A DNA stretch of 48,321 nt from Haploplasma modicum ATCC 29102 (GTDB taxonomy: Bacteria; Bacillota_I; Bacilli_A; Acholeplasmatales; Acholeplasmataceae). Position 1 is the first letter of the stretch, and each line of letters begins with the position of its first letter. The DNA is taken from the NCBI RefSeq assembly GCF_000687835.1, contig NZ_JHYB01000007.1, positions 1 to 48,321 of the forward strand. The letters run 5' to 3'. This document shows positions 1 to 48,321 of this stretch, piece after piece. A program made the translations under genes and the position numbers. The notes beneath the pieces were generated by a model, which made no database searches, had not been told where the DNA came from, and worked only from the letters and a program-made list of their open reading frames with translations.

Positions 1-291
<291 letters not shown>

Positions 292-360
292 TTTATTGTT
301 TTTGTTTGATTGCTCAATTATAATTTTTATTTTTTTTGATTCTTATTACGCTCTCATCAT

Positions 361-378
361 CATTCAGTTTTCAAAGAT
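361..378 (-). promoter_or_regulatory. boxA-like antitermination element in the rRNA leader
   Basis: On the minus strand this reads ATCTTTGAAAACTGAATG, which closely resembles the boxA-type motif of Firmicute rRNA leaders (TCTTTGAAAACT). It lies between promoter P1 and the 16S 5' end, where NusB/NusE-dependent antitermination signals are expected. The assignment rests on sequence similarity and position only. Confidence 0.65.
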
Positions 379-408
379 TTTCTGCGCCGTTCTTATGGGC
401 ACTTAATT

Positions 409-437
409 ATTGTATCAAACTTTAATTGATATGTCAA
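409..437 (-). promoter_or_regulatory. rRNA promoter P1 (proximal)
   Basis: -35 TTGACA (432-437), 17-bp spacer, -10 TACAAT (409-414), with TGA just before the -10 (extended -10). It is the closest of three promoters and would give a leader of about 110 nt before 16S. Confidence 0.85.
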
Positions 438-511
438 CTATAAAGTTTAAATAATTAATTATTTATTAACAAGTTTTATTCTTGCGGTTCCCTTTCTAGG
501 CAACCTTTAAT

Positions 512-540
512 ATGATACTACAAGTTTTATACAATGTCAA
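512..540 (-). promoter_or_regulatory. rRNA promoter P2
   Basis: -35 TTGACA (535-540), 17-bp spacer, -10 TATCAT (512-517). The bases downstream of the -10 (ATTAAAGGTTGCC) and the bases upstream of the -35 (CTTTATTG) are shared with P3, so the two look like copies of one module. Confidence 0.85.
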
Positions 541-615
541 CAATAAAGTCTAAATTAATCAACTTTTTATTAACAGTTTTTAACCTGTACTGTTACCTTT
601 AGGGCAACCTTTAAT

Positions 616-644
616 ATAATACTACAACATGCATGTTAAGTCAA
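616..644 (-). promoter_or_regulatory. rRNA promoter P3 (distal)
   Basis: -35 TTGACT (639-644), 17-bp spacer, -10 TATTAT (616-621), followed by the same ATTAAAGGTTGCC discriminator as P2. It begins just downstream of the rseP terminator. Together P1-P3 account for most of the 435-base gene-free stretch 291-725. Confidence 0.8.
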
Positions 645-670
645 CAATAAAGTTTGTTTTTTGTTAAAAT

Positions 671-703
671 AAAAAAAGAAAGTTGTTAACAACCCTCTTT
701 TTA
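671..703 (-). terminator. Rho-independent terminator of cdsA-rseP
   Basis: On the minus strand an A/G-rich arm pairs through GTTG-TTAA-CAAC with a C/T arm ending in a T run. All pairs form if G-U wobbles are allowed. It separates rseP from the rRNA promoters. Confidence 0.8.
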
Positions 704-725
704 GGTATTTCTGCTAATATTTAAA

Positions 726-2264
726 CTATTTAACAAATAATCTAATGATATCTTGATAAGTTACAAAAATCATTAATATTAATAAGAGAATAAATGTTAT
801 TGTAATAAATGCATTCTCTACATTTTTGTTTACTTTTTTCTTTGTTATTCCTTCATATGCTAGGAATGCAAGTCTACCACCATCAAGTGCTGGAATTGGT
901 AATAGATTTAAAAATCCAACATTAATACTTAAAAATGCAAAGAATGTCATAAAACTAATGAAACCTTGTTTACGTGCATTACTTACCATTGAAAATATTC
1001 CAACTGGTCCTGCTAGATCTTTTACTCCTACCCCGCTTACCGGATTAAATAGTAAAACTATTGTATTAAACATTTGATTAATGTCACTGCACAGTTTTTG
1101 GAATGGGTAATAAAGTGGATATAATATATTAAACTCACTTAGTTCGCCAATTCCAGCTGAATAACCAACATATTGTGAGTCTAGTTTAGCAAGAGTCTTA
1201 CCTGATATATTTTCATAAGTGATACTCAACGCCTTATCTTCTCTAGTTATTTCCATATAAACATTTTTCTTTTCTTTGATTCCATCTTCTTCTAAATAAT
1301 TAATTAATTCTGTCCAAGTGTTAACTGCTACATATGGATCAGTACTTTTCTTTTTATCAGCTAATAAAATACCGTTTATTTTATCCCCTTTTTGGAGGTC
1401 TTTGCTTCTACCAAAAACTTCCCCAATAATCAATTCATCAGACTGATACATATTTGTAAATCCTAGTCCCTGAAATACTACTAGTAAATCAAGTTCAAAT
1501 GTTTCGTTATCATTTTTAGTAACAATCATTTTTGTATTTTTGTTTTTATAAATTTCTCTACCTATTTCATTCCAAGTTTCAACTTTGTTACCATTAATTG
1601 AAGTGATAGTATCACCTTCAACTAACTTATTGCCAATCATATTTTCATCTACGCTACCTACAACATTTTTATTTGTTGGTTTACCAATAAAGAATGCCAA
1701 AATAAATAAAATGAAAAATGCTAATAAGAAGTTTGAAGCTGGTCCTGCAAATACAACTAAAAATCTTTGCCAAATAGTTTTATTTTCATAACTTCTCTCT
1801 GCAGGTGCAAGTTGTAATTTCTTTTTAGGTGTTAGTATGTAATTAGCATCTCTTCTAACTGGATATTTTGATACTGTTCCTGAAATATTTAGTTCAATAA
1901 ATAATTCTGCATTATCCTTACCATATAAGTCAAAGCTTTCCACCTTACCAATAAAATCATAACCAATTTCATTGGTCAAGATTATTTGAGATACAAAACC
2001 ATCTTCATCTAATTTTATTCCAACATTTTGTCCAACGCGAACAAACTCAGAAACTGTTTCACCTGCCATAGCAACATAACCACCAAGTGGAATTGCTCTT
2101 ACAGCATATAAAGTTTCACCTTTTTTCTTTTGATAAATTGCAGGTCCCATACCTATTGCAAATTCATGACATAAAATTCCTGCTTTTCTTGCAAAGTAAA
2201 AGTGTGCATATTCATGTATTAAGATATTAATTCCTAATACTAATATAAATAATATTAAATCCAT
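726..2264 (-). CDS. rseP: RIP (site-2) zinc metalloprotease RseP/RasP
   Basis: Intramembrane protease (family M50) that cleaves membrane-embedded anti-sigma factors and signal-peptide remnants. The zinc motif HEYAH is at residues 17-21 in the first membrane helix, and the LDG motif (NLLPIPALDGGRL) has its third ligand Asp at about 461. Between them, two PDZ-like segments can be read (about 200-265 and 275-365). That makes the protein 512 aa, longer than the roughly 420 aa of Bacillus RasP, which has one PDZ. The start has AAGGAG upstream, overlapping the cdsA stop. It is the last gene of a cdsA-rseP unit and is followed by a terminator. Unlike in Bacillus, dxr is absent between cdsA and rseP. 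Confidence 0.95.
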   Translation of the reverse strand: MDLILFILVLGINILIHEYAHFYFARKAGILCHEFAIGMGPAIYQKKKGETLYAVRAIPLGGYVAMAGETVSEFVRVGQNVGIKLDEDGFVSQIILTNEIGYDFIGKVESFDLYGKDNAELFIELNISGTVSKYPVRRDANYILTPKKKLQLAPAERSYENKTIWQRFLVVFAGPASNFLLAFFILFILAFFIGKPTNKNVVGSVDENMIGNKLVEGDTITSINGNKVETWNEIGREIYKNKNTKMIVTKNDNETFELDLLVVFQGLGFTNMYQSDELIIGEVFGRSKDLQKGDKINGILLADKKKSTDPYVAVNTWTELINYLEEDGIKEKKNVYMEITREDKALSITYENISGKTLAKLDSQYVGYSAGIGELSEFNILYPLYYPFQKLCSDINQMFNTIVLLFNPVSGVGVKDLAGPVGIFSMVSNARKQGFISFMTFFAFLSINVGFLNLLPIPALDGGRLAFLAYEGITKKKVNKNVENAFITITFILLLILMIFVTYQDIIRLFVK

Positions 2265-2276
2265 TTTTTATTCTCC

Positions 2277-3152
2277 TTAAATCAAATTGATAAACATTAA
2301 TATTGTAAATAAAATCATTGAAGCAAAGAATGATGAGTCAAATCTATCTAATACTCCACCGTGTCCAGGAAAGATGTTACCAAAATCTTTAATCTCATAA
2401 TTTCTTTTAAGTTTTGAAGCTACAAGATCACCAATCTGACCACCAATTGATACTATTATTGCGATAAATATTATAATGAATGATTTTCCTACCTTATTTA
2501 TATCAGAAAGATTTCCAAGTCCATCAATAATAGTATTTAATCCATTAGGATTTAAAAATTCTGTCGGTAATATTTTCCCGTATAAAATACCAAAGACACT
2601 TGCAATTGTAACAGCGATAATTGTTCCACCAATTGCACCTTCCCATGATTTTTTAGGACTGACCAAAGGTGCCATTTTATGTTTACCAAATTTGATACCT
2701 ACCAAATATGCAAAAACATCAGTTAGCATTGTTATTAAAAATAAGAATACAATAAATCTTGTTCCTATTTCTTTAAGTGAAATGAGTGATCCTGCACCCA
2801 AACTAATGTAAAACATTATAAACAACATTATTCCTAAGTTATCTTTACTAAAATCTTCTTTATATATTGATAATGCCAAAATAATAATAATATTAATTAA
2901 AGTTATAATAATAAATAAATTAGGAATATGGTTATTTAAGATTATTCCTACATATGATGCTAAACTTAGTAGCATTATAATTGCTACAGATTCTTTCTTA
3001 TAGTTTTTATTATACATTTTCAATAATTCAAATACCCCTATTACAACTCCTAGTCCAAATACAATTTTAAGTGGAATAGATAATTGTTCGATTATTAATA
3101 GTGGGATTAAAACTATCAACATGATTGCTCCAGTTATTGTTCTTTTCTTCAT
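2277..3152 (-). CDS. cdsA: phosphatidate cytidylyltransferase
   Basis: Makes CDP-diacylglycerol from phosphatidic acid and CTP at the membrane, the entry to phosphatidylglycerol and cardiolipin. The protein is almost all hydrophobic helices and carries the family signature near the C-terminus (GDLVASKLKR, then KDFGNIFPGHGG and DRFDS), plus SPKKSWEG in the middle. An upstream in-frame TTG at 3158 abuts the Shine-Dalgarno GGAGG directly and is unlikely; ATG at 3152 has a 6-base spacing, giving 291 aa. It has its own promoter upstream and shares a transcript with rseP, 12 bases away. Confidence 0.95.
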   Translation of the reverse strand: MKKRTITGAIMLIVLIPLLIIEQLSIPLKIVFGLGVVIGVFELLKMYNKNYKKESVAIIMLLSLASYVGIILNNHIPNLFIIITLINIIIILALSIYKEDFSKDNLGIMLFIMFYISLGAGSLISLKEIGTRFIVFLFLITMLTDVFAYLVGIKFGKHKMAPLVSPKKSWEGAIGGTIIAVTIASVFGILYGKILPTEFLNPNGLNTIIDGLGNLSDINKVGKSFIIIFIAIIVSIGGQIGDLVASKLKRNYEIKDFGNIFPGHGGVLDRFDSSFFASMILFTILMFINLI

Positions 3153-3176
3153 CTTCAACCTCCATGATTACTTTTA

Positions 3177-3185
3177 ATTATAACA
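3177..3185 (-). promoter_or_regulatory. extended -10 promoter for cdsA-rseP
   Basis: On the minus strand TGTTATAAT, an extended -10 box, lies 25 bases upstream of the cdsA ATG. No good -35 is visible. Confidence 0.55.
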
Positions 3186-3238
3186 TTTTTTTTATTAATT
3201 AAATTATAAGATAGAATATTATGTTTTTTTACATATTG

Positions 3239-3247
3239 TGATATAAT
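3239..3247 (+). promoter_or_regulatory. extended -10 promoter for the small membrane protein
   Basis: TGATATAAT is a perfect extended -10, 26 bases before the ATG at 3273. The -35 region is poor. It faces away from the cdsA promoter 60 bases to the left. Confidence 0.65.
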
Positions 3248-3272
3248 ATAACCATAAAAAAGGAGGGATAGT

Positions 3273-3488
3273 ATGGTTAAGGCTTATAACGGTTTATCAT
3301 TCATCGTTAAGTTAGTTTTACAGATTTTTCTAGGTTATTTTGTTTCAATAATCTATCGTATTGCTAGATTACTTGAAAAACCAGAATTGGGGACTGTAAT
3401 TGGATTAATTCTTTCATTCTTTGCTGTTTTCTGGATTGTTGATTTAATTACAATTATTCTTACAGGGAAAATTACAATTTTAGCTTAA
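3273..3488 (+). CDS. small two-helix membrane protein, function unknown
   Basis: 71 aa, with a strong ribosome site (AAGGAGGG, then ATAGT before ATG), an extended -10 promoter and a shared hairpin terminator, so it is very likely expressed. It has two hydrophobic stretches, about residues 10-30 and 42-68, separated by a short charged loop (RLLEKPELG). I do not recognise a family with certainty. It sits alone on the plus strand exactly where uppS is found between frr and cdsA in Bacillus, but it is unrelated to uppS. Confidence 0.8.
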   Translation: MVKAYNGLSFIVKLVLQIFLGYFVSIIYRIARLLEKPELGTVIGLILSFFAVFWIVDLITIILTGKITILA

Positions 3489-3491
3489 TAT

Positions 3492-3527
3492 AAAAAATAG
3501 ACACAAAATTGATTGTGTCTATTTTTT
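3492..3527. terminator. bidirectional terminator between the small membrane gene and frr
   Basis: A near-perfect stem (AAATAGACACAA with TTGTGTCTATTT) is flanked by A and T runs. It serves the plus-strand gene ending at 3488 and the frr operon ending at 3531. Confidence 0.9.
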
Positions 3528-3530
3528 TAT

Positions 3531-4088
3531 TTAAATTGTCATTACTTCTTTGATTTTTGCTTCTGTTATTTGATCAATTTTTTTAACAAAAGAATCAGTC
3601 AACTTTTGAACTTCTTCTAAAGTGTTTTTTTCTAAATCTTCTGATAATTCTAATTTTTTAACTTGGTCATTACCATCTCTTCTAACATTTCTTACAAATA
3701 CTTTTGTAGATTCACCAAGTTTTTCAACATCTTTACTTATTTGTTTTCTTCTTTCACCAGTTAATGCTGGTAAGATAAGTCTTATAACTACACCATCATT
3801 TTGTGGTGCAATTCCTAAGTCAGATGCATTGATTGCATGTTCAATTGCTTTTAAAGTAGATTTATCAAATGGTTTAATAATTAATTGTGTTCCTTCAGCA
3901 ACACTAACTCCGGCAATTTGTTTTAAAGGAGTTAAAACACCGTAGTAGTCAATTGAAATTCTGTCTAATAATGCTGGGTTAGCTCTACCTGTTCTAACAT
4001 TAGCTAATTCACGTTCTAAGTTATGAATTACTTTTTCCATGTTTTCTTCAATTGTTAGTAGTTCTAAATTAATTTGTTCTTCGAACAT
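3531..4088 (-). CDS. frr: ribosome recycling factor
   Basis: RRF splits post-termination 70S ribosomes with EF-G. The 185-aa length is typical and the hallmark segment VRTGRANPALLD is near the N-terminus. The ATG at 4088 shares one base with the pyrH stop (TAATG) and has GGGAGG upstream. An earlier in-frame ATG at 4103 would lie inside pyrH without a better ribosome site and is rejected. Last gene of the rpsB-tsf-pyrH-frr operon. Confidence 0.97.
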   Translation of the reverse strand: MFEEQINLELLTIEENMEKVIHNLERELANVRTGRANPALLDRISIDYYGVLTPLKQIAGVSVAEGTQLIIKPFDKSTLKAIEHAINASDLGIAPQNDGVVIRLILPALTGERRKQISKDVEKLGESTKVFVRNVRRDGNDQVKKLELSEDLEKNTLEEVQKLTDSFVKKIDQITEAKIKEVMTI

Positions 4089-4804
4089 TATTTTTCCTCC
4101 CATTTTACGACAGTTCCAAGTTTTTCACCCATAACTGCTTTTTTAATATTTCCTTTTTTATTCATATCAAATACGATTATATTAATTTTATTATCTTTAC
4201 ATATTGATGCTGCAGTTGAATCCATCACCAATAAATTTTTTTCTAAAACTTCTTGTAGTGTTAATTCATTATATAATACTGCATCCGCAAATTTCTTAGG
4301 ATCTTTATCATATACCCCTTCAACACCATTTTTAGCCATTAAAATAGTATCTGCACCAATTTCTGCTGCTCTAAGTCCGGCAGCTGTATCTGTTGAGAAG
4401 TATGGTGAACCTGTTCCCCCAACAAAAATTGTTACTCTTCCTTTTTCTAAATGTCTAATTGCTCTTCTTCTAATATATGGTTCAGCAACTTCTGAAACAT
4501 TAACTGCACTCATAACTCTAGAAGGTACATCAATACCTTCAAGGGCATCTTGTAATGCGAGTCCATTCATTATTGTTCCTAACATTCCCATGTAATCTGC
4601 TTGAGTTCGGTCCATACCTAACTCTTCACCTATTACTCCACGCCATAAGTTACCGGCACCAATTACGACACCAATTTGTACCCCTAATGCGTATATTTCC
4701 TTAATCTCTAAAGCAATATTATGAACAGTTTTAGGATCAATTCCATAATTTGTGTTCCCTTTCATTGCCTCGCCACTTAATTTTAATATTATACGTTGGT
4801 ACAT
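4088..4804 (-). CDS. pyrH: UMP kinase
   Basis: Bacterial-type UMP kinase of the amino-acid kinase fold; phosphorylates UMP to UDP. It has KLSGEA at 8-13 and GAGNLWRG at 49-56, and its 238 aa match the family. AAGGAGG precedes the ATG and overlaps the tsf stop. It lies between tsf and frr, the conserved bacterial order. Confidence 0.97.
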
Positions 4805-4814
4805 ATTAGCCTCC

Positions 4815-5696
4815 TTATAAACCTTTTGTTACAGCAGCTACTTCAGCAGCAAAATCTTCTTCTTTTTTCTCGATTCCTTCGCCAACTTCTAATCTAACAA
4901 ATGATAATACTTGGTTATTATTGTCTTTTAAATATTTTGCAACTGTAATATCGCCATCTTTAACAAATGGTTGATCTACTAAACAAATGTCTTGTAAGAA
5001 TTTATTTAAACGACCAATTACCATTTTTTCAACGATATTTGCTGGTTTACCTTCTTGTAATGCTTGGTTTGTTAACACTTCTTTTTCGTGTGCTAAAGTT
5101 TCTTGATCTACTTGATCTCTATTTAAGAATTTTGGATTGCTTGCTGCAACGTGCATTGCAATATCTTTAGCAACTTCTTCATTATGTTTTTCAAGTAATA
5201 CAAGTGATACAATTTTACCACCCATGTGTGAATATGCTCCAAAATCTTGTGCATCTTCTTTAACAATTCTGCTTACTCTTCTTAAAGTAATTTTTTCACC
5301 AATTTTTGCTGTTGCTGCAGTTAATACATCTGCTAATTTAACACCATCAACTAATACTTCTAATGCTTCTTCCGTGTTTGATGCTTTTGAGTTTAAAATT
5401 GTATTTCCAACTTTATCTAATAAGTCTAAGAAATCTTTGTTTTTTGCAACGAAGTCTGTTTCTGAGTTTAATTCAAAAACAATTGCATCATTACCATTAA
5501 CTAAAACATTTGCTAATCCTTCAGCTGCAATACGTCCTGATTTTTTTGCCGCTTGAGCAATTCCTCTTTCACGTAGGTAATCAACTGCTTTTTCAATATC
5601 ACCATTTGTTTCTGTTAATGCTTTTTTACAGTCCATCATTCCTGCGCCTGTAATGTCTCTTAATTCTTTTACCATTTTTGCAGTAATTTCTGCCAT
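4815..5696 (-). CDS. tsf: translation elongation factor Ts
   Basis: EF-Ts, the nucleotide exchange factor for EF-Tu. The N-terminal UBA-like domain ([11 protein letters not shown]) and the TDFVAKN signature are visible, and the length of 293 aa is normal. It has AGGAGG upstream of ATG. It follows rpsB after a 90-base gap that holds a small hairpin (5735-5754). Confidence 0.98.
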
Positions 5697-5734
5697 GTGT
5701 ATTTCCTCCTATATTTTTATGTTTATTTAAAGTA

Positions 5735-5754
5735 AAAGGGAACAACGTCCCTTT
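5735..5754 (-). terminator. hairpin between rpsB and tsf, possible attenuator
   Basis: AAAGGGA pairs with TCCCTTT around a 6-base loop, followed by only a short, interrupted T run. It is probably a partial terminator or mRNA-stability stem that tunes tsf relative to rpsB. Confidence 0.45.
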
Positions 5755-5786
5755 ATAAGTTTTAATGTTTAGTTTAAAGTTACGTT

Positions 5787-6899
5787 TTATTTTACGTTTG
5801 TTTTAACAAATTCAACTAATTCTGCTTTTTTAAGTGTTGAGTAACCTGATAAATTATTGTTTTTTGCAATTTCTTTTAATTCAACCATTGTCATTTTTTC
5901 ATAATCTACTGCAACAACTTTTGGAGCAACTTTAACTTCTGCTTTTGGTGCTACTTTAACTTCTTCTTTTGGAGCAACTTTTACTTCAGCTTTAGGTGCT
6001 ACTTTTGTTTCTGTTCTTGGAACAAATTTTGAGTCTTCTTTTTTAACGAAGTTTTTGTTTCCTGGTTTTCCATCAAATCTTGGATTTCTATTTTGATTAT
6101 TTTTATAATCTCTATTATTATTGTTATTATTGTTATATTCTTTTTTAGGTCTTGGTTTACGTTCTTCTCTTGAATAGTCTTGTGTTGTATCTTCATCATC
6201 TTCAACTTTTTCTACATAACCACCTTGAGCTTCGATAACTGCATTTGCCATTACGTGTGTAATTAAACTTACTGCTCTAATAGCATCATCATTAGCTGGA
6301 ATAATATAGTCAACATCATTTGGATCACAGTTTGTATCTACAATACCAAAAATTGGGATGTTTAATTTTCTAGCTTCTAAGATTGCATTTTTTTCTTTAT
6401 TTGGATCTACAATGAAGATTGCTTCTGGAATTTTTTTCATTTCTTTAATTCCACCTAAGTTCTTTTCTAACTTTGTTCTTTCATGAACTAATTTTAGAAC
6501 TTCTTTTTTAGGTAAAACTTCAAATGTTCCGTCTTCTTCCATTTTGTATAAATCGTGTAATCTCTTAATTCTACGACGAATTGTCTTAAAGTTTGTTAGT
6601 GTACCACCTAACCAACGTTGATCAACATAGAATTGGCCTGTTCTTCCTGCTTCTTCTTTAACTGCACTTTGTGCTTGTTTTTTTGTTCCAACAAATAATA
6701 CTTGTCCACCATCTTGTACTATTTGTAATAATACTTGATATGCTTCCTCAATTTTTTGTTGTGTTAATTTTAAATCAATTACGTGGATACCGTTTCTTGA
6801 TGTAAAAATGTAAGGTGCCATTTTTGGATTCCAACGTCTTGTTGCGTGACCAAAATGTACCCCTGATTCTAATAATTGTTTCATTGAAACTACTGCCAT
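5787..6899 (-). CDS. rpsB: 30S ribosomal protein S2 with a long C-terminal extension
   Basis: Residues 1 to about 228 are a normal S2 ([38 protein letters not shown]). The protein then runs on for about 140 residues: an acidic patch (231-240), a low-complexity basic/Asn-rich linker (245-295, with seven Asn in a row), tandem AEVKVAPK-type octapeptides (about 297-327), and a final 36 residues ([18 protein letters not shown]...) that look like a Rho-N or SAP-type helix-loop-helix. Typical S2 is about 250 aa, against 370 here. The start has GGAGG nine bases upstream. First gene of the rpsB-tsf-pyrH-frr operon. The function of the tail is not known; nucleic-acid contact is my inference. Confidence 0.96.
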
Positions 6900-6930
6900 A
6901 AAATTATACCTCCGTTTTGTTTTTTTCCTC

Positions 6931-6985
6931 TGAGTATTATTTTAAACCACCTATACTAGGCACTTGATCTAAATAAACCTACTCA
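6931..6985 (-). promoter_or_regulatory. structured rpsB mRNA leader
   Basis: In the leader RNA TGAGTA (6980-6985) pairs with TACTCA (6931-6936), extended by TTATTT with AAATAA across a 3-base bulge. Inside lies a short hairpin CCTA-GTA-TAGG. The rod ends about 30 bases before the rpsB ATG. Ribosomal protein S2 autoregulates through its leader in other bacteria; that this is such a site is inference. Confidence 0.45.
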
Positions 6986-7008
6986 TGTGTATTTTATTAG
7001 CCTTTATA

Positions 7009-7037
7009 AATATATCATAGTTCATCGATATTTGCAA
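7009..7037 (-). promoter_or_regulatory. promoter of the rpsB operon
   Basis: -35 TTGCAA (7032-7037), 17-bp spacer, -10 TATATT (7009-7014). The start would give a leader of about 100 nt before rpsB. Confidence 0.75.
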
Positions 7038-7051
7038 GCATTTAAATCAAA

Positions 7052-7495
7052 TTATATGCCGCTACTACCAAAACCACCTAGTCTTACAATGTTATCACTA
7101 TCTTTATCATTTGATGTCTTTAAAAAGCTTGTAAAAATACCTTGTGAGATTCTCTCACCACTTTTTACTAAAACATCTTCTTTGGTAAAGTTATACACTG
7201 GAATACTAATGTGTCCAAAATTTTCTGCATGATAATAATCAGCATCAATTACCCCGACTCCATTACTCATCATTAGACCTTTTTTAATTGCTAGTGATGA
7301 TCTTGGATAGACTAGTAATACTTCATTATCTAGCATTTTAACTCTAAGACCAGTTGGAATCATTTTAATTTCACCAGCCTTTATTAAAACATCTTCACAT
7401 GATGCTAAATCGTAGCCAGCACTTAATTTAGTTTGTCTAACAGGAAGTTCAATTCCTTTATTTTCATAACCTTTTACAATTTCAAATCTTCTCAT
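7052..7495 (-). CDS. dut: dUTP diphosphatase
   Basis: Trimeric dUTPase; hydrolyses dUTP to dUMP and keeps uracil out of DNA. The motifs are in order: AGYDL (26-30), PRSSLA (64-69), GVIDADYYHA (81-90, where most relatives have DYRG) and RLGGFGSSG (138-146). The 147-aa length is normal. The start overlaps the end of the Nudix gene by 14 bases. No terminator is seen after it, so transcripts may run on toward rpsB. Confidence 0.95.
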   Translation of the reverse strand: MRRFEIVKGYENKGIELPVRQTKLSAGYDLASCEDVLIKAGEIKMIPTGLRVKMLDNEVLLVYPRSSLAIKKGLMMSNGVGVIDADYYHAENFGHISIPVYNFTKEDVLVKSGERISQGIFTSFLKTSNDKDSDNIVRLGGFGSSGI

Positions 7496-8012
7496 ATTTT
7501 TTCACCAATTGTTCTAACACTTGTCTTTCCCTTAAAAGAACTGTGCTAAACCCCTTTATATTCTTTCTATTTTCATAAATTTGATTATTATGTTTGATTA
7601 CATCCTTTATTTTTACCCACTTCATTTTTAAACCTTGTTCTAATTCTCTACCTACATAATTTGGATCACTTAAATTATCTATTTTACAAAAGTAATAGTA
7701 TGATTTTTGCTCATATATGTTTAAGTTACCTGAAATACCATACCGATATTCAAGGGTATAACCGAAAGGTTCTATTACTTCAATATCATTTGCTCCAGTC
7801 TCTTCTCTAATTTCTCTTTTTAATGCTTCTAAATGATCTTCATTATATTTAATTCCCCCACCGGGAAAAGTATAATCATTAAAAAGTTCTGAATAAAGTA
7901 AAAATATTTCATCATCATTATTTAATATAATTGCTCTTACTGTATTTCTTTTTTTAGTATCATTAAAATTAGTAATTCCTTCTTCAATTATTGTCTCACC
8001 AATCTTAGTCAT
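7482..8012 (-). CDS. Nudix hydrolase
   Basis: A complete Nudix box is present at residues 52-74 (GG...E, then REIREETGA), so it should hydrolyse a nucleoside diphosphate linked to some group X. The substrate cannot be told from sequence. ATG at 8012 has AGGAGAG eight bases upstream; an upstream in-frame ATG at 8042 lacks this. It overlaps xerC by 8 bases (ATGACTAA) and dut by 14. The stop is TGA, in a frame that would otherwise continue into dut. Its position next to dut suggests nucleotide-pool cleaning, but this is inference. Confidence 0.9.
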   Translation of the reverse strand: MTKIGETIIEEGITNFNDTKKRNTVRAIILNNDDEIFLLYSELFNDYTFPGGGIKYNEDHLEALKREIREETGANDIEVIEPFGYTLEYRYGISGNLNIYEQKSYYYFCKIDNLSDPNYVGRELEQGLKMKWVKIKDVIKHNNQIYENRKNIKGFSTVLLRERQVLEQLVKKYEKI

Positions 8013-8913
8013 TTTTTGCTCTCCTAGGGTGTAGTTTTTCAAATTTTTCTTTAAGTGTTTTATCTGTTACTTCAGTATATATTTGGGTTGTTTTTAAATG
8101 CTCGTGACCTAGTAATTCTTGAACTACACGTAAGTCTGCCCCATGATTTAAGAGGGTTGTTGCAAAACTATGTCTTATCATGTGAGGTGATATTTGATAT
8201 GTCTCATTAGCATCACTTATTAATTTTTTCATGATTTTTTGCAGTCCTCTTTGTGTTAATTCTTCACCCCTATAATTCAACAACAACTTCTTAGTTTCTA
8301 AATCCGATTTACTAATTAATTTAGGTCTATAATTTGTTAAATAATTTTTGATTTGTTCATTTAAATTATCATGAATTGGAACATATCTATCTTTACTTCC
8401 TTTACCATGAATTAAAATTTCGTTTCTTGTAAGTCTGATATCCCCAATTTCAAGATTTGTTAATTCGCTAGATCTTAAACCACAACTAAATAAAAGTTCT
8501 AAAATTAAATAATTTCTATATCCTAGTAAGCTATCTTTATCAATACATTCAAATAAATAACTGATTTCATTTTCACTAATAACCTTAGGTAACCTCTTAG
8601 GGATTTTTGGTGTTTCAATATTTTCAAAAATATTTACATCAATAAGATTATTCATAATCATTATTTTATAAAAAGTTCTTAGACTTGATATTTTTCTTGC
8701 TATAGATTTTTTACTAAATGCTTCATCTTCTAAGTATGATAGGTAGTGTCTAGCAAGTCTTGGTCTTGTCGCTCCAAGAGCATCACTAGCAAGTTCTTCT
8801 CTAATTATAAAATTATCAAAATCTTTTAAATCTTTCATATAGCTTATTACTGTATTATCTGAATAATTTTTTTCATTTTTCAAGTAATTTTCAAAAATTT
8901 CAAAATAATTCAT
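8005..8913 (-). CDS. xerC: tyrosine recombinase XerC-like
   Basis: Site-specific recombinase for chromosome dimer resolution. The catalytic set is complete: R147, K171, H244, R247, H270, Y279 (CGLRSSEL, HGKGSKDR, HMIRHSFA, LGHEHLKTTQIY). An N-terminal SAM-like domain spans about 1-95. It is 302 aa from ATG 8913, which has AAGG upstream; an earlier TTG at 8937 is rejected. Called XerC rather than XerD because trmFO precedes it, as in Bacillus trmFO-codV. The hslVU and codY genes that follow there are absent. It overlaps the trmFO end by 14 bases. Confidence 0.88.
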   Translation of the reverse strand: MNYFEIFENYLKNEKNYSDNTVISYMKDLKDFDNFIIREELASDALGATRPRLARHYLSYLEDEAFSKKSIARKISSLRTFYKIMIMNNLIDVNIFENIETPKIPKRLPKVISENEISYLFECIDKDSLLGYRNYLILELLFSCGLRSSELTNLEIGDIRLTRNEILIHGKGSKDRYVPIHDNLNEQIKNYLTNYRPKLISKSDLETKKLLLNYRGEELTQRGLQKIMKKLISDANETYQISPHMIRHSFATTLLNHGADLRVVQELLGHEHLKTTQIYTEVTDKTLKEKFEKLHPRRAKND

Positions 8914-10201
8914 AATTATCTGCCTTAAATTTCTCAATCATTTCAATTGATCTTTTTACATATAATTCTTTTCTTTCTTTTTTCTTATGTTTAAAATCTA
9001 ATTCTTTAACTAAACCAAAGTTTGCATTCATTGGTACAAATGATTTGTTTTTTGTACTAATATAATTTGCTAAAGATCCAATAATTGTTTCGTTATCAAG
9101 TGGTGATAATTTGTCTTTATTAATTATTGAATAAACTTGGAGTGCCACATATAAACCAGAAGATGCACTTTCAACATAACCTTCAACACCGCTTATTTGT
9201 CCGGCAAAAAATGTTTTTGGTTGACTAATTGTCTGATAACCAATATTTAAGACATTGGGACTTTCAATATATGTGTTTCTATGAATAACTCCGTATCTTA
9301 AAATGTTTGCTTTTTCGAGTCCAGGAATAAGACCAATAATTCTTTTTTGTTCACCCCATGTTAGACTAGTTTGAAACCCTACAATATTATACATTGAGTC
9401 GCTTGCATCATCCCTTCTAAGTTGAACAACTGCATAAGGTCTATCATAACCTTCTCTTTCAAGCCCAACCGGTTTTAATGGGCCAAAAGTTAATGTTTCA
9501 AATCCTCTTTTTGCCATTACTTCAACAGGCATACAACCTTCAAAGACATTATTTTCAAAGTCTTTTGGCACTACAACATTTGCATTTACTAATTCATTGT
9601 AAAAAAGATCATATTGTTCTTTTGACATAGGACAATTAATATAAGCAGCTTCTCCTTTGTCATATCTATTTTTTAAGTAACAAACATTCATATCAATTGA
9701 ATCTTTTTCGATTATTGGTGCAATCGCATCAAAAAAATGAAGATCTGTATTACCAACCAACTTTTTTATTTCTTCAAATAAATTACTACTTGTTAGTGGA
9801 CCGGTTGCAACAATTGTATATTCATCTTTTTTTATTGATTTTACTTCTTCTCTTATTATTTCTAAATTTGAAAAACTATTTAACTTATCTTCAATGTATT
9901 TAGAAAAGTTAATTCTATCTACAGCTAAACTTCCACCCGCTGGTACACTAGCATGATTTGCAGCTTCAATAATTAAAGAATCTAACATTTGCATTTCATG
10001 TTTTAGTAGCCCAACTGCATTAGTAATATCATTTGATCTTAAAGAATTAGAACAAACAAGTTCAGCTAAATTATTTGTTTGATGAGCATCAGTCATCTTA
10101 ACTGGTCTCATTTCATATAGTTTTACGTTAATACCTCTTTTTAATAATTGGTAAGCTGCTTCACTTCCAGCTAGTCCTCCACCAATAATGTTTACGTGCA
10201 T
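8900..10201 (-). CDS. trmFO: folate-dependent tRNA (uracil-54-C5)-methyltransferase TrmFO
   Basis: Flavoenzyme that makes ribothymidine-54 in tRNA using methylene-tetrahydrofolate as carbon donor. The FAD site GGGLAGSE is at 7-14; the two functional cysteines correspond to C50 (CSNSLRSND) and C223 (EGCMPVE). 433 aa, as expected. ATG has GGGAG upstream, and an extended -10 promoter lies 23-31 bases further up. It heads the trmFO-xerC-nudix-dut unit. The stop is TGA. The folate transporter folT is the next gene upstream. Confidence 0.97.
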   Translation of the reverse strand: MHVNIIGGGLAGSEAAYQLLKRGINVKLYEMRPVKMTDAHQTNNLAELVCSNSLRSNDITNAVGLLKHEMQMLDSLIIEAANHASVPAGGSLAVDRINFSKYIEDKLNSFSNLEIIREEVKSIKKDEYTIVATGPLTSSNLFEEIKKLVGNTDLHFFDAIAPIIEKDSIDMNVCYLKNRYDKGEAAYINCPMSKEQYDLFYNELVNANVVVPKDFENNVFEGCMPVEVMAKRGFETLTFGPLKPVGLEREGYDRPYAVVQLRRDDASDSMYNIVGFQTSLTWGEQKRIIGLIPGLEKANILRYGVIHRNTYIESPNVLNIGYQTISQPKTFFAGQISGVEGYVESASSGLYVALQVYSIINKDKLSPLDNETIIGSLANYISTKNKSFVPMNANFGLVKELDFKHKKKERKELYVKRSIEMIEKFKADNYELF

Positions 10202-10223
10202 AAAATCACTCCCAATCGTTATA

Positions 10224-10232
10224 ATTATACCA
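10224..10232 (-). promoter_or_regulatory. extended -10 promoter for trmFO-xerC-nudix-dut
   Basis: On the minus strand TGGTATAAT, a perfect extended -10, lies just upstream of the trmFO ribosome site. The -35 is poor. Confidence 0.65.
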
Positions 10233-10267
10233 TAGTATTTATTTGAATATTAAGCTTAGGATAAATA

Positions 10268-10303
10268 AAAAATAAAAAACTAGCCACTAATTATGGCTAG
10301 TTA
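10268..10303 (-). terminator. folT terminator
   Basis: Stem AACTAGCCA with TGGCTAGTT around a short loop, followed by a T-rich run. The folT stop codon lies inside the stem. Confidence 0.85.
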
Positions 10304-10796
10304 AATATAGTTTTATTTTAACTGGTTCAATTAAAGCCTCAACTAGCAAGACTATAACTATTGTATTTGGAATTATTAGTCCAAGTCTAATTGGTAAATC
10401 AGCTAGTAATCCTACAAGAGATTTATGATAGTGAATATATAAACCAAATGAATTAATTATTGTTACCATTAGATATGTTAAGACAATAAACAAAGTTTTT
10501 TTCCAAATTTTACTATCTGGTTTTAAAAACAATGCTGGAAATATTCCCCACATCATTGATCCTAGTGAAAATATTGGAAAAAATGGAATTCCTGCAATTA
10601 GCACTGTAATTAAATCGGCTAAAAATGCAATAATTACACTATATTTAATTCCTAAAAATAAACCTATGATAATTATTGGTATGGCATAAAATGGTGTTCC
10701 TATTGTTGATATTGGAATAACTAGTTTAAAAACCATATCAATAATTACTGATAATGCTCCAAGTATTGATGCTAATACTATTTTCTTTAAATTCAT
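10287..10796 (-). CDS. folT: ECF transporter substrate-binding subunit for folate (FolT-like)
   Basis: A 169-aa protein of five or six hydrophobic helices, of the size and hydropathy of ECF S components. It would join a shared energising module (EcfA/A'/T, not in this window) to import a vitamin. Folate is assigned mainly because the upstream leader is a tetrahydrofolate riboswitch (10842-10928) and the neighbour trmFO consumes folate. ATG has a strong GGGAGG site nine bases upstream. Single-gene transcript with its own terminator. Confidence 0.85.
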   Translation of the reverse strand: MNLKKIVLASILGALSVIIDMVFKLVIPISTIGTPFYAIPIIIIGLFLGIKYSVIIAFLADLITVLIAGIPFFPIFSLGSMMWGIFPALFLKPDSKIWKKTLFIVLTYLMVTIINSFGLYIHYHKSLVGLLADLPIRLGLIIPNTIVIVLLVEALIEPVKIKLYLTSHN

Positions 10797-10841
10797 AAAA
10801 AAAGACCTCCCTTTTTAGAGATCCACTATAAAAAAATTATA

Positions 10842-10928
10842 CAGCGGACGCATTAGAAAACCGCCTTTTAAAGTTCGTTCTAACCCAACATCCCATGGAT
10901 AGACACTTAACGCTTTCTAACTACTCTG
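10842..10928 (-). promoter_or_regulatory. tetrahydrofolate (THF) riboswitch
   Basis: The minus strand carries the conserved blocks of the THF aptamer in order: AGAGTAG (5' arm), GCGTTAAGTG (10904-10913), GGGATGTTG (10886-10894), GAACGAA, GGCGG, and TGCGTCCGCTG at the 3' end. The length of about 87 nt fits the class. The aptamer ends about 45 bases before folT. No strong intrinsic terminator follows, so control is probably at translation through the GGGAGG site; this is inference. Confidence 0.9.
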
Positions 10929-10935
10929 ATAATTC

Positions 10936-10941
10936 ATTATA
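10936..10941 (-). promoter_or_regulatory. -10 box of the folT promoter
   Basis: TATAAT on the minus strand, placed so that transcription would start at the 5' edge of the THF aptamer. No good -35 is visible; the promoter lies at the very end of ung. Confidence 0.5.
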
Positions 10942-11583
10942 CTATATTTCAAAATTAATTGCTGGTATATTGTTTTTAATTAGGTGATTATTAGCTTTTG
11001 AGAATGGTTTTGAGCCAAAAAAAGTACGATAGGCAGATAATGGTGAGGGATGTGATGATGAAATTACTAAATGGTTTTCATTTTTAATATACTTTTTATA
11101 GGAAATTGCTTCATTTCCCCAAAGGATAAAAACAAGCGGCTTATTGATTTTACAAATCTCTATAAAAATATTTTTACTAAATTCTTCCCATCCAATACCA
11201 TGATGAGATAAAGGTTTACCTTCTTCTACAGTAAGAACAGTGTTTAATAAAAGAACTCCTTGCATACTCCATTTTACTAAACTATTATTAGTGGTAATAT
11301 CAATATTTAAATCAGTTTTAAGTTCTTTTTTTATATTAGCAAGACTCTTAGGTGTATTACTTAAATTGCTACTAAATGCAAGACCATCAGCCATACCTCT
11401 AACATAATAAGGATCTTGACCAAGGATTACAACTTTTAAATTATTATTAACTAAATTAAACGCTCTGAAAACATCTTCTTCTTTTGGAAATATTTGTTTA
11501 GTTTTTCGCTCTTCTTTTAAAAAGTTATTCATTTTTAAAAAATAGTCTTTTTTTTGTTCTTTTTCTAGTATTTCGTTTAGCAC
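10942..11583 (-). CDS. ung: uracil-DNA glycosylase
   Basis: Removes uracil from DNA. The water-activating loop GQDPYY is at 55-60 (D57) and the HPSPLSA loop at 178-184 (H178). Most family members have GQDPYH followed by GPGQAHG; here it is GQDPYY followed by VRGMADG, an unusual variant of the same loop. 213 aa is normal. It starts with GTG behind AGGAGTG. Single-gene unit between the gap terminator and the folT promoter. Confidence 0.95.
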   Translation of the reverse strand: MLNEILEKEQKKDYFLKMNNFLKEERKTKQIFPKEEDVFRAFNLVNNNLKVVILGQDPYYVRGMADGLAFSSNLSNTPKSLANIKKELKTDLNIDITTNNSLVKWSMQGVLLLNTVLTVEEGKPLSHHGIGWEEFSKNIFIEICKINKPLVFILWGNEAISYKKYIKNENHLVISSSHPSPLSAYRTFFGSKPFSKANNHLIKNNIPAINFEI

Positions 11584-11604
11584 TTTATCACTCCTATCGT
11601 TTAG

Positions 11605-11613
11605 ATTATAACA
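11605..11613 (-). promoter_or_regulatory. extended -10 promoter for ung
   Basis: TGTTATAAT on the minus strand, 22 bases upstream of the GTG start, directly after the gap terminator. Confidence 0.5.
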
Positions 11614-11614
11614 T

Positions 11615-11643
11615 AAAAAAAAGCAGAAAATTAATTCTGCTTT
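11615..11643 (-). terminator. gap terminator
   Basis: AGCAGAA pairs with TTCTGCT around a short AT loop, followed by eight T on the minus strand. Confidence 0.9.
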
Positions 11644-11661
11644 TATGTATCTGAATAAAAA

Positions 11662-12675
11662 TTATTTAATTTGACTTGCTACTTTTTTAGCTGTTCTAAT
11701 TAATTGTGCTGTATAGCTCATTTCATTGTCATACCATGCCATAATTTTTACTAATTGTTTTCCGTCTACGTTAACAATTTGTGTTGTATGTGCATCGTAT
11801 AATGAACCGAAGTGGCTACCAACTACGTCTGATGATACGATTGGATCTGCAACGTATGCTAAAGTTTCGTTTGCTCCAGCTTTCATTGCTGCATCAATTT
11901 CTTCTAATGTAACTTGTTTGTTTAATTCAACTGTTAAGTCAACAACTGAACCTGTAATTGTTGGAACACGTAATGCTGTACCATCTAATTTTCCTTTAAG
12001 TTCTGGTATTACTAAACCGATTGCTTTAGCTGCACCTGTTGAACTTGGAATAATTGAAGTTGCTGCTGCACGTCCTCTTCTTGAGTAAATTCCTTTTTTG
12101 TGTGGTTGATCCATTAATGATTGATCTGCTGTGTAAGCATGAATTGTTGTCATGAATCCTTTAACGATTCCGAAGTTGTCATTTAACACTTTAGCTACTG
12201 GTGCTAAACAGTTTGTTGTACATGAAGCACCTGAGATAACTGTTTCTGAACCATCTAAGATGTTGTCGTTTACGTTATAAACAACTGTTTTAACATCTCC
12301 TGTTGCAGGTGCACTAACAATTACTTTTTTTGCTCCTGCTTCTACGTGCCAACCTGCTTTTTCTTGGCTTGTGAATAAACCTGTACATTCTAATACAACG
12401 TCTACTCCTAATTTACCCCATGGTAAATTTTTTGGGTCTTTTTCTGCATAAACATTAATTTTATGACCACCAACCACGATGTGATCTTCACCATTTGTAA
12501 TTTCATTTGTTCTGAAATTACCGTGTGCTGAGTCATATTTTAATAAATATGCTAATGTTTCTGCATCTGTTAAGTCGTTGATTGCAACAACATCAAATGC
12601 ACTGTCTTGTGATAATAAACGGTATGCTAAACGTCCAATACGTCCAAAACCATTAATAGCTACTTTAATTGCCAT
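11662..12675 (-). CDS. gap: glyceraldehyde-3-phosphate dehydrogenase
   Basis: Glycolytic NAD-dependent GAPDH. Rossmann NGFGRIGR at 8-15, Asp34 (AIND) for NAD preference, and catalytic Cys152 in SGASCTTNC with His179. 337 aa, standard. Strong AAGGAGG site. Single-gene unit with its own promoter and terminator. Codons look more biased than those of neighbours (many GCT, GTT and GAA), as expected of a highly expressed gene. Confidence 0.98.
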
Positions 12676-12711
12676 TTTTAATTCCTCCTTGTTTTTCGTT
12701 TTTTCATATAC

Positions 12712-12740
12712 ATTATATCACTTTCATTTTAATTTACCAA
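12712..12740 (-). promoter_or_regulatory. gap promoter
   Basis: -35 TTGGTA (12735-12740), 17-bp spacer, extended -10 TGATATAAT (core 12712-12717). Confidence 0.75.
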
Positions 12741-12760
12741 TAATTATTATTGACAAATAA

Positions 12761-12775
12761 ATGTAAACGTTTTAT
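12761..12775. promoter_or_regulatory. possible cre-like operator between gap and the CYTH gene
   Basis: ATGTAAACGTTTTAT fits the catabolite-responsive element consensus with one mismatch at a conserved C. It lies between two divergent promoters. No CcpA gene is in the window, so this is speculative. Confidence 0.25.
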
Positions 12776-12804
12776 TTGGTATATTAGCATTTCTTTGTTA
12801 TAAT
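12776..12804 (+). promoter_or_regulatory. promoter of the CYTH gene
   Basis: -35 TTGGTA (12776-12781), 17-bp spacer, extended -10 TGTTATAAT (core 12799-12804). It uses the same -35 hexamer and spacing as the divergent gap promoter. Confidence 0.75.
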
Positions 12805-12837
12805 ATTATCGGTATGCAAATATGGAGGCGATCCTTA

Positions 12838-13380
12838 ATGTTTAAAAGTAATATTGAAATTGAATTTAAAACAGCAGTCGATAAAGAAAAATACTTAGAG
12901 ATGTTACATCATTTTAACCTACAAGATAATATCTTTTTACAAACTAACTACTACTTTGATACTAAAGATTTAGAGTTAAACAAAAATGATATCGTACTTA
13001 GAATTAGAAAAAAAGGTGATCGTTTTAAGGTAACCTTAAAAAAACAAGGTGAAAAAGGTGCCTTTGAAAATCATGTGTTCTTAACTAAAGAACAAGCTGA
13101 AGAAATGATTAAAAATGGTTTTAACACTAAAGATTATTTCAAAGATTTGGATTATGATGTGACATTTAAAGCATCATTAGATAATTACCGTGTATCAACA
13201 CCATATCTAAATGGAAAATTATTTCTAGATCGTTGTGATTATCATGAAAAAACTGAATACGAAATAGAATTTGAAGTTGATAATTATGAAGAAGGGGAAA
13301 TTGAATTTTTTGAATTATTAAAACAATTTGATGTTACCTTTGTTAAAACAAAAAGAAAAAGTGAAAGAGCATTAAAATAA
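12838..13380 (+). CDS. CYTH-domain triphosphate tunnel enzyme (YjbK-like)
   Basis: The ExExK signature (EIEFK, residues 7-11) opens a single CYTH domain; alternating charged strands follow (VLRIRKKGDRFKVTLKK, LFLDRCDYHEKTEYEIEFEVD). Family members hydrolyse short-chain polyphosphate or thiamine triphosphate in a tunnel of basic and acidic residues; the substrate here is unknown. ATG at 12838 has GGAGG nine bases upstream; an earlier in-frame ATG at 12814 precedes the ribosome site. 180 aa. In Bacillus the homologue yjbK lies near spx and pepF, the next two genes here. Confidence 0.88.
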   Translation: MFKSNIEIEFKTAVDKEKYLEMLHHFNLQDNIFLQTNYYFDTKDLELNKNDIVLRIRKKGDRFKVTLKKQGEKGAFENHVFLTKEQAEEMIKNGFNTKDYFKDLDYDVTFKASLDNYRVSTPYLNGKLFLDRCDYHEKTEYEIEFEVDNYEEGEIEFFELLKQFDVTFVKTKRKSERALK

Positions 13381-13386
13381 TAGATC

Positions 13387-13413
13387 AATAGGCTAAATAT
13401 TAGCCTATTTTTT
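13387..13413 (+). terminator. terminator of the CYTH gene
   Basis: Ten-base-pair stem AATAGGCTAA with TTAGCCTATT, 3-base loop, followed by a T run. Confidence 0.9.
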
Positions 13414-13424
13414 ATTTATAGACA

Positions 13425-13446
13425 TAAAAAAAGTTGAATTATCAAC
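13425..13446 (-). terminator. spx terminator
   Basis: Stem GTTGA with TCAAC and seven T on the minus strand. The spx stop codon TGA forms part of the stem. Confidence 0.75.
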
Positions 13447-13903
13447 GCTTTTTGCTTTTGATTTTCAACTCTTGTAAATATTTAGCTAATGCTTGATTGT
13501 ATTCTTCTGTCTCATTGACTGAATAATCAATCTCCATTAGTAATTCTCTTAATCTTCTTGGGATAAACACTCTAATCTCTTCATCGTTATACCCAACTTG
13601 TAATCTTGTCTCATCGACAATGATAGGTCTTTTTAACACACTAGGATTTAATATGATAAACTCTTTAATTTCACTCATTAACATATCTTCTATATCTAAG
13701 TTTTGTTCTTTAAAAATTTTAGATCTTGTTGAAATAATATCATCAAAGCCATTTTCCGCATTAAGTAACATTAATTCAATATCTTCTTCTGTTAAAGGTT
13801 GAGTAAACAAGTTTTTTTCAATGTAATCTATCATATGTTCGTCTAGCCATTTTTTAGCTTTACGACATGATGAGCAACTTGGGGTTGTATATATTGTGAT
13901 CAT
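13442..13903 (-). CDS. spx: Spx/MgsR-family redox regulator
   Basis: ArsC-fold protein that binds the RNA polymerase alpha C-terminal domain and switches on thiol-stress genes. The redox pair C10-x-x-C13 (CSSCRKAK) is intact, and the RPI motif (KRPIIVDETRLQVGY) is present. 153 aa, about 20 longer than the usual 131; the extra residues are a basic C-terminal tail (ELKIKSKKR) of the kind that could affect ClpXP turnover. AAGGAGG precedes ATG. The stop is TGA. It sits between the CYTH and pepF genes on the opposite strand. Confidence 0.93.
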   Translation of the reverse strand: MITIYTTPSCSSCRKAKKWLDEHMIDYIEKNLFTQPLTEEDIELMLLNAENGFDDIISTRSKIFKEQNLDIEDMLMSEIKEFIILNPSVLKRPIIVDETRLQVGYNDEEIRVFIPRRLRELLMEIDYSVNETEEYNQALAKYLQELKIKSKKR

Positions 13904-13947
13904 TTTACTCCTCCTTGTTAATTATAATTATAAAAATACCTATGTTA

Positions 13948-13976
13948 ATTATATAGATAAAGTGCATTTTTTACAA
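13948..13976 (-). promoter_or_regulatory. spx promoter
   Basis: -35 TTGTAA (13971-13976), 17-bp spacer, -10 TATAAT (13948-13953). Confidence 0.8.
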
Positions 13977-14011
13977 TAGTATATTTTACTTTTATGTTTT
14001 TATGATTTATT

Positions 14012-14040
14012 TTGATTTAATTTAAAAATAGTTATATAAT
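14012..14040 (+). promoter_or_regulatory. pepF promoter
   Basis: -35 TTGATT (14012-14017), 17-bp spacer, -10 TATAAT (14035-14040). It is divergent from the spx promoter. Confidence 0.75.
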
Positions 14041-14070
14041 AACATATAAGAAAAATTAGAGGTGAAATAC

Positions 14071-15834
14071 GTGAGTAAATGGAATTTAACAGAGTATTAT
14101 AAAAATGAAAGTGATTGGAATAAAGATTTAGAACAACTTAAATCATTAATTCCAGTTCTTGAAGGATTTCAAGGTAAATTAAATGATTATAATAATTTTC
14201 TTGAATTTTTTAAAGTTGATGAAGAAACAACTAAATTATTTTATCGCTTATATGGCTATGCACATTTATCAAGTGATTTAAATTTAAAAGATGTAGCTAA
14301 ATCAACAATGGTACAACAAATTATGATTGTTGTTAATGAATTAAGTCAAAAAACTGCATGGTCAAGTCCTGAGATTTTATCTCTTGGTAAAGAAAAAGTT
14401 ATGGATTTCTTAAATCGTGATGAATTTTTAAAACCACATATTTTTCCACTTGAAAAATTATTCATGCAACAAAAACATGTTTTAAGTGAAGTTGAAGAAA
14501 AAATATTATCAAACTTTGGACCTGCATCAAGCGTTTCAACAAACCTTTATCAGTCAGTTTCAATAATTGATGCTAAAAATGAAAAAGTTACACTTGATAG
14601 TGGAGAAGAGATTACGGTAACTCCTTCTACTTATCGTGCTTTAATTGCTGAAAGTAAATCAAGTGAAGACCGTAGAAAAATCTTCGAAGCTGTTTTTAAA
14701 AGATATGAAGATAGTAAAACAACTTTTGCAAATATCTATAACTTAGTGTTACAACAACAAGCTGCAAGATACAAATCAAGACATTATGAAAATGCACTAA
14801 GTGCTGCTTTATTTGCAAACAATATTCCCGAGTCAGTTTTCCATAATCTTAAAGACGTGGCATTTGAAAATACTAACGGAATAAAGAAATATATTAAACT
14901 TAGAAAAGAATATTTAAAATTAGATGAGTATCACACATATGATCGTTTTATTCAGCTTGCAAAAGATGAAACAAAATATGATTTTGAAAAATCAAAGACA
15001 CTTTTCTTTGATTCAATTAAAGATTTAGATAGTGAATTTGTTTCAATGCAAAAAGAAGCACTTGCTGATGGGTTTGTTGATGTGCTTCCAAATGATGGAA
15101 AAAGAACTGGTGCTTATTCAATGAGTCTTTATGGATATCACCCATACATTTTACTAAATCATGACTTCACATTAGATTCAGTGTTTACACTTGCTCACGA
15201 GGCTGGTCATAGTGCACACTCATTATTCTCCAATAGCAATCAACCAATGCCAATTTCTAAATATACAATTTTTGTTGCGGAAATTGCTTCTACTTTTAAT
15301 GAACATGTCTTACTTGATCACTTATTAACACAAGTAAAAGATAAAAATCAAAGAATTGCATTATTGCAAACTGCAATCGATGGAATTATGGCAACATTCT
15401 TTAGACAAACCCTATTTGCAACTTATGAATACGAAGCAAGTGAATTAGTAAATAAAGGTATGCCAATTAATGCCGATGTTTTATCAAAAATTATGATTGA
15501 TCTATATAAACACTACTATGACTTAGACATTACTAAAGAAAAAGGTAAACAATATATTTGGGCATATATCCCACATCTATTCCAAACACCATTTTATGTT
15601 TATCAATACGCAACAAGTTTTGCTGCTTCTTTAAAAATTTACAAAAACATTAAAGATGGCTTACCTAATGCCTTTGAAAACTATAAAACAATGTTAAAAT
15701 CAGGTGGTTCACAATTCCCAGTTGAACAAGCAAAAATCGCTGGAGCAGACTTAACAAATAAAGAAACAATCTTAGCAGTTGTTGAACGTTTTAACTTCTT
15801 AGTTGATGAACTTGAAAAAACATTGACTAATTAA
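14071..15834 (+). CDS. pepF: oligoendopeptidase F (family M3)
   Basis: Cytosolic zinc peptidase that trims short peptides. The zinc motif HEAGH is at 376-380 and the third ligand Glu at about 404 (VAEIASTFNE). 587 aa, near the usual 600. The start is GTG at 14071 with AGAGG eight bases upstream; the in-frame GTG at 14062 lies within that ribosome site. In Bacillus pepF is close to spx, so the neighbourhood is conserved. Confidence 0.95.
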   Translation: MSKWNLTEYYKNESDWNKDLEQLKSLIPVLEGFQGKLNDYNNFLEFFKVDEETTKLFYRLYGYAHLSSDLNLKDVAKSTMVQQIMIVVNELSQKTAWSSPEILSLGKEKVMDFLNRDEFLKPHIFPLEKLFMQQKHVLSEVEEKILSNFGPASSVSTNLYQSVSIIDAKNEKVTLDSGEEITVTPSTYRALIAESKSSEDRRKIFEAVFKRYEDSKTTFANIYNLVLQQQAARYKSRHYENALSAALFANNIPESVFHNLKDVAFENTNGIKKYIKLRKEYLKLDEYHTYDRFIQLAKDETKYDFEKSKTLFFDSIKDLDSEFVSMQKEALADGFVDVLPNDGKRTGAYSMSLYGYHPYILLNHDFTLDSVFTLAHEAGHSAHSLFSNSNQPMPISKYTIFVAEIASTFNEHVLLDHLLTQVKDKNQRIALLQTAIDGIMATFFRQTLFATYEYEASELVNKGMPINADVLSKIMIDLYKHYYDLDITKEKGKQYIWAYIPHLFQTPFYVYQYATSFAASLKIYKNIKDGLPNAFENYKTMLKSGGSQFPVEQAKIAGADLTNKETILAVVERFNFLVDELEKTLTN

Positions 15835-15844
15835 TTTATTTAAG

Positions 15845-16046
15845 ATAAAATAAAGATGCAATGATAAGGAAGGTTTATTAAACAATCTTTTAAAGCGATA
15901 TTGGAATAGTGTAAGCCAATAACTGATTTAATAAATTTGGGACCTTTAGCATAAAATTTAATTCAAGGGCTAGATTAATCTAGAACTAAGGTGGCACCGC
16001 GTATATTATACGTCCTTAGAATTTATTCTTTGGGCGTATTTTTATT
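15845..16046 (+). promoter_or_regulatory. T-box leader of trpS
   Basis: The canonical T-box core AAGGTGGCACCGCG ends at 16001. A terminator hairpin follows at about 16010-16046 (ACGTCC...GGGCGT, then ATTTTTATTT). Upstream, GTGTAAGCC resembles the stem I distal loop, and TGG at 15938-15940 is the likely specifier, matching tryptophan. Uncharged tRNA-Trp should stabilise the antiterminator and allow trpS transcription. Confidence 0.93.
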
Positions 16047-16065
16047 TATAGAAAGGAAGATTTAT

Positions 16066-17064
16066 ATGAAAAGATTAGTATCAGGCATTAAACCAACTGG
16101 AGAACTAACACTTGGTAATTATATTGGCGCTTTAAAAAACTTTGTTCAATTACAAAATGAGTTGGAAGATACCGAATTTTTTATCTTTATTGCTGATCTA
16201 CACGCAATAACAACTATGCAAGAAAAGAGCAATTTAAGAAAAAATATTAAAAATATTGCAGCAATTTACATTGCTTGTGGCCTAGATCCTAATAAGGTAA
16301 ACTTATTTATTCAGTCAGAAGTTAATGAACATGCTGAGTTAGGTTATGTTATGGAATCTACTTTATACATTGGCGAAATGGAACGTATGATTCAGTATAA
16401 AGAAAAAAGAGCAAACAATGAAGAGGCAATTAGAACATCACTTCTTACATATCCTGCTTTAATGGCTGCTGATATTTTATTATATGATGCTTCTATTGTT
16501 CCAATTGGTGAAGATCAAACTCAGCATCTAGAAATAACTAAAGTTGCAGCAACAAGATTTAATCATTTATATGGTGAGACTTTTACTATTCCATCTGGCT
16601 TTACACCAAAAACTGGAGCTAGAATTATGGGACTTCAAGATCCAACTAAAAAGATGAGTAAAAGTGCTGATAAAACACCAAAAGATTATATTTTACTATT
16701 AGATGATTTAAATCAAGTACGTAATAAAATAAAATCAGCAATAACCGATTCAGATAATAAAATATATTTTGATAAAGAAAACAAGCCTGGAATTTCAAAC
16801 TTACTAACAATTTATTCAAGTTTAACAAATATTAAAATTGATGATTTAGTAGCTAAATATGAAAATATAAGTTATGGTGAATTTAAATCTGATTTAGCAG
16901 AAATTGTTGTTAGTGAATTAAGCGTGATTCAAGAAAGATACAAAGAAATAATTGGCAAGAAAGAACTTGATTTGTATTTAGATAAGGGTAGGGAAAATGC
17001 AAAGAGAGTTGCTTCAAGAAAATTAAAGAAAGTTTATGAACGAATTGGTTTAGGACGTAAATAA
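16066..17064 (+). CDS. trpS: tryptophanyl-tRNA synthetase
   Basis: Class I synthetase. The HIGH-equivalent is TLGN (15-18, in KPTGELTLGNYIGAL) and KMSKS is at 196-200. 332 aa is standard. The ATG at 16066 has GAAAGGAAG upstream. An in-frame start at 15991 lies inside the T-box core and is not used. Controlled by the T-box and followed by a strong terminator. Confidence 0.97.
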   Translation: MKRLVSGIKPTGELTLGNYIGALKNFVQLQNELEDTEFFIFIADLHAITTMQEKSNLRKNIKNIAAIYIACGLDPNKVNLFIQSEVNEHAELGYVMESTLYIGEMERMIQYKEKRANNEEAIRTSLLTYPALMAADILLYDASIVPIGEDQTQHLEITKVAATRFNHLYGETFTIPSGFTPKTGARIMGLQDPTKKMSKSADKTPKDYILLLDDLNQVRNKIKSAITDSDNKIYFDKENKPGISNLLTIYSSLTNIKIDDLVAKYENISYGEFKSDLAEIVVSELSVIQERYKEIIGKKELDLYLDKGRENAKRVASRKLKKVYERIGLGRK

Positions 17065-17065
17065 T

Positions 17066-17102
17066 TAAAAAATAACACTTTATTTTAAAGTGTTATTTTT
17101 TT
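17066..17102. terminator. bidirectional terminator between trpS and the antiporter
   Basis: AAATAACACTTTA pairs with TAAAGTGTTATTT, flanked by A and T runs. The antiporter stop codon lies inside it. Confidence 0.92.
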
Positions 17103-18564
17103 CTTCTATTTGTCTTTTATATCCTTTAATCTTTTTATCTGCATCTAACAAATCTTGTTTTGTTGCCCCTGCAAGTAATAAAACATCATCTTCTAATATT
17201 TCTCTACTTCCTCTTGGTGGAATCATTTCATAATCTCTCTTAATCAAAACAATGAGTATTGTATCTGGTATCTCTAGTTCTTTAATTCTTTTTCCAATAA
17301 TCTCATTACCATGTTCTATATGGACTTCTAAAAGGTCAGTAAAGATTGCTCCACTATAATCGGTAAAGACTTTTAATGATGAACTATCTTCTTCTTCAAT
17401 AAGATCTAATTTTTTTGCAACCGGAACTAAAAGTAACCCTTGCATTAATACTGAGACAATCGCAACAACGAAAACAATGTCAAAAATATATGTGCCCTTA
17501 TCCAAATTATTTGAGAAAACAAAGATTGCAAACACAATTGATGCCGCACCTCTAAATCCTACCCATGAGACTAAGATACTATCTTTAAATGGTTTTTTAA
17601 ATATCTTCATAATCGGAATAACTGCAAGTGGTCTTGCCACAAATGAGATAAATAATGCTATAAGTATTCCAGGAATTAATGCTTCTACTAACAAGCTTGG
17701 TATCACAAATAATCCTAGTGTAAAGAATAATAATATTTGAGCAAGCCATGAAAATCCATCAAAAAACTGAGTTAGTGATGCTTTGTAAACTATATTAGTA
17801 TTTCCCATAATTATTCCTGTTAAATAAACAGCTAAAAATCCATTACCACCTAAATAAGAAGCAAGGCCAAATGATAATAACATTAAACCAAGCGATAAAA
17901 TTATATATAAACCATCTACTTCTAATTTTATTTTATTAATTATTTTAACACCAAGTAATCCAACTAACGCACCAATTGCAATCCCATTGACTACTTGAAG
18001 AAAAAATGTTAGAAAAATACTTGTCCCATTATTAGTAATTGCCCCAATTAAAATAATTGTTATCATATAAGCACTTGGATCGTTTGAACCACTTTCCATT
18101 TCAAGAAGAGGGCCAATATTATTTTTTAAGTTTAGTTTCTTACTCCTTAAAATAGAAAATACTGCAGCAGCATCTGTCGATGAAATAATTGCCCCAATTA
18201 ATAAAGCTTCTAGCCACGTAAAATCTTTAATAATTATTTTAGTAAAAAGACCAACTGCAAACGCAGTAATAAATACCCCAACACTAGCAAGAGCAATCGA
18301 GACATTAGAGTTTGTTTTTGCTTTTTTCCAGTTAGTATCAAATCCTCCTGAAAAAATAATTACAAGGAGCGCAAAACTTGCAATACTTTCTGCAAGCTTA
18401 AAATCATTAAATTCAATTATTCCAAATTTACTATTTCCAGCAAGCATTCCCATTACTAAAAATAATATTAAAGTTGGTATTCCAAAACGATACATCGCTT
18501 TTGATAAGAATACACTAAATAGTAAGACTATTCCACCGATTAATATTAATATTTCAAGTCCCAT
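17080..18564 (-). CDS. CPA1-family Na+/H+ or K+/H+ antiporter with a TrkA-C domain
   Basis: About 12 membrane helices in residues 1-400, with the conserved core GAIISSTDAAAVFSIL and SGSNDPSAYM (the Asp residues of the ion site). It ends in a cytosolic TrkA-C domain (about 410-480: GNEIIGKRIKEL, DDVLLLAG). This layout is that of NhaP2-type exchangers; the cation cannot be fixed from sequence. ATG at 18564 with AGGA ten bases upstream is chosen over GTG 18573. Single-gene unit. Confidence 0.9.
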   Translation of the reverse strand: MGLEILILIGGIVLLFSVFLSKAMYRFGIPTLILFLVMGMLAGNSKFGIIEFNDFKLAESIASFALLVIIFSGGFDTNWKKAKTNSNVSIALASVGVFITAFAVGLFTKIIIKDFTWLEALLIGAIISSTDAAAVFSILRSKKLNLKNNIGPLLEMESGSNDPSAYMITIILIGAITNNGTSIFLTFFLQVVNGIAIGALVGLLGVKIINKIKLEVDGLYIILSLGLMLLSFGLASYLGGNGFLAVYLTGIIMGNTNIVYKASLTQFFDGFSWLAQILLFFTLGLFVIPSLLVEALIPGILIALFISFVARPLAVIPIMKIFKKPFKDSILVSWVGFRGAASIVFAIFVFSNNLDKGTYIFDIVFVVAIVSVLMQGLLLVPVAKKLDLIEEEDSSSLKVFTDYSGAIFTDLLEVHIEHGNEIIGKRIKELEIPDTILIVLIKRDYEMIPPRGSREILEDDVLLLAGATKQDLLDADKKIKGYKRQIEEKNNTLK

Positions 18565-18582
18565 CGTAATCACATCCTACAT

Positions 18583-18588
18583 ATTATA
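18583..18588 (-). promoter_or_regulatory. -10 box for the antiporter
   Basis: TATAAT on the minus strand, 18 bases upstream of the ATG; the -35 is weak. Confidence 0.4.
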
Positions 18589-18625
18589 TTACCACACACT
18601 TTTAATTTATAAAAGTGATAAGTTA

Positions 18626-18656
18626 AAGAAAAAAGAAAACAGACCAATTGGTCTGT
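18626..18656 (-). terminator. terminator of the parE-parC-kinase-Fic operon
   Basis: Perfect 18-base palindrome ACAGACCAATTGGTCTGT (18639-18656) followed on the minus strand by a T-rich run. It starts at the last base of the Fic-like gene. Confidence 0.7.
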
Positions 18657-19702
18657 CAATTAAAATTATCAAAAATTGTAAGGGGTAAAAAGTCTTTGTT
18701 GTCGATTATTATTTGCCATTTTGCACTTCTACCTGTACCGATTGCTCTAATTTTTCCTTCATCTCTTAATTTAAATAAAGTACGATTTATTGTAGAATTA
18801 CTAATTGTCGGATGAATCTTTCTAATATCGTCTTTTGAGAAATCCTTACTAAACTTTAAAATTGTATTTTCAATACTATCTGTTTTATTAAGTCTTGTTT
18901 GGAATTCAAACTCATACGAGAAATCGTCAACTTCTTTTAATGAACTACTAATTATTTTATATATAACTTCATTTAAGTTATCAGTTTGAGGAAACTTACT
19001 ATGCCAGTTGTAACTTGCCAAATCTAGACTATAATTAAAAAGTTCTAAATTTTCATTAAAATATTTAAAGAATGATACATATTTAAAATTAGGAAACTCT
19101 TTAAAAATTAATGAATATAAAACTAGTAATCCTATTTCTCTATTGTGTTTATCGAAGATTTCAAGGTTAATAAAATCTACATAAAAGTTAGTTATAAGAA
19201 TTAACTGTTCATATGTTTTCGTCTTTGTTAAGTCTTCATATAGTTTTATTAAATTATCTAAAACATCAAGAGTTGATGAATTTTTTTCTAAAAAACCTTC
19301 ATCAATTACTTGGGTTTTTTTATACTTAATGTTACTAATATTTTTAGTAATTCTTTTTCCTAAATTATAAATTTCATTTGAAATTAATTCAAAATCATTA
19401 CTTTTTTTATGAACTAATTCTATTACATTTTTCAAGTTTAATAGTAGTTGCTCATCATTATTTTTTGGTTGGAAATCTTTTCTGCTACAAAAAGAGATTC
19501 TTGCATCAGTTAATTTTAAACCAAAAACTCTAGCTATGCTTTTAACATCCTCTTCAAGTGTTTTATTTAGTAATGAGTTAAGGTCATTACTAAATAGATC
19601 ATCATAATAAAATATCTTTCCCTTTGCCTCATAAAGTTCTAATAAAACCATTAAGGTTTCTTGTTTGATTTGAATTCTGCTAATATTATTTAATGCATGC
19701 AT
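18656..19702 (-). CDS. Fic-like protein with a degenerate active site and C-terminal winged helix
   Basis: 348 aa. The region 165-230 resembles the Fic fold core: at 180-188 the line LEIFDKHNR occupies the place of the HPFxDGNGR motif. The Asp and Arg remain (D184, R188), but the catalytic His, the Pro and both Gly are gone. A following segment (YVSFFKYFNENLELF) resembles the usual strand-helix after the motif. Residues 285-332 form a winged-helix DNA-binding domain (HPTISNSTINRTLFKLRDEGKI). AMPylation activity is therefore unlikely; a regulator is possible. It starts 2 bases after the kinase gene with no strong ribosome site, so translation is probably coupled. Stop is TGA. Confidence 0.65.
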   Translation of the reverse strand: MHALNNISRIQIKQETLMVLLELYEAKGKIFYYDDLFSNDLNSLLNKTLEEDVKSIARVFGLKLTDARISFCSRKDFQPKNNDEQLLLNLKNVIELVHKKSNDFELISNEIYNLGKRITKNISNIKYKKTQVIDEGFLEKNSSTLDVLDNLIKLYEDLTKTKTYEQLILITNFYVDFINLEIFDKHNREIGLLVLYSLIFKEFPNFKYVSFFKYFNENLELFNYSLDLASYNWHSKFPQTDNLNEVIYKIISSSLKEVDDFSYEFEFQTRLNKTDSIENTILKFSKDFSKDDIRKIHPTISNSTINRTLFKLRDEGKIRAIGTGRSAKWQIIIDNKDFLPLTIFDNFN

Positions 19703-19704
19703 AA

Positions 19705-21342
19705 TTAATCTTCAAAACTAGATCCACCAATAAATTCTCTAAGTAATGAATTTACTGGTATTTTATTATCATCAATATCAATAAAATACTTTAAAAACTT
19801 AAGTAATCTATTTGCTGTGATAAAATGTCTACTTTCTCTTGGAATTGCTTGTAATTGCCCTAATGCATGTTTCTTTAAAACACCAAATTCATATGTTAAT
19901 TCACTATTGTAAACAAAGTTTGCCTCATTTTGATAAGGATAAATCCACTTGAATTCTCCTCTTCTTACACTTGGCCACATATCAAATGTTTCCTCAGCAC
20001 TTGAATTACGGTATTTAAAATCTCTTACCAATCTTCTAATTAATCTTAAATCTGTTATTGAGATTGGATTATGATTGTCAATATGAAGTTGAGTTTGAGG
20101 GGAAATATATATTTTAAATTTTTGATGATTTGGAATACTCTTTGTTAATTCATTATTTAAGGCATGAATTCCTTCAATAATTATTATTTGGTCTTTTTGT
20201 AATTTAAAAGTTTTACCTTTTTCTCTCTTGCCAATTTGGAAATTAAATTTTGGTAATGTAACTTCTTCACCTCTAATAATTGCTGCCATATCACTATTAA
20301 ATAACTCAACATCAAGTGCATTGATATGTTCTAAGTCTGGCGATCCGTCTTCATTTTTAGGAGCATCCATCTTACTAAAATAATAATCATCGATTGAAAT
20401 CATTACAGGCTTAATGCCTCTAGTTTTAAGTTCAATTCTAAGTCTATTTGAAAAAGTTGTCTTACCACTTGAAGAAGGTCCAGCAATAGTAATTAAACTA
20501 ATATCTTCTTTATTTTCTTCAATTAAATCACCAAGTCTAACTAATTGATAGTTATGTTTTGCTTCACACATATTAATAAAATCTGAAACATCATGTTTAT
20601 TATTAGTGTGTTTATTAATGTTTGAAATATTTCCACCACCAATAATATCTCCCCATTTTGCTGATTCTCTTAATGCTTTACCAAAAACTGGCTCATCAAT
20701 AAATGTTGGGATTTGTCCTTTTGCTTCCGCTCTTGGATATTGAATTAAAAATCCTGGATTATATAAAATTAAATTATAGTTATTTAGTAATCCAGTCTCT
20801 GGTAACATATAACCAAACATATAGTTAAAATAACCATCGCATTCATAGAGGTTTACGTATTCTTCCTTACGATACTTTAAAACTTCAACCTTATCAGGCA
20901 TATTAAATTTCGAATATAGTCTATTTGCTTCACCAATTGAAATTCTTCTTCTTTCAATTTTCAAGTTTGCATTAATGATTCTATCGATTTCATTTTTTAT
21001 CGAGGTTAATATTTTATCAGTCATAACAATATTATCTATTCTAGCTAAAATTGTTCTTGAGACATTATAACTAAATGTAACATTTGATTTAGGATATAGA
21101 TTATGGATTGCTTTAGCGATCACATAGCGAAGTGTTGTCTCGTAAATCTTGATGGCATCACTACTTTCAAATCCAAGGAAAAACACTTCTGCATTGTCAT
21201 CAATAACATAACTTAATTCTCTTAATCTTTGATTAACTTTTGCTGCTAAAACATTTTTTATGTTTGCTTTTTCTGCAACTTCCATCAATGTTGGTGGAAT
21301 TTCAAATTCATAAATTTTGCCGTTTACTGTAACTTTACTCAT
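19705..21342 (-). CDS. TGS - ThrRS/AlaRS SAD-like - uridine kinase fusion (nucleoside kinase)
   Basis: Three parts: a TGS domain (1-60), a region like the second additional (editing) domain of threonyl-tRNA synthetase (about 70-215), and a phosphoribulokinase/uridine kinase domain (about 280-490) with P-loop GPSSSGKTT at 288-296 and ISIDDYYF downstream. Such fusions are annotated as uridine or nucleoside kinases in Clostridia-like genomes; the true substrate is not established by sequence. 545 aa. GAGGAGG lies before ATG. Encoded just after parC. Confidence 0.85.
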   Translation of the reverse strand: MSKVTVNGKIYEFEIPPTLMEVAEKANIKNVLAAKVNQRLRELSYVIDDNAEVFFLGFESSDAIKIYETTLRYVIAKAIHNLYPKSNVTFSYNVSRTILARIDNIVMTDKILTSIKNEIDRIINANLKIERRRISIGEANRLYSKFNMPDKVEVLKYRKEEYVNLYECDGYFNYMFGYMLPETGLLNNYNLILYNPGFLIQYPRAEAKGQIPTFIDEPVFGKALRESAKWGDIIGGGNISNINKHTNNKHDVSDFINMCEAKHNYQLVRLGDLIEENKEDISLITIAGPSSSGKTTFSNRLRIELKTRGIKPVMISIDDYYFSKMDAPKNEDGSPDLEHINALDVELFNSDMAAIIRGEEVTLPKFNFQIGKREKGKTFKLQKDQIIIIEGIHALNNELTKSIPNHQKFKIYISPQTQLHIDNHNPISITDLRLIRRLVRDFKYRNSSAEETFDMWPSVRRGEFKWIYPYQNEANFVYNSELTYEFGVLKKHALGQLQAIPRESRHFITANRLLKFLKYFIDIDDNKIPVNSLLREFIGGSSFED

Positions 21343-21353
21343 AAATCCTCCTC

Positions 21354-23933
21354 TTATTCATCAAATAAATCTAGTCTTGATATTCTAATTTTCTTTTCTT
21401 TATTTTTATCATTATTAATTAAATCTTGTTCTTCAATTAGTGGTTTAACCTCTACTTTTTTAGTGTTTGACTTTAAGCCTTTAAGAACAATCGGAACTTC
21501 ATCAATTGCATCTTCAATAAATATTTTATAACCTTGTTCGGTTTGTTCATCAAACATTTTTTTACCAAATTTATTATAGTGATATTTATATTCACTTACT
21601 GTAGTCTCAATTGTTTGTTTTGTTGTTACTAAGAATGAGCTAACATTTTCACGTTCCTGAGTCTTAGATAATCTTGCAGCTCCAACTATACTATGTGGGT
21701 TAGATTTTAATTGTTCAATTACTCTAACTCCTTTTCTATTTCTAGTATAAACTGCAATTTCCGAAACAGTATCTTTAATAATATGACCTCTTACACTTAA
21801 CATTACAAAACTATCTTCACTAAAACTATAGAATGATTCTACTAACTCATCGTCAGTTAAACTAATTCCCATCACACCACCAGCAGTTGTTCCGTATTCA
21901 GGTAGGTCTGATGCTTTAAATCTTAAAACAAAACCATTTTTAGTAACTGAAATAATATTTTCTTTTTGATTAATATCAACACTTACTAATTCATCACCTT
22001 TAGCAAGTCTCATTGCTCTAATTGCTTTTGAGTATCTAGATACTTGGAAATCAATTAATTTCGTTTGTTTCATATTACCCTTTTTAGTTGCTAATAATAG
22101 ATTAATATTATCTTCAAACTTACTTATGCTAATAACTTTAATTACACGTTCATTATTAATCGGTACTATATTACCTAAATGAACACCTAAATCACGCCAT
22201 CTTTGTTCATCTATTTTAAAGACTGGTAAATAAATGTAATTACCTAAGTTTGTAAAGATAAGAAGGGTATCTAGATTAGATACTTCTTTCTTAAAGATTA
22301 ATCCATCATCATTTTTTAAACCAATTGTTTGGCTTGCTTGATAACTTCTCACACTTGAACGTTTCACATAACCATCTTTTGTAATACCGATAATTACATT
22401 TTCATCACTTATTAAATCACGTTCATCAATCTTAATATTTTCAATCTCATCTTCAATTACTGTTTTACGCTTTACATTTATTTTATCTTTTGTTTCAAGT
22501 AACTCTTCTTTAATTACATCTTTTAAAACATTTTCATTAGATAATATTTCATTTAATCTAGCAATTTTAATATTTAATTCATCAGATTCATTTTCCAGTG
22601 CTAAAACATCAGTATTAGATAATCTATATAGTTGTAATGTTACGATTGCTTCTGCTTGTAGATCCGTAAATTGAAATCTATTCATAATATTTTCTTTTGA
22701 ATCAGCTTTGTTTTTTGAGCCTCTAATAATTTTAATGATTTCTTCTAAGACTGAAACCATTTTAATTAAACCAAGGACGATGTGTAATCTCTTCTCTGCT
22801 CTTCTTAACTCATAGTTTGATCTATTTGTAATAACTTCTTTTTGGTGATCAATATAAGCCTTTAGTAATGGTTTAACACCGACTTGGTATGGTCTTCTAT
22901 TTAAAATTGCAGTAATATTATAATTATATGCAACTTGAAGATCTGATTGTTTAAATAAGTAATTTAAAATAAAATTACTATCTGCACCTTTTTTTAAATC
23001 GATTGCAATTCTTAAACCTTCTTGGTCAGTTTCATCTCTAATTTCTAAAATATCATCAATCTTTTTATCGATTCTAAGTAGGTCAATTGATCTTACTAAA
23101 TCAGATTTATTAATTTCATATGGTATTTCTGTAATAATAATTCTTTCCTGATTTTTAGCAATCTCTTCAGTATGAGTTTTTGCTCTAATAATGATTTTCC
23201 CACTACCAGTTTTTAGGGCTTGTTTAATTCCGTTTCTACCTTGAACTATCCCACCTGTTGGAAAATCTGGTCCCTTAATATATGAAATTAATTTTGAATC
23301 ACTAATTTCATCATCATCAATTAAAGCAATCGTTGCATTAATAACTTCACCTAGGTTATGAGGTGGAATATTTGTTGCATACCCAGCACTAATCCCTTTA
23401 GAACCATTTACTAAAAGATTAGGAAACTTAGCTGGTAAAACAGTTGGTTCTAATTCCTCATCATCAAAGTTTGGAACAAAAGGCACTGTTTTTTTATCAA
23501 TATCTTTAAGTAAATATTCACTTGGTAATGATAATCTTGCTTCTGTATAACGCATTGCCGCTGCACTATCACCATCAATTGATCCATTATTACCATGCAT
23601 ATCAATTAATGGTAATAACATTTTAAAATCTTGACTCATTCTAACCATCGCATCATAAATACTTGAATCCCCATGTGGGTGATATTTACCCATTACTTCA
23701 CCGGCAATTCTTGCACTCTTTTTATATGGCTTATTATAGTTCATTCCAAGTTCATTCATTGCATATAAGATTCTTCTTTGAACTGGTTTTAAACCATCTC
23801 TTGCATCAGGTAAGGCACGGTCTTGGATAATATATTTTGAATATCTGGCAAACCTTTCTGATACTACATCTTCTAAGGATTCATTAACAATGTTTTCAAT
23901 ATATTCATTAATCTTATTTAAATTCTTACTCAT
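21354..23933 (-). CDS. parC: DNA topoisomerase IV subunit A
   Basis: Breakage-reunion subunit. Catalytic Tyr is at about 129 ([10 protein letters not shown]). The C-terminal beta-propeller lacks a clean GyrA box (RNRKGVRV in its place), which argues for ParC over GyrA. Gene order also fits: it follows parE and plsY is nearby, as in Bacillus. ATG 23933 overlaps the parE stop by 8 bases and has AAGGGGG upstream; an upstream in-frame codon at 23957 is rejected. 859 aa. Confidence 0.9.
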
Positions 23934-25875
23934 TGTTTGCCCCCTTATCAATATCAAAATCGTCGGTTATTTCAAAGTCAACATAACCTTCAATCCACTC
24001 TCTTCTTGGTTCTACTTTATCGCCCATTAAGATTTCTATTTTTTTATCGCTTGCTGCATAATCATCGATATTAATTTGAATTAACATACGACTTTCAGGA
24101 TTCATAGTTGTATGCCATAGTTCTTGATAATTCATTTCACCAAGACCTTTATATCTTTGAATTGTATAATTTTTTACTTTTAAATGATCTTGCATTTCTT
24201 CATTAGTCCAGCAGTAAATAACTTCTTTCCCACTTGTAAGTTTATATAATGGTGGCAGGGCAATATATACTCTTCCTGCTTTTATAAGTTCTGGCATAAA
24301 TCTAAAGAAGAATGTTAATAATAATACTTGAATATGAGCTCCATCAGTATCAGCATCAGTCATAATAATAACTTTACCATAGTTTGATTTTTTAATATCA
24401 AAATCAGGACCAAAGTCTGCTCCTATAGTATGAATGATTGTATTTATTTCTTCGTTTTTTAATACTTGCTCCATATTACTCTTTTCACTATTGATAACTT
24501 TACCACGCAATGGCAAAATTGCTTGATGTTTTCTGTTTCTAGCTTGTTTTGCTGATCCACCAGCAGAATCACCTTCCACTAAAAATAACTCGTTTAAGAG
24601 CTTATCCTTGCTTTGTGCCGGGGTTAGTTTACCGGTTAGACTTACTTCGTTTTTACTCTTTGATTTACTATTTCTTGCTAGATCTCTTGCTTTTCTTGCA
24701 GCATCTCTTGCTCTTTGTGCAAGTAATGATTTATTAATAATTGTTTCAGCAAAACTTCTGTTTTCTTCTAGATAAGTTGTAAAGTATTCATATGTTAAAT
24801 TATCAGTTGCTGTTCTTGCATCTGGAGTTCCTAGTTTCCCTTTTGTTTGTCCTTCAAACTCTAAGATTTGTTCTGGGATTCTAAGTGATAAAACAGCAGT
24901 TAGTCCCTCACGAATATCACTTCCATCTAAATTTAAGTCCTTATCTTTAAGGAAATTATACTTTCTTGCAAAATCATTAGTTGCTTTAGTAAGTCCTAAC
25001 TTTAACCCAACCTCATGGCTTCCACCATCGGTTGTTCTAACATTATTAACAAATGAAATAATTTTTTCATTATAACTATTAGTAAACTGAATTGCGATAT
25101 CTACTTCAATTACATTATTACTTGGTGTTTTATAACTTGAATTAATTAAATATGTATCATTTACTGTTTCTTTTCCTTCATTTAGGAAACTAACATATTC
25201 TTTAATTCCGTCATTATAACAAAATACTTCTTTATGTTTATTTCTCTCATCAATCAAAGTAATTTTTAAACCACTAATTAAAAAAGCCGATTGTCTAATA
25301 CGTTCTTTGATTAAATCGAATGAAAAGATCGTTGTTGAAAAAATCTTTGGATCTGGTTTAAACCAAATTGTTGTTCCGGTTTTATTTGTAGTACCAATTT
25401 TTTCAATTGGAAAAATTTTACTTCCCCCATTTTCAAATCTTTGACGATGAACTAATCCATCACGATATATAGTAACTTCTAAAAACTGTGAAAGTGCATT
25501 AACAACAGCAGATCCAACACCATAAAGTCCCCCTGATACTTTATAGCCTCCTTCAGATCCAAACTTACCACCTGAATGAAGTCTAGCAAAAATAACTTCA
25601 GTTGTAGATACCCCAGATTCATGCTTCTTATAAGGTACACCACGACCGGAGTCTGATATTTCAATACTATTATCTTTTTTTATTATTACTTCTATTTCTT
25701 TACCATATCCTGCTAAGACTTCGTCAATTCCGTTATCTATTATTTCCCATACAAGATGATGTAGTCCTTTATTATCAGTTGAACCAATATACATCCCTGG
25801 TCTTTTTCTAACAGCCTCTAATCCTTCAAGAATCTGAATCGACGATTCATCATAGCCTTTTTCTTTTTTATTCAT
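23926..25875 (-). CDS. parE: DNA topoisomerase IV subunit B
   Basis: GHKL ATPase domain ([33 protein letters not shown]), transducer, then TOPRIM with EGDSAGGS at about 434 and DTDGAHI. 649 aa. First gene of parE-parC-kinase-Fic. Divergent from plsY. It could be gyrB by sequence alone, but the plsY-parE-parC order supports topoisomerase IV. Confidence 0.9.
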
Positions 25876-25904
25876 ATTATCACCATTACCTTACTTCTTT
25901 AGTT

Positions 25905-25933
25905 ATTATATCAAAAAAAGCCAAATCATTCAA
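25905..25933 (-). promoter_or_regulatory. parE-parC promoter
   Basis: -35 TTGAAT (25928-25933), 17-bp spacer, extended -10 TGATATAAT (core 25905-25910). Confidence 0.8.
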
Positions 25934-25978
25934 TTAGCATATATTTATATTATTATTTAATTTTAATTTTTTTTATTG

Positions 25979-25984
25979 TATAAT
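25979..25984 (+). promoter_or_regulatory. -10 box for plsY
   Basis: TATAAT, 21 bases upstream of the plsY start; the -35 region is weak and AT-rich. Confidence 0.4.
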
Positions 25985-26005
25985 AGGATAGATTGGAGTG
26001 ATACT

Positions 26006-26665
26006 ATGACACTGACAGTAATTATTTTACTATTAATTATTTCATATCTGATTGGTTCAATACCTGGTGGATACTTATTAACAAAGTTAGTTAAAAACGA
26101 TGATATTAGAAATTATGGCTCTAAAAGCACTGGAGCAACTAATACATCAAGAGTTTTAGGATTTAAATTAGGTGCTCTAGCAGCTTTAATTGATATATTA
26201 AAAGGAATTGTTGTAATTTCAATTTTACTAATCTTTAAATTTGAAAATTACTATCTTATTACATTAAACAACAAAGAGTTTGATATTATTGGTCTTTATG
26301 CACTATTTGCAGTAATTGGGCATATCTATCCTATTTATTTGAATTTTAGGGGTGGTAAAGCGGTTGCTACATCATTTGGGATAGTATTTTTATTTACTCC
26401 CATTCTTTCAATTATTGGTATTTTTGTCTTTTTACTAATTTTTCGCCTAACTCGTACCGTATCACTTTGTTCCATGCTTTCTGCAGCATTTATTGTATTT
26501 TTAAATCTTATATTTTATTTACTTAAAATAAATTTTATGGCTGTAAAATCGGTTGAATTAGTTATTCTATATTTTATACTCTTAATAATAATTGTTATTA
26601 GACATATCCCAAACATTAAAAGAATGATTAAACATGAAGAACCTAAATACTATATTACTAAATAA
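26006..26665 (+). CDS. plsY: glycerol-3-phosphate acyltransferase PlsY
   Basis: Integral membrane acyltransferase that acylates glycerol-3-phosphate from acyl-phosphate, the first step to phosphatidic acid. Three loop motifs are visible: GSIPGGYLLTK, GSKSTGATNTSRVLG and HIYPIYLNFRGGKAVA. 219 aa. ATG 26006 has GGAGTG upstream; the in-frame TTG at 25976 is within the promoter. The acyl-phosphate would come from PlsX (not here). Its product feeds cdsA at 2277. Confidence 0.95.
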   Translation: MTLTVIILLLIISYLIGSIPGGYLLTKLVKNDDIRNYGSKSTGATNTSRVLGFKLGALAALIDILKGIVVISILLIFKFENYYLITLNNKEFDIIGLYALFAVIGHIYPIYLNFRGGKAVATSFGIVFLFTPILSIIGIFVFLLIFRLTRTVSLCSMLSAAFIVFLNLIFYLLKINFMAVKSVELVILYFILLIIIVIRHIPNIKRMIKHEEPKYYITK

Positions 26666-26688
26666 GAGATCTGTTAAGATCTTTTTTT
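26666..26688 (+). terminator. plsY terminator
   Basis: AGATC pairs with GATCT around a 6-base loop, then a run of T. Confidence 0.8.
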
Positions 26689-26693
26689 ATGAT

Positions 26694-26736
26694 AAAAAAA
26701 ATCCTACTAGATATAAAAAAGTATCTAATAGGATTG
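26694..26736 (-). terminator. yneF terminator
   Basis: A 14-pair stem (AATCCTATTAGATA with TATCTAGTAGGATT, one G-U) followed by eight T on the minus strand. Confidence 0.92.
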
Positions 26737-26747
26737 TTAATTACTAA

Positions 26748-26981
26748 TTATTTATGTTGATTCATTGAGTTCATAATTTGTTTTACTTGTTTTTCTGATG
26801 GCGTACGACCCATTTGACGCATCATTTCTCTAATCATAGCCTCATTTACTGGTGGATTTTTGGCTAAGTATCTCTTAAACCAAGCTCTCGCTACAAAAAA
26901 ACCTACTACTAATCCAACTACTAATGCTCCAACGCTTATTCCAACTGTTGCCCATGGGCTTACTAAAAATACGATATTCAT
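26748..26981 (-). CDS. yneF: YneF family (UPF0154) small membrane protein
   Basis: 77 aa: one N-terminal membrane helix (about 8-32), then the family's conserved tail (KNPPVNEAMIREMMRQMG, PSEKQVKQIM). Function is unknown in all species. Strong GAGGAGG site. Near plsY and parE, as in Bacillus. Confidence 0.9.
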   Translation of the reverse strand: MNIVFLVSPWATVGISVGALVVGLVVGFFVARAWFKRYLAKNPPVNEAMIREMMRQMGRTPSEKQVKQIMNSMNQHK

Positions 26982-27004
26982 GTTAAGACCTCCTCACTAT
27001 ATTG

Positions 27005-27033
27005 ATTTTACTAAATTTTTATACTTTTATCAA
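27005..27033 (-). promoter_or_regulatory. yneF promoter
   Basis: -35 TTGATA (27028-27033), 17-bp spacer, -10 TAAAAT (27005-27010). Confidence 0.6.
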
Positions 27034-27046
27034 GTATATTTACAAC

Positions 27047-27574
27047 TTATAACCCTTGATAGATAATTATTTTTTTATTCCCATATTTTTTAGATTTAAT
27101 AATGCCTAAACTATCAATTAGGATGTCATCTAATTTAGATGATACTTCTAAAATTATTTTACCACCTAAATTCAAAACTTTCCTTACTTCTATTAATAAT
27201 TTTTTATATTCTTTAAAATCATAAGGGGGATCTAAGAATATTAGATCAAATATTTCTAAATTATTTTTTAGAAAAAAATTATAATCCTGATTAATTACCT
27301 TATAGTTAGAAATCTTTAACTTATCTAAGTTATCTTTAATATTTTTTGTAGCCTTAAAATTATTATCAATAAAATAACAAAAACTTGCTCCCATTGATAA
27401 AGCAGTAATTCCAAGTGAGCCTGATCCTGCAAATAGATCTAAAACTTTACCATCAACTTCATATAACGAATTAAAAACAGCCTCTCTTACCATTGAGGCT
27501 GTTTCTCTTGTTGAATCAATGCCAGTAATATTTATTTTTTGACCTTTATATTTACCTGCATGTATCTTTATCAT
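27047..27574 (-). CDS. rsmD: 16S rRNA (guanine-966-N2)-methyltransferase
   Basis: SAM-dependent methyltransferase. The SAM loop DLFAGSGSLG and the catalytic FLDPPY are both present. 175 aa. ATG overlaps the copZ stop as ATGA, so it is translated as the last gene of the metal-efflux operon; no separate promoter is visible. In most genomes rsmD pairs with coaD, so this location is unusual. Confidence 0.93.
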   Translation of the reverse strand: MIKIHAGKYKGQKINITGIDSTRETASMVREAVFNSLYEVDGKVLDLFAGSGSLGITALSMGASFCYFIDNNFKATKNIKDNLDKLKISNYKVINQDYNFFLKNNLEIFDLIFLDPPYDFKEYKKLLIEVRKVLNLGGKIILEVSSKLDDILIDSLGIIKSKKYGNKKIIIYQGL

Positions 27575-27756
27575 ACTTGTGGTGTATAACCTAAGTCTTT
27601 GATAATTTTTACTGCAAGTTCAAGTTCATTATCTAAAACACTAACTTGATGACTTGATAGATCAATTTTTGCATTTATTTTATTTTTAAGTAATTCTGTT
27701 TGAATTTTCTTCACACATGACATACATGACATATCATTTACTTCAATTTTTTTCAT
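27571..27756 (-). CDS. copZ: copper chaperone, heavy-metal-associated domain (CopZ-like)
   Basis: A single 61-aa HMA domain with MSCMSC at residues 9-14 (C11, C14). It delivers Cu(I) to the ATPase or a repressor. ATG overlaps the copA stop (ATGA), and its own TGA overlaps rsmD. Confidence 0.88.
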   Translation of the reverse strand: MKKIEVNDMSCMSCVKKIQTELLKNKINAKIDLSSHQVSVLDNELELAVKIIKDLGYTPQV

Positions 27757-29903
27757 TTTTCTACATCTCCTATTTTAAATTTCCATAATTTTAGACTAAG
27801 CGCATTTAAGATTACCATTAAACTACTAAATGCCATCCCAAATCCAGCAATTGTTGGACTAAAGATTTTAAATGCAGCTAGTGGTATCATAACAATATTA
27901 TATATGAATGCCCAGAAAAAGTTAAGATAAATGTTTCTTAAAGTTGCTTTTGATAGATCTATTGCATATAAGACTGAAAATAAGTCTTCTTTCATCAAAG
28001 TAACATCCGCACTATCTAATGCAATATCAGCACCTGTGCCAATAGCGAAACCTACATCTGCCATTTTAAGTGCTGGTGCATCATTTATACCATCACCAAC
28101 AAATGCTACTATTTTTTCTTTTTCTCTAATTTCTCTTACGATGTTTGCTTTTTCGTGTGGTAAAACTTCAAAATAAACATGCTCAATTCCGAGTTTCTCT
28201 GCAATATGTTTAGCTGTTTTTTCTTGATCTCCGGTAATCATATAAGGTGTTATATTTCTTCGTTTTAATTCTTTAATTAAACCAAATGAACTTTCTTTTA
28301 ATTCATCTGCTACAGCAATCATATTGACTGCTTTATTATTAACCACTGTAAAGAAAACTGTTTTTCCTTCTAATAGATATTGGTCAAAATCATTAAATTC
28401 ATTTTCAATATTATTTTCCAAGATATATTTATATGAGCCAACAAATACTAAATCATTATTAATATTACCTTTAATACCATAACCTATTATTGTCTCAAAG
28501 TTTGTTACATTATAGATTGTTCCATCATGGTAATCTAAAACTGCGTTCGCAATTGGATGATTAGCATGTTTTTCGAGTGATAAAGTATAGTCTAGAAAAT
28601 CTTTATTGCCTATAAAATTAGTAACTTCTGGTTTTCCTACTGTAAGAGTACCGGTTTTATCAAATGCTATTGCAGTAATTTTATTTGCAATTTCAAAAAA
28701 TTCGCCGCCCTTATATAACACACCTTCTTTAAAACTCATGCCACTTGAAACACTAATACTTGTTGGTGTTGCAAGCCCTAAAGCACAAGGACAAGATACT
28801 ACTAAAACTGCAACTGCAGGTGCAAAAGCACTACTTATACTATCCTTTAAAACAACTAGCCAAATGAAGAAAACAAGTAGACTAATAACTATGACAATCG
28901 GTACAAAAAAACTAGATATTTTATCAGCCACTCTTTGTGATTTTGGCTTTATAAGAGCAGTTTCTTCAACTGTTTGAATAATTTTTGATAGTACTGTTTC
29001 ACTAGCAATACTAGTTACCCTAACCTTTATTGTTTCAACTAAATTCATTGATGATCCAATGACTTTACTGCCAATATTTTTAGTTACAGGCATTGATTCA
29101 CCTGTTAACATTGACTCATCAACATAAGTACTACCTTCAATTATAATCCCATCTAAAGGTATCTTATCATAGCCTTTAACGATAATTACTTCATCAACCT
29201 TGATATCTTCAACGTTTACTAACACTTCTTCATTATCTCTAATTACAACTGCCTGTTTTGCACCAAGACTTAAGAGTCCAGTTAGCGTAGAGCTAGTTTT
29301 TTCTTTAATTCTATTTTCAAAATAGTTTCCAAGTAATACCATAAAAATAATTACTGCACTAGTTTCAAAAAATAAGTTATGATTCATACCATTATGTTTA
29401 ATAGTAAGGTATACACTATAAAAATATGCAGAGCTTGTTCCTATTACAACTAAACTATCCATACCTAGGTTTTTTGCTTTTATACTGTGATATGTCTGAA
29501 CGAAAAATCTACGTCCTGAGTAAAATAGAATTATTGTTGTAAGGATCCACTGAAAATATCCGTTCATAAATAGTGCTGGCACTTTAATAAAACTTACTCC
29601 TAAATGTTCAAACATTGTATAAAGTAATGGGAGTGATAAAACAAATGCAATCAGTAAATCTATTTTATCTTTCTTTTTAGCTTTTAAATCTTTCTCATTA
29701 TCTTTAATACCATAATAGCCAACTGATAATAATTCATCATATAAAAAATCTTCGTTATATAATTCATCTTTATATTCAAATAAAACTGAACTTGCTGCAA
29801 CATTAACTCTTGCATTCATATTTTCCATTTTATTAAAATGAAGTTCTATTGTCTTTGCACAATTTGTACATGTTATATTACTTACCTTAACTCTTTTTTT
29901 CAT
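27753..29903 (-). CDS. copA: P1B-type copper-exporting ATPase
   Basis: One N-terminal HMA domain (C12-x-x-C15), then membrane helices. The CPC motif is at 371-373 and the phosphorylated Asp in DKTGTLT at about 415; the HP motif (NHPIAN) and GDGINDAP are also present. YNIVMIP and GMAFSSL near the end are the Cu(I) site residues of P1B-1 pumps, which argues for Cu(I) rather than Zn/Cd. 716 aa. ATG overlaps the repressor stop by ATGA. The stop is TGA. Confidence 0.93.
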   Translation of the reverse strand: MKKRVKVSNITCTNCAKTIELHFNKMENMNARVNVAASSVLFEYKDELYNEDFLYDELLSVGYYGIKDNEKDLKAKKKDKIDLLIAFVLSLPLLYTMFEHLGVSFIKVPALFMNGYFQWILTTIILFYSGRRFFVQTYHSIKAKNLGMDSLVVIGTSSAYFYSVYLTIKHNGMNHNLFFETSAVIIFMVLLGNYFENRIKEKTSSTLTGLLSLGAKQAVVIRDNEEVLVNVEDIKVDEVIIVKGYDKIPLDGIIIEGSTYVDESMLTGESMPVTKNIGSKVIGSSMNLVETIKVRVTSIASETVLSKIIQTVEETALIKPKSQRVADKISSFFVPIVIVISLLVFFIWLVVLKDSISSAFAPAVAVLVVSCPCALGLATPTSISVSSGMSFKEGVLYKGGEFFEIANKITAIAFDKTGTLTVGKPEVTNFIGNKDFLDYTLSLEKHANHPIANAVLDYHDGTIYNVTNFETIIGYGIKGNINNDLVFVGSYKYILENNIENEFNDFDQYLLEGKTVFFTVVNNKAVNMIAVADELKESSFGLIKELKRRNITPYMITGDQEKTAKHIAEKLGIEHVYFEVLPHEKANIVREIREKEKIVAFVGDGINDAPALKMADVGFAIGTGADIALDSADVTLMKEDLFSVLYAIDLSKATLRNIYLNFFWAFIYNIVMIPLAAFKIFSPTIAGFGMAFSSLMVILNALSLKLWKFKIGDVEK

Positions 29904-30259
29904 ATTAACTCTACTTCCTTACTAACATTATCAATAAAATCACTTACTATTTTATTTGATAATTTATAGTAAACCATTTTACCTTCCTTTTTAGATTCAA
30001 CCATCTTATATTTCTTAAAAGTTTTCATCTGATGCGAGATTGCACTTTTAGTAAGTCCAAGTAAATGACCAATATCACAAACACATAAGTACTCATCTTT
30101 TATTGCTTCTAAAATTTTTATACGTGTAAAATCAGCTAAAACTTTTAAATAATTTGATATTTCCATTATTTTATCGTCTTCAATTAAAGTACTTTTAACT
30201 TTATTTAATGTTTCTTCATGGAAGATATAACAATTACATGTTTTATCACTACACTTCAT
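29900..30259 (-). CDS. ArsR/SmtB-family metal repressor, CadC-like
   Basis: 119 aa winged helix (TRIKILEAI, GLTKSAISHQMKTFKKY). Metal-site cysteines are C3, C8 and C10 at the N-terminus and C59/C61 in the alpha-3 CVC motif, the arrangement of CadC (Cd/Pb/Zn). It is the first gene of the operon with copA and copZ; copper operons in Firmicutes usually carry CopY or CsoR instead. A perfect inverted repeat covers the start of transcription (30276-30291), so autorepression is likely. ATGA overlap with copA. Confidence 0.9.
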   Translation of the reverse strand: MKCSDKTCNCYIFHEETLNKVKSTLIEDDKIMEISNYLKVLADFTRIKILEAIKDEYLCVCDIGHLLGLTKSAISHQMKTFKKYKMVESKKEGKMVYYKLSNKIVSDFIDNVSKEVELI

Positions 30260-30275
30260 CTAACCACCTCTTCAA

Positions 30276-30291
30276 TTGAATATCTATTCAA
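30276..30291. promoter_or_regulatory. operator of the metal-efflux operon
   Basis: TTGAATAtcTATTCAA is a perfect 7-base inverted repeat with a 2-base centre. It lies immediately downstream of the -10 and is similar in style to ArsR/SmtB operators. Binding would block transcription. Confidence 0.75.
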
Positions 30292-30295
30292 CTGT

Positions 30296-30324
30296 ATTAT
30301 ACATATCATTTTATATTTTTGCAA
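30296..30324 (-). promoter_or_regulatory. promoter of repressor-copA-copZ-rsmD
   Basis: -35 TTGCAA (30319-30324), 17-bp spacer, -10 TATAAT (30296-30301), with the operator at the start site. Confidence 0.85.
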
Positions 30325-30352
30325 TAAAAAAGAATTGCAAAACGCAATTCTT
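30325..30352 (-). terminator. terminator of the 291-aa lipoprotein gene
   Basis: AGAATTGC pairs with GCAATTCT around TTTT-type loop bases; T run on the minus strand. It abuts the efflux promoter. Confidence 0.9.
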
Positions 30353-30364
30353 CTATTAATTTAA

Positions 30365-31240
30365 CTAAAATGGGAACAATCCATTTTCAAATGGCTTGTA
30401 ATCTTTAAAGTCTGGAAGAGCTTCAACTTTAACTCCGAATTTTAAATTAGCGTCAAGTTTTAGTTTCATGTTGTTTTGTCCATCAACAATATTTGCACTT
30501 ACTGAAACTCCAATTTCTTCAAACTTATTATCGATTATTACCATTACAAGACTAAAATCGATAGCTGCAATTTGTTCCATATCAACTGTAAGTGTTCCAA
30601 ATAGACTTTCAATTAAAGCTTTGTTTTCTAAATATAAAGCATTATTAAAATCAATTTTAACTCTAAAGTCATCACCATTTAAATAATAAGTAGCACCTGT
30701 ATATTCGGATAAGAAATTAATGAATTTTTCATCTAATAAAACTTCACTCAAATCAAGATTTGTTGTAGTATCTGGAGTTATACCTCCAATACCAAAATCC
30801 ATATCTTGATAATATTTACCTTTAATTGTAGTACTATTATTCATTGGTCCCATATTAATATCAACTTTTAGATCTGCATTTAAATAAATTCTTTCTTCGC
30901 TATTTACAAGATAAATATCAGTTTTACCTTTAGCTTTTACGCCTTCTACATCAAGGTTTAGTTCCATCTTACCTAGGATGTCACTATTTTTATTAATTTT
31001 AGCATCTACTTTTGCTTCCATTAATACAGGTTTACCCTCTTGTTTACCAGTTGCATTAAGATTAAGTGCTAGATGTGCTGTATTATCAGTTTTATCTATT
31101 TTATTAAGTCTTTCTTTAACCTCTGCACTAGTTAATTCAACTTTATACTTTTCTTGAACTTTTGGTATTGCATTTTCTTTACAAGAAACTAGTATAAAAC
31201 TTGAAATAACAAGTGTAAAAATAAAAATAATTTTCTTCAT
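30365..31240 (-). CDS. lipoprotein, function unknown
   Basis: Signal peptide with lipobox LVSC (Cys at about 20). The remaining 270 residues are mostly beta-strand with alternating charged and hydrophobic residues (EAKVDAKINKNSD, KTDIYLVNSEERIYLNADLKVDINM). This resembles the LolA/LppX-like folds of lipid- or sterol-binding lipoproteins, but I cannot name a family with confidence. Strong AGGAGG site. Single-gene unit with its own terminator. Confidence 0.75.
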   Translation of the reverse strand: MKKIIFIFTLVISSFILVSCKENAIPKVQEKYKVELTSAEVKERLNKIDKTDNTAHLALNLNATGKQEGKPVLMEAKVDAKINKNSDILGKMELNLDVEGVKAKGKTDIYLVNSEERIYLNADLKVDINMGPMNNSTTIKGKYYQDMDFGIGGITPDTTTNLDLSEVLLDEKFINFLSEYTGATYYLNGDDFRVKIDFNNALYLENKALIESLFGTLTVDMEQIAAIDFSLVMVIIDNKFEEIGVSVSANIVDGQNNMKLKLDANLKFGVKVEALPDFKDYKPFENGLFPF

Positions 31241-31275
31241 ATAATACCTCCTACATTTATTTTACTATATAAATT

Positions 31276-31307
31276 AAAAAAAGTAGTTAATTTTACTTAA
31301 CTACTTT
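31276..31307 (-). terminator. terminator of the ABC-F gene
   Basis: AAAGTAGTTAA pairs with TTAACTACTTT, followed by T on the minus strand. Confidence 0.9.
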
Positions 31308-31313
31308 TAAATG

Positions 31314-32906
31314 TTAAATTTCTTTTGTTTCTAAATACTCGTCATAAGTCATTGGCTGATCAATGATTTTACCATCATTAAATATCTCAATTATTCTATT
31401 TGCAGTAGTTTGAGTTAACTCATGGTCAGTTGATGAGAAGATAATAACTCCTTCAAATTTTGATAATCCTTTATTTAATGAAGTAATCGATTCCATGTCA
31501 AGGTGATGAGTAGGTTCATCAATTAAGATTAAGTTTCCTTCTTCTAACATGATTTTAGCAAGAAGTGTTCTTACCTTTTCTCCCCCAGATAAAACCTTTA
31601 TTTTCTTAAAGACATCTTCACCTGAAAATAGCATTCTACCTAAGAAACCACGAACAAAAGCCTGTTCTTTATTTTCACTATATTCTGATAAAAAGTCAAT
31701 AATTGTTTTATCTGAATTATTAAAAATTGATGAGTTATCCTTAGGGAAATATGATTTTAAAACTGTTTCGCCGTATTTGACTGTTCCAGTATAATCTGTA
31801 TCTTCACCAGCTAATATTTTAAATAATGAGGTTTTAGCCAATTCATTACTTCCAACTAATGCTAACTTATCATTTTTACCTAAAATAAATGAAACATTAT
31901 CTAATACCTTCTTACCAGCTACTATCTTAGTTAAATTTTCAACCTTTAAAACATCATCGCCTAATTTTTTCTTAGCAACAAAGTTTACATATGGATATCT
32001 TCTAGTAGATGGTTTAATATCTGTTAATTCAATTTTGTCTAATAATTTCTTTCTTGAAGTCGCTTGTTTAGATTTTGAGGCATTAGCACTAAATCTAGCA
32101 ATAAAGTCTTGAAGTTCTTTAATTTTATCTTCAGACTTCTTATTTGCTTCTTTTGCTTGTTTTAACATTAACTGACTTGATTCATACCAGAAATCATAAT
32201 TACCTGTATAAAGTGTTGCTTCTTTAAAGTCGATGTCAACAATATGAGTACATACTTTATTTAAGAAATATCTATCATGGGATACTATTATCAATGTGTT
32301 TTTGAATTCAATTAAATATTCTTCTAACCATTTAATTGCACTAAGATCTAAGTTATTTGTTGGTTCGTCAAGTAGTAAAACATCTGGATTACCAAATAAT
32401 GCTTGAGCTAATAAGACTTTAACTTTAATTTTAGCATCTAAATTAGCCATCGTTTCATAATGAAGCTCTGGGTCTACCCCAAGACCTGTTAGTAAGATTG
32501 CAGCGTCATATTCTGCATCCCAACCACCAAGGTGATCAAATATCTCTTCTAACTTACCAGCTTTAATACCATCTTCTTCACTAAAATCAGGTTTTGCATA
32601 GATTTCATCTTTTTCTTTCATTACTTTATATAGTTTTTGATTACCCATAATAACTGTTTCAATAACATTAAAATTATTATAAGCATTATGATCTTGTTTT
32701 AAAAATGAAAGTCTCTTACTACTTTCAATAAATACTGAACCACTGTTTGGTTCAATTTCTTTAGCTAAAACTTTTAGAAATGTTGATTTACCACTACCAT
32801 TTGCTCCAATAATACCGTATGCATTACCTTCGGTAAATTTAATGGTTACATCTTCAAATAAAATTTCTTTACCAAACTGAATTGTTAATTTGTTTGTTTG
32901 TATCAT
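31314..32906 (-). CDS. ABC-F family ATPase (YkpA/YbiT type)
   Basis: Two nucleotide-binding domains joined by a linker rich in Lys/Ser (SANASKSKQATSRKK). ABC-F proteins act on the ribosome. The first Walker A is intact (GANGSGKS, 34-41) with DEPTNNLDL. The second site is degraded: GSNELAKTS replaces the Walker A glycines and STDHE stands where SHDxx is usual, while Walker B (DEPTHHLD) remains. From memory, a weak second P-loop is common in this subfamily; the lost switch His is less so. 530 aa. Single-gene unit. Confidence 0.9.
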   Translation of the reverse strand: MIQTNKLTIQFGKEILFEDVTIKFTEGNAYGIIGANGSGKSTFLKVLAKEIEPNSGSVFIESSKRLSFLKQDHNAYNNFNVIETVIMGNQKLYKVMKEKDEIYAKPDFSEEDGIKAGKLEEIFDHLGGWDAEYDAAILLTGLGVDPELHYETMANLDAKIKVKVLLAQALFGNPDVLLLDEPTNNLDLSAIKWLEEYLIEFKNTLIIVSHDRYFLNKVCTHIVDIDFKEATLYTGNYDFWYESSQLMLKQAKEANKKSEDKIKELQDFIARFSANASKSKQATSRKKLLDKIELTDIKPSTRRYPYVNFVAKKKLGDDVLKVENLTKIVAGKKVLDNVSFILGKNDKLALVGSNELAKTSLFKILAGEDTDYTGTVKYGETVLKSYFPKDNSSIFNNSDKTIIDFLSEYSENKEQAFVRGFLGRMLFSGEDVFKKIKVLSGGEKVRTLLAKIMLEEGNLILIDEPTHHLDMESITSLNKGLSKFEGVIIFSSTDHELTQTTANRIIEIFNDGKIIDQPMTYDEYLETKEI

Positions 32907-32960
32907 TTTGTCACTTCCTTACACTTTATCTATGATAACATAATATTTTAAAATTCCATA

Positions 32961-32990
32961 TAAAAAGTCTTTAATTAAAAAGACTTTTTA
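32961..32990 (-). terminator. terminator after the M42 aminopeptidase
   Basis: AAAAAGTCTTT pairs with AAAGACTTTTT around a short AT loop; U-rich 3' end. Confidence 0.8.
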
Positions 32991-32993
32991 CTT

Positions 32994-34055
32994 TTAAAAA
33001 TCAAATAAGATTTTCTCTACTGTTTCCTCATCAAGACGTTTAATAACTTCAGTCATTAACTTAATTGTATTTAAGTAATCTTCATAGTGAATAATTGAAG
33101 TATGTGAGTGCATATAACGTGTTGGAATACAAATTGATAATGCTGCAGCTCCATGATGAGCAATATGCATTTCACCAGCATCTGTTCTACCTCCGTTAAT
33201 TACTCCTTCTTGATATGGTATTTCTAATTCCTTAGCAACATCAATTACAAATTTTCTAAGTCCTCTGTGTGCAATTAAACCACCATCGTAAAGTAATATT
33301 TGTGGTCCTTTACCTAGTGATTGATCTTCTGAAACACTACCAGGAACGTCATTACCAAGCCCTGTATCGATTGCAAAGGCAATCTTTGGTTCTGTAATAT
33401 AAGATGTTGTTTTTGCACCACGTAATCCAACTTCTTCTTGAACTGTAAATGCACCAAACAAGTTATTGTTTAATTTTTCATTTTTTAAGTTTTTTAGTAC
33501 TTCAATTACAACAGCACTACCAATTCGGTTGTCCCAAGCTTTTCCAAGTAAGTAATTCTTATTACCTAATTCTTTAAACTCTTGAAGTGGCGTAATCATA
33601 TTACCAACTTCAACCCCAAGTTCAATCGCTTCTTCTTTACTTGATACACCAAGATCTAAATACATATCATCAATTGATGCTGCATTTTTTCTTTGTTCAA
33701 GTGGAATAATATGTGGTGGTTTCGAACCTGTAACTCCAATTACGATTCCTTTTTTAGTAGTAATTTGCCATTCCTGAGCAAGCATTACTTGTGAATACCA
33801 TCCACCTAATGTTTGGAATTTAACAAATCCTTCTTTAGTAATACTCTTAACCATTAAACCTACTTCATCCATATGGCCACCAATTAAAATATTTGGTCCC
33901 ATACCTTCTTTATGACCAATAACTGATCCTAAGTTGTCTCTTTTAACTTCATTTACTAAATCTTTAATTTCTTCTTTAATAAACTTTGCTACTTGATGTT
34001 CGTTTCCTGGAACACCATTTAATTCTGATAATTGTTTTAATAATTTTTTATCCAT
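32994..34055 (-). CDS. M42 family metallo-aminopeptidase (YsdC-like)
   Basis: Cobalt/zinc aminopeptidase of the tetrahedral TET family, or a related glucanase-like member. Ligand motifs are GGHMDEVG (H61, D63), KAWDNRIGS, VQEEVGLRG, AIDTGLG and SHTSIIHYED. 353 aa. It follows a small membrane protein by 17 bases. In Bacillus the homologue ysdC lies near rplT, also upstream in this region. Confidence 0.92.
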   Translation of the reverse strand: MDKKLLKQLSELNGVPGNEHQVAKFIKEEIKDLVNEVKRDNLGSVIGHKEGMGPNILIGGHMDEVGLMVKSITKEGFVKFQTLGGWYSQVMLAQEWQITTKKGIVIGVTGSKPPHIIPLEQRKNAASIDDMYLDLGVSSKEEAIELGVEVGNMITPLQEFKELGNKNYLLGKAWDNRIGSAVVIEVLKNLKNEKLNNNLFGAFTVQEEVGLRGAKTTSYITEPKIAFAIDTGLGNDVPGSVSEDQSLGKGPQILLYDGGLIAHRGLRKFVIDVAKELEIPYQEGVINGGRTDAGEMHIAHHGAAALSICIPTRYMHSHTSIIHYEDYLNTIKLMTEVIKRLDEETVEKILFDF

Positions 34056-34072
34056 TTTAGATACCTCTTCTT

Positions 34073-34630
34073 CTATTTTTTACTCTTAATATTAAACATT
34101 CCAATAAATAATAAAATTGCTCCAATTGATAATAACGTTATTAGTGTTACTAATTTGATTTTTGCATCAACCATATTTGTTGCATATACGTATGTACCAA
34201 ATATAACAAACAATAAATTTAAGAAAAATAATCCACTTTTTAAATTAATTTTATTAAATACACCTAAGTATAACTCAATACTTCCACTTAAAACTAAAGC
34301 TAAACCAAACCAGAATGAACCACTTGAACTTATATCAATAAAGTTTATATTAACTTCAAATACTGGCAAAATAAACCCAACTATTGCTCCAAATAAAATT
34401 ATTACAGATTCTATCGTCCTAAGCGTAATAGCTGATTGATTTTTTTTATTTGTGTTTGGCAAAATTACAAATATTACAAATGCAATTAAACCAAACCCTA
34501 TTACTAATTTACCTACTTTATACGTTAGACTAAAAAATCCACTATCTACAAAATAAGAAACAATTGCATAGGCTAATATTAATACCCCTAATACAATTGA
34601 TAAAATCGGAACTTTTTTAAAAAAACTCAT
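34073..34630 (-). CDS. membrane protein, six predicted helices, function unknown
   Basis: 185 aa, almost entirely hydrophobic with about six helices (about 8-25, 38-57, 72-90, 103-122, 130-148, 160-178). The size and pattern recall HdeD-like or DUF308 proteins, but no diagnostic motif is visible. AAAGGAG lies upstream, just after the 6S-like RNA. Co-oriented with M42, 17 bases away, so likely one transcript. Confidence 0.75.
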   Translation of the reverse strand: MSFFKKVPILSIVLGVLILAYAIVSYFVDSGFFSLTYKVGKLVIGFGLIAFVIFVILPNTNKKNQSAITLRTIESVIILFGAIVGFILPVFEVNINFIDISSSGSFWFGLALVLSGSIELYLGVFNKINLKSGLFFLNLLFVIFGTYVYATNMVDAKIKLVTLITLLSIGAILLFIGMFNIKSKK

Positions 34631-34650
34631 ATTTTTCTCCTTTATATATT

Positions 34651-34800
34651 AAAAAAATCTTAGAGAGTCTGGTAAGAACGAAAGGTTTAAGGTGGGTATT
34701 TCCTTTTCTATAATTTGGGAATCATTTTCATGATTCAACGCCCTTATAGTTTAAATTCCCGTTCAATGATTTTGGGTTCTACAAACACTCCCTAAGACAC
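34651..34800 (-). ncRNA. candidate 6S RNA
   Basis: About 150 nt, not coding, with its own consensus promoter (34805-34833) and a terminator T run (34651-34657). The ends pair over 11 bp (787-797 with 658-668), then 7 bp (776-782 with 672-679, one bulge). A large symmetric bubble follows (about 14 nt each side: 761-775 and 680-693), then stems 753-760/694-701, 744-749/708-713 and 730-736/719-725, closing on a GAAA loop. (All positions are 34xxx.) A long rod with a central open bubble is the 6S design that mimics open promoter DNA. The identification is structural; no sequence match was tested. Confidence 0.72.
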
Positions 34801-34804
34801 TTAT

Positions 34805-34833
34805 AGATTATCACTTTAGACCTTTTTTGTCAA
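34805..34833 (-). promoter_or_regulatory. promoter of the 6S-like RNA
   Basis: -35 TTGACA (34828-34833), 17-bp spacer, -10 TAATCT (34805-34810). The perfect -35 is otherwise seen here mostly at rRNA and infC. Confidence 0.8.
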
Positions 34834-34843
34834 CAATCAAGGC

Positions 34844-36295
34844 TTAATAATAGACAGAAACTCTCACATAATTGCCTTTATTAATTAATAAATCTAATAA
34901 TAATTCTCTAGTTTTGGTTTCAATCAAGTAATCTATATTAGCCGTTCTAAAACTAATATTTACGGTATAGATACCATCTACTTCAAGTTCTGGAATTCTT
35001 GCTATGCTATAATTTGTTGTTAACGGTTTTAAGTCTTGCAGACTATTAAAATATGCTGTAATTGTAATAATAACACTTGTTTTAATTTGAAATTTTTTAA
35101 GTATTTCAGATAAATATAATGTTCTTGCAATTATATAGTTAGTATTATGATAAAATTCTTTTTCATATGTCACCTTTGACTTATCATCAGTAATGCTATA
35201 GGATACTTTTTCATTAAAACTATTTTCTAAATAAATTTTAAATTTTTCAATTTTCTTTTCTGTTCCATAGTGAAAATCAGTATAAATTGTTATATTATCC
35301 TCGTCGAATGTATATGCTGTTATAAAAAACTTCTTAAAATCAGCGTAGACAATAATGTCATGAAACTTCTTATCAAAATGCTGTTTATTTACTTTAAAAC
35401 TAAATTTTGTAGTTAGGCAAAAATTACTATTATATATATGTGGTTCAAATAACGCATTAGCATAGACACCTACATGTTTTTCTTGATCATAATAGTAATA
35501 ATATTCATAGACTATTCTACTTCTAAATGCGATATATTGATATATCGAATAAACTATTCCAAAGACAGTTACTACAATACCAATAATTAAACTTAAATAA
35601 CTAGGTTTTACTGATAAAAAGATTGTATAAATGATTGGTGGGAAAATAGATACAGTAAAGAAGTTAAACATTGATTGAAATCCTTTACGATAAAGAATAA
35701 TCGTTAATACTAATAAAACAACAACGCTATATGTTGAGGCAAAGAAGAGATGAATATCAAACATCTTTAATAAATTAATTAAATTATTTACTTCTCTTAT
35801 TAATAAAAAGATTGCAATCATCGCAAGCACAATCGTTAAAGCTTGTCTTAATTTTAAATAGTTAGGTTTTAAATATGTTTTTCTAACCTGAGGTAAGTGA
35901 TAATAATCTTTAACTTCTTTTCTATATTCATAATAGGCACTATACGATCCTTTAAAATAACTAATAAATGATTTTTCTTCAGGAAATTTCTGATCTACTA
36001 GTTTTTCTATTTCATGTAAAGGATTTAAAAACAAAATAAATGTTCCGACAAATATTAATGCCGTATCATATTCATTTAGGAAGACCAATAAAAGTGTAAT
36101 AAATATACTATATATTAATAAAACAACAAATTTACCAATCCCAAAAATTATGTAACTTAATAAATAAAATAATGCCACAAGAAAGACTGCAAGCATTATT
36201 CTTTGATAATTAATATCAGCTAAAAAAACACTTAAAAAAAAGAGTGTTGTTAAGATTATTAATGTTGTAATTAAAATAACAAGTCTTCTTTTCAT
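34844..36295 (-). CDS. large membrane protein, function unknown
   Basis: 483 aa. Two hydrophobic blocks of about four helices each (about 5-95 and 155-255) flank a Tyr-rich loop (FKGSYSAYYEYRKEV). The last 220 residues are soluble and mixed alpha/beta, with many aromatic residues and a run of five Tyr at about 265. No motif I recognise. AAGGAG lies before ATG. It follows the rplT terminator with no clear promoter of its own, so readthrough from the infC operon is possible. Confidence 0.75.
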   Translation of the reverse strand: MKRRLVILITTLIILTTLFFLSVFLADINYQRIMLAVFLVALFYLLSYIIFGIGKFVVLLIYSIFITLLLVFLNEYDTALIFVGTFILFLNPLHEIEKLVDQKFPEEKSFISYFKGSYSAYYEYRKEVKDYYHLPQVRKTYLKPNYLKLRQALTIVLAMIAIFLLIREVNNLINLLKMFDIHLFFASTYSVVVLLVLTIILYRKGFQSMFNFFTVSIFPPIIYTIFLSVKPSYLSLIIGIVVTVFGIVYSIYQYIAFRSRIVYEYYYYYDQEKHVGVYANALFEPHIYNSNFCLTTKFSFKVNKQHFDKKFHDIIVYADFKKFFITAYTFDEDNITIYTDFHYGTEKKIEKFKIYLENSFNEKVSYSITDDKSKVTYEKEFYHNTNYIIARTLYLSEILKKFQIKTSVIITITAYFNSLQDLKPLTTNYSIARIPELEVDGIYTVNISFRTANIDYLIETKTRELLLDLLINKGNYVRVSVYY

Positions 36296-36326
36296 TTTTC
36301 AGCTCCTTATACTTATATTATAAGAC

Positions 36327-36352
36327 AAAAGCGTGGAATTATCCACGCTTTT
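36327..36352 (-). terminator. terminator of infC-rpmI-rplT
   Basis: Ten-pair stem AAAAGCGTGG with CCACGCTTTT; the T tail is short (TTTTGTCTT), so some readthrough is likely. Confidence 0.75.
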
Positions 36353-36357
36353 AGTAA

Positions 36358-36726
36358 TTATTTACTTGCTTTAGCAATTGCATTTTGAGCTGTTTTAACA
36401 TACTCTGCAAAATGGTTTGGTTCGTTAACTGCAATATCAGCTAACATTTTACGGTTGATTACTACTCCCGCTAATGATAAACCATGAATTAATTGAGAAT
36501 ATTTCATATTGTGTAATTTTGATGCAGCGTTAATTCTTTGAATCCATAATTTTCTAAAGTCTCTCTTACGACGTTTACGGTCACGGTATGCATATGCATG
36601 TGATTTCATAACTTGTTCGTTTGCTGTTTTATATAATGTACCTTTTGATACGAAATATCCTTTAGCTTGTTTAATTATTTTTTTACGACGACGTCTTGTT
36701 TGGACTGTATTACTTACTCTAGCCAT
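36358..36726 (-). CDS. rplT: 50S ribosomal protein L20
   Basis: 122 aa, basic, with the typical opening ([23 protein letters not shown]). Binds 23S rRNA and, in relatives, its own operon leader. Last gene of infC-rpmI-rplT. Confidence 0.98.
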
Positions 36727-36741
36727 TTTATTCCCTCCTGA

Positions 36742-36942
36742 TTATAACATGTTTGAGATAAGGCGTTTGATTCTTTTTGCATCAGTATGGTCTACTAGTG
36801 TTTGGCCTCTCAATTGTCTATTTTGTTTTGTTGTTTTTGATTGTGCTAAGTGATTTTTAAAAGCGTGTCCTCTTTTTAATTTCCCTGTAGCTGTAACTTT
36901 AATACGTTTTTTTAAACCACTATGTGTTTTAGCTTTTGGCAT
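36742..36942 (-). CDS. rpmI: 50S ribosomal protein L35
   Basis: 66 aa, [20 protein letters not shown] at the start, as in all L35. It lies 18 bases after infC and 15 before rplT. Confidence 0.98.
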
Positions 36943-36960
36943 AAATATTACCTCTTTCTT

Positions 36961-37485
36961 TTAATTGTTATTTGGAGCTATTACAGCAATAATTTGAAAT
37001 CCTTCCAGTTTTGGTTTTGATTCAATAATAATAGATTCTCCTAATTCACTGATAAATTTATCAACAATTTCTGCACCTAATTCTTTATGCTGAATCATTC
37101 TACCTCTGAATCTTAAAGTTAATTTAACTTTATCTCCTTTAGAAATAAACTTTTTAGCATGATTTAATTTAGTGTTGAAATCATGTACACCAATGATTGG
37201 GCTAAGTCTAATTTCTTTAATATCTACTGTTTGTTGATTTTTTTTCATTTCGCGTAGCTTCTTTTGTTGTTCATAACGATGTTTTGAATAATCCATCATT
37301 TTAGCAACAACTACTTTTGAGTCAGGTGATACAACAACTAAGTCTAAATTTCTGTCTTCTGCTTCTTTTAAAGCACGAGCTTTGTTCATTTTTCCAAGGT
37401 TGTTTCCTTGATCATCAATTACTAACATCTCAACGTTAGGGATATTCTCATTAACCAATTCTGTGTCTTTTTTTGTTACTCTAAT
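36961..37485 (-). CDS. infC: translation initiation factor IF-3, AUU start
   Basis: The Shine-Dalgarno AGGAGG is followed eight bases later by ATT (37483-37485), opening a frame (RVTKKDTELVNENI...) that runs into IF-3. AUU starts are the known autoregulation device of infC: IF-3 rejects AUU and so limits its own synthesis. Starting instead at TTG 37458 would cut nine residues and leave the strong ribosome site 27 bases too far. From ATT the protein is 174 aa, the normal size. Motifs: LVVVSPDSKVVVAKMMDYSK, KEIRLSPIIGVHDF. Confidence 0.93.
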   Translation of the reverse strand: MRVTKKDTELVNENIPNVEMLVIDDQGNNLGKMNKARALKEAEDRNLDLVVVSPDSKVVVAKMMDYSKHRYEQQKKLREMKKNQQTVDIKEIRLSPIIGVHDFNTKLNHAKKFISKGDKVKLTLRFRGRMIQHKELGAEIVDKFISELGESIIIESKPKLEGFQIIAVIAPNNN

Positions 37486-37513
37486 GTAATTCGCCTCCTA
37501 TTTTCTATCGCAT

Positions 37514-37641
37514 AAAAAGAAAAGTGAGTTAACTAACCCACTTATAATGTTTATAATATAATAAATATATTGTGACATTTTGCCCATGACTATAATCATC
37601 AGGCGAGAGGGTTCTCTTCTTTCCACTTATTCAATTAATAC
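37514..37641 (-). promoter_or_regulatory. infC (L20-type) leader with attenuator
   Basis: A long leader of about 155 nt ends in a terminator: AAGTGGGTTA pairs with TAACTCACTT (37522-37543, one G-U), followed by TTCTTTTT, 29 bases before the infC start. Upstream are G/C-rich segments (GAACCCTCTCGCCTGATG, CATGGGC) that can pair in other ways. In Firmicutes L20 binds such a leader and ends transcription early. L20 recognition here is inferred from position. Confidence 0.75.
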
Positions 37642-37647
37642 TTAACT

Positions 37648-37675
37648 ATAATATCATATAATTTTTTATTGTCAA
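37648..37675 (-). promoter_or_regulatory. infC operon promoter
   Basis: -35 TTGACA (37670-37675), 16-bp spacer, extended -10 TGATATTAT (core 37648-37653). Confidence 0.8.
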
Positions 37676-37681
37676 GTTTTT

Positions 37682-38395
37682 TTATTTGTTTTTACTAAAT
37701 TCGATAATTGTATAAATTTCATCTAATTCATTTTTGAAAACTACAATTGTTTTATCTTCTAATATTTCTTTATACATCTTTATTATATCACCAATTAAAA
37801 ATGCTTTTTTATATTCTGCTCTAATTTTATCAAAGTTAATTTCTTCTAAGAAATCTAGTGCAAATGTAATGTAATGGGCATTATTTAGATGGTTATATCT
37901 ATCAATATGGGACTTTCTAACGGTAATGCTTCCGGTGTATTTTAGTAAAGAATCATTAAAATCAATCTTTCTAGGTTCTATTATAATATTTGGATCTTTT
38001 TCCTTATCACCAATTGTTTTAATAATATCTTTAGGGACTCTAACTGGTAAGTAAGTATCTAAATTAATAAATGCTCCAAAAGCAGTTGAGTTTACTAAGA
38101 TATTATTATCCTTATCTTTAAGATAAATATGGCGGTATCCACTTACACTATTTGTTTGAAATGGATATGTTGATAGTGTTACTTTATCTGAAAACTTTGG
38201 TTTAGTTATAATATTAACTTCACGGTACATTAAAAACACCCCAACATTTTCTTTTATAAGAAATTTGTTAAATTCTTCTAACTCATTAATATGAATTCCT
38301 TCAATATCTTGAAGTAGATTAATTATTTCCGGTATTTTTATTTCTTTCTTATTATCAACATGACTATTTGAAATTGTTACACTTAGTTCTTTCAT
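37682..38395 (-). CDS. acyl-ACP thioesterase (FatA/FatB-like, bacterial type)
   Basis: Double hot-dog fold. RKSHIDRYNHLNNAHYI carries the conserved D...N.H.NN of the second repeat, and the first repeat has MYREVNIITKPKFSDKVTL. It would release free fatty acid from acyl carrier protein. 237 aa. ATG shares one base with the nucleotidase stop (TAATG) and has GGAGG nine bases upstream. Paired with a lipoprotein nucleotidase. Confidence 0.85.
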   Translation of the reverse strand: MKELSVTISNSHVDNKKEIKIPEIINLLQDIEGIHINELEEFNKFLIKENVGVFLMYREVNIITKPKFSDKVTLSTYPFQTNSVSGYRHIYLKDKDNNILVNSTAFGAFINLDTYLPVRVPKDIIKTIGDKEKDPNIIIEPRKIDFNDSLLKYTGSITVRKSHIDRYNHLNNAHYITFALDFLEEINFDKIRAEYKKAFLIGDIIKMYKEILEDKTIVVFKNELDEIYTIIEFSKNK

Positions 38396-40017
38396 TACTT
38401 AAGTCCTCCAATAATCGGACTATTCTTATCAAAGAATTTATAACCTTCCTCTTTCATATTAATTAAGACTTGTCTAAAGGTTTCATACATATCTCCGTAC
38501 ATAATACCTTCCTTATCACCAAAAATATCTTTGTTAAATTCACTATAAAAGATATAGTCATTTGTTGCAATTTGATAAATATTGTTATCAACAATATCTC
38601 TATATTCTATTTTTTTGTAACTAATGAAATATGAATTATCTAGTAATTTCTTTAGTTCATATCCTTTTACTTCGGCAAATATTATTTGGTTATCAAATGG
38701 AAATATTTGAAAGATATCAGCAGATGTAATTTGTTGACCTTGATAAAGTGTTGCTCTAGTGCCACCAGAGTTTTGAAATCCTGCTACAGAATTTGTAACT
38801 TCTGTCATTAGTCTACTAATATAATTTGCAAGATCTTTTTGATTCATCAAATTTTCTGCTTCAATTAAAACTTCATTATATAAATTACTCATCTCATTAT
38901 AATATCTATCTATAATTGCTTCTACCCTTAAATCAGGTGAATCAAGATTAACACTACTTTTTATATTATTAGCAACGCCCTTAGTAAGATTGAAATTACT
39001 ATCAAATTCTAAATTAACTCTACCAACCATTTGACCATTAGAACCACTTTGTAAATAAGGTACTTTATTATTAATCAAACCCTTATATTCAGTGTGACTA
39101 TGACCATTAAAGATCGCACTTACTTTATTTAAATTACCAACTTTTTCATTAAAGCTTTGATCTGCACTATGATTTGCTGCTATAACAAAATCAACACTTT
39201 GCTCAATCTTTAAATAAGTCTCATAAAATGCATTATATGCGTTTGTAAACTTATAATCACTAACTCTAGGTGTTGATATACTTGATTCTAATCCATCGCC
39301 AATCACACCTATAATTCCAACTTTAACGCCCTTTCTATCTACAATATGATAATCCTTAATACCATCTGGTCTAAGATTAGTTTTCTTGTTAATAACGTTT
39401 GCCCCAAGAAGTGGAAAGTTTGCTTTAACATCGTGATTTGATTGATCAAAATACTTTAAGATCGTATCTAATCCCCAGTCAAACTCATGATTACCTAAAA
39501 CAAAAGCATCTAACTTTAACTCATTAAATACTTCTACCATTAATTGCCCCTTATTAGCATTAGAAATTAATTGACCTTGGAACATATCACCACCTACTAC
39601 AAATAATGAATTTTCATCTTTTTCCTTATTGATATAGTTAGCAATTTTAGCTAATCCTAACTCAGATCCCTTATTTAAAATTGCCCCATGTGTATCATTT
39701 AGATAAAAAATATCAAAGTTATTATCTCTTTCTAAATTAATACTTTTAAAGTTAACATCTAATTTATATGGCTTATTAATTTTTGTAGTTAACTCAAATT
39801 TTTCGCCATTTTCTTTATCTAAAAAATATGAAAATTCATATCCTTCTTTTTCGATAAAAGACAATTTAGATAAAGTGATTACTTCATTTTTCTTATATTC
39901 TAGTGTTTCAAGTAAAGTACTTCCTTCATAAAATTCAACGTTATATACTTCCTTATCACATGATACAAGAAATAGACTAAGCATTAAAACTGTGAAAAAC
40001 ATTAATATTCTTTTCAT
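38395..40017 (-). CDS. 5'-nucleotidase-type lipoprotein with an InlB B-repeat-like N-terminus
   Basis: Signal peptide with lipobox LVSC. A short beta domain (about 25-85: EFYEGSTLLETLEYKKNE) resembles the InlB B-repeat, then a metallophosphatase of the UshA class (DIFYLNDTHGA, GGDMFQGQ, GNHEFDWG, ANHSADQS, GHSHTEY) and the 5'-nucleotidase C-terminal domain (QNSGGTRATLYQGQ). Predicted to sit outside the membrane and strip phosphate from nucleotides. ATG 40017 has AGGA; the in-frame ATG 40035 lacks a ribosome site. 540 aa. Confidence 0.9.
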   Translation of the reverse strand: MKRILMFFTVLMLSLFLVSCDKEVYNVEFYEGSTLLETLEYKKNEVITLSKLSFIEKEGYEFSYFLDKENGEKFELTTKINKPYKLDVNFKSINLERDNNFDIFYLNDTHGAILNKGSELGLAKIANYINKEKDENSLFVVGGDMFQGQLISNANKGQLMVEVFNELKLDAFVLGNHEFDWGLDTILKYFDQSNHDVKANFPLLGANVINKKTNLRPDGIKDYHIVDRKGVKVGIIGVIGDGLESSISTPRVSDYKFTNAYNAFYETYLKIEQSVDFVIAANHSADQSFNEKVGNLNKVSAIFNGHSHTEYKGLINNKVPYLQSGSNGQMVGRVNLEFDSNFNLTKGVANNIKSSVNLDSPDLRVEAIIDRYYNEMSNLYNEVLIEAENLMNQKDLANYISRLMTEVTNSVAGFQNSGGTRATLYQGQQITSADIFQIFPFDNQIIFAEVKGYELKKLLDNSYFISYKKIEYRDIVDNNIYQIATNDYIFYSEFNKDIFGDKEGIMYGDMYETFRQVLINMKEEGYKFFDKNSPIIGGLK

Positions 40018-40040
40018 AAAACCACATCCTAACATTATTT

Positions 40041-40049
40041 ATTATAACA
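40041..40049 (-). promoter_or_regulatory. extended -10 promoter for the nucleotidase-thioesterase pair
   Basis: TGTTATAAT on the minus strand, 24 bases upstream of the nucleotidase ATG. Weak -35. Confidence 0.5.
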
Positions 40050-40083
40050 TTATTATATAATTTAAGAAATATTAAAAATGTAG

Positions 40084-40089
40084 TATAAT
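40084..40089 (+). promoter_or_regulatory. -10 box for the acyltransferase pair
   Basis: TATAAT, 29 bases before the TTG start; no clear -35. Confidence 0.4.
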
Positions 40090-40118
40090 AGGAACAAGAG
40101 TTAGAGGAGGTAATAATT

Positions 40119-41396
40119 TTGCAAAAATCTAAATATTGGCACAAACTTGATAACGCAGCAAAAGTATTTCCAGCAGTTAGTAAAAAACAACGTAGTAATG
40201 TCTTTAGAATAGCATTCTATTTAAATGATAAAGTTAATTCAGACGTCTTATCTGAAGCGGTAAATATAGCCTTAAAGAGATTTCAAGTTTTTAATATTCA
40301 AATAAAAAACGGTATTTTTTGGAACTATTTTTCTGAAAATAAAAATACTTATAAGGTTGAACAAGAACCTAATGAAGTTTGTAAATTCTTTAAATTTGAT
40401 AACAATCAAGGTTTCTTATTTAAGGTTTATTATTATCAAAACAAAGTATCACTTGAAACTTTTCATTCGTTAACTGATGGAACTGGTGCACTTGAATTTT
40501 TAAAATCAATCATTTATGAATACTTAATTTTAATGGGAAATAAGATCGACCATGAAAATCATATTTTAAGTAGAAAATCATTTTCTAATAAAGAAAATGA
40601 GGATTCTTTTAATGCAAATTATGATCCAAAAGTTAAAAAGAAATTAAAAGAGGATAGGGCCTATCATTTATCTGGTGATGTCTTTAAAAATTATTGGACT
40701 TTAGTTTTTAAAATCAAAACAAATAAAGATGAAGTTTTACAAATGGTTAAAACTAAGTATGATGCTACTGTCACCCAGTATGTAGCAGCCCTTATCGCTT
40801 ATAGTATTTATGATGAGGGTGTTTCTGTTAAACAAAGTAAAAAACCAATTAAAATGTTTATACCAGTAAACCTTAGACCTTATTTTGATTCTGTTACACT
40901 TAGAAATTTTTCATTGTATATTAAGGCTAGTTTTGATCCTAGAAAGAAATGGACTTTTGAAGATATGCTTGAATTAACAAAGGTTGATTTTTTAGAGCAA
41001 TTAAACTATCTAGATTTAAAAATGAGACTTGGTTCACTAGTTAGTTTAGAGAAAAATGTATTTGTTAGATTTGTTCCACTCTTTATCAAAAATATTTTCT
41101 TTAAAATTGGTTTCCAAATGTTAGGTGAATCTATCAATACTTCTTCTTTATCAAATCTTGGAATTGTTAAACTTCCAAATCAAATGAAAGATTTTGTAAA
41201 AGATGTTGATTTTATTAATTCAGGTCCTGGTATCAACAGTACTATTATTACCTATCAAGATAATTTAAATATTAGTATTAATACTATCATCAAAGATTTA
41301 TCCGTAATAAAATCAATTACAGACCAACTTATTTTAGACGGGATCAATATTACAGTTGATACTAATTATGAGGAGGGTTATGATGAAATATTGTGA
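40119..41396 (+). CDS. CAT-fold acyltransferase (condensation/alcohol acetyltransferase-like)
   Basis: 425 aa. HSLTDG (in ETFHSLTDGTGAL, about 115) is the HxxxDG catalytic motif of the chloramphenicol acetyltransferase, condensation and wax-ester synthase superfamily. Downstream are a typical VNLRPYF and a late STIITY segment. The acyl donor and acceptor are unknown. TTG start behind GAGGAGG. It ends in TGA and overlaps the next gene by 14 bases. No carrier-protein or peptide synthetase module is nearby, so a stand-alone lipid or alcohol acyltransferase is more likely. Confidence 0.8.
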   Translation: MQKSKYWHKLDNAAKVFPAVSKKQRSNVFRIAFYLNDKVNSDVLSEAVNIALKRFQVFNIQIKNGIFWNYFSENKNTYKVEQEPNEVCKFFKFDNNQGFLFKVYYYQNKVSLETFHSLTDGTGALEFLKSIIYEYLILMGNKIDHENHILSRKSFSNKENEDSFNANYDPKVKKKLKEDRAYHLSGDVFKNYWTLVFKIKTNKDEVLQMVKTKYDATVTQYVAALIAYSIYDEGVSVKQSKKPIKMFIPVNLRPYFDSVTLRNFSLYIKASFDPRKKWTFEDMLELTKVDFLEQLNYLDLKMRLGSLVSLEKNVFVRFVPLFIKNIFFKIGFQMLGESINTSSLSNLGIVKLPNQMKDFVKDVDFINSGPGINSTIITYQDNLNISINTIIKDLSVIKSITDQLILDGINITVDTNYEEGYDEIL

Positions 41397-42048
41397 AAAT
41401 TGTAAAATTAATTATGAAAAAGATTTTAAAAAATGTCTTTTATGTGGTGATGATTTAATTTCAAATGAAACTGATTTGACTGTTAATTCTTATCCAACGA
41501 TTAAAAAGACGAAAGAACCCTTAAATATTATTTACCGTACATTCATTCTTTTAAATATAATATCAATAATTGTTAGCATTTTTATTGATTACAATGCTGA
41601 TAAAAATTTATCTTGGAGCCTGATAGTCTCATCTGGTAATATCTCAACGCTCCTTTTCTTAAAGTTATTATTTAGTGAATCAAAACTTGTTCTTAGAATA
41701 ATCAGCTTTTTATTTATTAGTTTAATTGAGTTAATTATAATTGGTTATCTAAGTAAGGATCCATCCTGGGCAATTGACATTGTATTACCTCTTGGTTCTT
41801 CAATTATTACAATATTTTTAACAGTAGTTATTTTTAGTAAAAGTAAAAGATGGCAAGACTATGCAATTAGTTTAATAATTTCATGCATTATTAATATTTC
41901 ATTAATATTACTTAATATTTTTAATGTAACAGTTACCAAATGGCCTGTTCTTGTTGCATTCTTTATTGGACTTTCAACCTTACTTTTATTAATATTGTTT
42001 GCTCCAAAAAAACTAAAAGAAGAATTACTTAGAAGATTTCATATTTAG
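41383..42048 (+). CDS. zinc-ribbon membrane protein (DUF6320-like)
   Basis: 221 aa. It starts with a zinc ribbon (CENC at 4-7, CLLCG further on), then about six membrane helices. From memory this looks like the DUF6320 type that accompanies such acyltransferases. ATG 41383 is chosen over 41380 because the spacing to AGGAGG is better. It overlaps the acyltransferase end, so the two are made together. Confidence 0.75.
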   Translation: MKYCENCKINYEKDFKKCLLCGDDLISNETDLTVNSYPTIKKTKEPLNIIYRTFILLNIISIIVSIFIDYNADKNLSWSLIVSSGNISTLLFLKLLFSESKLVLRIISFLFISLIELIIIGYLSKDPSWAIDIVLPLGSSIITIFLTVVIFSKSKRWQDYAISLIISCIINISLILLNIFNVTVTKWPVLVAFFIGLSTLLLLILFAPKKLKEELLRRFHI

Positions 42049-42054
42049 TAATTA

Positions 42055-42080
42055 AATAGACGAAAGTCTATTTTTTTTAT
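42055..42080 (+). terminator. terminator of the acyltransferase pair
   Basis: ATAGAC-GAAA-GTCTAT followed by eight T; a GNRA-capped stem. Confidence 0.92.
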
Positions 42081-42116
42081 AAAAAAATAACTTTAACTAT
42101 AATTAGCTAAAGTTAC
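42081..42116 (-). terminator. recD2 terminator
   Basis: AACTTTA...TAAAGTT stem with inner CTA/TAG pairs and a T run on the minus strand. The recD2 stop lies inside. Confidence 0.85.
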
Positions 42117-44271
42117 TTAATCTAAGTTTTAATGTTGTTTGTCTTTTTTCAGATAAATGGTTTGCTGCATAAACTAATAAGTTCAAATCACCTAAAATTA
42201 TTAGATAATTTTTAGCTCTTGTAATTGCTGTATACAACAACTCTTTTTTTAACATATGCATATAAGTTCTAACGAGAGGTAATATCACTATTTTATATTC
42301 ACTCCCCTGTGATTTATGAACACTCATTGCATAAGCTAGGCTAATGTTTTCTAAATCAGCTTTACTATAATTTACTTCTTGTCCATCAAAGTTAATTATA
42401 ACAAAGTCTTCATTATTACTATTTTTACTAATAGTTGTTATATAACCAATATCACCATTCATAATAAAGTTTTTAGGATCATTTACCAAATTAATTACTT
42501 TATCATTTACATAGAAGATTTTATCACCATAGGTTATACTATAATCTTTTGTTAAATTAAACTTTTCTTGCATTAAGCTATTAATACTATCAATACCAAC
42601 TAATCCTTTATAAGTTGGAATTAAGACTTGAATATCATCAATTAAACTATATCCTTCGTTTAGGGCACCTTGGACTTGATTTATTATATTATCAATTACT
42701 TCTTTACTACTACCTTGTTTTAAGAATAAATCATTTCCGGAATTTAGAGCTTCTTCATTTAATTCTTGCTTATTAACTTTAACTGCAAGTTCAATAATGT
42801 TCGAATCTTTTGCTTGTCTATGTATCTCATTAAGATATGATACATGACAAATATTTGATTCAATTAAGTCTTTTAAGACTTGACCAGGGCTCACACTAGG
42901 CAACTGATCAATGTCACCAACAATAATAACTTTAGCCGTACTTTTTATTGATTTAAATAATTTTTCAGCCAAGAAAATATCTATCATCGATGATTCATCA
43001 ATGATAATTAAATCAAAAGGCATTTGATTGACCTCATCATAGCCATACATCCCATCATAACCATAGCCTAGATGCCTGTGAATGGTCTTTGCTTCAAAGT
43101 CTAATACTTCTTCCATTCTTTTAGCCGCACGTCCTGTAGGGGCCATTAGGGCTATTTTATCCTTTGTTTTTAAGTCATATAGTTTTATGTTGTTATAAAT
43201 TGAATATACTTCTAAGATACCATCAACAATAGTTGTCTTACCCGTACCAGGTCCACCGGTAATAACTGAGAAGTTATTAACAAGTGATGAAATAATTGCG
43301 TTTTTTTGTTTTTCAGTATAAGTAAAATTTTTATTTGTTTCCGTTATTTTAACTAAAGACTCTAAATAATTAACGTCATATTTTTCAAACTCACTACTTA
43401 TTAGTCGCTTTATTTCAAGTGCAGTATTATTTTCTGATAAGTATGAGTTATATAAATAATATCTATCATCTTCTTTGATAATTTGTTCAAATATTATTAA
43501 CTCTTCTAATATCTTATCAATTTGATATTTGAAACCTAAGATATTTTCCGTATATTTATTTAATTCAGCATAAGTCATATAAATATCACCACGTGAATAT
43601 GAATATGTTTGCATTGCATAAATTATCGCAGCCTTAATTCTTCTTGGATCATTTTCTTCAATTTTTAATTTTTTAGCAATCTCATCAGCCTTAATGAAAC
43701 CTATCCCTTCAATATCATTAATTAAAACATATGGATTAGCAGTTATTTTATCAATGGTTAAAATACCATAATGATTAATTATCTTCATGGCAGTTTTACC
43801 AATAATATTATAGCCATATAACTCAACTAAAATATGTTCATTTATTTGATTGTCTAGAATTGTTTCATACAAGTCTTCAATTTTTTCATCACTAAAACCA
43901 AACTGTTTTAAAATGCTTTTATCTTCTAATATTAGTTTTATCGCTTTATTTCCTAGTTTATCAACAATTCTTCTAGCCGTAACCGGACCAATTCCTTTAA
44001 AAATACTACTAGATAAATAATTAACTAAACCATCAATACTTTGTGTCTCACTTTGGGTATAAGATACTACGTTAAACTGTCTCCCAAATTTTTCATGGTT
44101 AACCCATTTACCAATAAACTCATAATACACATCGCTACTTAAATAAGGAATATATCCAGTGATTGTAACGTTATCATCATCTTCTGTATTTACTTTAATA
44201 ATAGAATATGAATTTTCTTTATTATGGTATAGGTATTTAGTTATTTGTGCAACAATTCTTAACGTATCCAT
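42103..44271 (-). CDS. recD2: RecD2-type 5'-3' DNA helicase
   Basis: An N-terminal OB-like and helix-hairpin-helix part (GIGPVTARRIVDKLG) of the RecD2 type, then a superfamily 1B helicase with Walker A GGPGTGKTT, motif II DESSMID and the late ESxxYKxVI-type UvrD-C region (SVHKSQGSEYKIVILP). 722 aa. It follows mnmA by 9 bases; in Bacillus yrrC (recD2) also neighbours mnmA. Confidence 0.95.
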   Translation of the reverse strand: MDTLRIVAQITKYLYHNKENSYSIIKVNTEDDDNVTITGYIPYLSSDVYYEFIGKWVNHEKFGRQFNVVSYTQSETQSIDGLVNYLSSSIFKGIGPVTARRIVDKLGNKAIKLILEDKSILKQFGFSDEKIEDLYETILDNQINEHILVELYGYNIIGKTAMKIINHYGILTIDKITANPYVLINDIEGIGFIKADEIAKKLKIEENDPRRIKAAIIYAMQTYSYSRGDIYMTYAELNKYTENILGFKYQIDKILEELIIFEQIIKEDDRYYLYNSYLSENNTALEIKRLISSEFEKYDVNYLESLVKITETNKNFTYTEKQKNAIISSLVNNFSVITGGPGTGKTTIVDGILEVYSIYNNIKLYDLKTKDKIALMAPTGRAAKRMEEVLDFEAKTIHRHLGYGYDGMYGYDEVNQMPFDLIIIDESSMIDIFLAEKLFKSIKSTAKVIIVGDIDQLPSVSPGQVLKDLIESNICHVSYLNEIHRQAKDSNIIELAVKVNKQELNEEALNSGNDLFLKQGSSKEVIDNIINQVQGALNEGYSLIDDIQVLIPTYKGLVGIDSINSLMQEKFNLTKDYSITYGDKIFYVNDKVINLVNDPKNFIMNGDIGYITTISKNSNNEDFVIINFDGQEVNYSKADLENISLAYAMSVHKSQGSEYKIVILPLVRTYMHMLKKELLYTAITRAKNYLIILGDLNLLVYAANHLSEKRQTTLKLRLSNFS

Positions 44272-44280
44272 TTTCTACCT

Positions 44281-45411
44281 CTACGAGTACTTTCTTATTT
44301 CATCATTATGATAAACAGTATCAATAAATCCTGAGCCTAGACAAATATCTCCCTGATAGAAAACACATGCTTGTCCCGGAGTTACAGCTTTTACATTATC
44401 ATAATATATTACTGCTTCTGTATCATTTAACCACTCTAATTTAATATTAATATCCGCTTGTCTATATCTAAATTTTGCAGTTAGGTTTGATATATCTTTA
44501 TTACCACGCCACTTAATATCTTTTATGATTGCTTTATTGCTAAATAGATGGGGATGGTTTTTATCTGGTTCAACAAATAATGTATTTGTTTTTAGATCTT
44601 TACCAACTACATACCAGGCTTCAAGTGAGTCATGTGATCCACCTATTCCTAAGCCTTTTCTTTGACCAATTGTATAGTTCATTAAACCATAATGTTCTTT
44701 AACAAATGTCCCATCAAGTCTTGTCATATTTCCTTTTTTAGCTGGTAAGTAATTGCTTAAAAAGTCACTAAAGTTTCTTTCACCAATAAAACAGATTCCT
44801 GTTGAATCTTTTTTTGTTGCTGTTGCTAAGTTTAATTTTTGTGCAATTTCTCTTACTTCTTCTTTGTTTAGATTACCAAGTGGGAACAATACTTTTTCTA
44901 ATTGTTTAGTTTCTAATTGGGATAAGAAATAAGTTTGATCTTTATTTAGGTCTTTAGCGCGCATTAAAATAGGACCATTTTCTGTTTGTTTCACATTTGC
45001 ATAATGTCCCATAGCAATATAATCAAAATCAAACTTGCTTGCATGATTAATAAATGCTTTAAATTTAATTTCATTATTACATAAAATGTCTGGGTTTGGG
45101 GTTCTATTTTTGCGGTATTCATCTAGAAAATAAGTAAAAACATTATCCCAGTATTCTTTGATAAAGTCAATTTTATGTAGTTTTATCCCTAATTTATCTG
45201 CCACTTTTTTAGCGTCATTAAAATCAATTTCTTGTTCACATATTTCATTAAATCTTGTTGGATTACCTTTTAAATCAGAGTTTAGAGTACTATCCCAGTT
45301 ACGCATAAAAACTGCTTCAACGTCATAACCTTGTTGTTGTAGTAAATATGCAGCAACACTTGAGTCAACTCCTCCTGATAATCCTAGTATTACTTTTTTA
45401 TTTTTTTTCAT
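44281..45411 (-). CDS. mnmA: tRNA 2-thiouridylase
   Basis: PP-loop SGGVDSS (12-18); catalytic cysteines in DILCNNEIKF and TGICFIGERNF. Thiolates U34 of tRNA Glu, Gln and Lys. 376 aa. It lies 4 bases after nadE. The sulfur donor cysteine desulfurase is not in the window. Confidence 0.97.
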   Translation of the reverse strand: MKKNKKVILGLSGGVDSSVAAYLLQQQGYDVEAVFMRNWDSTLNSDLKGNPTRFNEICEQEIDFNDAKKVADKLGIKLHKIDFIKEYWDNVFTYFLDEYRKNRTPNPDILCNNEIKFKAFINHASKFDFDYIAMGHYANVKQTENGPILMRAKDLNKDQTYFLSQLETKQLEKVLFPLGNLNKEEVREIAQKLNLATATKKDSTGICFIGERNFSDFLSNYLPAKKGNMTRLDGTFVKEHYGLMNYTIGQRKGLGIGGSHDSLEAWYVVGKDLKTNTLFVEPDKNHPHLFSNKAIIKDIKWRGNKDISNLTAKFRYRQADINIKLEWLNDTEAVIYYDNVKAVTPGQACVFYQGDICLGSGFIDTVYHNDEIRKYS

Positions 45412-45415
45412 TTTA

Positions 45416-47263
45416 TCACTTTCTTATAATATCAGAAGGAAGTTTATAACTATTTCTTGGAGATAGCCCTAAGCTAAATACCTTTGGTCCTTCTGGTAAT
45501 GTTGTTCTTTTAAATTGTTGGCTATAAAATCTTCCAACAAATCTTTTTACATAAATTTCTGCCTCTTTATGACTTAATTCAAATACTTTTTCAATTAGCC
45601 AAATTAATTTAGCATCATCTAGACCTTCACTTAAATGATAGTACATAATAAAATCATTGATTAAGTAACTACCAATAATGTCTTCTGTATTTTGATTTTC
45701 TAATAATTCTGGTGAAATCTTTTTATTTACTATTTTGTATAAGACATCTTTTAAATCATGATAAATATTATCTGCATAATAAATAACTAATTTTTGCATT
45801 AAAGTTTTAGGAACTCCGGCATTAATTGCATACATACTCATTTGATCCCCATTATAAGTCATAAATCCTAATGCTATTTCTGATAGATCACCAGTTCCAA
45901 GTACAATACCTTGATATTTGTTTGCTAGATCCATTAAAATTAAGGTTCTAATTCTTGCCTGGGCATTTTCATAAGTTGTATCAACTAAATCATGATTGAT
46001 ATCTTTTAAATGACTCTTTACACTTGCATCAATATTTATCTCTTCTAATTTTAATCCTAATTTACTTGTAAGTTCTAATGCATCTTTTAGGCTTCCTTTG
46101 CTTGAGACTTTAGTTGGCATTGCAACTACTATTAAGTCTTTAAGTGGTAAATTCATTTTAATAAATGCATTATAAGCAATAATTAAGGCATGAGTTGAAT
46201 CAAGCCCTCCTGATAAACCAATAATTATTTTTCGGTTAGAAATTGGTAGTGATGATAGTTTCTTAATTAAACTTGCAGTTAACATTTTATAGATTTTACC
46301 AAGTTCATAATCATTTGGTACAAATGGATATTTATTTGGTAATGTATCAAAAAGATAATCTTTTGTCTCATCTAAGGTTATATCAATAAAAGTAACTTCA
46401 CCTTTTACTTTAAAAACATTATCTCTAAAGTTGGAATCAAGTCTTCTTTTATGATTAATTGCAGTTATATTAATATCAGCAATAATTTGATCTTCTTCAA
46501 AATTAATAACCTCAGATTCAGCAATTAAGTTTCCCATTGAAGCAATAATTTTATGTGAACTAAAAATTGTCTCACTAGATGATTCATACATACCAGTTGT
46601 TGTATAAACGTAAGATGCCATTTGTCTTCTTGATAAATCTAAAACAGCATTTCTTCTTATTTGTTCTTTTCCTACAGTCTCAGGTGAAGCTGATAAATTT
46701 AAGATTACATTTGCACCAGATAGTGCTAGTAAATTAGACGGTGCATTTACTGTCCACATATCTTGACAAACTTCTACACCTACTAAAATATCTTTATCTA
46801 AATCTCTAAAAATTAATTTACCAAATGGAACTTTTTCGCCAAGAACGATAACTTCATTAATATTTGCACTTAATCCATCAGCAAAATAACGTTTTTCACT
46901 AAACTCTGAATGGTTTGGTAAATAGTATTTAGGAATGACACCAAGAATTTTATCTTTTTTAATAACTACAGCAACATTAAATAAAACATTGTTTACTTCA
47001 AGTGGCATACCAATTGCTGCTAGTCCGTTATGTTCATTTTCTTTTAAAATATTTGATAAAGCAAGTAGACTTGCTTTTAATGTAGCATCTTGAAATAAAA
47101 GATCGCCTATCGTATAACCTGTAATTGCAAGTTCAGGAAATACTACAAGTGAAGCTTCTGTCATATTCAAGGTTTTAATTATCTCTTGTTCGTTGTTTTT
47201 TATATCGCCTGCAATTATTTTAGGTGTTGATGCAAGCACTTTAATAAATCCATTTTTATACAT
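45416..47263 (-). CDS. nadE: glutamine-dependent NAD+ synthetase
   Basis: The N-terminal nitrilase-fold glutaminase has E44, K112 and C166 (FPELAITGY, PKYYLPN, VEVCQDMW) and is fused to an ATP-PP domain with SGGLDST at 351-357. 615 aa, the long form. Makes NAD from nicotinate adenine dinucleotide. GAGGAG lies before ATG, overlapping the nadD stop. The stop is TGA. Confidence 0.97.
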   Translation of the reverse strand: MYKNGFIKVLASTPKIIAGDIKNNEQEIIKTLNMTEASLVVFPELAITGYTIGDLLFQDATLKASLLALSNILKENEHNGLAAIGMPLEVNNVLFNVAVVIKKDKILGVIPKYYLPNHSEFSEKRYFADGLSANINEVIVLGEKVPFGKLIFRDLDKDILVGVEVCQDMWTVNAPSNLLALSGANVILNLSASPETVGKEQIRRNAVLDLSRRQMASYVYTTTGMYESSSETIFSSHKIIASMGNLIAESEVINFEEDQIIADINITAINHKRRLDSNFRDNVFKVKGEVTFIDITLDETKDYLFDTLPNKYPFVPNDYELGKIYKMLTASLIKKLSSLPISNRKIIIGLSGGLDSTHALIIAYNAFIKMNLPLKDLIVVAMPTKVSSKGSLKDALELTSKLGLKLEEINIDASVKSHLKDINHDLVDTTYENAQARIRTLILMDLANKYQGIVLGTGDLSEIALGFMTYNGDQMSMYAINAGVPKTLMQKLVIYYADNIYHDLKDVLYKIVNKKISPELLENQNTEDIIGSYLINDFIMYYHLSEGLDDAKLIWLIEKVFELSHKEAEIYVKRFVGRFYSQQFKRTTLPEGPKVFSLGLSPRNSYKLPSDIIRK

Positions 47264-47267
47264 ATCT

Positions 47268-47825
47268 TCACTCCTCGTATAAATTATATTTTCTAATATA
47301 ATTAATTATTTTTGGATCTAACCATTCTAAATGATTCTTAAGATCTTTTCTAATCATACTTGAATTAATTTTTTTACCAAATTCAAGTATGTCATATTTT
47401 TTTATTATATTTTTGTATTTGTCCAATAAGAAATCAACATCATCTTCTGCTCGTTTAATAATAATTAACGGATATGTTTTAAGTAACTTCTCATACTTAA
47501 TCCACTTGTCTAAGCCTAATAGATTATCCGAACCAATGACAAATGATAAATCCTTATATGTTTTACTTAACTCGTCTAGCGAATTAATTGTCCCATCAAA
47601 CGCTTTATCTTTTTCTAAGTCAGAAATAATGATTCTTTCATTATCAAATACTAATTTTAACATCTCATAGCGAAATTTAAAATCAATTAACTCATTTTTT
47701 CCATAAGAATTTCCAACTGGCACAATAACCACCTTTGAATTTTTATATGTTTTAAGTATTAAATTTACAATTTCAATATGAGCTTTTGTTGGTGGATTAA
47801 AGGCACCACCATAAAATATTGTCAT
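47268..47825 (-). CDS. nadD: nicotinate-nucleotide adenylyltransferase
   Basis: Nucleotidyltransferase with GGAFNPPTKAH at 6-16 and SSMIRKDL near the C-terminus. Makes the NadE substrate. 185 aa. First gene of nadD-nadE-mnmA-recD2. The stop is TGA. Confidence 0.95.
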   Translation of the reverse strand: MTIFYGGAFNPPTKAHIEIVNLILKTYKNSKVVIVPVGNSYGKNELIDFKFRYEMLKLVFDNERIIISDLEKDKAFDGTINSLDELSKTYKDLSFVIGSDNLLGLDKWIKYEKLLKTYPLIIIKRAEDDVDFLLDKYKNIIKKYDILEFGKKINSSMIRKDLKNHLEWLDPKIINYIRKYNLYEE

Positions 47826-47843
47826 AATACCACCCTAGATATT

Positions 47844-47852
47844 ATTATAACA
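47844..47852 (-). promoter_or_regulatory. extended -10 promoter for nadD-nadE-mnmA-recD2
   Basis: TGTTATAAT on the minus strand, 19 bases upstream of the nadD ATG; weak -35. Confidence 0.5.
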
Positions 47853-47918
47853 TTTAATGCTTATCTTACTAAATAATATGTTACAAATGAGTAATTTACT
47901 ATATTTTTTTTTATTTTT

Positions 47919-47927
47919 TGTTATAAT
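47919..47927 (+). promoter_or_regulatory. extended -10 promoter for the Fur-family gene
   Basis: TGTTATAAT, 33 bases before the ATG; no clear -35. Confidence 0.55.
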
Positions 47928-47959
47928 TTAACTAATTAATAGTAAAGAAGGTTTAAAAT

Positions 47960-48321
47960 ATGAGTGTATTAGAAAATTATTTCAAAAAAATTAGAGATGA
48001 AGGACATAGACTAACCAAACACCGTATCGCTATTATCGAAATTCTAGAAAACGAACACTTAACATTCAAAGAAATAGAACAACGATTAGCTAAACGTGGT
48101 TTTAAAAATATAGCATCAATTTATAATAATCTTGAATTTTTAGTTCAAGAGAAAATTGTTATTGAATTATATGTTGATAACAAGAAATATTATGATCTTG
48201 CTATGGATAATCCAGGTCATAACAAAGAAGACCATATCCATATTGTAAATCGAGATACTGGAAAGATTTTTGAAATCAATAATAATGATATCTTTAATTA
48301 CATCAGTAAAAATAAGAGTTT
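47960..48321 (+). CDS. Fur-family metal regulator, partial (cut by the right edge)
   Basis: The first 120 residues are visible. The winged helix is clear (HRLTKHRIAIIEILEN, FKEIEQRLAKRG, IASIYNNLEFLVQEKIV). The segment HIHIVNRDTGKIFEI stands where Fur/PerR have HxHxxCxxCGK, so the first structural CxxC is absent. Metal and target are unknown. It is read from ATG 47960 with GAAGG upstream and divergent from nadD. Confidence 0.88.
   Translation, partial: MSVLENYFKKIRDEGHRLTKHRIAIIEILENEHLTFKEIEQRLAKRGFKNIASIYNNLEFLVQEKIVIELYVDNKKYYDLAMDNPGHNKEDHIHIVNRDTGKIFEINNNDIFNYISKNKS

What the first reader, a model, noticed from the sequence alone, without database searches (positions are those of the whole stretch)
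34651..34833. Candidate 6S RNA gene with its own promoter and terminator
A non-coding 150-nt unit has a consensus promoter, ends that pair over 11 bp with a T run after, a large central bubble, and an apical GAAA-capped stem. That is the architecture by which 6S RNA traps the housekeeping polymerase. It is short for the class (usually about 180-200 nt). In a reduced, mollicute-like genome this would be a notable global regulator.
Basis: partly seen in the sequence, partly recalled or inferred. Interest (0 to 1): 0.78.

Follow-up and report, generated by a model that had tools for sequence, protein, structure and literature searches.

The report
Short 6S RNA of Acholeplasma relatives
A 150-nucleotide RNA gene in a small wall-less bacterium is a real, family-wide version of 6S RNA, the RNA decoy that switches off the main RNA polymerase, and the standard database model for 6S fails to recognise it in this whole bacterial order.

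Summary
On the minus strand at about 34802-34651 lies a 152-nt non-coding RNA gene with a -35/extended -10 promoter, a 12-bp closing helix running into a T tract, a second helix (P2), a large central bubble and a GAAA-capped apical arm. Rfam's 6S model matches it end to end, but only at 12.7 bits (cut-off 46.4). Comparative data settle the identity. A model of six relatives finds the RNA in 103 of 160 genomes of the order. Its pairing covaries strongly (155 double-sided changes against 44 in shuffles). A model built only from this family, searched over other families of the class, lands on the locus that Rfam's 6S model calls in 32 of 34 genomes where both report a match (21 over cut-off). Downstream genes differ between genomes, so it acts in trans. 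Most likely it binds the housekeeping polymerase as an open-promoter mimic and is released by product-RNA synthesis, predicted to start in the conserved GAACCC. Expression, polymerase binding and product RNAs are untested. It is a new member of a known family. New points: Rfam misses the whole order, phytoplasma-like genomes appear to lack it, and the window's own clade seems to have moved the partner of its release switch.

The parts
34828..34833 (-). -35 element TTGACA
   Evidence: read from sequence; position conserved as TTGACA/TTGACT/TTTACA in most homologues
34805..34813 (-). extended -10, TGA-TAATCT (17-nt spacer from the -35)
   Evidence: relatives read TGATAAAGT/TGATAAATT
34651..34802 (-). 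6S-like RNA, about 148-152 nt; transcription start inferred at about 34801-34798, 3' end in the T run
   Evidence: R2 match 34801-34651, 120.3 bits, E 9e-27 (this copy was in the training set); Rfam RF00013 34802-34652, 12.7 bits
34787..34798 (-). closing helix P1, 5' strand (GUCUUAGGGAGU)
   Evidence: fold; covariation helix 1, 95.5% of cells paired, 6 of 10 pairs with double changes
34657..34668 (-). closing helix P1, 3' strand, doubling as terminator stem
34651..34657 (-). terminator T run
   Evidence: T run conserved in the family
34776..34782 (-). helix P2, 5' strand GUAGAAC; with the following CC it is the predicted product-RNA template
   Evidence: helix 2; GAACC(C) invariant or nearly so in 45 homologues
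34672..34679 (-). helix P2, 3' strand GUUCUUAC
   Evidence: helix 2; fold
34761..34775 (-). central bubble, 5' side, holding GAAC (34764-34761), the predicted alternative partner of the P2 3' strand
34680..34693 (-). central bubble, 3' side (begins in the conserved CCCAC)
   Evidence: aligned to the CCCACCU motif of the 6S model in homologue L005
34694..34760 (-). apical arm: helices P3, P4, GG/CC and GAAA-capped tip
   Evidence: helices 3-6; one pair shows GC12 UA10 AU9 CG7 GU6
34073..34630 (-). downstream membrane-protein gene starting 20 nt after the T run, Shine-Dalgarno AAAGGAG; no Pfam match (neighbour, not part of the RNA)

Best explanation
This is the ssrS gene: a short 6S RNA. Shown by sequence: it is a free-standing RNA gene with its own promoter and terminator, it is conserved over an order, it has the 6S rod with a central bubble flanked by P1/P2 and an apical arm, and it is homologous to 6S RNAs recognised by Rfam in other families. 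Inferred: the bubble mimics melted promoter DNA, so the housekeeping sigma-A polymerase binds it and is kept from promoters when nutrients run out. When nucleotides return, polymerase uses the 5' side of the bubble as template, probably starting at the CCC of GAACCC (predicted product RNA 5'-GGGUUCUAC...). The product RNA opens helix P2, the freed 3' strand (GUUC) pairs elsewhere, the RNA refolds and polymerase is released.
For: RF00013 aligns over its full length on this exact stretch, and at 21.8 bits on homologue L005 with the CCCACCU..GAAC and GUG..GCC..GGAAUCC motifs in register. R1 finds the RNA in 103 of 160 genomes of the order. RF00013 run independently on the same 160 genomes has 13 weak best hits, 9 of them on those same loci (against 28). 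R2, trained on Acholeplasmataceae only, hits 67 genomes outside the order; where RF00013 also calls, the locus and strand agree in 32 of 34, 21 of them over the gathering score. Locus L208 scores 43.5 bits with R2 and 48.1 (over cut-off) with RF00013 at the same coordinates. Covariation: 155 double-change cells against 44 +/- 6 in shuffles and 13-50 in slid structures. Promoter conserved. Downstream genes of at least seven unrelated kinds. The genome holds three sigma-70 region 2 proteins, one in a 416-aa frame, long enough for a housekeeping sigma.
Against: The window copy and every genome of the order fall below Rfam's cut-off (0 of 160). No transcript, polymerase-binding or product-RNA data could be examined. 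The single-sequence fold is only moderately stable for its composition.
Confidence: 0.93

Rival explanations
1. A cis-acting leader (riboswitch or attenuator) of the gene at 34630.
For: The gene starts 20 nt after the T run with no room for its own promoter, so it must be read from further upstream. A weak preQ1-II match covers part of the region (18.4 bits, cut-off 47).
Against: In homologues the downstream gene is an M42 peptidase (34), the membrane protein (10), a DEAD-box helicase (10), rsmD (7) or others. Many copies are followed by a separate promoter-like sequence. The RNA ends at its own terminator and is homologous to 6S. The preQ1-II match is far below cut-off and appears on none of the four homologous loci scanned.
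Confidence: 0.03
2. A 6S homologue that has kept the fold but binds core polymerase or another partner (as Ms1 RNA does) rather than the sigma-A holoenzyme.
For: Ms1 RNA is structurally related to 6S but binds the core enzyme (PMC9130861); binding specificity cannot be read from sequence.
Against: Here there is homology to 6S, not just resemblance of fold, with the promoter-mimic bubble and GAACC(C) conserved.
Confidence: 0.03
3. A chance hairpin in AT-rich intergenic DNA.
For: Fold z-score only -2.2; no Rfam match over cut-off.
Against: Homologues in 103 of 160 genomes and covariation beyond every shuffle.
Confidence: 0.005

Closest known systems
6S RNA (Rfam RF00013, SsrS), E. coli type
   Same: Homologous; P1, P2, central bubble, apical arm; CCCACCU..GAAC on the 3' side; in 31 of 45 family members the 3' bubble holds GAAC complementary to the P2 3' strand (expected 2.4), as needed for an E. 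coli-type release hairpin (mechanism in PMC8876501)
   Different: About 150 nt against 183 for E. coli ssrS; below Rfam's cut-off; the window copy itself lacks the 3'-bubble GAAC
Bacillus subtilis 6S-1 RNA
   Same: In the window's clade GAAC sits at the distal end of the 5' bubble and is predicted to pair with the freed P2 3' strand, like the central bubble collapse helix described for 6S-1 (PMC8876501). The known 6S-1 product RNA 5'-GUUCGGUC... (PMC12005410) is also read from a GAAC template
   Different: Shorter arms; predicted product RNA starts GGGUUC
6S RNAs of other families of the same class (e.g. L204/G322, L208/G415)
   Same: Hit by both R2 and RF00013 at the same coordinates, often 154-168 nt
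   Different: Score over Rfam's cut-off; sequence diverged outside the bubble and apical motifs
Ms1 RNA of Actinobacteria
   Same: Polymerase-binding RNA related in structure to 6S (PMC9130861)
   Different: No homology tested or suggested here

Membership tests
6S RNA | Covariance-model homology to known 6S RNAs | tested here: met
   Sub-threshold directly (12.7 bits), but the family model R2 and RF00013 agree on locus and strand in 32 of 34 outside genomes, and RF00013's weak hits in the order fall on these loci in 9 of 13 genomes
6S RNA | Rfam gathering score reached (a detection cut-off, not a property of the RNA) | tested here: not met
   12.7 against 46.4 bits; 0 of 160 genomes of the order
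6S RNA | Rod of closing helix, P2, large central bubble, apical arm, supported by covariation | tested here: met
6S RNA | Stand-alone transcription unit, trans-acting | tested here: met
   promoter and terminator in homologues; downstream genes vary; expression itself not seen
6S RNA | Usual length about 180-200 nt (typical, not defining) | tested here: not met
   152 nt; RF00013-called 6S RNAs of 154-163 nt exist in the same class, so this does not exclude membership
6S RNA | Binds housekeeping sigma-RNA polymerase holoenzyme | not testable with these tools
   needs pull-down or gel shift
6S RNA | Templates product RNAs that trigger release | not testable with these tools
   template site GAACC(C) conserved; refolding predicted when P2 is blocked
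6S RNA | Accumulates in stationary phase | not testable with these tools
   no expression data available here
Riboswitch/leader | Fixed association with one downstream gene or function | tested here: not met

The most novel reading that the evidence does not exclude
Within one family the 6S release switch changed its wiring. Most Acholeplasmataceae copies carry GAAC in the 3' bubble (E. coli-type release hairpin), while the window's clade lost it there and carries GAAC/GAAU at the end of the 5' bubble (B. subtilis-type collapse helix). The two known release mechanisms would then be interchangeable over short evolutionary distances. In addition, 6S was lost on the way to the phytoplasmas.
Probability: 0.4. 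Interest if true: 0.55.

Novelty: new member of a known kind. Interest (0 to 1): 0.45.

Why it matters
6S RNA is a global regulator of transcription. The standard model recognises it in none of 160 genomes of this order, so it will be missing from annotations based on that model; the alignment and model here would add it in at least 103 genomes. It shows that a small-genome Mollicutes lineage keeps the gene for an RNA polymerase decoy, marks phytoplasma-like genomes as probable losses, and offers a natural comparison between the two known ways of releasing 6S from polymerase.

Tried and rejected
Rfam at gathering threshold: nothing at the locus. Plasmid collection by BLAST: no match. RF00013 in the own genome at E 0.001: none. 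A preQ1-II riboswitch reading was rejected (18.4 against 47 bits, absent from homologues). tRNA/tmRNA: none. The idea that the B. subtilis-type collapse helix is a family-wide feature was tested and rejected: 3 of 45 copies form at least three such pairs when P2 is blocked, and its sequence is confined mainly to the window's clade. The local promoter/terminator scanner missed both elements, because the -10 is weak and the terminator stem is the long-range closing helix. R2 found nothing at E 0.01 in the named Listeria, Enterococcus, Paenibacillus or Priestia genomes, so it reaches neighbouring families only. Four of RF00013's 13 weak hits in the order are not on R1 loci and are probably chance.

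Full report
The feature. On the minus strand, -35 TTGACA (34833-34828), a 17-nt spacer and an extended -10 TGA-TAATCT (34813-34805) precede an RNA of about 150 nt that ends in a T run at 34657-34651. It lies between a 483-aa membrane-protein gene ending at 34844 and a 185-aa membrane-protein gene starting at 34630, both on the same strand and both without Pfam matches; further downstream is an M42 peptidase. The fold has a 12-bp closing helix, a second helix P2 (GUAGAAC/GUUCUUAC), a large central bubble and an apical arm with a 7-bp GAAA-capped tip. Taken alone the fold is only moderately unusual (z -2.2).

Rfam. At gathering thresholds nothing is reported at the locus. With permissive filters RF00013 (6S) aligns over its full length to 34802-34652 at 12.7 bits, E 1.9 against all 4227 families on 301 bases. 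That is not proof, but it is the only family that spans the unit.

Conservation. BLAST finds homologues in near relatives, each with its own promoter and terminator. Model R1 from six of them matches 103 of 160 genomes of the order, nearly always once per genome. Seventy copies were aligned; most have a TTGACA-like element, about 17 nt and a TGATAAA-like -10. On 45 copies the 36 pairs are formed in 92.0% of cells (82.9% in shuffles), with 155 cells changed on both sides against 44 +/- 6; sliding the partner by 1-3 columns drops pairing to 29-49%. One apical pair shows GC12, UA10, AU9, CG7 and GU6. RNAalifold on the same alignment recovers P1, P3, P4 and most of the GG/CC pairs on its own, but not P2. 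P2 therefore rests on the named structure: 93% of cells paired, with double changes in two of its seven pairs. P2 may be under-predicted in free folds because its 3' strand has competing partners.

Identity. RF00013 run over the same 160 genomes gives no match over its cut-off and 13 weak ones; 9 of these lie on R1's loci (G037, G067, G041, G009, G032, G013, G118, G133, G020). R2, built only from the 45 Acholeplasmataceae copies with P2 included, was searched over 296 genomes of the class and compared with RF00013 on the same set. Outside the order R2 hits 67 genomes. In 34 of them RF00013 also has a match, and in 32 it is the same locus and strand, 21 over the gathering score. Locus L208 is a bridge: 43.5 bits with R2, 48.1 bits (over cut-off) with RF00013, same coordinates. 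Two independently built models converging on the same places in whole genomes is homology, so I file it as 6S although the window copy misses Rfam's cut-off, which is a detection threshold and not a defining property.

Not a leader. The gene after the RNA is an M42 peptidase in 34 genomes, the membrane protein in 10, a DEAD-box helicase in 10, rsmD in 7, and other genes in the rest (the helicase and rsmD are named from my reading of the translated starts). In the window the downstream gene probably depends on read-through of the 6S terminator; this is an inference from the 20-nt gap.

Mechanism (inferred from 6S biology). 6S mimics an open promoter, sigma-A polymerase binds it, and product-RNA synthesis opens P2 and releases it (PMC12005410, PMC8876501). 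GAACC(C) at the P2/bubble junction is invariant or nearly so here, and the B. subtilis product RNA begins GUUC (PMC12005410), i.e. is also read from a GAAC template. A product RNA starting GGGUUC is my prediction. When the P2 5' strand is blocked in silico, the window RNA refolds so that the 5'-bubble GAAC pairs with the freed GUUC. In 31 of 45 copies the complement of that strand lies instead in the 3' bubble (2.4 expected), as in the E. coli-type hairpin; in the 5' bubble it is found in five copies (1.5 expected), four of them the window, G001, G002 and G014. Because those four are near relatives, this may be a single event, and it rests on prediction only.

Distribution. The g7 genomes listed (0.3-0.9 Mb, the size and place of phytoplasmas; identification inferred) have no match, nor has the named Ca. 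Phytoplasma pruni genome (G432). Named genomes with it include Acholeplasma sp. AS08sgBPME_69 and several Acholeplasmataceae and Acholeplasmatales assemblies. Searches of the held papers found no report of 6S RNA in Acholeplasma; key surveys such as Barrick 2005 are not held, so priority is not claimed.

Verdict.

Noticed in passing
window 10840-10930 (-): THF riboswitch over Rfam's cut-off (65 bits), just upstream of an ECF-transporter substrate-binding gene (10287-10796, PF12822; probably folate) and a trmFO-like gene. Ordinary.
   Followed up: partly
window 34630-34651: The downstream membrane gene has a Shine-Dalgarno but only 20 nt to the 6S terminator, so it probably depends on read-through.
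   Followed up: partly
window 34844-36942 and homologous loci: In one large group of genomes the 6S gene follows the same membrane-protein gene as in the window, where rpmI-rplT lies just upstream of that gene; in L186, L188 and L190 the RNA directly follows rplT.
   Followed up: partly
33 class-level genomes outside the order (e.g. G247, G265, G241): R2 finds 6S-like loci where the filtered RF00013 genome search is silent; rescanning L221-L223 gives RF00013 33-38 bits at the same places, so Rfam under-calls 6S in this class too.
   Followed up: partly
window 1-290 (-): Start of a 16S rRNA gene at the contig edge.
   Followed up: no
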